Part shown: positions 1-46,396 of the stretch, one piece after another
How the letters are laid out: the number at the start of each line of letters is the position of its first letter
Numbering within the stretch: the stretch's first letter is position 1
NCBI GenBank assembly: GCA_001785985.1
Contig: MFVE01000006.1
Span: 33,049-79,444 of the forward strand
Direction of reading: 5' to 3'
Length of the DNA: 46,396 nt
Origin: Candidatus Nomurabacteria bacterium RIFCSPLOWO2_01_FULL_42_17
Lineage (GTDB): Bacteria > Patescibacteriota > Minisyncoccia > Phycocordibacterales > UBA9973
Program-made: the position numbers and the translations under genes
Notes under the pieces: generated by a model
The model's input: the letters and a program-made list of their open reading frames with translations, nothing else
What the model was told of the DNA's origin: nothing
Database searches by the model: none

Positions 1-186
1 CCGAGAGACGCTTTCTTTGCTTCGGCTACATTTCTCGCCGACAAGGGGGCCGTCGGGATCAGCTTTAGCGCCCAGAGCAGAGCGGCGTGCAGTTATTATG
101 GAACAGGAGGAGCTTCTTGCGCCTATAGTCGAAGCGTGATGGCTTTGAAAACCAAAATACAGGCAGATATAGATTTACTTCGCTAG
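1..186 (+). CDS. 3' end of an ORF of unknown function (truncated by window start)
   Basis: Frame 1 is open from base 1 to TAG at 184-186: ...DAFFASATFLADKGAVGISFSAQSRAACSYYGTGGASCAYSRSVMALKTKIQADIDLLR*. Confidence 0.5.
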   Translation, partial: PRDAFFASATFLADKGAVGISFSAQSRAACSYYGTGGASCAYSRSVMALKTKIQADIDLLR

Positions 187-224
187 TTGCCTTTGTGATA
201 AGTTCATGATAACCTCTAAAAGCA

Positions 225-446
225 ATGAAAAAAGATATACATCCAAAATATGATATAAAAACAAAGGCGACCTGCGCGTGCGGGGCAGTTTTTGAAGTTG
301 GTTCTACCATGCCATCTATCGCGATGGAGATCTGCAGTCAATGCCATCCTTTCTATACTGGCAATGAAAAAATAATGGATACAGCTGGACGCGTAGAGCG
401 ATTCAACAAGCGCCGTGCTGCGACTGCTACTAAAACGAAGAAATAA
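225..446 (+). CDS. rpmE: 50S ribosomal protein L31
   Basis: [10 protein letters not shown]... start, CxC and CxxCHPFYTG motif typical of L31. Confidence 0.95.
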
Positions 447-1430
447 ATGAATTTAGACGAACTTAAAAAAGATCACCGTACTAGCTATCTCGCGGATATG
501 TTAGAGAGCTTGGCTCGCAAAGAGGCGGAAGTGCGGGAAATGCTTGCAGGTGATGAGACACTGCATGAAATGGCGGTGGCCGAACTCAAAGGAATTCAAG
601 AAGAAAAAGAAGCCTTAGAAAAACAAGTGGGAGAAATCTTAGATAAAGACAAAGAGGAAGAAGAGATGACCAATGAGATAGTCCTCGAAGTGCGCTCTGG
701 CGCCGGGGGCGACGAGGCCTCTCTTTTCGCATGGGAGCTCGCGCATATGTATGAAAAATTTTCAGAATCTCAAGGTTGGACTTGGAGAGTGAATTATGAA
801 TCCAAAAGCGATTTGAATGGCTACAAGGAAGCAAGTTTTGAAATAAAAGGCAAGAAGAATGAGAATGTTTATGAAAAAATGCGTTTCGAGACAGGAGTGC
901 ATCGAGTGCAGAGAATGCCAGCAACCGAAAAAAACGGCAGGATCCATACTTCGACGGCATCGGTGGCAGTTTTACCGATTAGGAAAAAAGTTTCTATCAA
1001 AATTGATCCGAGCGAGTTTGAGATGGAATATTCTCGCTCCGGCGGCAAGGGCGGGCAAAATGTAAACAAAGTGGAGACAGCTGTACGCATCATCCACAAG
1101 CCGACTGGGCTCGATGTGCGCTCCACCAATGAACGCAGTCAGCTTGCGAATCGGGAAAAAGCGATGGCTATTTTAACCGCAAAACTTCAGCAATTAGAAG
1201 AAGAGAAAGAGGCTAAAAAATACGCGAGTGTCAGAAAAGAGCAGATAGGTACCGCGGATCGATCTGAAAAAATACGCACATATAATTTTCCCCAAGACCG
1301 TGTGACTGATCATCGCATAAAAAAATCATGGCACAACTTGCCGAAAATAATGGAAGGTGAAATAGGGCAGATTATTGCTGATCTTGAATCCGGGGCGGTG
1401 GGAAGTGAGGGGGATGAAAACGAAGAATAA
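447..1430 (+). CDS. prfA: peptide chain release factor 1
   Basis: GGQNVNKVETAVRIIHKPTG (GGQ motif) and the RF1-type PAT tripeptide in VQRMPATEKNGRIHTS; ATG directly follows the rpmE stop. Confidence 0.93.
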   Translation: MNLDELKKDHRTSYLADMLESLARKEAEVREMLAGDETLHEMAVAELKGIQEEKEALEKQVGEILDKDKEEEEMTNEIVLEVRSGAGGDEASLFAWELAHMYEKFSESQGWTWRVNYESKSDLNGYKEASFEIKGKKNENVYEKMRFETGVHRVQRMPATEKNGRIHTSTASVAVLPIRKKVSIKIDPSEFEMEYSRSGGKGGQNVNKVETAVRIIHKPTGLDVRSTNERSQLANREKAMAILTAKLQQLEEEKEAKKYASVRKEQIGTADRSEKIRTYNFPQDRVTDHRIKKSWHNLPKIMEGEIGQIIADLESGAVGSEGDENEE

Positions 1431-1436
1431 TAAAAA

Positions 1437-1464
1437 TTGCTTTTCATTTTAGATATGTTATGAT
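1437..1464 (+). promoter_or_regulatory. Putative sigma70 promoter of RRM protein gene
   Basis: TTGCTT (1437-1442), 16-nt spacer, TATGAT (1459-1464); followed by an ~80-nt leader containing the hairpin CCCGATTTTTAAAAACGGG. Confidence 0.5.
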
Positions 1465-1552
1465 TTCGAATGTAGTTTCTCGTTTAGCGAAATCGAGTCT
1501 ACGTTTATAAGTAGTTTTTGCCCGATTTTTAAAAACGGGAGAAGTAAAGAAA

Positions 1553-1873
1553 ATGGCTACAAAGCTATATGTAGGGGGACTCCCTTACAGCACACAAGAA
1601 GCTGCTCTCAAAGAGCTCTTCGCACAAGCTGGATCTGTAGTATCCGCTGTGATTATCATGGACAAGATGTCTGGTCGTTCAAAAGGTTTTGGATTCGTAG
1701 AAATGGATAGCGCTGATGCAGCTGCAAAGGCTATCTCAATGTTTAACGATCAAGAATTCGAAGGACGCAAACTTACTGTCAACGAAGCTCGCCCTATGGA
1801 AGCTCGACCACCAAGAAGTGGAGGCAATGACCGAGGAGGTTATGGGGGAGGAGGCGGACGCCGAGAATACTAA
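1553..1873 (+). CDS. RNA-binding protein, single RRM with Gly-rich tail
   Basis: KLYVGGLPYSTQEAALKELFAQ (RNP2) and KGFGFVEM (RNP1); C-terminal RGGYGGGGGRR. Confidence 0.93.
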   Translation: MATKLYVGGLPYSTQEAALKELFAQAGSVVSAVIIMDKMSGRSKGFGFVEMDSADAAAKAISMFNDQEFEGRKLTVNEARPMEARPPRSGGNDRGGYGGGGGRREY

Positions 1874-1904
1874 TTTATCTAATTTAAATTTAGATCTCAG
1901 ATTA

Positions 1905-1938
1905 AACAAAAAACCACCTTGGGTGGTTTTTTGTTTTT
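1905..1938 (+). terminator. Intrinsic terminator
   Basis: AAAAAACCACC TTG GGTGGTTTTTTGTTTTT. Confidence 0.8.
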
Positions 1939-1940
1939 GT

Positions 1941-2011
1941 GAGTGTGGAAGGAATCGGACCTTCGACCTCTGTCTTATCAGGACAGCGTTCTACCACTGA
2001 ACTACACACTC
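1941..2011 (-). tRNA. tRNA-Ile (anticodon GAT)
   Basis: Reverse complement folds as a cloverleaf: acceptor GAGTGTG/CACACTC, anticodon loop CTGATAA, T-arm GAAGGTTCGATTCCTTC. Confidence 0.92.
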
Positions 2012-2095
2012 AATACGAAAAACTATATCAAAATAAGCATATAGACGCAAACTTTTGGATTTGCATCTCGCGCATTTTTCCCTTATACTGCAGAC

Positions 2096-2287
2096 ATGAA
2101 CTGGACACCAGTGATTGTTTTTTATGTTAAAACGACTGCATGGGTTGTATTACCTTTGGTTATAGGTCTAATAGCTGGCAAGTTCACTGAAAGTCAGACT
2201 TTGTTCTTTGTTTTCTTGATGATAGGTTTTGGTATCACCTGTTTCGGGATTTACAAAGAAATAAAGCAATATAAAAAGAATTTATAA
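2096..2287 (+). CDS. Small two-TM protein upstream of atpB, AtpI/AtpZ-like by position
   Basis: 63 aa with two hydrophobic helices directly before atpB. Confidence 0.6.
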   Translation: MNWTPVIVFYVKTTAWVVLPLVIGLIAGKFTESQTLFFVFLMIGFGITCFGIYKEIKQYKKNL

Positions 2288-3160
2288 ATGGCAACGCAAA
2301 CAGAAAATAATAATATACAACCAATTCATGAGACAACTATTTATGCAGAGCCGGTTTTTCATGTTGGAAATTTCCAAATTACAAATTCATTACTGAATTC
2401 GTGGTTGGCGGTTTTGGTCATCATCGTTTTTTGCTTGGCTCTTCGTTTAAAATTGAAACAAATTCCGAGCAAGATTCAGCACGTTTTTGAAATTCTTTTA
2501 GAGGGCGCGCTTTCGCTTTGCGATCAAGTGACAAACGATCGAAAGATAACGCTAAAAATTTTCCCCATTGTCACATCATTATTTATTTTTATTTTAGTAA
2601 ACAATTGGCTTGGGCTCCTGCCGATCGTGGGTTCAGTTGGATATTTTGCAAACGAAGCCGGACATTCTGTCTTCATACCTCTTTTCCGGGCTGGGACGGC
2701 TGATATCAACACTACTTTGGCTCTAAGTATCGCGATTGTAGTCGCTTCAAATGTTTTTGGAATCATTGCCATCGGCGCTTGGAAAATTTTCAATAAGTAT
2801 GTTAATATCAAGGCACTCGGAGGGATCGCGACTAAATTCCGAAAAGACAAAAATGTTTTGATTGTTGCGCCTATTACGTTTTTCGTCGGTATTTTGGAAC
2901 TTATCGGGGAAATGGCAAAAGTTGCCTCGCTTTCTTTCCGACTTTTCGGTAATGTTTTTGCTGGAGAGGTGTTGCTGGCTTCGATGGGCGCAATCTTTCT
3001 CTATCTTCTGCCGACGCCGTTCCTTTTCTTAGAGGTATTTATCGGTCTGATCCAGGCGCTCATCTTTTCTCTTCTGGCGGCGGTTTATTTCACCATCGCG
3101 GCGCAAGATCACGAGGAGCATGGGGAAGAGGATCATGAAAAAAGATTGGCGCATGTATAA
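2288..3160 (+). CDS. atpB: F0F1 ATP synthase subunit a
   Basis: ELIGEMAKVASLSFRLFGNVFAGEVLL motif. Confidence 0.95.
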   Translation: MATQTENNNIQPIHETTIYAEPVFHVGNFQITNSLLNSWLAVLVIIVFCLALRLKLKQIPSKIQHVFEILLEGALSLCDQVTNDRKITLKIFPIVTSLFIFILVNNWLGLLPIVGSVGYFANEAGHSVFIPLFRAGTADINTTLALSIAIVVASNVFGIIAIGAWKIFNKYVNIKALGGIATKFRKDKNVLIVAPITFFVGILELIGEMAKVASLSFRLFGNVFAGEVLLASMGAIFLYLLPTPFLFLEVFIGLIQALIFSLLAAVYFTIAAQDHEEHGEEDHEKRLAHV

Positions 3161-3172
3161 AATTATTATTAG

Positions 3173-3457
<285 letters not shown>

Positions 3458-3508
3458 ATAGTTTTCAATTCAAAAAAATTAAAAACGTTTATTTTATAAG
3501 AAAAATTT

Positions 3509-3958
3509 ATGCAGGAATTTATCGATACATTTCACATAGATTGGAAGTTGATGATTGCCCAATTGATAAATTTTGGGATTGTGTTTTTGGTTTTCTATCT
3601 TTTGGCCGCCAAGCCCTTGCGCAAATTGATGCAAGACAGGGGAGATTTGATTTCAAAAGGAGTAGATGATGCTAAGAAGAATGATGCGATGTTAAAGGCA
3701 ACCAAGGCAGAATATGACGAAATGCTTGTAAAGGCGCGCGTCGAATCAAATAAGATTTTTCAAGAAGGCCAGAAAGATTTAGAGCAATTAAAGGCAGAAA
3801 CTATGGAAAAGATAAAAAAAGACACAGATGAATGGCAAAAGAATAGAATTAAGCAAATAGAGATTGATAAGAACATTATTGTAGAGTCGGTCAAAGAGGA
3901 TATTGTATCTTTGGCCACTTTGGCGGCCAATAAAATAATGGACGAGAAGAACAAATAA
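3509..3958 (+). CDS. atpF: F0F1 ATP synthase subunit b
   Basis: N-terminal TM and long charged coiled coil; operon position. Confidence 0.92.
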   Translation: MQEFIDTFHIDWKLMIAQLINFGIVFLVFYLLAAKPLRKLMQDRGDLISKGVDDAKKNDAMLKATKAEYDEMLVKARVESNKIFQEGQKDLEQLKAETMEKIKKDTDEWQKNRIKQIEIDKNIIVESVKEDIVSLATLAANKIMDEKNK

Positions 3959-3962
3959 AATT

Positions 3963-4373
3963 ATGTCAAAAGTTTCCCCAAAAAATATAGCCGAAGCGAT
4001 CTATGAAGCAACAGAAGGTAAATCAGGAGCGTCGCTTGCTCCTGCCATCAAAAACTCTGTGCAAATTTTACACAGCAAAAGGATGTTGGGAAAATCAGAA
4101 GAAGTTCTGAAAGAATTACAAAATATTTTTGACAAAAAAACGGGTACGATCAGAGCGAAAATCACCACTGGGAGAGACTTGGGAACCGAGGAAAGAAAAA
4201 GAATCGAAAGTGAAATCAAGGAAAATTATAAGGGCAAGTCGGTGGTGAGTGAATTTTTTAAAAAAGAAGAATTGTTGGGCGGAGTGCGGATCGAAGTCGG
4301 CGATGAAGTGCGAGATTCGTCATACAAAAACCAATTGGAGAAATTAAAAAATTTTTTAATGCAAGAAAAGTAA
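3963..4373 (+). CDS. atpH: F0F1 ATP synthase subunit delta
   Basis: Operon position; C-terminal LLGGVRIEVGDEVRDSSYKNQLEKLKNFL. Confidence 0.9.
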   Translation: MSKVSPKNIAEAIYEATEGKSGASLAPAIKNSVQILHSKRMLGKSEEVLKELQNIFDKKTGTIRAKITTGRDLGTEERKRIESEIKENYKGKSVVSEFFKKEELLGGVRIEVGDEVRDSSYKNQLEKLKNFLMQEK

Positions 4374-4376
4374 AAA

Positions 4377-4452
4377 TACTTGTCCCGTACTAAATTTTCG
4401 ATTACGGGATATAATGATAAAGATTATTAATTAAAATTTTAGTACTGGGATG
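4377..4452 (+). repeat. Dispersed inverted-repeat element, copy 1 (abuts atpA start codon)
   Basis: tacttgtcccgtactaaatttt ... aaaattttagtactgggATG; same ends and size as 35082-35158. Confidence 0.75.
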
Positions 4453-5949
4453 TCAAATCATATAGTAGAAAATTTAAGAAAAGAGATAGAAGCTTTTAAA
4501 ATAGAAGTCAAGACCGAAAAGGTGGGCAAGGTTTTAGAGGTTTTCGACGGTATTGCGAAAGTTTCCGGACTTTCTGATATTAAATCTTCAGAAATGGTGA
4601 CTTTTCCTGCTGGCGAGGTGGGCGTAGCGCTCAATCTAGAAGAAGACGCAGTCGGAATAATTATTCTTGGCGATTTTTCTAAAATAAAAGAAGGCGATGA
4701 AGTCAAAGCGACCGGCAGAATATTGGAAATACCAGTTTCCGATGGTATTTTGGGACGCGTGGTCAATGCTGTCGGCACTCCAATTGATGGAAAGGGAACT
4801 ATCAAGGCTGGCAAGACCTATCCGATTGAAAAAGTGGCTCCTGGTGTCGTTACTCGTCAAAGTGTGGATCAGCCCGTGGCGACGGGCATCAAAGCGATTG
4901 ATGCTATTATTCCCGTCGGTCGTGGTCAACGCGAACTCATTATTGGAGATCGTCAAACTGGGAAGACAGCTCTCGCTATCGATGCTATTTTAAATCAAAA
5001 AGGTCAAAATATGATTTGTGTTTATGTTTCTATTGGACAAAAAGATTCTAAGTTGCGTAAATTACAGGCAAGACTCGAAGCAGGTAATAGCATGGATTAC
5101 ACAGTGATCGTTTCTGCTGGAGCATCTGAAGCCGCAGCCATGTCCTACATTGCTCCATATGCTGGTGTTTCGATAGCGGAATATTTTATGGATCAAGGCA
5201 AAGACGTATTAATTATCTATGATGATCTTTCAAAGCATGCTGTGGCTTATCGCGAGATCTCGCTCCTTTTGCGCCGTCCACCGGGCCGCGAGGCGTATCC
5301 CGGAGATGTTTTCTATTTGCACTCAAGGTTGCTCGAGCGAGCTTGCCGAAGAAATGCAAAATATGGCGGGGGATCCATCACCGCATTTCCAATTATTGAG
5401 ACTCAAGCAGGGGATATTTCTGCTTACATTCCGACGAATGTGATTTCTATTACCGATGGACAAATTTTCCTCGAGACAGATCTTTTTTATAAAGGAATTC
5501 GGCCAGCCGTAAATGTAGGTAGTTCGGTGTCTCGAGTGGGTTCCTCCGCGCAGATCAAAGCGATGAAAAAAGTTGCGGGAACATTAAAACTCGACCTTGC
5601 GCAATTTCGTGAACTTGAAGCCTTCTCTCAATTTGGCTCGGATCTCGATGAATCTACTAAGCGCCAGCTAGAACGCGGTAAAAGATCTGTTGAAGTTCTA
5701 AAACAGCTCCAATACGCTCCAGTCAAAACAGAGCATCAAGTGGTTACTTTCTATGCCTTAACCAAAGGTTTTATGGACGATGTGCCAGTAGAGAAAATAA
5801 AAGAATTTGAAGCCGGATTAATAGAATATAGCGAACGAAACGCTAAAACTTTTTATAAAGAAGTTATGGAAACAAAAATGTGGACAGATAAAGGCGAAGA
5901 GCAACTTAAAAAAGCGATTGGGGATTTCAAGGCAAGTTTTCAAAAATAA
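4450..5949 (+). CDS. atpA: F0F1 ATP synthase subunit alpha
   Basis: [18 protein letters not shown] Walker [25 protein letters not shown]. Confidence 0.97.
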
Positions 5950-5952
5950 TTT

Positions 5953-6873
5953 ATGGCCGGAACAAAAGAAATTAAAAGAAGAATAAAGAGTGTGAAAAAC
6001 ACGAAGAAGATCACCAAGGCGATGGAGCTGGTGGCGGCGAGCAAAATGAAACGTGCTGTTTCATCTACGCTCGCTTCACGTTTATATGCGGAATATTCCT
6101 GGGAGATTTTGACTTCAATCGCGCAAAATGTAGAAGAGCTAGACCACCCACTTTTCACAGAAAGAAAGAATGTAGACGTCGGACGTCTACAAAAGGTTTT
6201 AATTATTTTGATTACATCCAACAGAGGTCTTTGTGGAGCTTATAATGCGCAGGTCATCAAAAAAACAATTTCATTATTAAAAAACAAAGATGTGAGTATT
6301 GATGCTGTAACAATAGGTAAAAAAGGGGATGTGGCAATGCGCAGATTGGGTGTAGATGTCATCGCCTCTTTTACAGATTTAAGCGATAAAATTTCTTTGT
6401 CCGAGATTGTTCCCATTGCCAAGCTCGCTATAGATGAATACATTTCAGAAAAATATGATAAAGTTCTGGTGGCGTATACGGATTTCATTTCAGCTCTTAC
6501 CCAAAGAGCAAATATTAAACAAATACTGCCAGTGAGTAAAGCGGATTTGAAAGAAGTGATTGAATCATTAGAACAAATCAAACATCACGAAGGAAAAGAA
6601 ATGGATAATAAAAAGATTGATTATTTATTTGAAGGAGATAAAGTAAAATTGATCAGTTCGCTCGCAGAGAAGTTGACTAGGATGCAAATATATCAGATGC
6701 TTTTAGAATCAAATGCCAGTGAGCAGTCCAGTCGAATGGTCGCGATGAAAAATGCCAGTGATGCTTCGGGAGAAATGATTGATGATTTGACTTTGATGTT
6801 CAATAAAGCGAGACAGGCGAATATTACCAGAGAAATTTCCGAGATCAGTGCCGGAATGGCATCCGTAAGCTGA
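5953..6873 (+). CDS. atpG: F0F1 ATP synthase subunit gamma
   Basis: EIKRRIKSVKNTKKITKAMELVAASKM; NRGLCGAYN. Confidence 0.95.
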   Translation: MAGTKEIKRRIKSVKNTKKITKAMELVAASKMKRAVSSTLASRLYAEYSWEILTSIAQNVEELDHPLFTERKNVDVGRLQKVLIILITSNRGLCGAYNAQVIKKTISLLKNKDVSIDAVTIGKKGDVAMRRLGVDVIASFTDLSDKISLSEIVPIAKLAIDEYISEKYDKVLVAYTDFISALTQRANIKQILPVSKADLKEVIESLEQIKHHEGKEMDNKKIDYLFEGDKVKLISSLAEKLTRMQIYQMLLESNASEQSSRMVAMKNASDASGEMIDDLTLMFNKARQANITREISEISAGMASVS

Positions 6874-6925
6874 CGCTTACGGAATATTTAAATATTTAAA
6901 AATTTAAATAAAAAATTATCAATAA

Positions 6926-8320
<1,395 letters not shown>

Positions 8321-8368
8321 TAGTTGAAAGTCGAAAGTTCTTAAAGTTCATAAAGTAAAAATTTCTTA

Positions 8369-8400
8369 AACTTTATAACTTTATAACTTTATAACTTTAT
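8369..8400 (+). repeat. 4 x 8-bp perfect tandem repeat (aactttat) ending in the atpC start codon
   Basis: aactttat at 8369, 8377, 8385 and 8393; ATG is 8399-8401. Confidence 0.9.
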
Positions 8401-8893
8401 GAACTCATCTATGAAGCAACTAAAACTTAAAATTATCACCCCCGAACGCCTTGTCTTAGAAGATATGGTGGATCAAGTTACTATGCCCACGACAGAAGGC
8501 GAGATTACCGTTTTGCCGGATCATATTCCTCTGATTGTCGGTCTTGCGTCGGGAGATGTAATTGCAGATGTAAATGGCGAGCATGTACCGATGGCTGTCG
8601 TTGGAGGTTTTGTGGAAGTGAAAAAGGGCGAGAATGGGATGACAGAGGTGGCTGTGCTAGCTGATTTTGCCGAGCATGTGTCTGAACTCTCTGATGATAA
8701 GATAGAAAAAGCAAAAGCGCGCGCCGAGGAATTGAGAAAACAAATGCCTGCCCGCAATGCTACAGGCATAGCTGTTGCAGGCGGGGAAAACAAAGACCAT
8801 GTAGACTTTGAACATTTTGAAGCCGAATTAGAACGTTCACTCACCCGAGTAAAAATTTCTGATAAATGGAGAACTAGGAAATATAGGAAATAG
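8399..8893 (+). CDS. atpC: F0F1 ATP synthase subunit epsilon
   Basis: LKIITPERLVLEDMVDQVTMPTTEGEITVLPDHIPLI. Confidence 0.93.
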   Translation: MNSSMKQLKLKIITPERLVLEDMVDQVTMPTTEGEITVLPDHIPLIVGLASGDVIADVNGEHVPMAVVGGFVEVKKGENGMTEVAVLADFAEHVSELSDDKIEKAKARAEELRKQMPARNATGIAVAGGENKDHVDFEHFEAELERSLTRVKISDKWRTRKYRK

Positions 8894-8915
8894 AATTTAT
8901 GGTATAATTAAGAAT

Positions 8916-9596
8916 ATGAAAAACTTACAAAAAGGTTTTATTTCACAAATAATTTTAGTAGTAATTGCTTTGTTGATAATAGGAGGAGGTGTCTATGTGT
9001 ATACAAATAAAAAATCTAATAAGGAAAACGTGAATATTGTAGAGTCTGCGGCCACAGACCAAACTCGTAAAGATGATTCAGGAGTTAAAACTTCAGTAAG
9101 TATTTCAGAAAAAGTAATCATCGGTAAACAAAATGAGAATCGCTTAAATTGGGAAAGGTTAGAGTTGGGCAGTCTAAAAGTTAATATTGAAAAATCTGAT
9201 ATACCTCAAGAATATTTTCTTCCTGGAATTTTTATTTGTATACCTAATGAAGACAGACCGATTTATTTAATTTATGAGGTAAATGATAAAATACTCGGAG
9301 CTGGCGGAGGAATTATCCCAGCCCCTTCAGGAGAAAAAAGAGAATATGTATATGATATAGTGTTACCTTCTTCTGATTTGTATATAAAAGAATTTTCACA
9401 ATATATTAATAGTACTTATGGTAAAAATTATAATTGGGTAGATTATTCTCAAAAAGGATTTGATATTGGTAATTTTAAATTACCTCTTTCAATGAATATT
9501 TATTCTCAAACTAAACAATTACCAGATGCTGTTCATTGTAATAACGTTGATTCTTCAATTCCAAAAATACTTCAAGTTATAATGAAAGCATCATAG
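8916..9596 (+). CDS. Hypothetical membrane-anchored extracytoplasmic protein
   Basis: Single N-terminal TM (ISQIILVVIALLIIGGGVYVYTN); TATAAT 7 nt upstream of ATG. Confidence 0.7.
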   Translation: MKNLQKGFISQIILVVIALLIIGGGVYVYTNKKSNKENVNIVESAATDQTRKDDSGVKTSVSISEKVIIGKQNENRLNWERLELGSLKVNIEKSDIPQEYFLPGIFICIPNEDRPIYLIYEVNDKILGAGGGIIPAPSGEKREYVYDIVLPSSDLYIKEFSQYINSTYGKNYNWVDYSQKGFDIGNFKLPLSMNIYSQTKQLPDAVHCNNVDSSIPKILQVIMKAS

Positions 9597-9598
9597 AA

Positions 9599-9761
9599 AT
9601 GTTTAAATTTTATGTGGTGGCGACGCCGATAGGAAATATGGGGGGATATAACTCTAAGGGCGATTGAGACGTTGAAGAATGCGGATTTAATTTTATGCGA
9701 AGACACTCGGGAGACTAAAAAAATTTTGGATAAATGGCGAACGAAAAAATACAGAAAATAA
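9599..9761 (+). pseudogene. Chimeric remnant: rsmI 5' fragment (9599-9728, +1 frameshift) fused to atpC 3' tail (9729-9761)
   Basis: KFYVVATPIGNMG...TLRAIETLK..DLILCEDTRETKKIL matches rsmI at 11024-11152; then DKWRTKKYRK* matches the atpC tail DKWRTRKYRK* at 8861-8893. Confidence 0.9.
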
Positions 9762-9874
9762 AATTTATTTTCTAACTTGATTTTCATTCTTTTTAATATA
9801 GTATTATTTCGAATGCTGTTCAGCCCCCAAGGAGGGCTTTTGTCATAACGTCGGTCAAAAGAAAAGGGTAAACA

Positions 9875-10897
9875 ATGCTAACACAAGAACTAAGATCGGA
9901 GCTTCAACAAGTTCCGACGCTCATCGTTGGTAGGAGTCAAAAGGCGGGAGAAATGCGTGAACTTGCTCAGCGACTCGGAAAGACAGGTCACACTGTCCTG
10001 ATCCAGGGCGAAACTGGGACAGGAAAAGAAATCGCCGCAAAAGAAATTCACAACAATGGAAGGCAAAACCGCCCATTTGTTCCAGTGAATTGCTCTGCGA
10101 TCACTTCCACTCTCTTTGAGAGCGAAATGTTTGGCCACAGAGAAGGTTCGTTCACGGATGCTTACGAGGACAGGAAAGGTTTCTTCGAATCAGTCGAAGA
10201 TGGCACCATCTTGCTTGACGAAGTGGGGACACTGCCCCTTGATTTTCAAGTGAAACTTCTGCGCATCTTGGAAGATGGGATGTTCAGCCCAGTTGGCGAT
10301 CGACGCAAGATTCAGATGAAAGCAAGAGTTATTGCTTCGACTAACACCGATTTGAAGCAAGCAGTGACTGATGGCAAGTTCCGCTCGGATCTCTTCTATC
10401 GTCTAAACGTGATTCCCTTGAACGTTCCGTCTTTACGGGATCGTCTCGAAGATGTACCCGTTCTAATCGAATACTTTCTCAGCCAAGAGAAAGACGAGAT
10501 TGGCATGTCTACTCGTGGTGCTCTGATGCGAGAGTATCACGGTTACAATTGGCCGGGGAATGTTCGTGAACTCAAGAACGCTGTAGCGCGTATGGCGTTT
10601 TTTGCTGAAAGGGACGAGACTGTTCAGTCAGACCACGTTCAGCCATACATGAAGAGCATGTTTGTCGGTGGGGAGCAAGAAGATGTGAGTTTTGCCACTC
10701 AAGTCGAATCTGAGATCCACACTTGCTATAAGGCAGAGGGAAAGTTCTTCAACTTTACTGAGTTGCACAAGGATTATCTACGTAAAGTTCTCAGGGAAAC
10801 GAGAGGTTGCGCCATGGAAGCCGCTTCTATTGTAGGTGTGAGTGAAGCAACCCTCTATAGATGGATTCGGCAGTTTCACATCAACAGATGTGAATGA
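9875..10897 (+). CDS. AAA+ enhancer-binding-protein-like transcriptional regulator with Fis-type HTH, no receiver domain
   Basis: GETGTGKEIAAKEIH, GSFTDA, GTILLDEVGTLPLDFQVKLLRILEDG, NWPGNVRELKNAV, C-terminal EAASIVGVSEATLYRWIRQF. Confidence 0.92.
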   Translation: MLTQELRSELQQVPTLIVGRSQKAGEMRELAQRLGKTGHTVLIQGETGTGKEIAAKEIHNNGRQNRPFVPVNCSAITSTLFESEMFGHREGSFTDAYEDRKGFFESVEDGTILLDEVGTLPLDFQVKLLRILEDGMFSPVGDRRKIQMKARVIASTNTDLKQAVTDGKFRSDLFYRLNVIPLNVPSLRDRLEDVPVLIEYFLSQEKDEIGMSTRGALMREYHGYNWPGNVRELKNAVARMAFFAERDETVQSDHVQPYMKSMFVGGEQEDVSFATQVESEIHTCYKAEGKFFNFTELHKDYLRKVLRETRGCAMEAASIVGVSEATLYRWIRQFHINRCE

Positions 10898-10936
10898 AGG
10901 TATGCTCGTCACTATCCGAGCAGAAAGGAGAAAATC

Positions 10937-10981
10937 AAAAAACCGGCAGTTGCACCCTCGAGGTGGGCTGTCGGCTTTTAA
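10937..10981 (+). terminator. Putative intrinsic terminator after the AAA+ regulator
   Basis: aaaaaaccggcagttgcaccctcgaggtgggctgtcggctttt imperfect hairpin plus T-run. Confidence 0.65.
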
Positions 10982-11023
10982 TTTCAACTTGACTATTTTA
11001 ATGTCCCAGCGGATACTGAATTT

Positions 11024-11749
11024 ATGGCAAAATTTTATGTGGTGGCGACGCCGATCGGAAATATGGGGGACATAACTCTGCGAGCGATCGAGACGTTGAA
11101 AAGCGTGGATTTGATATTATGCGAAGATACCCGAGAAACTAAAAAGATTTTACAGAAATATAATATTAATACTGCAACGATGAGTTACCCATCCGACGAT
11201 GTCGTCGGAAAAAACTCCAGACAAAGCAATAAATTTAGTAAAATTTTTGAATTATTAGAAGAGGGGAAAAATCTGGCTCTGGTTTCTGACGCCGGCACGC
11301 CGGGCATTTCTGATCCAGGCGCGATGCTTGTTTCAAAAATAAAAGAAAAATTTAACTGCGTTAGGCAAGACCTAACGCAAGAAGTACAGGTGATTCCAAT
11401 TCCGGGTCCCTCGGCTGTAATAACAGCATTATCAGCTTCAGGCTTGCCGATTCACGAATTTACTTTTTTAGGATTTCTTCCGCATAAAAAGGGTAGGGAA
11501 ACTTTATTTAAAGAAATTGCCGGCGCAAAACGTACGATGGTATTTTACGAATCTCCGCACAGGATTTTAAAAACCCTAGAATCACTTGTGAAATTTTGTT
11601 CCGTAGAAAATCCGAAAAAAGTTTGCATTGCGCGCGAGCTGACAAAAATTTATGAAGAATTTAAAACTGGTTCACCGGCGGAAGTTTTACAGTATTTAAT
11701 TGAAAATCCAGAAAAACAAAGAGGGGAGTTTACGGTGATAGTTTCTTAA
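11024..11749 (+). CDS. rsmI: 16S rRNA (cytidine(1402)-2'-O)-methyltransferase
   Basis: FYVVATPIGNMGDITLRAIETLK; LCEDTRETKKIL; ALVSDAGTPGISDPG; PIPGPSA. Confidence 0.95.
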   Translation: MAKFYVVATPIGNMGDITLRAIETLKSVDLILCEDTRETKKILQKYNINTATMSYPSDDVVGKNSRQSNKFSKIFELLEEGKNLALVSDAGTPGISDPGAMLVSKIKEKFNCVRQDLTQEVQVIPIPGPSAVITALSASGLPIHEFTFLGFLPHKKGRETLFKEIAGAKRTMVFYESPHRILKTLESLVKFCSVENPKKVCIARELTKIYEEFKTGSPAEVLQYLIENPEKQRGEFTVIVS

Positions 11750-11767
11750 ATTTTAGAGAAAAAAAAT

Positions 11768-11800
11768 CTAGGAGCGACTCGTGAACGAGTGCTCCTAGGG
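11768..11800. terminator. Hairpin downstream of rsmI
   Basis: CTAGGAGCgACTCGT GA ACGAGTGCTCCTAG, 14-bp stem with one bulge; no strong T-run. Confidence 0.5.
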
Positions 11801-11819
11801 TGACGACCTTCGATTACGA

Positions 11820-11993
11820 TTACTTTTCTTCGAGGTCGTTGGGGATGTGTTGGTGGTGTTTTTGTTTCAGACGATGAATCACTCGCAACTCTTCTTCACG
11901 AGCGCTTATTTCGTTTTCTTGTCCAGCGACCACCTGCTCAATGTTGGGTCGAGAATTCGCTTCTGACCCAGCCTTTGATGGAAAGAACCACAT
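11820..11993 (-). CDS. Small hypothetical protein (MWFFPSKAG...)
   Basis: Start placed at 11993, preceded by consensus SD (aaaggaggtaatATG), rather than the longer ORF start at 12032. Confidence 0.65.
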   Translation of the reverse strand: MWFFPSKAGSEANSRPNIEQVVAGQENEISAREEELRVIHRLKQKHHQHIPNDLEEK

Positions 11994-12070
11994 ATTACCT
12001 CCTTTTAGGTTAATGGGTTGTCTACTCTTCATTAAAGAATATAAACAATATCAAAAAAATTTGCAACAAC

Positions 12071-12382
12071 TCATCTCAATTTGTGTTTCAAGCAAGTAAT
12101 AATAGACCAATCGAAGCCGCCTTTTTCTGCCAAGTATTTCATTTTATCTAAAGCCCAAATAGAGTCGTCTAAAACCTCATTGCACGCTAGGTACAATTTT
12201 TTTGCTTCGCTGGCGAGCTTTCTGTATTCATATCTGCCCGTATAAAAATCTTTCGGCATTTTTTCCCAGCCGTTCATTTTGTAGTAACAATTCACAATTT
12301 CATGAACTGGGTTTACAGCTTGTTTGTGTTTTTTTAGGTTTGCTAGATACCCCGCAAACGGATTTTTTAGATCATCTCCCAC
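12071..12382 (-). CDS. Hypothetical protein, 103 aa
   Basis: Intact ORF with normal composition between neighbouring genes. Confidence 0.55.
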   Translation of the reverse strand: MGDDLKNPFAGYLANLKKHKQAVNPVHEIVNCYYKMNGWEKMPKDFYTGRYEYRKLASEAKKLYLACNEVLDDSIWALDKMKYLAEKGGFDWSIITCLKHKLR

Positions 12383-12420
12383 ACTTTGATTTTATCACAA
12401 AAATAATATATATTGGCCAG

Positions 12421-13434
12421 ATGGGTATTTTTACTAAAAAACTGGGTATAGATCTAGGAACGGCCAATACTCTCGTATTCTTGCCTGGTAAAGGAATCAT
12501 CTTGAACGAACCTTCAGTGGTAGCGGTTTCTGAGCAGGATAACAAGATTCTAGCGATTGGCTTTGAAGCCAAAGACATGATCGGTAAAACTCCAGAATCT
12601 ATCATCACTTATTGTCCAATGAAAGACGGCGTGATCGCGGATTATCGGGTAACCGAAGCAATGCTGCGTTATTTTATAAATAAAGCGATGGGGCGTTTTA
12701 ATTTTTTTAAGCCGGATGTGATGGTCTCCGTGCCAGCCGGTGTCACCAGCACAGAGAGGCGAGCGGTGATAGAAGCAGCCATTCGCGCTGGCGCTAAAAA
12801 TGCTTATGTGGTGAAGGAACCCATCTTGGCCGCGATCGGCGCTGGCATTCCTATTTATGAATCGAGGGGGCATATGGTGGTGGATATCGGTGGGGGCACG
12901 ACGGACGTGGCGGTCATATCTCTTGGCGGGATTGTTTCTTCTACCTCGGTCAAATGCGCTGGAAATAAAATAGATCAGGCTATCGCGGACTACATCAAAA
13001 AAACTTTCAATCTAGCGATCGGCGACAGGACAGCCGAAGAAGTGAAAATAAAGATCGGCGCGGCGGTGCAGTTGGAAGAAGAACTCTCGGTGACGATCAA
13101 AGGCCGGGATTTTATTCAAGGATTGCCTCGGTCTGCGAGAGTGGGAACCAATGAAATAGTCAAAGCGATAGACGGGGAATTAAAACAAATAATCAAAGCG
13201 ATCAAAGATGTTTTGCAGGAAACTCCTCCAGAGCTAGCTTCAGACATCATCGATCAGGGCATCATTATGACCGGCGGGTCATCTCTCTTGCGGAATTTTA
13301 CTGATTTAGTTTATCGCAAGACCGGTGTCAAGGCGGCTCTGGCCGAAGATCCGCTTTTTTGCGTGGTCAAGGGCACGGGCATCGCGCTGGAGCATTTGGA
13401 TGTGTACAAGAAGACGGTTTTAAGTAAAAAGTAA
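12421..13434 (+). CDS. mreB: Rod shape-determining protein MreB
   Basis: KKLGIDLGTANTLVF; VPAGVTSTERRAV; MVVDIGGGTTDVAVISLGG. Start moved to 12421: TTGATT-N17-TATATT-N6-ATG. Confidence 0.96.
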   Translation: MGIFTKKLGIDLGTANTLVFLPGKGIILNEPSVVAVSEQDNKILAIGFEAKDMIGKTPESIITYCPMKDGVIADYRVTEAMLRYFINKAMGRFNFFKPDVMVSVPAGVTSTERRAVIEAAIRAGAKNAYVVKEPILAAIGAGIPIYESRGHMVVDIGGGTTDVAVISLGGIVSSTSVKCAGNKIDQAIADYIKKTFNLAIGDRTAEEVKIKIGAAVQLEEELSVTIKGRDFIQGLPRSARVGTNEIVKAIDGELKQIIKAIKDVLQETPPELASDIIDQGIIMTGGSSLLRNFTDLVYRKTGVKAALAEDPLFCVVKGTGIALEHLDVYKKTVLSKK

Positions 13435-13596
13435 TATCTTGAAAATAAAATAGTTCTTAAGAAAAGCCTTGCGCAGGAGATTAGAAAATAAAAGCGGTAC
13501 TCCGATTATTATTTTCTTGATCGACGAGCAGTTCGCTGGCAAAGCTTTGCCAGACAGATTGCTTTTTGAGAGAAGCTATTTTATTTGCAAGATATT
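13433..13596. other. Candidate structured RNA or MITE-like element (long inverted repeat)
   Basis: Arm 13433-13458 pairs with 13571-13596 with few mismatches; internal hairpins AGAAAATAA/TTATTTTCT and CTGGCAAAGCTTTGCCAG. Confidence 0.55.
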
Positions 13597-13604
13597 TTGA
13601 TAAA

Positions 13605-14324
13605 ATGAAAATAAAAGAACATTTAGATAAAAAAAATTTGCATCATGCTTATCTCATTGAGGGGGATAGGGGCAAAATCGTGCCTGAGATTTTAGAATTC
13701 TGCGAGGATTTAGGGTTAAAAACTTCCGGTAATCCGGATTTTTGTCATATTGTCGTTGATAATTTTAAAATAGATGAAGCATTAAATTTACGCTCGATGG
13801 GAAGTGAAAAAAGTTTTTCCCTGAATAAAAAAATATTTCTTGTTTGTTCCAATAGTTTTACTTTGGACGCGCAAGGGACTCTGCTAAAAATGTTTGAAGA
13901 GCCAAAAGAAAATGTACATTTTTTCTTGGTTACGCCGGATGCAAATTCACTTCTGAAAACCCTTGTTTCTAGATTTTATTTTATCTCCACGCGGAAAGAC
14001 CTCGCATCCGATCTCGAAAATGCCGAGAAATTTATAAAAATGTCTTTGCCAAAGAGGATTGATTTTCTGAAAGAATTATTACCTCCCAAAAAAGAAGAGA
14101 ATGACGAAGAAGCAAGTGAAGTAAGTACAGAATCCAACAGCTCTAAAGCTCTAAAATTTCTAAATTCGCTGGAATCTGTCTTACACCAACAACTTATGTC
14201 AAAGCCCGCCTTTGACATGGGTTGTTTTGAGCATTTTTTCAAGGTACGTGAATTTCTCCGCATGCCCGGCAGTTCCGCGAAAACGTTGATGGAATCTGTG
14301 GCGATGATCACACCTGTGCTATAA
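13605..14324 (+). CDS. holB: DNA polymerase III delta' subunit-like protein
   Basis: HHAYLIEGD...LRSMGSEKSFSLNKKIFLV..TLDAQGTLLKMFEEPKENVHFFLVTPDANSLLKTLVSRFYFI; start moved to 13605. Confidence 0.82.
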   Translation: MKIKEHLDKKNLHHAYLIEGDRGKIVPEILEFCEDLGLKTSGNPDFCHIVVDNFKIDEALNLRSMGSEKSFSLNKKIFLVCSNSFTLDAQGTLLKMFEEPKENVHFFLVTPDANSLLKTLVSRFYFISTRKDLASDLENAEKFIKMSLPKRIDFLKELLPPKKEENDEEASEVSTESNSSKALKFLNSLESVLHQQLMSKPAFDMGCFEHFFKVREFLRMPGSSAKTLMESVAMITPVL

Positions 14325-14331
14325 TAGAATT

Positions 14332-14883
14332 ATGCAATACAACTTTTCAAATTTTAAAATAGAACTCAAAAAGGTGGGGGATTTTTTAGGGAATGAATAC
14401 AGTCAATTAAATATCGGACGAGCGTCGCCGATGGTTTTAGACGGGGTGGCCGTGGAATCATACGGTTCGCGCGTTCCGTTAAAAAATGTGGCTTCTGTTT
14501 CTATCGAAGATCCAAGAACTCTGCGGGTAGCGCCCTGGGATAAGGGCCAAATCAAAGATATAGAAAAAGCAATCCAATCCTCAAATTTAGGATTGTCGGT
14601 GGCGACTGATGACCTGGGCATCAGAGTTATCTTTCCCCAATTAACTACTGAAAGCAGGCAATCTCTCGTAAAAGTTCTAAAAGAAAAATTAGAAGAACAA
14701 AGAATCACAATACGTCGAGAACGCGAACGTATCTGGGAAGATGTGCAAGAGAAAGAAAAAGAAGCGAAGCTGACCGAAGATGAAAAGTTTAGAGCTAAAG
14801 ACGAATTGCAAAAGATTATTGATGAAGCAAATAAAAATTTAGAAGCAACTTTTGAGAAAAAGCAAAAGGAAGTGATGGGATAG
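14332..14883 (+). CDS. frr: Ribosome recycling factor
   Basis: IGRASPMVLDGVAVESYGSRVPLKNVASVSIEDPRTLRVAPWD. Confidence 0.96.
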   Translation: MQYNFSNFKIELKKVGDFLGNEYSQLNIGRASPMVLDGVAVESYGSRVPLKNVASVSIEDPRTLRVAPWDKGQIKDIEKAIQSSNLGLSVATDDLGIRVIFPQLTTESRQSLVKVLKEKLEEQRITIRRERERIWEDVQEKEKEAKLTEDEKFRAKDELQKIIDEANKNLEATFEKKQKEVMG

Positions 14884-14926
14884 TCGGCTAGCTTGTAGCT
14901 TGTAGGGGTTAGCTTTTAGAAAATTC

Positions 14927-16027
14927 ATGTCAATTATTATATTTTTCATTATATTGTTAGTGCTTGTGCTTGTCCATGAGTTTGGACATTTTTTTACTGC
15001 GAAGAAGTTTGGCATTCGGGTGGATGAATTTGGCTTTGGTTTTCCACCGAAACTTTTCGGAATTAAAAAAGGGGAGACGGAATACAGCATCAATGCTTTG
15101 CCGTTTGGAGGATTTGTAAAAATATTTGGTGAGAATCCTGATGATGAAAATACAAATGGTCCTGATAGGGAGAGAAGTTTTGTCCATAAAGCAAAATGGA
15201 AACAAGCGATCGTCCTGGTCGCTGGAGTATGCGCCAATTTTTTGCTAGCTTGGCTTTTGTTTTCTATTGGGTTTATGTCTGGGTTCCCGACCTCAGTGGG
15301 TAGCGAGCCCATGAGTTCCAAGCTGACTGATGTAAACTTAACAGTTGTTTCTGTTATGGTGGAATCTCCGGCTTACATAGCAGGACTTAAATCAGGGGAT
15401 AAAATAGTAACTCTCTCAAGTGGTGCTGACTATGTTGTAGATCTAAATCCTGATACCCTTAAATCATTTGTACTGTCCCATAGTGATAAAAAAATTAACC
15501 TTGGATATATACGCGGCAAAGATAAAGTTTTTCATTCTGCTGTCATTACCCCAGTTGTACCCAAGGGGAATGCTGAGCCTATGGTCGGTATATCTATGGA
15601 CATGATTGGCATAGCCAAATTGCCCGTTTTTTCAGCTTTCAAAGAGGGAATGTCTCTAACCATCTCTGTGGCCAAAGGCACTGTTGTGGGCCTTTATACG
15701 CTTATTTCAGAGGGTTTACAGGGCAAAGGTAGCCTCGCCTCGATAACTGGGCCGGTGGGTATGGTGAGTATCGTGGGAGATGCATATCAATTTGGCTTTG
15801 TTTATCTTTTATCTTTTGCCGCGCTTATCTCCGTGAATCTCGCAATCATAAATCTCCTGCCATTTCCCGCCCTTGACGGCGGACGGCTTTTCTTTCTTTT
15901 GATTGAAAAAATAAAAGGTTCGCGAATTAATCCCAAATTTACTAACACAGCCAACATGATTGGTTTTAGTATTTTGATACTTTTGATGGTTGTCGTCACT
16001 TTTCATGATGTGATAAAACTTTTTTAA
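14927..16027 (+). CDS. rseP: RseP-like site-2 protease (PDZ-containing M50 metalloprotease)
   Basis: HEFGHFFTAK (HExxH), central PDZ region, LLPFPALDGGRLFF. Confidence 0.93.
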   Translation: MSIIIFFIILLVLVLVHEFGHFFTAKKFGIRVDEFGFGFPPKLFGIKKGETEYSINALPFGGFVKIFGENPDDENTNGPDRERSFVHKAKWKQAIVLVAGVCANFLLAWLLFSIGFMSGFPTSVGSEPMSSKLTDVNLTVVSVMVESPAYIAGLKSGDKIVTLSSGADYVVDLNPDTLKSFVLSHSDKKINLGYIRGKDKVFHSAVITPVVPKGNAEPMVGISMDMIGIAKLPVFSAFKEGMSLTISVAKGTVVGLYTLISEGLQGKGSLASITGPVGMVSIVGDAYQFGFVYLLSFAALISVNLAIINLLPFPALDGGRLFFLLIEKIKGSRINPKFTNTANMIGFSILILLMVVVTFHDVIKLF

Positions 16028-16030
16028 ATT

Positions 16031-16768
16031 ATGAAGCAAACAAAATTCATTCACGAAATTCGCGCGGTTAAGACTAAAAAAGAACTTTCAAATATAATCA
16101 GAGCGCAAAGGATAAGTGAGCAGGTCTTGCGAGATGTTTTGAAAATTCTCAAAACGGGTATTAGTGAAATAGAAGTTGCCAATTTTATTAAAAAAACATA
16201 TATCAGCCATGGCGTAAATGTGTTATCTTTTCCGCCGATTGTTGCCTTTGGTAAAAATACTGCCAATATTCATCATACTCCCGGCAAATCCAAATTAAAA
16301 AAAGGCGATCTTATCATGTTCGATTTTGGTTGCACCATTAATCATTATTGTTCTGATATGACTCGTAGTTATTTTTGGGGCCAACCGACTCAAAGACAAA
16401 AGAAGATTTATGAGAGCGTTTTCCGCGCGATGAATTTAGCTATGAATAAAATTAAAAAAGGAGAACGAAGGGCAAAGATGATAGATAAAGCGGCGCGAGA
16501 TTTTTTAAATAAAAAATACGGCAAAAAGAATTTTCAGCACGGGCTCGGACATGGAGTCGGTACGGTGATTCACGAGTGGCCGAATTTCAAGCCAAAAAGT
16601 GAAGATATTTTGCCTGCCGGATGTGTGATGACCATCGAACCCGGACTTTATTTTCAAGGTTTTGGGGGAGTGAGAATAGAAGATATGATTCTCATAACCA
16701 AGAATGGCTGTACGAATTTAACCAATTTTCCTAAAGATTTAAAGAGTGCTATACTAGGCACCATATGA
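16031..16768 (+). CDS. map: Type I methionyl aminopeptidase
   Basis: DFGCTINHYCSDMTRSYF; HGLGHGVGTVIHEWP; MTIEPGLY. Confidence 0.92.
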   Translation: MKQTKFIHEIRAVKTKKELSNIIRAQRISEQVLRDVLKILKTGISEIEVANFIKKTYISHGVNVLSFPPIVAFGKNTANIHHTPGKSKLKKGDLIMFDFGCTINHYCSDMTRSYFWGQPTQRQKKIYESVFRAMNLAMNKIKKGERRAKMIDKAARDFLNKKYGKKNFQHGLGHGVGTVIHEWPNFKPKSEDILPAGCVMTIEPGLYFQGFGGVRIEDMILITKNGCTNLTNFPKDLKSAILGTI

Positions 16769-17730
16769 AGAAAAAGTTGAAAATAGGGGTGCTTTTTGGG
16801 GGCAAGTCGGCGGAACACGAGGTCTCGCTGAAGTCTGCAAAAAATGTCATAAATGGGCTAGATAAAACAAAATATCAAATAACTTCAATAAAGATCAACA
16901 AGGATGGTAAATTTGATTTCAATAAAATAAAGAATTTTGATGTGATTTTTCCGGTAATGCATGGACCGTTCGGCGAAGACGGTAGTATGCAAGGTCTTCT
17001 GAAACTTGCCGGCGTGCCGTTTGTTGGCCCGGGCGTTCTCGGCAGCGCGGCTGGTATGGATAAAGATGTGACGAAGAGACTTTTACGAGATGCTGGTATC
17101 CCCATCGGTAAATTTCTCACTTTTAGAGCGGGTGAAAAAATAAATTTTAATAAAATAAAACAAGAGCTTGGTTTGCCCATGTTTATCAAACCGGCAAATA
17201 TGGGTTCATCTGTTGGAGTCAGTAAAGTACGAAATGAAAATGAATTTAAAAAAGCAATCAGAGATGCTTTTCTTTACGATATAAAAATAATTATAGAAGA
17301 GTTTATTGATGGCCGTGAAATCGAATGCGCGATACTCGGCAACGACACGCCGATGGCTTCTATTCCCGGAGAAATTATTGCCAATCAAGAATTTTATTCT
17401 TATAATGCAAAATATATTGATGCGGGGTCTATCGCTGTCATTCCTGCCGAGATCGATAAAAGTACGACAAAAAAGATTCAAACATTGGCGATCCGCACTT
17501 TCCAAGCTTTAAATTGCGAAGGGATGAGTCGGGTAGATGTGTTTCTTACTAAGAAAGGAAATGTGTTTGTGAATGAAATAAATACAATTCCCGGGTTTAC
17601 AGATATCAGCATGTATCCAAAGCTTTGGGAGGCGAGTGGTATTCCAGTATCAAAACTTTTAGATAGGTTGATCGAGCTTGCCTTGGAGCGATTTGCTAAA
17701 GAAAAAAAATTAAAAACTTCTGTAAATTAA
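16765..17730 (+). CDS. ddl: D-alanine--D-alanine ligase
   Basis: GVLFGGKSAEHEVSLKSAKNV; MHGPFGEDGSMQGLL; VNEINTIPGFTDISMYPKLWEASG. Confidence 0.97.
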   Translation: MKKKLKIGVLFGGKSAEHEVSLKSAKNVINGLDKTKYQITSIKINKDGKFDFNKIKNFDVIFPVMHGPFGEDGSMQGLLKLAGVPFVGPGVLGSAAGMDKDVTKRLLRDAGIPIGKFLTFRAGEKINFNKIKQELGLPMFIKPANMGSSVGVSKVRNENEFKKAIRDAFLYDIKIIIEEFIDGREIECAILGNDTPMASIPGEIIANQEFYSYNAKYIDAGSIAVIPAEIDKSTTKKIQTLAIRTFQALNCEGMSRVDVFLTKKGNVFVNEINTIPGFTDISMYPKLWEASGIPVSKLLDRLIELALERFAKEKKLKTSVN

Positions 17731-17750
17731 ATTTCAGTAAATCATAAAGT

Positions 17751-18899
17751 ATGAATAAATTACAAAGAAAGGGACTCCGAACTTGGATTGAAATTGATCG
17801 AAAAGCTATCGCGCACAATCTTTCGGTTTTTCAATCGCTAATCAATAAAAAAACAAAACTCATGGCGGTAATAAAGTCCAACGCTTACGGCCATAGCCTT
17901 ATTGATTTTGCCAGAGAAATATCCAAGTCTGGTGTTGATTTCTTCGGGGTAGATTCTATAGTTGAGGGTTTAGCTTTGCGAAAAGAGGGAATTAAAACGC
18001 CCATCTTGGTCTTGGGCTACACTCTCCCGGAGATGGTCGCCCTAGCCGCGGACAATAATATCTCTCTATCCGTATCAACTTTTGAATCACTCGAATATGT
18101 CGTCGCCAATCAAAAACATTTTACCAAGTCTTTAAATATTCATATCAAAGTAGATACGGGCATGCATCGTCAAGGATTTTTAATGGAAGATCGTAAAAAA
18201 GTTTTGAAAATTATTGATTCGCATAAAAACTATAATTTTAATGTTGCAGGAATATTTACTCATTTTGCTTCGGCGAAAAATCCCGCTTTTCCTAAAGACA
18301 CAGAAATGCAAATGCAAGATTTTAAATTATGGGTCGCGGATTTTAAAAGAAAAGGCCTTAATCCGATCGCTCACGCGGCAGCCACTGCGGGTACTATGCT
18401 TTTTCCGGATTCTCACTTCGATATGGTGCGCGTAGGCATCGGGCTTTACGGGCTCTGGCCGGCGAGAGAAGTCAAAGCCGCTCTCCAAGATAAAATTTCT
18501 CTGAAGCCAGTGCTTGCATGGAAATCAATAATTACGGAAATTAAAAAACAACCCAAAGGCAGCAGGATCGGATATGATCTGACTGAATCTTTGCCAGATG
18601 CTGGCGTCGTGGCTATCGTGCCGGTAGGATATTGGCATGGTTATCCTCGCGCACTATCTTCACTGGGCAAGATGCTTGTAGACGGGAAGGAATGCAAAGT
18701 ACTAGGCAGAATTTCCATGGATATGATTTGCATTGATGTCACCAAAATAAAAAATCTAGCTGTAGGAGATGAAGTGACAGTCATTGGCAAGGATAGCGAT
18801 TCACCGTGCTCTATGGAAGGTATCAGCAATATCTTAGATTTGTCCTGGTATGAGACTGTAACTCGACTCAATCCCTTGATTAAGAGAATTTATTTATAA
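17751..18899 (+). CDS. alr: Alanine racemase
   Basis: AVIKSNAYGHSL; VRVGIGLYGLWP; GRISMDMICIDVT. Confidence 0.96.
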   Translation: MNKLQRKGLRTWIEIDRKAIAHNLSVFQSLINKKTKLMAVIKSNAYGHSLIDFAREISKSGVDFFGVDSIVEGLALRKEGIKTPILVLGYTLPEMVALAADNNISLSVSTFESLEYVVANQKHFTKSLNIHIKVDTGMHRQGFLMEDRKKVLKIIDSHKNYNFNVAGIFTHFASAKNPAFPKDTEMQMQDFKLWVADFKRKGLNPIAHAAATAGTMLFPDSHFDMVRVGIGLYGLWPAREVKAALQDKISLKPVLAWKSIITEIKKQPKGSRIGYDLTESLPDAGVVAIVPVGYWHGYPRALSSLGKMLVDGKECKVLGRISMDMICIDVTKIKNLAVGDEVTVIGKDSDSPCSMEGISNILDLSWYETVTRLNPLIKRIYL

Positions 18900-18966
18900 C
18901 TGTGGTTTAAATGGGCTCAAATGTCTCGAGGTTGCTTTCTAGTGATTTTTAATATAATATCTAACC

Positions 18967-19125
18967 ATGTCACAAGATAGACTTATAAAATTTGCTTGCG
19001 GAACCTGCAAACATGTAAATTACTGGTCCAGCAAAAACAAGAAACTCGTTACTAAAAAAATCGAGCTCAAAAAGTATTGCAAGTGGTGTCGTAAACAAAC
19101 GAAACACAAGGAAACAAAAAAGTAG
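18967..19125 (+). CDS. rpmG: 50S ribosomal protein L33 (52 aa, absent from ORF track)
   Basis: MSQDRLIKFACGTCKHVNYWSSKNKKLVTKKIELKKYCKWCRKQTKHKETKK*, two CxxC pairs. Confidence 0.92.
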   Translation: MSQDRLIKFACGTCKHVNYWSSKNKKLVTKKIELKKYCKWCRKQTKHKETKK

Positions 19126-19209
19126 TTTATTAAAAAACTGCTCTATGTTAAAATACTAGTGAATTGTTGTTGTCTGTAAACCTTAAACCACAAATCTCAG
19201 GAGGCCCTT

Positions 19210-19296
19210 ATGGTAATCGCTATCATTGTTTTTGCTGCGATACTTCTTGCCATTGTTCTATGGCACTGGGTTGCGGTATTGCGCGAAGGCAAATAA
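19210..19296 (+). CDS. 28-aa single-TM microprotein
   Basis: MVIAIIVFAAILLAIVLWHWVAVLREGK*; SD caggagg with 6-nt spacing; strong terminator directly downstream. Confidence 0.7.
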   Translation: MVIAIIVFAAILLAIVLWHWVAVLREGK

Positions 19297-19302
19297 TCTA
19301 TA

Positions 19303-19345
19303 TCGCCCCACAGCAGTTTGGTCTGCTGTGGGGCGCGTCTTTTTA
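19303..19345 (+). terminator. Intrinsic terminator
   Basis: CGCCCCACAGCAG TTTGGT CTGCTGTGGGGCG followed by cgtcttttt. Confidence 0.88.
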
Positions 19346-19479
19346 CATACAGCGCATTGCAAAAACCTTTCTGGAAAGGTATAAATAAAAGGTATCAAAC
19401 CTTTTGATACGACGTCGACTCGGACATTGTGAATGAGAGTACTCGTTCACATGCTCCTCGCTAGTCGTAATAAAGCTAC

Positions 19480-19550
19480 GGGTCCATAGTTTAGAGGTAG
19501 AATTTCCCTCTCCAAAAGGGAAGACCGAGGTTCGATTCCTCGTGGGCCCG
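19480..19550 (+). tRNA. tRNA-Trp (anticodon CCA)
   Basis: GGGTCCA/TGGGCCC acceptor, TCCCT-CTCCAAA-AGGGA anticodon arm, GAGGTTCGATTCCTC T-arm. Confidence 0.92.
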
Positions 19551-19557
19551 CCTTCGG

Positions 19558-19908
19558 TTAAACTACTGGTGCTTCTTTTTCGAATGAGTGCAAGACAGCG
19601 CTCACGATTGCGAGCACTATACCGAAGACGAGCGCCCACCAGAAACTATCAACTGTAAATCCCGGCACAATACTTGCAGCCAACATAACGAGGAAGCCAT
19701 TGATGACGAACACAAAGAGTCCGAGGGTTAAAATTGTAACTGGTAAAGTCAGCACCACAAGGAGCGGACGCAAGAAAGCATTTATAATTCCGAGAACCAA
19801 TGCCAAGACGAGCGCCGCAACCAGCCCAGTCACATGAACTCCGGGCAAAACATAAGCCGATATTAATATAGCTACAGCCGCAACCAACCAATGAATTAAA
19901 ATTTTCAT
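19558..19908 (-). CDS. Phage holin family / four-TM membrane protein
   Basis: LLVVLTLPVTILTLGLFVFVINGFLVMLAASIVPGF pattern of the Phage_holin_4_2-type family. Confidence 0.8.
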   Translation of the reverse strand: MKILIHWLVAAVAILISAYVLPGVHVTGLVAALVLALVLGIINAFLRPLLVVLTLPVTILTLGLFVFVINGFLVMLAASIVPGFTVDSFWWALVFGIVLAIVSAVLHSFEKEAPVV

Positions 19909-20006
19909 AGTTATCTGATCTACTAATCTAATAATATTTTAATTATAACTTAATCTTCTATTTCTTGGCAAGGAAGTTTTCCACAACCATGTGATACAAT
20001 ACAAAA

Positions 20007-21647
20007 ATGGCAAAAACAGCCAAAAACGTAGCTGAAATTATCGTAAATTGTCTGGAAAAACATGGTATCAAATATATTTTTGGCGTACCCGGGGAGGAAA
20101 ATCTGACTTTTTTAGAGGCCGTTAAAAATTCTAAAATTACTTTCATCACCACTCGCACTGAACAGGGAGCGGCATTTATGGCCGCTACAGTTGGCCGGAT
20201 GACAGGTAAAGTCGGTGTAGCGCTTTCTACTCTGGGCCCCGGGGCAACGAATCTAATGACAGGGGTGGCATATGCGGAGCTCGGAGGTTTTCCGCTTTTG
20301 GTTATTACCGGCCAGAAAGCAATTAAAAAGAATAAACAAGGGAAATTTCAGATTATTGATGTGGTGGGCATGATGAAGACAGTTACAAAATTTTCTAAGA
20401 CGATTACTGCGGGCGATCAAGTGCCAAGCATGATGAGCGAAGCAATCAGTCTCGCCGAAACCGAACGCCCCGGCGCGGTGCATTTGGAACTGCCTGAAGA
20501 TATTGCCGAAGAATCATGTGATGCTGTTCCGCTCGATCCAAAAAAAATTATTTATAATAAAGCAGATGATAAATCCATAAATCTAGCGCTGAATGAAATC
20601 CAAAAATCAAAACACCCGATCATTATTTTAGGCGGAGGATTAAATAGACAGACGAATAAAATTTTTTTACGCAAAGCAATTGATGCATTTTTAAAAAAGA
20701 CAGGCATACCTTTTGTCTCGACGCAGATGGGAAAGGGAGCGGGGGATGAGACCTCTCAGCTATACATTGGCACGACGGCTCTATCGCAGGGTGAATATGT
20801 GCATCAAGCGCTTCGTCATGCGGATCTAATACTTATGATTGGGCATGATGTGATTGAAAAGCCCCCAATGATTTTAACGGCGCAAAAAATTATCCACATA
20901 AATTTCTTTTCTTCTATGGCTCCCGATGTTTATGTTCCGACACACGAAGTCATCGGAGATATTTCTCATACTCTTCTTATTTTAACTAAGAAACTATCTG
21001 CTCGAAGTGAATGGGATTTTGATTATTTTTTTAAGATGCGAGATATGTTGAAAAAAGATATCGCTACATTTTCACAGTCTCCTGATTTTCCACTTCGGCC
21101 GGAGAGAATTATTTCAGACATACAAAAAACATTACAGAAGGGTGACATTCTTGCCTTGGACAACGGCATGTACAAGCTATATTTTGCCCGCAATTTTATC
21201 TCAAGAGAATTCCACGGCATTATTCTGGACAACACTCTGGCGACCATGGGCGCGGGCTTGCCTGCTGGGATTTCGCTGAAAATTCTCTACCCTAATAAAA
21301 AAGTTTTAGTTGTCTCGGGGGATGGAGGAATCATGATGAGCGTCGCAGAATTAGAAACAGCTGTTCGATTAGGAATAAATCTAGTAGTATTGATTTTGGA
21401 TGATTCGGGTTTTGGGATGATCCGCTGGAAACAAAAAGGAATGAATTTATCTTCATTCGGACTTTCTTTCAATAATCCAGATTTCATGACCCTTGCAAAA
21501 AGTTTCGGCGCAGTCGGGTATAAAGTTAAAAAAACGGAAGCCTTGCTTCCGTTTTTAGAAAAGGCGCTTAATTCTAAGGGTGTGCATATTATAGTTTGCC
21601 CTATCAATTACGAGGAGGCAAATGAATATTTAGGAAAAATAGTATAA
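20007..21647 (+). CDS. Thiamine-diphosphate enzyme, acetolactate synthase large-subunit-like
   Basis: GVPGEENLTFLEAV; TRTEQGAAFMA; GDGGIMMSVAELETAVRLGINLVVLILDDSGFGMI (TPP motif). Confidence 0.88.
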   Translation: MAKTAKNVAEIIVNCLEKHGIKYIFGVPGEENLTFLEAVKNSKITFITTRTEQGAAFMAATVGRMTGKVGVALSTLGPGATNLMTGVAYAELGGFPLLVITGQKAIKKNKQGKFQIIDVVGMMKTVTKFSKTITAGDQVPSMMSEAISLAETERPGAVHLELPEDIAEESCDAVPLDPKKIIYNKADDKSINLALNEIQKSKHPIIILGGGLNRQTNKIFLRKAIDAFLKKTGIPFVSTQMGKGAGDETSQLYIGTTALSQGEYVHQALRHADLILMIGHDVIEKPPMILTAQKIIHINFFSSMAPDVYVPTHEVIGDISHTLLILTKKLSARSEWDFDYFFKMRDMLKKDIATFSQSPDFPLRPERIISDIQKTLQKGDILALDNGMYKLYFARNFISREFHGIILDNTLATMGAGLPAGISLKILYPNKKVLVVSGDGGIMMSVAELETAVRLGINLVVLILDDSGFGMIRWKQKGMNLSSFGLSFNNPDFMTLAKSFGAVGYKVKKTEALLPFLEKALNSKGVHIIVCPINYEEANEYLGKIV

Positions 21648-21654
21648 TGTAAAA

Positions 21655-23022
21655 ATGCCAATTCAATCAAAAAATCCAGCAACTGAAGAAGTTTTAAAAA
21701 GTTTTAAAGAAATTTCAGATGATGAGCTTGAAAACAAACTTTCGCTGGGAGAGGAAGCTTTTAGGTCTTGGAAAAAAACTTCATTCAACGAACGAGCAAC
21801 TTTGATGCGTAAATTAGCAGAATATCTTCGCAGTCATACTGAAGAATTTTCAAAATTACAGATGCTCGAGATGGGGAAAACAATGAAGTCTGGCCCAGTC
21901 GGAATCGAGAAATGCGCTTCTCTTTGTGATTATTATGTAGACAATGCAGAAACAATTTTAAAGAACGAAGTGTTAACTACAGACAAAAAAGAACAGTATG
22001 TCCAGTTTGATCCGCTGGGTGCGGTGCTCGCGATCATGCCATGGAATTTTCCGTTTTGGCAGGTTTATCGTTTTGCTGTGCCGGCTTTGATGGCTGGCAA
22101 TGTCGGCCTGCTCAAACACGCATCAAACGTGCCCCAGTGCGCAGAAGCGATAGCAGAATCTTTCCGAGCTTGTGGGTTCCCCGAAGGCGTTTTTCAAAAT
22201 TTACTTCTTTCTGCGTCTCGAGTCGAAGGTGTGATTCGAGATCCTAGAATTGCTGCAGTTACTTTGACTGGCAGTGAGAAGGCAGGTAGTGAGGTGGCAC
22301 GCGTAGCTGGCGAAGAAATAAAAAAAGTGGTGCTGGAGCTGGGCGGCAGTGACCCTTTTATTGTTTTTGGCGATGCAGATATCAATCAGGCGGCTAAAAT
22401 TGCCGTGCTCTCGAGACTTCAAGGCAATACTGGACAAAGCTGTATTTCTGCAAAACGTTTTATCGTCGAAGAAAATATCAAAGATAAATTTACTAAAATG
22501 GTGGTAGAAGAATTTTCAAAATTATCCGTCGGGGATCCGAGTAATAAAGAAACAGACATCGGACCTCTTGCCACAGAGCAAATTTTATCAGAAGTTCAAA
22601 AGCAAGTTGAAAAATCAGTATCGCTTGGCGCAAAAATCATCTATGGCGGACAGAGGAGGAGCGGGAAAGGATATTTTTATTTGCCGACAGTCATGACAGA
22701 TATAAAAAAGGGCATGCCGGTTTATGATGAAGAAGTTTTTGGTCCAGTTCTGCCAATTATTTCTTTTAAAGATGAAACAGAAGCAATAAAAATCGCAAAT
22801 GACACTAGATACGGTCTCGGCGCATCCATTTTTACTTCCGATATAAAAAAGGCTGAACGTATTGTTCCGCTCATTGAAGCAGGGAATGTGTGCGTGAATG
22901 ATATGGTCAAATCTGACATACGCGCGCCCTTTGGGGGAATAAAAAAGTCCGGATACGGTAGAGAACTGGGCACTTATGGTATAAAAGAATTTGTTAATAT
23001 AAAAAATGTTTGGTTTAACTAA
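21655..23022 (+). CDS. NAD(P)-dependent aldehyde dehydrogenase, succinate-semialdehyde dehydrogenase-like
   Basis: MPWNFPFWQVYRFAVPALMAGN; VTLTGSEKAG; ELGGSDPFIV; GQSCISAKRFIV. Confidence 0.92.
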   Translation: MPIQSKNPATEEVLKSFKEISDDELENKLSLGEEAFRSWKKTSFNERATLMRKLAEYLRSHTEEFSKLQMLEMGKTMKSGPVGIEKCASLCDYYVDNAETILKNEVLTTDKKEQYVQFDPLGAVLAIMPWNFPFWQVYRFAVPALMAGNVGLLKHASNVPQCAEAIAESFRACGFPEGVFQNLLLSASRVEGVIRDPRIAAVTLTGSEKAGSEVARVAGEEIKKVVLELGGSDPFIVFGDADINQAAKIAVLSRLQGNTGQSCISAKRFIVEENIKDKFTKMVVEEFSKLSVGDPSNKETDIGPLATEQILSEVQKQVEKSVSLGAKIIYGGQRRSGKGYFYLPTVMTDIKKGMPVYDEEVFGPVLPIISFKDETEAIKIANDTRYGLGASIFTSDIKKAERIVPLIEAGNVCVNDMVKSDIRAPFGGIKKSGYGRELGTYGIKEFVNIKNVWFN

Positions 23023-23045
23023 AATATTTTTGATCTGAAAAAGGA

Positions 23046-23093
23046 AAACCAGCAGACTTTCTTGCAGAATATGCAGAAGTGATCTACTGGTTT
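23046..23093 (-). terminator. Conserved hairpin motif copy 1 (3' side of sugar isomerase gene)
   Basis: AAACCAG...CTGGTTT outer stem, inner TGCA-N5-TGCA; related to 41064-41110. Confidence 0.65.
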
Positions 23094-23114
23094 ATTGTGA
23101 TTGTTTGGGTTTAT

Positions 23115-24119
23115 TTAACCCCCGCTCCCAAATTGCTCATCGAAGACAATATCCGAGGTGGAGAAGTCTAGCTTTTTCAAAAATTCAGCTGACTCCCTGG
23201 CTCCGTGTTCGCGGTCCATCCCTCCGTCTTCCCATTCGACAGACAACGGGCCTGTGTATTTTATGTAATTCAGCGCACGGATGATGGACCTAAAGTCTAC
23301 ATTACCGTGACCTAGGCTCTTGAAATCCCATGCGCGAATGGGATTGTGGAATTCGGTGTGCCCACCAAATACGCCGGCCTCTGCTTTTTCTCTCCAGATC
23401 ACATCTTTCATGTGTACGTGGAAGATGCGGTCGGCGAATTCGTAGATAAAACGAACGTAATCCACTCGCTGGTACCCGAGGTGGCTAGGATCATAATTGA
23501 TTCCGAAACGACGATGTTTGCCGACAGCCGAGAGGGCTGTGCGGAAGCTGGCGATGTCAAATGCAATTTCGGTTGGGTGAACTTCCAAACCAAAGTTAAC
23601 GTTGCATTCTTCACAAACATCAAGGATCGGGCCAAATCTTCTGGCGAAGTCATCGAAACCGTCCTTGATCATGCTTTTCGGTACCGGTGGAAAACTGTAC
23701 ATCAACGGCCAGATCTTTGAACCAGTGAATCCGTTGACTACGTTGACTCCGAATCGACGAGCTGCACGAATTGTCGCGATCATTTCCTCAGCCGCGCGCC
23801 GTCGGACGTTTTCAGGATGGCCATCATCCCAGACGTGTGCGGGGAGTATAGCTTTGTGACGCTCGTCGATGTTGTCGCAGATTGCCTGACCGACGAGATG
23901 AGCTGAAATTGCGTGACACTGCATGCCGCATAATTCCAATAACTTACGTTTTATTTGACAGTAAGCTTCATCAGCTTTTTGCACTTCGAAGTGGTCTCCC
24001 CAACAAGCAAGTTCTAGGCCATCATAGCCGAAATCTCTCGCGTTTAGGGCCATGTCTCGGAGTGGAAGGTCGGCCCATTGGCCGGTGAAAAGCGTCTTCG
24101 GACGCCCATTGATTCTCAT
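23115..24119 (-). CDS. Sugar phosphate isomerase/epimerase (xylose-isomerase-like TIM barrel)
   Basis: [61 protein letters not shown]. Confidence 0.9.
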
Positions 24120-24211
24120 AGTTGTTTTCCTTTTTTTTGATTGGTTTGTTGAGTTGTATTAGCCCATTTTCAATGTGCTAATTTTGATAATTTTTAACAC
24201 ATATTTACCAT

Positions 24212-25072
24212 TTACGCAAGGGGTCTTAAAACCTGTTTATTTAGCACAACTTTTTGAATTTTCGATGCATCCAACCATTTAATTTCTTTATCTCTTTTGA
24301 ACCAAGTCATCTGGCGTTTTGCATATTTTAAAGTTTCCTGAATTACTTTTTCTGGAGTGGGTTTATAATATTCAAAGCCCAATTCTTTTAACCTTTTATC
24401 TGAAATTCCAGCCTTTTTTAGTTTTTTAATTTCTTTTAACAAACCATCTTTAAACATTTTTTCTACTCTTTTTTCTATTTTCTTTTTTAATTTATCCGAC
24501 GGTAAATATAAACCTATTTTTATAAATCTATACATAGGTTTAACCTCTGTAATTTTTGGGACTTTACCAAGAGCTTTCGCTATCTCAATCGCTCTGATTA
24601 ATCTGACTTTATTTCTCGGATCTATATTTTTTGCTCTTTCTGGATCAAGTTTTTGCAGTTTTAGCATTAGTACGCGGTCGCTTACTAATGCTAAGCGTTT
24701 ACGAAGGGCATGGTTCGGTGGGACTTCTGGAAAAACAATACCTCTTGTCACTGCATCAATATAAAATCCCGTGCCGCCGCAAATTATTGGGATTTTACCA
24801 CGGGCAATTATTTCTTTTATTTTATTTTCTGCTAAGTTTTTATATTTAGCTACAGTGAATTTTCTTTTTGGATCTGCAACATCTAGTAAATAATGAGGGG
24901 TACCTTTCATTTCTTTTTCTGTAATTTTTCCGGTACCAATATCAAGACCCTTGTAAACTTGTCTTGAGTCAGCTGAGATTATTTCTCCATCTACTTTTCG
25001 GGCAATTTTTACCGCCAAAGCGCTTTTACCTGTAGCTGTTTGACCCAGAATTACGATAATCGGTTTAAACAT
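24212..25072 (-). CDS. miaA: tRNA dimethylallyltransferase
   Basis: ILGQTATGKSALAVKIA; GEIISADSRQVYKGLDIGT; VKLRI..NKVRLIRAIEI-type region; YAKRQMTWFKRD. Confidence 0.96.
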   Translation of the reverse strand: MFKPIIVILGQTATGKSALAVKIARKVDGEIISADSRQVYKGLDIGTGKITEKEMKGTPHYLLDVADPKRKFTVAKYKNLAENKIKEIIARGKIPIICGGTGFYIDAVTRGIVFPEVPPNHALRKRLALVSDRVLMLKLQKLDPERAKNIDPRNKVRLIRAIEIAKALGKVPKITEVKPMYRFIKIGLYLPSDKLKKKIEKRVEKMFKDGLLKEIKKLKKAGISDKRLKELGFEYYKPTPEKVIQETLKYAKRQMTWFKRDKEIKWLDASKIQKVVLNKQVLRPLA

Positions 25073-26404
25073 TTAGATTCTTTTTATATCCGCTCCTAGA
25101 TCAGTCAGTTTCGCGACAATATTTTCATAGCCCCGATCAATATGATTTTGCGGATCATTAATGATAGTTTTTCCCGGAGCCACTAATCCCGCCAAAAGCA
25201 TATCAATGCCTGCACGGACGTCGTGAGAACTCATTTCTGCGGGCCGCAATTTGACGGGGCCATAAACAGATGCGCCGTAAGTTCCACCCGGGAGATATTC
25301 TGAATCATTGAAATTATAATATTCCGCTCCGTGATTTTTGGGATGAAAAAGGCTATATTTTATTCCCATTTTTTTTAACTCTTCCAGATATCTCCAACGG
25401 GTTTCGAAAATTCTCTCATGAATGATCGATTCGCCCTTTGCCATAGAAGCTAAGAGGAGTGTAATAAGTGGCTGCCAATCTGTTACAAATCCTGGATGCA
25501 TTTCGGTGGTTATATTAGTTGGTTTTAATGGATAATTAATTTTTTTTATCCTAGCAACATTATTTTTGAAACTTATTTCCACGCCCATGTCACCAAGCGC
25601 GCTGGTAAATTTATTTAAAAGCGCAGGAACTGCGTTTTTCACAACTATATGTCCGCCTGTCATTACGGATAATACTAAGGCAGTAGCTGCTTCTAGACGA
25701 TCAGGAATAGCAGTCGTCTCTACTCCATTTAGAAATGGTTTGACGCCTATGATCTCGATCGCTCTAGGTTCAATTCTTTTTATTTTTGCTCCCATCTCGT
25801 TTAGGCATTTGATTAGATTATCTACTTCTGGTTCTTCCGCGGCATTTTTTAAAATAATTTTTCCACTATTGAAAACGGAAGCCAGAATCAAATTTTCCGT
25901 GCCGCAATGGGTATTTTTTTCAAAAGTATAAACTGCTGATTTTGGCCGTCGAGGCATGAAAATTTCTAAACAATTATTGCCCCTTTTTATAATTTTGCCG
26001 CCCAGGGCTTCAATGCCGGCTAAATGTCTGTTGATCGGACGTTTGCCGATAGTCGCATCTCCTTTGGGAGGATAGATGACCACGTGTCCGGTACGCGCCA
26101 AGGTTGCTCCGATGAATATCACCGACTGGCGAGCTGACATGGATTCAAGGGGAATTTCTGAAGAATAAATATCGGCGCATTGTATGGCGACTGAATTTTT
26201 TTTAATAAACTGAATTGATGCGCCCAGAGATGTGAGCGCGTCCAGACTTCGGTAAGTGTCGGAAATCCTCGCGATATTATGAAAAACGCACTTCTTTTTA
26301 GTTAAAAGAGATGCGATCAACAATTTAGGCGCGGCGTTTTTCGCACCGGATACAGTGTAGGTACCCTTTAATTTTTTCCCTCCATGAATAATAAATTTGC
26401 TCAT
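25073..26404 (-). CDS. murA: UDP-N-acetylglucosamine 1-carboxyvinyltransferase
   Basis: GGKKLKGTYTVSGAKNAAPKLL; EMHPGFVTDWQPL; DVRAGIDMLLAGLVAPG. Confidence 0.95.
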   Translation of the reverse strand: MSKFIIHGGKKLKGTYTVSGAKNAAPKLLIASLLTKKKCVFHNIARISDTYRSLDALTSLGASIQFIKKNSVAIQCADIYSSEIPLESMSARQSVIFIGATLARTGHVVIYPPKGDATIGKRPINRHLAGIEALGGKIIKRGNNCLEIFMPRRPKSAVYTFEKNTHCGTENLILASVFNSGKIILKNAAEEPEVDNLIKCLNEMGAKIKRIEPRAIEIIGVKPFLNGVETTAIPDRLEAATALVLSVMTGGHIVVKNAVPALLNKFTSALGDMGVEISFKNNVARIKKINYPLKPTNITTEMHPGFVTDWQPLITLLLASMAKGESIIHERIFETRWRYLEELKKMGIKYSLFHPKNHGAEYYNFNDSEYLPGGTYGASVYGPVKLRPAEMSSHDVRAGIDMLLAGLVAPGKTIINDPQNHIDRGYENIVAKLTDLGADIKRI

Positions 26405-26421
26405 ATATTTTTATTTTTCTG

Positions 26422-26505
26422 TGCCGGGAGAGAGAATCGAACTCTCATGATGTTGCCATCAATAGATTTTGAGTCTATCGCGTCTACCAATTCCGCCATC
26501 CCGGC
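26422..26505 (-). tRNA. tRNA-Leu (anticodon CAA)
   Basis: GCCGGGA/TCCCGGC acceptor, ATAGA-CTCAAAA-TCTAT anticodon arm, long variable arm, GAGAGTTCGATTCTCTC. Confidence 0.92.
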
Positions 26506-26554
26506 AAGTTTTACACATTTACACTTTACTAAATTTTTATGTTAAAATCAATTC

Positions 26555-27550
26555 ATGTCTAACTTGTATTCCAATTCAATTTTTTTGATCGATACCGATA
26601 AAATCAAACCAAACCCGTATCAGCCCCGGCGGGATTTCGACGAAGCTCGATTGCAGGATTTAGCGGATTCGATAAAGCAATACGGCGTGCTTCAACCGCT
26701 GACGGTTTCTCGCATTGAAAAAGAAAAAGATGGGGGCGGGTTAGTGACTGAATACGAGCTCATCGCTGGAGAACGCAGATTGCGTGCATCTATTTTGGCT
26801 GGGGTTTCCCAAGTGCCGGCGATCATTCGTATCGGAGATACGGCTATCATGAAGCTGGAGCTTGCTATTATTGAAAATTTACAGCGTGAAGATCTAAATG
26901 CAGTCGACCGCGCGAGGGCTTTTTTCCGACTGGCAAATGAATTTAAATTCACTCATAACGAGATCGCCAAAAAGATGGGCAGAAGCAGGGAATATGTTTC
27001 CAATTCTTTGCGCATTTTGACGTTGCCGGAAGAAATCACCAATGGACTCTCTGAAGGAAAAATCACCGAAGGCCATACTCGGCCGATATTGATGCTGGCC
27101 GATCATCCCCAAGAACAGCTCGTGCTTTTCAAAGAAATTGTTTATAAAAAAATCACTGTGCGTGAAGCAGAAAGGCTCGCCAGAAAGATAGCTTATGATC
27201 GCGTTCGCAAGAAAGAATTTATGCCAGACCCCGAAATAACCGAACTTGAAGAAGAATTCCAAGAAAAATTGGGCACTCGAGTACATATAGAGAAAAAGGA
27301 ATTAGGCGGACAAATTAAGATTGATTATTTTTCTACTAAAGATTTGCGTGAGATTCTGGATTTGATCAATAGATCGAGTGTGGAGAAAAAACCGGAAGAA
27401 ATGTTTTTAAAACATATTGCGGAGAATGATGCGTCTGGTAGCGCGCAGATGGAGCCTTCGAGTGCGGAAGCCCCTCTCGACGACAGATCGAAAGAAGAGG
27501 TCAAGCAAGACGACGCAGAACTTTACAACGTCTCAAATTTTAGCATTTAA
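26555..27550 (+). CDS. parB: ParB/Spo0J family partition protein
   Basis: PNPYQPRRDFDEARLQDLADSIKQYGVLQPLTV; ELIAGERRLRAS; IENLQREDLN. Confidence 0.95.
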   Translation: MSNLYSNSIFLIDTDKIKPNPYQPRRDFDEARLQDLADSIKQYGVLQPLTVSRIEKEKDGGGLVTEYELIAGERRLRASILAGVSQVPAIIRIGDTAIMKLELAIIENLQREDLNAVDRARAFFRLANEFKFTHNEIAKKMGRSREYVSNSLRILTLPEEITNGLSEGKITEGHTRPILMLADHPQEQLVLFKEIVYKKITVREAERLARKIAYDRVRKKEFMPDPEITELEEEFQEKLGTRVHIEKKELGGQIKIDYFSTKDLREILDLINRSSVEKKPEEMFLKHIAENDASGSAQMEPSSAEAPLDDRSKEEVKQDDAELYNVSNFSI

Positions 27551-27556
27551 GATTTT

Positions 27557-29023
27557 CTAGGAGCGCCCAAAAGATTTCAATTTCTTTAGAAAACTATTTT
27601 TTTCCAAGTATGATTTGATGTGCTTTCGAGCCATCGTTGTTTTGGCATATTCCAACCATTTGACCGAAGGATGAGCGTCTTTATTTTTGATTATTTCCAC
27701 GATATCTCTGTTTTTTAATTTTGAAAAAATTTGGCTCATCTTGCCGTTGATTTTTGCGCCAGAAGTGTGATCTCCGATATCTGAATGTATAGCATAAGCG
27801 AAATCTATCGGGCTGGAATCCTCCGGCAAATCCACAATATCGCCCTCCGGGGTGAAAATAAAGATACGATCGTTAAAGAAGTCCATTTTTAGATTTTCGA
27901 TAAACTTCTTGGATTCATTGGGATGATAGTTTAGACTTTTTAATTCTTCAATCCATTTAAATTTCAATTTATCATTATCCGACTTTTTACTGCCTTGTTC
28001 TTTGTAGGCGAAGTGGGCCGCGATTCCATAAGCCGCCTCGGCGTGCATTTCTTTTGTTCTTATTTGAATCTCAGCTGTCCCGCCGGAGCCAGTAAAAACA
28101 GTGGTATGAATAGATCTGTAGCCATTTGGTTTTGGTAATGCAATATAATCTTTAATTCTGCCGGGGAGGGGATTCCAGATCGAATGTATAACTCCCAGCA
28201 CCCTGTAACATTCTTCGATACTTCCGACCACTACGCGCAGGGCGACCACGTCGAATACTTTGTCTATATCCATCTCACGTTTTAGGAGCTTTTTCCACAA
28301 GCTGTACTTATGTTTCATCCTGTAATTAATCTCAACGACTTCAATTTTATTTTTAGCCAATTCTTTCTCTAGTTTTTTCTGCACTTCAGATAAGTTTTTT
28401 TGGTACGACTCCTTTTTTTCTTTTATGATTTCTTCTATCTGCGCGTATTCTTTAGGATAAGCAAAAGGAAAAGCGGCATCTTCTATTTCACCTTTGAGTT
28501 TTCCCATTCCGAGGCGATTGGCCAGTGGCGCATAGACTTCGATCGATTCTATTGCAATTCGGCTTCTTTTATCCTGCCTTACATACTGGAGCGTGCGCAA
28601 ATTATGCAGCCGATCAGCAAATTTGATGATGACCACGCGCAAGTCGTTTGCCATCGCGATAAAAAATTTCCGCAGGCTCTCTACATGCCGTTCATGTCCG
28701 CGATATTTTAAAGTTCCCAAGTTTGTGACGCCATTTACTAGGAAAAGCACTTCTCCGCCAAATTGTTCCTCTAATTCTTTTTCAGTTATTTTTGTATCTT
28801 CCAGAACATCATGCAAAAGTCCGCCGGCAATGGTCTGTACATCCATTCCCATGGAAGCTAAAATTTTTGCCGTCTCGAATGGATGGATAAAATACGGTTC
28901 TCCACTCATCCTTTTCTGGCCCTCGTGCGCGCTCTGCGAAAACCTGTAAGCTTTCGTGATGAGCTCCTCATCTTTTTTATTAACTTCTCCTATTAAATTT
29001 AGTAGTTCTTTAACGCTTGCCAT
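27557..29023 (-). CDS. RelA/SpoT-family (p)ppGpp synthetase/hydrolase (HD-synthetase-TGS, no long C-terminal region)
   Basis: YFIHPFETAKILASMGMD..GLLHDVLEDT; FVVALRV-type synthetase core with PKPNGYRSIHTTV; TGS region FTPEGDIVDLPEDSSPIDFAYAIHSDIG. Confidence 0.93.
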   Translation of the reverse strand: MASVKELLNLIGEVNKKDEELITKAYRFSQSAHEGQKRMSGEPYFIHPFETAKILASMGMDVQTIAGGLLHDVLEDTKITEKELEEQFGGEVLFLVNGVTNLGTLKYRGHERHVESLRKFFIAMANDLRVVIIKFADRLHNLRTLQYVRQDKRSRIAIESIEVYAPLANRLGMGKLKGEIEDAAFPFAYPKEYAQIEEIIKEKKESYQKNLSEVQKKLEKELAKNKIEVVEINYRMKHKYSLWKKLLKREMDIDKVFDVVALRVVVGSIEECYRVLGVIHSIWNPLPGRIKDYIALPKPNGYRSIHTTVFTGSGGTAEIQIRTKEMHAEAAYGIAAHFAYKEQGSKKSDNDKLKFKWIEELKSLNYHPNESKKFIENLKMDFFNDRIFIFTPEGDIVDLPEDSSPIDFAYAIHSDIGDHTSGAKINGKMSQIFSKLKNRDIVEIIKNKDAHPSVKWLEYAKTTMARKHIKSYLEKNSFLKKLKSFGRS

Positions 29024-29038
29024 AAGCGGATTATATCA

Positions 29039-31276
29039 CTATTTCATTAACTTATGAGGATTATGCATTGGGCAAGCTTTATTACTGCATCTCTCCGGTA
29101 TGGTTTTAGTGCCTTCCATCATCAGACTTCCGCATTCTTTACATATCGCGCCAGTAGGCTTTGCCTTGATTGCAAATTTACATTTTGGATAATTAGAACA
29201 AGAATAGAAAATACCGAATCGTCCGCGACGCTCGCTGATGTCTCCAGTCTTGCACGTGGGGCACAGTACGCCAGTTTTTTTCTTTGCTTCATCGGCGGCG
29301 TCTGATTTTATAAATTTACATTTTGGATAACGGGAACAGGAAATAAAGGTGCCAGTACCGTCACGTCTTTGTCTGATAACAAGCTTACCATCACCCCCTT
29401 TTCTTTCTTTCTGACCTTCTTTTTTGCCACATTCTGGACACATCTCACCAGTTTCTTCTGGACCTTTTAGTTCTGTGCCGTCTAGCATCAAGGCCCCATC
29501 ACAATCTGGATATTTAGAGCAAGAATAAAATTTGCCTCCGCGAGAAAGTTTGATAATCATCGAACTGCCGCATTTGGGACATTTTATATTCTCTGGCGCA
29601 TCGCCTAAGTTTGTGGCTTTTTCCAATTTTTCTTTTGATTTTACGTCTTTCAAAAAAGGTCCGTAGAAATCTCTGAGTGTCTTTTCATATTCGCGTTCGC
29701 CGCGGGAAATCTCGTCGAGCTCGTCTTCCATTTCTGCGGTGAAACTGTCAGAAATATAATTCATGAAATGTTTTTCCAGGAAATCAGAAACGACTTCTCC
29801 CACATCCGTCGGGAAAAGAGTTTTGCCTTCTTTGTTCACATAACCCCTCTCTTCGATCGTTCTCATGATCGAAGCATAAGTCGAAGGCCGGCCAATGTCT
29901 CTCGTTTCTAGTTCTTTTATCAGGCCAGCTTCGCTATAACGGCCGGGTGGTTCGGTAAATTTTTCTTCACTATTTATATCAAGCAATTTTAATTCATCTC
30001 CAGCTTTGCATACGGGCAGTTCTACATCATCTCCACGCGCATCACTGTCTACTTTGAGCCAGCCGGGGAAAAGCAGGCGAGATCCATTAGCGGAAAAATA
30101 GGGGAGATCTTCATGGCTTTTTATAATTGCAGAAATCTTTGTTTTCAATAATTTTGCGTCGGTCATTTGCGAGGATACGGCGCGCTCCCAGATCAATCGA
30201 TAAAGCCTGTCTTGATCCTCAGTGCCGGCAATCATTTTCTCTATATGGGTGGGGCGGATAGCCTCGTGCGCTTCTTGGGCATTTTTTGATTTTGTTTTAT
30301 AAGTTCTCTCCTCTGCATATTCTGCGCCATATTTATTTTTAACGAAAGAAATAATTTGGGCTTGGGCAACAAGAGACAGATTTGTACTATCTGTTCGCAT
30401 ATAAGTGATGTGTCCAGCCTCGTAAAGTTTTTGCGCGATTTGCATCGTGCGCGAAGGGGAATAGCCTAGGCGGGAACTTGCCGTCTGTTGAAGCGTAGAG
30501 GTGGTAAATGGCGCTCGGGGAGATCTCTTTTGTTCTGATTCTTTTACTTCATCTACAAGCCAGGTGCCCTTTTTGCCTTCTGTTAATATTTTCTCGACGA
30601 GCTTGGGGTCGCGCGGTTCCTCGCTGCATTCGAGGGTAAGCTTGTCGCTCTTTTGTGTTTCAAAAAGTCCCACAATTTTCCAATATTTTTCAGGAACGAA
30701 GGCGCGGATTTCTCGTTCACGTTCCATTATTATGCGCAGTGCAGGGGATTGTACCCGGCCAGCCGAAAGTCCGTAGCGAACTTTTTTCCAGATAAGTCCA
30801 GAGAGATCATAGCCGACCAGACGGTCTAAGACTCTGCGCGCTTCTTGAGCTTGGCGCAAATGCGTATCGATTTTGCGTGGTGTCTTCAGTGCCTCTTCGA
30901 CAGCTTCTTTGGTGATCTCATGGAAAGTCACTCGCGCTATCGGCGCTTTTATTTTCTTGTCTTCTTTTAAAAGTGTCTCAATGTGCCAGGCGATAGCTTC
31001 ACCCTCACGATCAGGGTCAGTCGCTAAGATAATCTCACTCGCTTTTTCTGCCAAACTCTGTAATTCGCGGACCACTTTCTCTTTACCTTTTGAAATTTCA
31101 TAACGCGGCACAAAGCCGGCCTCGATATCTATCGCTGTCTTGTTTGATTTTGGAAGATCTCGAATATGCCCGACAGACGCGCGCACAGTAAATTGATCTC
31201 GACCCGCCTCTCCGGCGGATAAATATTTCTCAATAGTTTTTGCTTTTGATGGTGATTCAACAATTAATAATTTCAT
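29039..31276 (-). CDS. topA: DNA topoisomerase I
   Basis: KLLIVESPSKAKTIEKYL; ITYMRTDSTNLS; C-terminal zinc-ribbon repeats (CPKCGSSMIIK...FYSCSKYPDC). Confidence 0.97.
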   Translation of the reverse strand: MKLLIVESPSKAKTIEKYLSAGEAGRDQFTVRASVGHIRDLPKSNKTAIDIEAGFVPRYEISKGKEKVVRELQSLAEKASEIILATDPDREGEAIAWHIETLLKEDKKIKAPIARVTFHEITKEAVEEALKTPRKIDTHLRQAQEARRVLDRLVGYDLSGLIWKKVRYGLSAGRVQSPALRIIMEREREIRAFVPEKYWKIVGLFETQKSDKLTLECSEEPRDPKLVEKILTEGKKGTWLVDEVKESEQKRSPRAPFTTSTLQQTASSRLGYSPSRTMQIAQKLYEAGHITYMRTDSTNLSLVAQAQIISFVKNKYGAEYAEERTYKTKSKNAQEAHEAIRPTHIEKMIAGTEDQDRLYRLIWERAVSSQMTDAKLLKTKISAIIKSHEDLPYFSANGSRLLFPGWLKVDSDARGDDVELPVCKAGDELKLLDINSEEKFTEPPGRYSEAGLIKELETRDIGRPSTYASIMRTIEERGYVNKEGKTLFPTDVGEVVSDFLEKHFMNYISDSFTAEMEDELDEISRGEREYEKTLRDFYGPFLKDVKSKEKLEKATNLGDAPENIKCPKCGSSMIIKLSRGGKFYSCSKYPDCDGALMLDGTELKGPEETGEMCPECGKKEGQKERKGGDGKLVIRQRRDGTGTFISCSRYPKCKFIKSDAADEAKKKTGVLCPTCKTGDISERRGRFGIFYSCSNYPKCKFAIKAKPTGAICKECGSLMMEGTKTIPERCSNKACPMHNPHKLMK

Positions 31277-31359
31277 GTCGTGCTAAGTATTACACGAAAT
31301 ATAATTGTTTAGCAAATCTCTATGGAACAAATCCATCCAAAATGCTAGAATTACTTTAA

Positions 31360-31395
31360 TTGACTTAAATATCCATTATTTGCTATAATAAATGT
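31360..31395 (+). promoter_or_regulatory. Near-consensus sigma70 promoter of hicB, leaderless spacing
   Basis: TTGACT (31360-31365), N18, TATAAT (31384-31389), N6, ATG at 31396. Confidence 0.75.
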
Positions 31396-31650
31396 ATGAA
31401 AAGCTACTCATTTCGCACAATAATTGAAAAGGATGGCAAGCAATATCATGGTTTTGTGCCAGCTCTTTTGGGTGTTCACACCTATGGTAAAACTATAGAA
31501 GAAACTAAAAAGAACTTGAATGAGGCAATTGAAGGATATCTGATTTCTTGCGCAAAACATGGAGATAAAATTCCAAGTGATGATGGACTTCAATCTATAG
31601 AAACAGTTTCTATTCCAATTTTTCCAGTGAGCAAGAGAGTGTATGCCTAA
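31396..31650 (+). CDS. hicB: HicB-family antitoxin
   Basis: YHGFVPALLGVHTYGKTIEETKKNLNEAIEGYL; overlaps hicA by 8 nt. Confidence 0.85.
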   Translation: MKSYSFRTIIEKDGKQYHGFVPALLGVHTYGKTIEETKKNLNEAIEGYLISCAKHGDKIPSDDGLQSIETVSIPIFPVSKRVYA

Positions 31651-31879
31651 GTTGCCAAATGTAAAAGGTAAAACACTTTTAAAGATTCTTGAAAAAGAAG
31701 GATATCTATTAGATCACATTCAAGGCAGTCATCATATACTTCGACGTCAGGATGGGAAGAAAACTACTATCCCAATTCATGGAAGTAAAGATATGCCAAA
31801 AGGAACACTTCTCGGAATTTTGACTGATTTAGATATTTCAAAGGATGAATTTTTTTTGTTGTTAAAAAAGAAGAAGTAA
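31643..31879 (+). CDS. hicA: HicA-family toxin (mRNA interferase)
   Basis: KTLLKILEKEGYLLDHIQGSHHILRRQDGKKTTIPIHGSKDMPKGTLLGIL. Confidence 0.92.
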   Translation: MPKLPNVKGKTLLKILEKEGYLLDHIQGSHHILRRQDGKKTTIPIHGSKDMPKGTLLGILTDLDISKDEFFLLLKKKK

Positions 31880-31882
31880 ATT

Positions 31883-32911
31883 TTACACTTTAACTTTTTT
31901 CACTGTCTTGATGATTCGAGCGGCGACTTTGTATGGATCGGCGGCAGAGGTTGGCCTGCGATCTTCGAGCCAGCCCTTCCATCCATTTTCAACCGTGCCA
32001 ATTGGAATTCGAATGGATGCGCCTCGATCTGAAACTCCGAAAGAAAATTGATCGATGGATTGAGTTTCATGCTTACCAGTGAGTCGCAGATGATTATCGG
32101 CGCCGTAGACAGCGATGTGTTCTTTGACCACTGGGCCAAAGGCCTTACATATTTTTTCAAAAGTTTCTTTCTTACCGGCTTTTCTTAATATTCCATTTGA
32201 AAAATTCGCATGCATACCAGAACCATTCCAGTCCGTATCGCCGAGTGGTTTGCAATGCCAATTTATAGCCACTCCGTATTTTTCTCCTATTCTTTCGAGC
32301 AAATACCTCGCCATCCAACACTGATCGCCGGCATTTTTCGCGCCTTTGGCAAAAACTTGAAATTCCCACTGGCCGGTGGCTACCTCTGCATTGATACCTT
32401 CTATATTGAGCCCTGCCTCAAGGCAAAGATCTAAATGTTCTTCGATTATATTTCTGCCAAATGCATTGTTAGCTCCGACCGAACAATAATATTGCCCTTG
32501 CGGAGCAGGGTAGCCTTGGGCAGGGAACCCGAGTGGTTTGTTTATTTCTGTGTCCCAGAGAAAATATTCTTGTTCAAAACCAAACCAGAAATCATTATCA
32601 TCGTCTTCGATCGTCGCGCGGCCGTTCGTCTCGTGAGGTTTTCCATTTGCATCGAAGACTTCGCACATGACGAGAAAACCATTTTTCCGCGCTGGATCGG
32701 GGCAGATAAAGACGGGTTTTAAAATACAGTCTGAAGATCCTCCCGGCGCCTGCTTTGTCGAAGAGCCGTCAAACGACCATTCTTTGCAATCCTTTAACAA
32801 ACCGCTAAAATTTTCTACAATTTTAGTTTTTGAGCGCAGGCTCTGAGTGGGTTTATAACCATCCAACCAAATATACTCCAATTTTGATTTTGTGTTTTTC
32901 ATATTGCCCAT
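31883..32911 (-). CDS. glnA: Glutamine synthetase, type II (GSII)-like
   Basis: YIWLDGYKPTQSLRSKT; WSFDGSSTKQA; FGFEQEYFLWD; WNGSGMHANFS; RGASIRIP. The start may be the internal ATG at 32902. Confidence 0.9.
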   Translation of the reverse strand: MGNMKNTKSKLEYIWLDGYKPTQSLRSKTKIVENFSGLLKDCKEWSFDGSSTKQAPGGSSDCILKPVFICPDPARKNGFLVMCEVFDANGKPHETNGRATIEDDDNDFWFGFEQEYFLWDTEINKPLGFPAQGYPAPQGQYYCSVGANNAFGRNIIEEHLDLCLEAGLNIEGINAEVATGQWEFQVFAKGAKNAGDQCWMARYLLERIGEKYGVAINWHCKPLGDTDWNGSGMHANFSNGILRKAGKKETFEKICKAFGPVVKEHIAVYGADNHLRLTGKHETQSIDQFSFGVSDRGASIRIPIGTVENGWKGWLEDRRPTSAADPYKVAARIIKTVKKVKV

Positions 32912-32940
32912 ATTGTAACAAAAGCATTTTTCAAAGCAAA

Positions 32941-33801
32941 TTATGCCAGTCTAATTTCTCCGAGCTCTTCTTTTATCAGTCCTTTTATTTCCATCACAGA
33001 AAGTATCGCGTTCGCTGTCGGTATCGGCAGTTTGATCGCGCGAATTAATTCATCGCGAGCGATAGGTTCGCGCAACATTCCTGCAACTTTCTTTTCTTCA
33101 GGCGATAAATCTTCAAAAAGCCTTTTTTGTTTCTCTTCATCTTTTGGTAATTCAAAGCCCAGCGCTTCTAACACATCTTCAGTGCAAGTGACAGGTGTGG
33201 CGCCTTGATGCAACAATCTGTTTGTGCCTTTTGAGTTCGAAGAAAAAACCGATCCGGGTACCACGAGCAAGTCGCGATTGTATTCTGTCGTTAATCGCGC
33301 AGTGATCAGGGTACCAGATCTTTCTTCTGCTTCTATTATGAGTGTGGCCTTGGAAATCCCTGCCATCAGTCTGTTGCGCATCGGGAAGCTCCATTGTGTG
33401 GCTTTGAAATCAGGCTCGAATTCTGAAATTAAACATCCGCCTTTTCCAACTACTTCATTTATCAGTCGCACATTTGATTTCGGATACATTGCTTCATCCG
33501 AAAGTCCAGAGCCCGGAAAAACTACAGTCTTGAGCCCCACTTGCATAGCTTTTTTGTGGGCGATGGTGTCTATGCCCATAGCAAAACCGGAAACTATCAC
33601 TATCGGATAGCCTTTCAATCCAGAAATTATTTTTTCGCATATTTCCCGTCCGTAAGAAGTGAATTTACGAGAACCAACAACACAAAGATATATCAGATCC
33701 TCCGGCGGTAATTCTCCGATGATCCAGAGATTTTCTGGAGGCTGAGGGATTTCCAAAAGCGCCTTTGGAAATTTATTTTTTGGCAGTTTTTTAATTTCCA
33801 T
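32941..33801 (-). CDS. dprA: DNA processing protein DprA
   Basis: VVGSRKFTSYGREICEKIISGL; VSGFAMGIDTIAHKKAM; FPMRNRLMAGIS; EAEERSGTLITARL. Confidence 0.95.
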   Translation of the reverse strand: MEIKKLPKNKFPKALLEIPQPPENLWIIGELPPEDLIYLCVVGSRKFTSYGREICEKIISGLKGYPIVIVSGFAMGIDTIAHKKAMQVGLKTVVFPGSGLSDEAMYPKSNVRLINEVVGKGGCLISEFEPDFKATQWSFPMRNRLMAGISKATLIIEAEERSGTLITARLTTEYNRDLLVVPGSVFSSNSKGTNRLLHQGATPVTCTEDVLEALGFELPKDEEKQKRLFEDLSPEEKKVAGMLREPIARDELIRAIKLPIPTANAILSVMEIKGLIKEELGEIRLA

Positions 33802-33815
33802 GTTATGATTATATC
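33802..33815. promoter_or_regulatory. Overlapping divergent -10 boxes for dprA and serS
   Basis: + strand TATGAT 33804-33809 (6 nt from the serS ATG); - strand TATAAT 33813-33808 (6 nt from the dprA ATG). Confidence 0.75.
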
Positions 33816-35081
33816 ATGCTAGACATAAAATTCATTCGTGACAACAAAGATGTTGTCCAAGCCGGAGCTCAAAAAAAGAGGGTAAAAGTGGACATCGATG
33901 CGCTCATCACGCTCGACGACGAGCGTCTAAAAGAACTCAAGGAGATCGAAGATCTGCGAGCAGAAATCAATCGAGTTTCCAACGATATCCCTCGCTCTCC
34001 GGATTCGGGCCTAAAAATACAGCTGATCGAAGAGATGCGCATTGTGAAGGAAGAAATCAAAGCTAAAGAAGAAAAATTAAAAAAAACAGTGGAAGAATGG
34101 CAGAAAATAATGCTGCAAGTGCCAAATGTTCCAGACATGACGGTGCCCGAAGGTGCGGGAGAAGAAGATAATAAAGAAGTTTTGACCTGGGGCGACAAGC
34201 CAAAGTTTGATTTTACTCCGAAGGACCATGTGGAGCTGATGACTGAGCTCGATATGGTGGATTTTGAGAGGGGTGTAAAAGTCCACGGCTTTCGCGGATA
34301 TTTTTTGCAAAACGATGGGGCCGAGCTGGCCTGGGCGATCTGGAATTACGCTCGCAAGTTTTTCGGAGAAAAGAAATTCAAGAATTTTATCGCTCCAGCC
34401 ATTGTCCGCAAGCAACATTTGTATGGCACTGGACATCTGCCTGGTGGAGCGGAAGATATTTTCCAGACACAAGACGGAGATTATCTTTCCGGCACGGCGG
34501 AAGTACCGATGATGGGTTATCACAGCAATGAGATTATGGAAAAAGAAGAATTGCCAAAGCGTTATCTGGCATTTTCTCCATGCTACAGGAGGGAAGCCGG
34601 CGCGCATTCCAAAGATACCAAAGGAATTATTCGCGTGCACGAATTTTACAAACTAGAACAGCTCATTCTTTGCGAGGCTAGCCATGAGGAATCCGTAAAA
34701 TATCACGAGGAGATCAATAAAAATTTTGAAGAATTTTTGGAATCCCTAAATATTCCGTATCGCCGGTTAGAGATCTGCGCAGGAGATCTAAAGTCTGCTC
34801 ATGTAAAAAGTTACGATACAGAGGCTTGGATTCCATCGCAGGGTCAATATCGAGAGCTTTCCAGCGCGTCATACTATCACGATTTTCAAACTAGAAGATT
34901 TAATATTCGTTATAAAGACAAAGACGGGAAATATCGTTTCGTGCATTCGCTAAATAGTACAGCGGTCGCCACTCCGAGGATCCTTGTAGCTATCGTAGAA
35001 AATTATCAACAAGCTGATGGCACAGTCAAAATTCCAGAAGTTTTGCGAGAATATATGGGCGGCAGGGAATTTATAAAATAG
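33816..35081 (+). CDS. serS: Serine--tRNA ligase
   Basis: MLDIKFIRDNKDVVQ; GTAEVPMMGYHSNEI; CYRREAGAHSKDTKGIIRVHEFYKLEQ. Confidence 0.97.
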   Translation: MLDIKFIRDNKDVVQAGAQKKRVKVDIDALITLDDERLKELKEIEDLRAEINRVSNDIPRSPDSGLKIQLIEEMRIVKEEIKAKEEKLKKTVEEWQKIMLQVPNVPDMTVPEGAGEEDNKEVLTWGDKPKFDFTPKDHVELMTELDMVDFERGVKVHGFRGYFLQNDGAELAWAIWNYARKFFGEKKFKNFIAPAIVRKQHLYGTGHLPGGAEDIFQTQDGDYLSGTAEVPMMGYHSNEIMEKEELPKRYLAFSPCYRREAGAHSKDTKGIIRVHEFYKLEQLILCEASHEESVKYHEEINKNFEEFLESLNIPYRRLEICAGDLKSAHVKSYDTEAWIPSQGQYRELSSASYYHDFQTRRFNIRYKDKDGKYRFVHSLNSTAVATPRILVAIVENYQQADGTVKIPEVLREYMGGREFIK

Positions 35082-35158
35082 TACCTGTCCCGTACTAAAT
35101 TTTTGAGTAAAATAAATGACCACTTTTAATAACAATTTAAAATTTTAGTACTGGGATG
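35082..35158 (+). repeat. Dispersed inverted-repeat element, copy 2 (abuts ftsQ-like start codon)
   Basis: tacctgtcccgtactaaatttt ... aaaattttagtactgggATG; see 4377-4452. Confidence 0.75.
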
Positions 35159-36010
35159 CAAAAGCGAAATATCTTAAATTCTCCACGTCTTTTAGAGTTA
35201 AAGAAAAAAAGACGCAGGGTTCTTTTGAACAAAATACTGCTTTGCGTTTTTGCGTTTGGATTGATTTTTGCCGCCTCTGTGTTCGCTTCTCGTGTTTCCG
35301 CTTTAAATATTACGGAAATAGAAATAAAAGGTAATAAAGTTTTAGACAGTAAAGCGATAAAAGCAGTGGTACAAGAAACAACAGGGGGGAGTTATTTATG
35401 GTTTTTTCCAAAAACAAATATATTATATTACCCCAAAAATGGTATCCGAAAAGAACTGCAGAGTAAATTTAAAGGGCTTGGGGATATAACGTTTTCTGTT
35501 AAGGAAAGGAAAATTTTAGAAGTTTCAGTAACAGAGCGAGAAGCAGAGTATATATGGTGCGGTGAAAATATTTCAGAAACTCCAATTAAGCCAGAAAATG
35601 ACGTGTGTTTTTTTGTAGATAGAGATGGTTATGTTTTTGACCCGGCGCCGTATTTTTCGAATAATGTTTATTTTAAACTTTTTGGACCGCTTGTCGGAGA
35701 TTATTTTTCTCCAGAGATTTTTGACAAAATTGTCGCTTTTAAAGATTTTCTTTCTGGTGTGGGCATCAAACCGAGCGCCCTCTATATCAAAGATGATGGA
35801 AATATTGAAATTTATCTCGCTTCGAGTATAGAACTGCCTAATTCTCCAAAAATAATCTTCAAAAAGGATTTTGACTTCGAAAAACTTGCTGAGAATTTGC
35901 AAGCCGCTCTAAATGCTGAGCCACTGAAATCTAATATGAAAAACAAATATTCTTCTCTCTTATATATCGATCTTCGATATGGAAATAAAGTGATATATAA
36001 ATTTAGATGA
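35156..36010 (+). CDS. FtsQ-like, POTRA-containing membrane protein
   Basis: N-terminal TM then LNITEIEIKGNKVLDSKAIKAVVQE (POTRA-like). Confidence 0.65.
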   Translation: MQKRNILNSPRLLELKKKRRRVLLNKILLCVFAFGLIFAASVFASRVSALNITEIEIKGNKVLDSKAIKAVVQETTGGSYLWFFPKTNILYYPKNGIRKELQSKFKGLGDITFSVKERKILEVSVTEREAEYIWCGENISETPIKPENDVCFFVDRDGYVFDPAPYFSNNVYFKLFGPLVGDYFSPEIFDKIVAFKDFLSGVGIKPSALYIKDDGNIEIYLASSIELPNSPKIIFKKDFDFEKLAENLQAALNAEPLKSNMKNKYSSLLYIDLRYGNKVIYKFR

Positions 36011-37014
36011 ACAATTCAGGATTTTGGGCAAAACTTAAAAAGCCATTTTTTTGCCTCGCGCCAATGTCGGATGTTACTGACATTGCTTTTCGTCGTATTA
36101 TCGCAAAACATAGCAAGAATAGAGAAAATAGAGACAAGATTGTCTTCTGGACGGAATTCGTATCAGCTGATGGATTATGCGATCCTCTTGGCCGAAAAAA
36201 ATTATCTCATATGCTTGAGTTTAGTGAAGGTGAGCGACCTATCGTGGCTCAAATTTTCGGCGCTAATCCGGAAAACATGAAGAAAGCTTGCCAGTATGTC
36301 GCCAGTCTTGGTTTTGATGGAATTGATATAAATATGGGTTGCCCAGACAGATCAGTAGTGAGTCAGGGAGCCGGAGCAGGAATGATAAAAAATCCAGAGC
36401 GGGCGCGCAAGATTATTCAAGCAGTCCACGCCGGGATAGCAGCAGCTGGATCAAATATTCCAGTTTCAGTAAAAACAAGAATTGGTTTTAATAGAGAAGA
36501 GATAGATACTTGGATTCCAGAACTTTTAAAAGAAGACATCGCTGTTTTAACTATTCATTTACGTACTTCAAAAGAATTATCTCTTGTGGAGGCTCATTGG
36601 GAACACATAGAGAGGATAAAAGAACTTATAAAGAAAAGCGGGAAAGAAATTTTACTCATTGGTAATGGTGACGTAAAAGATTTGAAAGACGGAGAAGATA
36701 AAATTTCTAAATATGGTTGCGATGGGGTAATGCTTGGTAGAGCAATGTTTGGAAATCCTTGGGTTTTCAATCCTCCTTCTGCTGATTCTCCAATAACGTT
36801 AGAAGACAAGCTACGAGTTCTACTAGAGCATGTGCAGATTTTTGATAGAGAACTTTTAAAACCCAAACATAAGAATTTCGCATCAATGAAAAAACATTTC
36901 AAAGCTTATGTGAACGGTTTCGATGGCGCGAAAGAGTTACGAGTGAAATTAATGGAGACAGAAAACGCCTCGCAAGTAGAGGATATTGTAAATGATTTTT
37001 TGAGTGGGATTTGA
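36007..37014 (+). CDS. dus: tRNA-dihydrouridine synthase
   Basis: FFCLAPMSDVTDIAFRRI; DGIDINMGCPDRSVVSQGAGAGM; VKTRIGF; GCDGVMLGRAMFGNPW. Confidence 0.94.
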   Translation: MNNSGFWAKLKKPFFCLAPMSDVTDIAFRRIIAKHSKNRENRDKIVFWTEFVSADGLCDPLGRKKLSHMLEFSEGERPIVAQIFGANPENMKKACQYVASLGFDGIDINMGCPDRSVVSQGAGAGMIKNPERARKIIQAVHAGIAAAGSNIPVSVKTRIGFNREEIDTWIPELLKEDIAVLTIHLRTSKELSLVEAHWEHIERIKELIKKSGKEILLIGNGDVKDLKDGEDKISKYGCDGVMLGRAMFGNPWVFNPPSADSPITLEDKLRVLLEHVQIFDRELLKPKHKNFASMKKHFKAYVNGFDGAKELRVKLMETENASQVEDIVNDFLSGI

Positions 37015-37026
37015 TATACTAGCCAA

Positions 37027-38067
37027 ATGCACGATTTGGCTTTATATCGCAAATACAGACCGAAAAGTTTCAAAGAAGTCTTGGGGCAGGATCATATTGT
37101 GAAGGTCTTGGAGAGCTCGGTGGAGACGAACAAAGTCTCACACGCGTATCTTTTTGTTGGTTCTAGAGGTACGGGCAAGACTTCAGTGGCTCGGATTTTT
37201 GCGACAAATATCGGAGTATCGGCAAATGATCTATACGAGATAGATGCCGCTAGCAACAGGGGAATCGAAGATATTAAACTCTTGCGCGACGGCGCGCGAG
37301 TATTGCCCTTTGATTCAAAATACAAAGTTTACATCATCGATGAAGCGCACATGCTCTCGAAAGATGCTTGGGGGGCGCTCCTGAAAATCCTAGAAGAACC
37401 GCCGAAACATGTCATTTTCATGCTGGCTACGACAGAGCTTCATAAAGTTCCAGAGACGATCATTTCTCGCTGTCAGATTTTTACTTTCAAAAAGGCTTCC
37501 GACGCTATTTCTAAAAAAATGCTGATTGATGTTGCGAAAAAGGAGGGCTTTGAGCTGGACGCTGGCAGCGCCGAACTTTTAGCCATTTTAGCCGACGGTT
37601 CTTTTCGAGACGGACTAGGGGAATTGCAAAAAATTCTTAATTTTACAAAAGGAAAGAAAATTAAGAGGGAAGATGTGGAAAAAATAACCGGAGCGCCGAA
37701 AACAACCCTAGTGAATGATTTTATTTCCGCTATTGCAGAAAAAAATATAGAAAAAGGGATATCCGCTGTGCGGGAGGCTTCAGAAGCAAATTTGGATATG
37801 AAATTATATTTTAAACTTATAATTCAAAAATTCCGTATGGCGATCATTCTGCGTTACGCGCCAAAATTAAAAGAGGGCATGGCAGGGGATTTAAGAGAGG
37901 CTGATCTAGTGTTTTTGCAAGAAGTAGTGAAGGGCGATAAAGAGGGGATGATTCGTTCTCCAGCCTTAGCTGTTTTACTTGAAGCTTATCAAAATGTAGA
38001 TAACGCATTTATTGCCGAACTGCCGCTAGAAATTGCCTTGGTTAAAATAATAAACCAAAGTAAATAA
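37027..38067 (+). CDS. dnaX: DNA polymerase III gamma/tau subunit (short, without Cys4 zinc module)
   Basis: ALYRKYRPKSFKEVLGQDHIVKVL; GSRGTGKTSVARIFA; DLYEIDAASNRGIEDIK; VYIIDEAHMLSKDAWGALLKILEEPP. Confidence 0.95.
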   Translation: MHDLALYRKYRPKSFKEVLGQDHIVKVLESSVETNKVSHAYLFVGSRGTGKTSVARIFATNIGVSANDLYEIDAASNRGIEDIKLLRDGARVLPFDSKYKVYIIDEAHMLSKDAWGALLKILEEPPKHVIFMLATTELHKVPETIISRCQIFTFKKASDAISKKMLIDVAKKEGFELDAGSAELLAILADGSFRDGLGELQKILNFTKGKKIKREDVEKITGAPKTTLVNDFISAIAEKNIEKGISAVREASEANLDMKLYFKLIIQKFRMAIILRYAPKLKEGMAGDLREADLVFLQEVVKGDKEGMIRSPALAVLLEAYQNVDNAFIAELPLEIALVKIINQSK

Positions 38068-38069
38068 GG

Positions 38070-38591
38070 TCAGTAGATATAATCATACCCGGCTCTTTTA
38101 CGCAGTTTCAGTAACCCGCGATTGATTCTGACAGATGCTGTATTGGCGGATATACCCAAAACATCACCTATTTCCACTGGAGATAGGCATTCCACAAAAC
38201 GTAAATAAACCGGATCTCGATATGAGGCTGCTAATTCATCTATTCTTTCTATCAGATATCTGCCCTCTGCATTGAAGGGGATGTCTTCAGTTGTCTTCTC
38301 ATCTATCAGATCGTACATTTCTTTTTTATTTTCATTCATTCGATCTAGCGAAAAACTTTTCTTTTTACGATACCAATCAATGATCAAGTAGCGCGCTATG
38401 GTAAAAAGAAAAGCTCGCTTATTCAATATTTCCTGTTGCAAAGAGAGGCTCTGCCAAAAGCGCAAGAAAGTTTCCTGCATAATTTCCAGAGCTTGATCCC
38501 GATCGGAGACTCGAACTAGGCAAAATCGAAATATTGCATCTGATTCATCTCTATAAGCTGTTTCAAATAATTGGTTAAGATTTGTTCTCAT
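38070..38591 (-). CDS. ECF-type RNA polymerase sigma factor
   Basis: RDQALEIMQETFLRFWQSL (region 2), FTIARYLIIDWYRKKK, LSPVEIGDVLGISANTASVRINRGLLKLRK (region 4). Confidence 0.92.
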   Translation of the reverse strand: MRTNLNQLFETAYRDESDAIFRFCLVRVSDRDQALEIMQETFLRFWQSLSLQQEILNKRAFLFTIARYLIIDWYRKKKSFSLDRMNENKKEMYDLIDEKTTEDIPFNAEGRYLIERIDELAASYRDPVYLRFVECLSPVEIGDVLGISANTASVRINRGLLKLRKRAGYDYIY

Positions 38592-38633
38592 AATCTTAAT
38601 CTAATTTTAACAAATTAAAAATTAAAGTCAAGC

Positions 38634-38679
38634 CAAAAACCATAAATCCGCACTTTGATGCGGATTTATGGTTTTTTCG
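38634..38679. terminator. Bidirectional intrinsic terminator
   Basis: AAAAACCATAAATCCGCA CTTTGA TGCGGATTTATGGTTTTTT, about 18-bp perfect stem. Confidence 0.9.
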
Positions 38680-38717
38680 ACCTTGTTGAATTTTCTAAAA
38701 ATGATCCTTACATCTCT

Positions 38718-39341
38718 TTACCTCACTATAGGCAGAAGCTTGATGATGCCGTATCCCACAAAGAAGGCAACCACGGCTGCCACTGCTATCGGTGTCCATG
38801 GCAGAGTGGCGCCAGAATCATCAATTCCGCCTATTGCCGATGCCGCCAAGCTGGAGTTATCAACGCCGAGTCCTCCATTTTGAAAAGCCAGCGCTTCAAT
38901 TTCTGGATCAAAGCCGCCTCCGGTTCCAAAATCAGAACTATTTGCATTTGAAGGACCCAAGGCAATGAGTCCGCTCGAGTCGACATCTGTACCTGCATTG
39001 ACTCCTAGATTATTCTGATCGCCGAAAACATTGCCTGTGAGCCTAGCACTTCCACTTCCGCTTCCACCACTCGCGTTCGAATTTGAACCTCCGACAACAA
39101 CTCCCCTTATATCACCGCTATTTCCCCCTCCACCTGTCCCTCCTCCTATTGTTCCCGAAGTTTCAGACGAAGAACTTGAAGATGCTGTCGCCGAGATTGT
39201 TCCGTTCAGACTTGATGATGAACCGGTGCCCGCATGCGAAGTGAGTGTGCCGCTCGTTTCCGAAGCATACAGAACGGAAACCCCTAGTGCAAAGATCATC
39301 GCTATACCTATTATTTTTTCTGCGGTTATGATGCGAATCAT
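38718..39341 (-). CDS. Secreted/surface low-complexity Gly/Ser-rich protein with C-terminal TM
   Basis: N-terminal signal (IIGIAMIFALGVSVLYA), Gly/Ser/Asn-rich body, C-terminal WTPIAVAAVVAFFVGYGIIKLLPIVR. Confidence 0.75.
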   Translation of the reverse strand: MIRIITAEKIIGIAMIFALGVSVLYASETSGTLTSHAGTGSSSSLNGTISATASSSSSSETSGTIGGGTGGGGNSGDIRGVVVGGSNSNASGGSGSGSARLTGNVFGDQNNLGVNAGTDVDSSGLIALGPSNANSSDFGTGGGFDPEIEALAFQNGGLGVDNSSLAASAIGGIDDSGATLPWTPIAVAAVVAFFVGYGIIKLLPIVR

Positions 39342-39355
39342 TTTATTGTTAATGA

Positions 39356-40312
39356 TTATTCTTCAGTTGTTAAGATGCCCCAGTTTGTGGAGTACGAACC
39401 ATTTAAGGTTCCAGATGGTACTCGAGTCTCCACTTTTACTTGTATCTGTCGTCCTGCCGCACTGCTATCTGTGTCGCCGGTAATATTGAGTGCAGGAGTC
39501 GAATACGTACTGGATGCTCCTATCACTACTGGGCTTGTGTCGCTTGCTTGCTGTGATGAGATTCGAATATTGCTTCCAGCCGTAATACTATTTGTGCCGT
39601 TCGCATGCATCCAGTCGTCAAATTTCATCTGGAGTGATGTTTCATTTGTTGGCACCGTTACGTTAAAAGTCCAAATCCATCCATCTTCAAACGTGCCGTT
39701 TGCTGTGGCAATAGACTGTTCTTGGGTAATCGAAGTTACTGCCAGGGTACCACTCTCTCCATCAGATCCGCCGGTAACATCACCTTCAATTGTTCCATCA
39801 TCTTCACTGCTGTCAGCAGGAGGTTCTTCTCCATCGCCTCCATCCCCGACAGTTCCATCATCGTTCGTATCAATCGCTACCGTATTGCCATCGGTAAACG
39901 CGGTGACAGTCGTGCTTCCGTCATCATTTTGCAATGTACAATCTATTGATAATTCTCCTGCGGCAACTTCATCATCGGATGAGCCAATCAGATAATCTAC
40001 TTTATAAAGTCCGTCGGTGAGATCGACTAATTCAGTCATTGCAACTCCGTTTACAGTACACGAACTTCCCAAGGAAAGAGTGCTAGTTCCGTCCGTCTCT
40101 TGAAAGAAAACTGTTATTGTATTTCCCGCAATCAAAGTTCCTGAGTCAGGCACAGCTGCTACTGCAGAAAATGAAGGAGGAGCGCCCTCAGCATTAGTAA
40201 TGAGCGCGGTTGAGGCCACACCAAACAACCCTAAAAGGAGGGCGAGAACCGTGAACACAGCCAAGATTTTATTTTTGAATACACTTTTTAACGTCATTGG
40301 ATAGTAATTCAT
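39356..40312 (-). CDS. Secreted protein with acidic low-complexity linker
   Basis: Signal peptide in MNYYPMTLKSVFKNKILAVFTVLALLLGLFGVASTALITNAEG; start trimmed from 40423 to 40312 (or 40297). Confidence 0.72.
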   Translation of the reverse strand: MNYYPMTLKSVFKNKILAVFTVLALLLGLFGVASTALITNAEGAPPSFSAVAAVPDSGTLIAGNTITVFFQETDGTSTLSLGSSCTVNGVAMTELVDLTDGLYKVDYLIGSSDDEVAAGELSIDCTLQNDDGSTTVTAFTDGNTVAIDTNDDGTVGDGGDGEEPPADSSEDDGTIEGDVTGGSDGESGTLAVTSITQEQSIATANGTFEDGWIWTFNVTVPTNETSLQMKFDDWMHANGTNSITAGSNIRISSQQASDTSPVVIGASSTYSTPALNITGDTDSSAAGRQIQVKVETRVPSGTLNGSYSTNWGILTTEE

Positions 40313-40476
40313 AATTTTTTTTGCTAATTTAATTAATGATAATTCATCGTAAGGTGGTGCTGCTAAATAAACTGGGAAGAGGCCATCCAACAATTCACCT
40401 AACAACGCCAGCTTATGCTGCACGTATAAAACGTTATAAACTTATAATAAACCGACCAATATTACAGATACCTCAT

Positions 40477-40525
40477 GGGTACTCGAGCTCGGGGCAAAAT
40501 CCTGCCCACAGTAGTACCCGTACTA
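40477..40525 (-). promoter_or_regulatory. Candidate structured 5' leader upstream of the secreted-protein genes
   Basis: GGGTACT (40477-40483)/AGTACCC (40513-40519) enclosing GGGCA/TGCCC; alternative hairpin TAGTAC-CC-GTACTA (40512-40525). Confidence 0.5.
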
Positions 40526-40664
40526 GTCGACGGTTGGGTAGCGGTATTATTACAGAGAATTTTAATCTAAATTTAATATTCGAGATGTGTCAAGATAGCA
40601 AAATTTCCTATTTATATAGTTTTTTTGAAGGATTTATGATATAAATTAAGATGTTTTGTAGCAT

Positions 40665-40735
40665 TGCGGGATCGTCTAACGGTAGGACGTTCGCCTTTGA
40701 AGCGAAAAATTTTGGTTCGATTCCAAGTCCCGCAG
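40665..40735 (+). tRNA. tRNA-Gln (anticodon TTG)
   Basis: TGCGGGA/TCCCGCA acceptor, TTCGC-CTTTGAA-GCGAA anticodon arm, TTTGGTTCGATTCCAAG. Confidence 0.9.
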
Positions 40736-40758
40736 CCAAAGTCTGATATAATATAAAT

Positions 40759-41058
40759 ATGAAAAATCCATTCCTGAACGCTTTGGCGGCAGCGCTTTAC
40801 ATAGTGGTTGTTGTCTTTGTTATAAGCTCAATAACATCGGACGCCCATGAAGAAACTCTTCTGATACCAATAACTATGCTTAGTTTGTTAGTACTTTCTG
40901 TCTCTGTGATGGGGTTGCTATTTTTCTACGAACCCGCACGCCTTTTCTTGGAAAATAAAAATCGCGAGGCAATTTTATTTTTCGTAAAAACTGTCGGGAC
41001 TTTTGCTTGTTTCGTAATTATTCTTATTGCTTTGCTTTTTTATACTCCAATTTTGTAA
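40759..41058 (+). CDS. Hypothetical three-TM membrane protein
   Basis: 99 aa hydrophobic; TATAAT-N6-ATG. Confidence 0.6.
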   Translation: MKNPFLNALAAALYIVVVVFVISSITSDAHEETLLIPITMLSLLVLSVSVMGLLFFYEPARLFLENKNREAILFFVKTVGTFACFVIILIALLFYTPIL

Positions 41059-41063
41059 TAAAA

Positions 41064-41110
41064 AAACCAGGGGAGCTTCATGCATAATATGCAGAAGTAT
41101 CCCACTGGTT
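41064..41110 (-). terminator. Conserved hairpin motif copy 2 (3' side of sigma factor gene), terminator-like
   Basis: On - strand: AACCAGTGGGA...TCCCCTGGTTTTTTTA; related to 23046-23093. Confidence 0.7.
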
Positions 41111-41143
41111 CTTGTGAATTTTCCTAAAATTGTGGTGCGGTTT

Positions 41144-42019
41144 TTACCGCATAATAAATCGACGTTCTTTCAGCCGATTACGTAGTTTCGAGAAAATCTG
41201 CTTCTCGATTTTACAAACACATTGGCGTGATACACCGAAGTGTTTGGCGATTTGTTTCATCGTCTTTTGTTCTGATTCTATTCCAAAGTGCCAGCGAACG
41301 ATGCTTAGCTCGCGCTCGGAAAGCGCTTTCCTAAGTATTTCGACTAACTCCTCTTTTTCAGCTCTCTCCTCGAACTCTTCTGAGGGTGAAAGCGCTTTTT
41401 CGTCAGGAATAATTTCAAAGAGATGACTTTCTTTACCGTCGCCGTTCCTGCCGATCGGAGCATGTAACGAAATCGGCTGTTTTACCGCATCACGCCACCT
41501 TCTGACAAGTTTCTCCGACATGCCCATAGCCTTGCCGATCTGTTTGTCGGTAGGTTCCTCCTCGAACTTTACATAGAGTTTTTTGGTGATACCATTGACA
41601 CTCTTAAATCTCTCCATAGCGTCGCCAGGTATCCTAATGGTCCTAGGAAGCCAGGTTAGGGCTCGTTTTATTTTTTGCTTTATCCACCAGACAGCATAAG
41701 TGGATAGCCTGCACCTCTTTTTCTCGCTGAATCTTTCCACCGCTTTCATCAGCCCAGTGTTTCCTTCACTGATGAGGTCCAAAAGAGGTAGTCCCATGTC
41801 TGTATAATGGGACGCAATTTTCACTACAAAACGAAGATTGCTGTTTATTAGTGCCTCCCGGGCTTTTTTGTCACCTTTTTTCATGCGACGAAAAAGTTCC
41901 TGCTCTTGTTTCATACTAAGTCGGTCGAATTGGCCCATGTCTCGCAGATAGAGATGGAGAGCCGTTTTTTCATCGGCCTCCACGGCATCCTCTAAAGCAT
42001 GATGATTCAAGTTTTCCAT
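41144..42019 (-). CDS. Sigma-70 family RNA polymerase sigma factor (RpoD/SigA-like core)
   Basis: LINSNLRFVVKIASHYTDMGLPLLDLISEGNTGLMKAVERF; STYAVWWIKQKIKRAL; KQIAKHFGVSRQCVCKIEKQIFSKLRNRL. Confidence 0.94.
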   Translation of the reverse strand: MENLNHHALEDAVEADEKTALHLYLRDMGQFDRLSMKQEQELFRRMKKGDKKAREALINSNLRFVVKIASHYTDMGLPLLDLISEGNTGLMKAVERFSEKKRCRLSTYAVWWIKQKIKRALTWLPRTIRIPGDAMERFKSVNGITKKLYVKFEEEPTDKQIGKAMGMSEKLVRRWRDAVKQPISLHAPIGRNGDGKESHLFEIIPDEKALSPSEEFEERAEKEELVEILRKALSERELSIVRWHFGIESEQKTMKQIAKHFGVSRQCVCKIEKQIFSKLRNRLKERRFIMR

Positions 42020-42162
42020 ATTTGCCTTCCTCGCCGATAGGCGTTGTTATGCTCTGACTTTGGTCGGAGCGGGTTTAACTATCATTTTTCAAAGAATTCT
42101 TACCAATTTTTATATCATACAATGTATCAAAAGTCAAATCAGCCAAATGTTAAGATGTATAG

Positions 42163-43248
42163 ATGCGCATGTTAAAACCCGTTACTAATTTTTATACCAG
42201 ATTTGAACATCCGATTTCATCCCTCTTTCTGATTTTTGGATTCGTCTTTGACGCTTTGACCTTGAAGCGCGTAGATACGCTTTGGGAGAATCTCTGGATC
42301 GTGAGCTATCTGATAATTATCGGGGCCTTTATCGCATTCATTCACATCAGAGAAGATAAGTCTGGAGGCGAGAAAAATCTCACTAAGGCTCATTTTTGGT
42401 CTGTGAATATACTTCAGTTTGCCTTTGGAGGTGTTTTCTCAGCTTATTTAGTCCTATATTTTCGGAGCGCAGATATCATGGTGGCATGGCCATTCATCGC
42501 TCTTCTCGCGACGATTTTTATTGCTAATGAATTTTTCAAAAAACACTACGTCAGACTTGGCCTTCAAATAAGTTTGTATTTTCTTGCGATCTATTCATTC
42601 ATGATTTTCTTAATGCCGGTAATCCTGCACAAGATAGGCTCTTGGATATTTTTACTCTCTGGCTTGCTTAGCCTTTTGCTTATCACTCTCTTTATCAAGG
42701 TTTTATTTCGTTTTACAAAAGACAAGTTTGCTAAAAGTAAGAGATTGGTAATATTTTTAATTTCAAGTATTTTTATTTTAGTTAATTTGCTTTATTTTCT
42801 AAATCTGATTCCTCCGATCCCACTTTCACTAAAAGATGTTGGCATGTATCATACAGTGCATAAAACAGAACATGGATATGTCATTATTGATGAAGAACAC
42901 AGTTGGAAAGATTATTTCAATTTATATCCTGATTTCAATAAGACGCCGAATTCCTCTATCTATGCTTTTAGCGCTGTTTTTTCTCCTAAAAATTTGGATA
43001 TTACCATTTTGCATGAGTGGCAACGTTATGATGAAAAAGGGGAGAAGTGGATAACGGAAAGCATCATACATTTGCCGGTAATTGGTGGGCGAGACAGAGG
43101 CTTCCGTACATATTCTAAACGTTCAAATCTAGCAGCCGGCAAATGGCGAGTAAACGTCAAAACCGAAGAAGGAAAGTTGATCGGGCGAATGCGATTTACG
43201 ATCGTACTGGTGGATACGAACCCGCCACTTAAGATTTTGATAAAATAG
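42163..43248 (+). CDS. Multi-TM protein with C-terminal DUF2914-like domain
   Basis: N-terminal TM helices; C-terminal ILHEWQRYDEKGEKW..RDRGFRTYSKRSNLAAGKWRVNVKTEEGKLIGRMRF. Confidence 0.75.
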   Translation: MRMLKPVTNFYTRFEHPISSLFLIFGFVFDALTLKRVDTLWENLWIVSYLIIIGAFIAFIHIREDKSGGEKNLTKAHFWSVNILQFAFGGVFSAYLVLYFRSADIMVAWPFIALLATIFIANEFFKKHYVRLGLQISLYFLAIYSFMIFLMPVILHKIGSWIFLLSGLLSLLLITLFIKVLFRFTKDKFAKSKRLVIFLISSIFILVNLLYFLNLIPPIPLSLKDVGMYHTVHKTEHGYVIIDEEHSWKDYFNLYPDFNKTPNSSIYAFSAVFSPKNLDITILHEWQRYDEKGEKWITESIIHLPVIGGRDRGFRTYSKRSNLAAGKWRVNVKTEEGKLIGRMRFTIVLVDTNPPLKILIK

Positions 43249-43780
43249 AAGTTAATTTCTGAAAACCTTGTTCATCATAGAGAATTGTTTTTAAGTTTGG
43301 ATATTTCACAAAATTTAGATCTGCAAAATGTTTAGCTTTGTCATCAATAAACACTACCTCTTCGTCTTTATGTCTCTCGCATATTTTTTCTATCGCTTCT
43401 TTTTTACCCTCTGGCACAATATTAATTTCAGTAAAAAATGATTCAATTCCTGTATTTTGTATTTTATCTTTCTGCCATGCCTCATCTGCGCTATGAGTTA
43501 CAATGTAACAATTTTCTTTCCCCAATTTCTTAACAATGTCTAGTAAATCTTTGTTTATAAAATTTTTACTATCATCCAGTAATTTTACATATAAATTTCC
43601 TTTCACTGAAAAATGATCCAATATCTTTCTGAGCCCAAATTGGGCTCCCCCTACTTTTTTATAATATTCTTCTGCCTCGGCACGCGACACTCCGGCTTTT
43701 TCTAAAGATACATACATATGTTCCTTAAATTTTTTTGTATTATGAAACAATACATCGTCAAAATCAAAAATGAATTTCAT
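43229..43780 (-). CDS. HAD-like hydrolase
   Basis: MKFIFDFDDVLFHNTKKF; NCYIVTHSADE; EVVFIDDKAKHF. Confidence 0.8.
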   Translation of the reverse strand: MKFIFDFDDVLFHNTKKFKEHMYVSLEKAGVSRAEAEEYYKKVGGAQFGLRKILDHFSVKGNLYVKLLDDSKNFINKDLLDIVKKLGKENCYIVTHSADEAWQKDKIQNTGIESFFTEINIVPEGKKEAIEKICERHKDEEVVFIDDKAKHFADLNFVKYPNLKTILYDEQGFQKLTSILSKS

Positions 43781-43785
43781 ATTAG

Positions 43786-44760
43786 TTATTTGATTATATT
43801 TATGATACTTTGGGCTAATTTTTCTGAATCATGCCTTATAAAACTTCGAATATTTTGTAAAACATCAGCTTTACTGTATGTAATAAATGAATTTGACAAC
43901 AATGCTTCCCGAATAACTTTTTCATTCTTTAAATCATCAGTAACCAGAACTCCATCTCCTTCTTGGAGTTTATAGTGCTTTATTTGTTCAGCAGATAAGG
44001 GTTCATTATTAACTAATATAATATCAACAGATTTTCCAAGATATGATTCTATATCTCTGACATAATCACTCACTTTCCAATCCTTCGTGTGTCCCTGCTT
44101 GTTGGTGAGATTGATTGGAAAAATTATTTGTGCCTTACTTTCGCTTATCGCTTCTTTAAAACCATTCACGATAAGGTTTGGGATCACAGAACAATAATAA
44201 TTTCCAGGGCCAAGAATAATATAATCGGCATTTTTTATTGCCAAACGCGCATTTTCATTTAGTTCAACATTATTTTTATAGAAAACCTTTTTAATACCGA
44301 CGCTCTGAAGATCTGAATGATTAATTTTGTTTTCTCCTTCAATTAATGTTCCATCAGAAAGCAGAACAGACAATTGAGCTTTATTTTTTGTCACTGGTAC
44401 GACATTTCCCTTCACTTTTAAAATTTCTGACGCTACTTCTACTCCCTTAACAAAATCTCCTGTAACTTTTTCCAAAGTAGCTAGAAAAATATTACCAAAA
44501 CTATGGCCGGTCAAAGTTCCTTCGCTAAATCTATAATTCATAAGTTCTCGCACTACGTTACTATTTTCACTTAAAGCGACCAGGCATTGTCTCACATCTC
44601 CAGGAGGCAACACTCCGAGTTCATCTCGCAAGACCCCCGTAGATCCGCCGTCATCCGCCATCGAGACAAGCGCCGTCAAAGAAACATCCTCTAGATTTTT
44701 AAGTCCAGATAAAACAGTATAGCTGCCGGTACCACCACCCACAGTCACAATATTTTTCAT
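43786..44760 (-). CDS. yvcK: YvcK / gluconeogenesis factor (CofD-like family)
   Basis: VTVGGGTGSYTVLSGLK; VSMADDGGSTGVLRDELGVLPPGDVRQCLVAL; LGPGNYYCSVIPNL. Confidence 0.93.
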   Translation of the reverse strand: MKNIVTVGGGTGSYTVLSGLKNLEDVSLTALVSMADDGGSTGVLRDELGVLPPGDVRQCLVALSENSNVVRELMNYRFSEGTLTGHSFGNIFLATLEKVTGDFVKGVEVASEILKVKGNVVPVTKNKAQLSVLLSDGTLIEGENKINHSDLQSVGIKKVFYKNNVELNENARLAIKNADYIILGPGNYYCSVIPNLIVNGFKEAISESKAQIIFPINLTNKQGHTKDWKVSDYVRDIESYLGKSVDIILVNNEPLSAEQIKHYKLQEGDGVLVTDDLKNEKVIREALLSNSFITYSKADVLQNIRSFIRHDSEKLAQSIINIIK

Positions 44761-44806
44761 TCTCTAATATTAGCCTAAAGTCTTAAATTTTGCTATCATT
44801 TTAACC

Positions 44807-46396
44807 ATGTGTGGCATTGTCGGATACATCGGAAAAAGGGAAGCATGGCCAGTCTTAATCAAAGGATTAGAACGGCTGGAATACCGCGGCTATGATTCCG
44901 CGGGAATTGCTTTACTAAAAAAAGACACTTTTTCGGTTTATAAAAAAAAGGGCAGAGTTGCGGAATTGTCTAAATTCGTAAAGGAAAAAAGCGAACTTTC
45001 GGGTGGACTGGGTATCGCTCACACTCGTTGGGCTACACACGGCATACCTTCCGATAAAAATGCTCATCCGCATATATCTAACAACGGAGATATCGCAATA
45101 GTCCACAACGGAATATTTGAAAATTATCTTTCAATAAAAAAAATATTAACTCATAAAGGATATAAATTTAAAAGCGAGACAGATACCGAAGTTCTGGCAA
45201 ATTTGATTGAAGATATAAAAAAAAATGCAAAAGTTTCAATAGATGAAGCAGTACGGCTCGCGCTTGCGGAGGTCATCGGGGCTTACGCTATCTTAGTTTT
45301 ATCCAAGGATGAACCGGGTGTGATGGTAATAGCTAAGGTAGGCAGTCCGGTAGTCATCGGCATAGGTAAAGATGAATTTTTCGTAGCTTCTGACGCCACC
45401 CCGATCATTGAACATACAAAAAAAGCAGTTTATTTAGAAGATGGAGAAATGGCCGTAATCAAAAGAGGTAAACTTTCCATAAAAACAATCCAAAATAAAA
45501 TAATAAAAAATCCCTACGTCCATACCCTAAAAACAAAAATAGAAGAGCTGGAGAAAGGAGGCTATCCGCATTTTATGCTCAAAGAAATTTTCGAGCAACC
45601 AGAATCCTTGAGAAATACTATCCGAGGAAGAATTGTGTATGACAAAGGAAATGTAAAATTCGGCGGGTTGGAAAAATTTGGAAAGGAACTCAAAAATTTG
45701 CGCAATCTTACAATCACAGGAATGGGGACGGCGCGTTTTGCCGGCTTGATAGGTGAATATATGTTTGAAGATTTAGCTGGCATACCAACAAAAGTTGAAT
45801 ATGCTTCAGAATTTACATATCGCAACACAGCGACGCATCTCCATACAGGCCTTATCGCTGTCTCGCAATCTGGAGAGACTGCTGATACCCTGAATGCTAT
45901 TAAAAAAGCTAAAAGGGAAAAAATGTTTACATTAGGAATTGTGAACGTCATTGGATCAAGTATTGCCCGAGAAGTAAATGCTGGAATTTACAATCACGTA
46001 GGGCCTGAAACAGCGGTGGCTTCAACTAAAGCATCGACTTCGCAGGTGCTTTTGCTTGCAATGCTGGCCCTCTATCTAGGGCGAATGCGCGGAGTGTCGA
46101 AATCTAAAAGCCAAGAAATTTTAAAAGAAATTCAAAAACTGCCAGATTTAGCGGAGACGATTCTTAAAAAAGCAAAAGACATAAAAAAATTGGCAAAAAA
46201 ATATAAGAACTCCAAAAATTTCTTTTTTCTTGGACGTAAATACAATGCGGGAACGGCGATGGAGGGGTCGCTCAAAATGAAAGAGTGTTCTTATATTCAT
46301 GCCGAAGGATGCAATGCGACAGAACTCAAACACGGCCCTCTTTCACTTATTGATAAAAATTTTCCTTCGCTCGTCATTGCGCCCAAAGACAGCATG
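44807..46396 (+). CDS. glmS: Glutamine--fructose-6-phosphate aminotransferase (3' truncated by window end)
   Basis: MCGIVGYIGKREAWPVLIKGLERLEYRGYDSAGIAL; ETAVASTKASTSQVLLL; ECSYIHAEGCNATELKHGPLSL. Confidence 0.96.
   Translation, partial: MCGIVGYIGKREAWPVLIKGLERLEYRGYDSAGIALLKKDTFSVYKKKGRVAELSKFVKEKSELSGGLGIAHTRWATHGIPSDKNAHPHISNNGDIAIVHNGIFENYLSIKKILTHKGYKFKSETDTEVLANLIEDIKKNAKVSIDEAVRLALAEVIGAYAILVLSKDEPGVMVIAKVGSPVVIGIGKDEFFVASDATPIIEHTKKAVYLEDGEMAVIKRGKLSIKTIQNKIIKNPYVHTLKTKIEELEKGGYPHFMLKEIFEQPESLRNTIRGRIVYDKGNVKFGGLEKFGKELKNLRNLTITGMGTARFAGLIGEYMFEDLAGIPTKVEYASEFTYRNTATHLHTGLIAVSQSGETADTLNAIKKAKREKMFTLGIVNVIGSSIAREVNAGIYNHVGPETAVASTKASTSQVLLLAMLALYLGRMRGVSKSKSQEILKEIQKLPDLAETILKKAKDIKKLAKKYKNSKNFFFLGRKYNAGTAMEGSLKMKECSYIHAEGCNATELKHGPLSLIDKNFPSLVIAPKDSM

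Follow-up and report, generated by a model that had tools for sequence, protein, structure and literature searches.

A single bidirectional promoter candidate for dprA and serS

In the window, that is, the whole stretch of 46,396 nucleotides analyzed here, dprA and serS diverge from a single 20-bp near-palindrome with near-perfect dyad symmetry, CATGTTATGATTATATCATG (33799-33818), which holds both start codons and both extended -10 elements and recurs in the genus as CATGNTANNATNNTANCATG. This element is very probably a bidirectional core promoter that yields two leaderless mRNAs, an economical design of a streamlined genome. The host genome comprises 670 kb in 9 contigs.

The reverse-strand gene dprA (32941-33801) encodes DNA-processing protein A (286 aa; Pfam DNA_processg_A, 6.5e-64; DprA_WH, 7.5e-7), and the forward-strand gene serS (33816-35081) encodes seryl-tRNA synthetase (421 aa; Pfam tRNA-synt_2b, 7.6e-34; Seryl_tRNA_N, 3.3e-22). 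Between the dprA start codon, which appears as CAT at 33799-33801, and the serS ATG at 33816 lies an intergenic spacer of only 14 bp, gttatgattatatc (33802-33815). The forward-strand -10 box of serS, TATGAT (33804-33809), is one base off the consensus, and that of dprA on the reverse strand is TATAAT (33808-33813); each ends 6 nt before its own ATG, and the two boxes share positions 33808-33809. An earlier note on this DNA had described these starts, the spacer and both boxes, and its coordinates and letters were exact to the base.

What the earlier note overlooked is that both boxes are extended -10s with TGn directly upstream, and that the T of each TG sits in the start codon of the opposite gene. 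The TG of serS (TGtTATGAT) occupies 33801-33802 on the forward strand, its T pairing with the first base of the dprA start codon; the TG of dprA (TGaTATAAT) occupies 33815-33816 on the reverse strand, its T pairing with the A of the serS ATG. In CATGnTAnnATnnTAnCATG, the spacer holds two TGn-TATAAT-N6-ATG promoters face to face, and 14 bp is the shortest workable length, with the opposite start codon supplying the -15 T of each promoter. Extended -10 promoters (TGnTATAAT) occur in E. coli and Gram-positives, where a TG placed one base ahead of the -10 makes up for the lack of a -35; unlike in those promoters, the T is supplied here by the opposite gene.

We propose that sigma would read TGn-TATRAT on each strand and that the polymerase would start 7 nt downstream, on the A of the ATG, giving a leaderless message that the ribosome is presumed to translate directly. 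Only one polymerase, in one orientation or the other, would be bound at any moment. Each gene needs its own box, which would keep the layout in place, and competition between the two directions would be a physical consequence, probably weak at ordinary promoter strength.

Elsewhere in the window, two small overlapping forward-strand ORFs (31396-31879) resemble a HicB-HicA toxin-antitoxin system in the order hicB-hicA, judging from sequence only.

Leaderless promoters in the host genome and genus

To place these boxes in their genomic setting, TATAAT-like boxes with at most one mismatch were counted by their offset from the start codon in a 188-kb sample of the host genome containing 170 ORFs. 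The box ended exactly 6 nt before the start in 22 ORFs, and in 0-7 at any other offset. Among the 22 ORFs, T was present at -15 in 19 and G at -14 in 17, and the leaderless promoter consensus of the host genome is TGn-TATAAT-N6-ATG. An 800-kb sample from 28 congeners gave the same preferred offset (106 of 747 ORFs, 62 of them with TG, with 2-38 at other offsets). When counted over 147 genomes of the family, TGNTATAATN6ATG was found 7-47 times per genome in the host genus versus 0-3 times for the backward control.

Leaderless -10-motif genes are recognized by a -10 box that ends 6-7 nt ahead of the start codon and is enriched genome-wide, and this enrichment is present here. The proposal that dprA and serS are leaderless is strongly supported by these genome-wide and genus-wide box positions, with the transcription start sites (TSSs) being predicted. 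Promoters with a -10 motif next to the ORF (TANNNT about 6-7 nt before ATG, usually without a -35) have been reported in Deinococcus-Thermus and Actinobacteria (PMC12340547, PMC3160421, PMC3898074). The dprA and serS promoters resemble them in the distance of about 6-7 nt between -10 box and start codon, but differ in their strong TGn extension, their occurrence in Patescibacteria and their face-to-face arrangement. In the literature searched, we found nothing direct on leaderless transcription or TSS maps in Patescibacteria.

Candidate -35 elements

The presence of TGn in an extended -10 makes a -35 dispensable. The earlier note had pointed out TTGGCA (33780-33785, forward strand), a candidate -35 of serS. 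Classical -35/-10 promoters place the -35 hexamer at 16-18 bp, and the position of TTGGCA 18 bp upstream of the serS -10 is confirmed; its role appears weak, as the hexamer falls within dprA codons Leu6-Pro7-Lys8, which largely explain it, and TTGG[CT]A is present also where the spacer length would put it out of register. Over the same residues, TTGG[ACT]A was found in 7 of 7 loci with a 14-bp spacer versus 18 of 27 relatives with other spacers (p = 0.15), and exact TTGGCA in 4 of 7 versus 3 of 27 (p = 0.02 in a post hoc comparison). A conserved -35 was not favored, TTGGCA being mostly accounted for by the Leu-Pro-Lys codons of dprA; a helping role for serS is possible. For dprA, a search inside serS gave no -35 candidate, with at least 3 mismatches throughout.

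The nested arrangement recurs at unrelated gene pairs

We next consider how widely the nested 14-bp arrangement occurs. The consensus CATGNTANNATNNTANCATG was searched in 147 family genomes, 80 of the host genus and 67 of other genera. As a result, 38 sites were identified in 33 of the 80 genus genomes, although they cannot be counted as independent where the genomes are related; no site was present in the 67 genomes from other genera, and the backward control gave none in all 147. At 36 of the 38 sites, the two start codons open divergent ORFs, each at least 111 aa long; these represent seven unrelated gene pairs, in which proteins outside the Pfam searches were named from their sequence. The most frequent pair was superoxide dismutase (SOD) with a membrane protein of the metallo-beta-lactamase fold (MBL), with 19 sites and 2 more where the reading frame on the SOD side has no start at the site. 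This was followed by dprA/serS (7 sites), a PfkB kinase with a lamin-tail-domain (LTD) protein (5), GAPDH with a PHP-domain polymerase (2), and single sites at pterin dehydratase/PRPP synthetase-like, TyrS/penicillin-binding protein and HIT/RecJ. Box-like hexamers are common at 40% GC, which would speak for chance juxtaposition in AT-rich DNA; with 38 real sites against 0 backward controls in 147 genomes, this explanation is extremely improbable.

The divergent SOD/MBL pair (L296-L325) had a modal spacer of 14 bp (11 of 27), and its nested boxes stay beside the MBL start where the SOD start has shifted away. In a selection of genomes from elsewhere in the order, the nested pattern was rare, with about a dozen sites being true pairs; one true nested pair outside the family is again dprA/serS (L209). 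An unbiased 800-kb sample of the genus contained no 14-bp pair among 68 divergent gene pairs, consistent with approximately 0.5 per genome. In a sister genus (g24; 24 genomes, family f1), leaderless TGnTATAAT-N6-ATG promoters were as numerous as in the host genus (g1), and nested pairs were absent. Because g24 has leaderless promoters without it, the nested pattern is not an inevitable outcome of leaderless starts.

The earlier note had linked competence to tRNA charging through a mutually exclusive promoter. One could accordingly imagine a dedicated switch, in which exclusivity was selected so that transcription of dprA and serS trades off. The two genes are linked in 69 of 70 loci, and three geometry classes of close -10 pairs, described below, all keep the promoters sterically exclusive, which speaks for such a switch. 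However, the same layout is also found at SOD/MBL, PfkB/LTD, GAPDH/PHP-polymerase, RecJ/HIT and other pairs, spacer classes turn over fast (6 changes among the 7 rows of the 14-bp class), and in E. coli basal firing from bidirectional promoters was too low for competition (PMC12825309). We therefore regard a dedicated switch as unlikely. Beyond linkage, a regulatory connection between competence and tRNA charging is unsupported, with seven unrelated gene pairs sharing the layout, and this sharing favors a general compact-promoter design over a dprA-serS switch. In Saccharibacteria, com genes including dprA made no significant contribution to growth in co-culture (PMC10633639). A broader form of the idea, that the 20-bp promoter evolved repeatedly at seven or more unrelated pairs and was selected as an obligatory one-at-a-time expression device, not as a by-product of compaction, is doubtful.

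Conservation and geometry of the dprA/serS promoters

The expectation that dprA and serS would stay linked in relatives was borne out: they are divergent neighbors in 69 of 70 genus loci, the sole exception being L024, where the divergent neighbor is topA. Across several Parcubacteria lineages, they were divergent in 79 of 79 named loci with both genes, with gaps of up to 2.1 kb in some. The spacer and the distance between the starts did not hold in the same way, and strict conservation of the 14-bp spacer was rejected, since its length varies from 14 to 246 bp over the 69 loci. Spacers fall into classes of 14 bp (7 loci) and 23-25 bp (10 loci), followed mostly by 36-41 bp and then by lengths up to 246 bp. 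On the dprA tree, the spacer classes are scattered; the 14-bp class needs 6 changes for 7 rows, near the shuffled mean of 6.8, which leaves a single ancestral 14-bp class unsupported. At least two of the changes are forced by supported branches, and recombination may add to the scatter.

Despite this turnover in length, the two -10s mostly stay close together. In all 7 loci of the 14-bp class, both boxes lie 6 nt from their own ATG, the 2-bp box overlap is the same, and the first spacer base G and the last spacer base C (33815) are kept. The serS -10 lies at 6 nt in 41 of 69 relatives and at 7 nt in 16. These observations bear on the view that only one box is a promoter, the other being a by-product of -10 symmetry whose gene is transcribed from inside its neighbor. 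In its favor, the near self-complementarity of TATAAT readily gives rise to a reverse -10, and only the serS box has a TTGGCA 18 bp upstream. Against it, both boxes stay 6-8 nt from their own ATG in most relatives, the dprA box remains beside serS even with the dprA start 100-200 bp away, and the G and C adjoining the two start codons are kept in 7 of 7; we consider a single promoter quite improbable.

The boxes at dprA/serS adopt mostly three geometries: a 2-bp tail-to-tail overlap, which is the 14-bp class; a 2-bp head-to-head overlap, which is the 23-bp class (AGTATAnAnT); and a separation of about 12 bp. Exactly 12 bp between the boxes was found in 35 of the 52 remaining loci, with several more at 11 bp, compared with about 1.2 in shuffles. 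As a general module, the 12-bp pattern was rejected, as it is mostly limited to dprA/serS. Where the spacer is long, the additional sequence often separates one promoter from its gene, leaving the core intact while dprA or serS gains a leader, and close -10 pairs persist even with a leader of up to approximately 200 bp. The near-perfect dyad symmetry might also be expected of an operator for a dimeric regulator in place of a promoter pair. However, the half-site TGnTATAAT also stands alone in front of single leaderless genes and keeps a fixed distance from each start codon, and the dyads differ among the three geometry classes, which makes an operator highly unlikely.

Comparison with known bidirectional promoters

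A pair of face-to-face promoters is the preferred reading. Bidirectional promoters described by Warman, Grainger and co-workers in bacteria and archaea have divergent TSSs 7-25 bp apart, with preferred distances of 18, 10 and 23 bp, of which 18 is favored; their -10 elements share bases, and polymerases cannot bind in both directions together (PMC12825309, PMC10268837). The dprA/serS promoters are similar in that -10s on opposite strands share bases. The earlier proposal that both promoters cannot be occupied together would follow from TSSs predicted 15 bp apart combined with that work (PMC12825309), and close -10 pairs are kept in most of the genus. Unlike the preference of Warman et al., the predicted TSS distance is 15 bp in the 14-bp class or 24 bp in the 23-bp class, departing from the 18/10/23-bp spacing, which is a stated preference of bidirectional promoters and not a strict criterion of the class. 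A second difference is that both RNAs are predicted to be leaderless, with start codons doubling as promoter sequence. When TG was required on both sides, the 18-bp geometry had no match in the genus, and without TG it gave 4 real pairs among 20 inspected sites; the E. coli-type 18-bp geometry was rejected as a general rule, being rare in the genus.

From its sequence features, the dprA/serS case would join two established classes, bidirectional and leaderless promoters, in one genus of Patescibacteria. Such a recurrent, sequence-defined promoter, with an extended -10, a leaderless start and no room for a ribosome-binding site, provides a direct handle on transcription and translation start in reduced genomes. 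The fusion of start codon and promoter constrains the coding sequence in a way open to small reporter assays, and the presence of three geometries at a single conserved pair of genes offers a natural experiment on how polymerases compete at divergent promoters.

Spacer elements and gene lineages

The long dprA-serS spacers showed no Rfam match within them, the only match being a distant tRNA. Several of them (L006, L016, L021, L022, L031-L033, L038, L040, L042, L050, L054, L056, L057 and L071) carry a hairpin-like element of 90-200 bp. Its arms differ between genomes and are apparently complementary, and its loop sequences recur in at least three types, one of which is present in 39 of 80 congeners, with as many as 11 or more copies in a genome, and absent (0 copies) from the host genome. 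The element may represent a repeat of the genus, either mobile or structured.

Two lineages of each gene were also observed when L051-L071 were compared with L002-L050. The serS products, of about 421 and 437 aa, are 42-53% identical between lineages, and the dprA products share about 58-64% versus 70-88% identity with the host dprA. The serS and dprA lineages are found in various pairings at this divergent locus, which suggests that gene replacement or recombination may have taken place at the junction.
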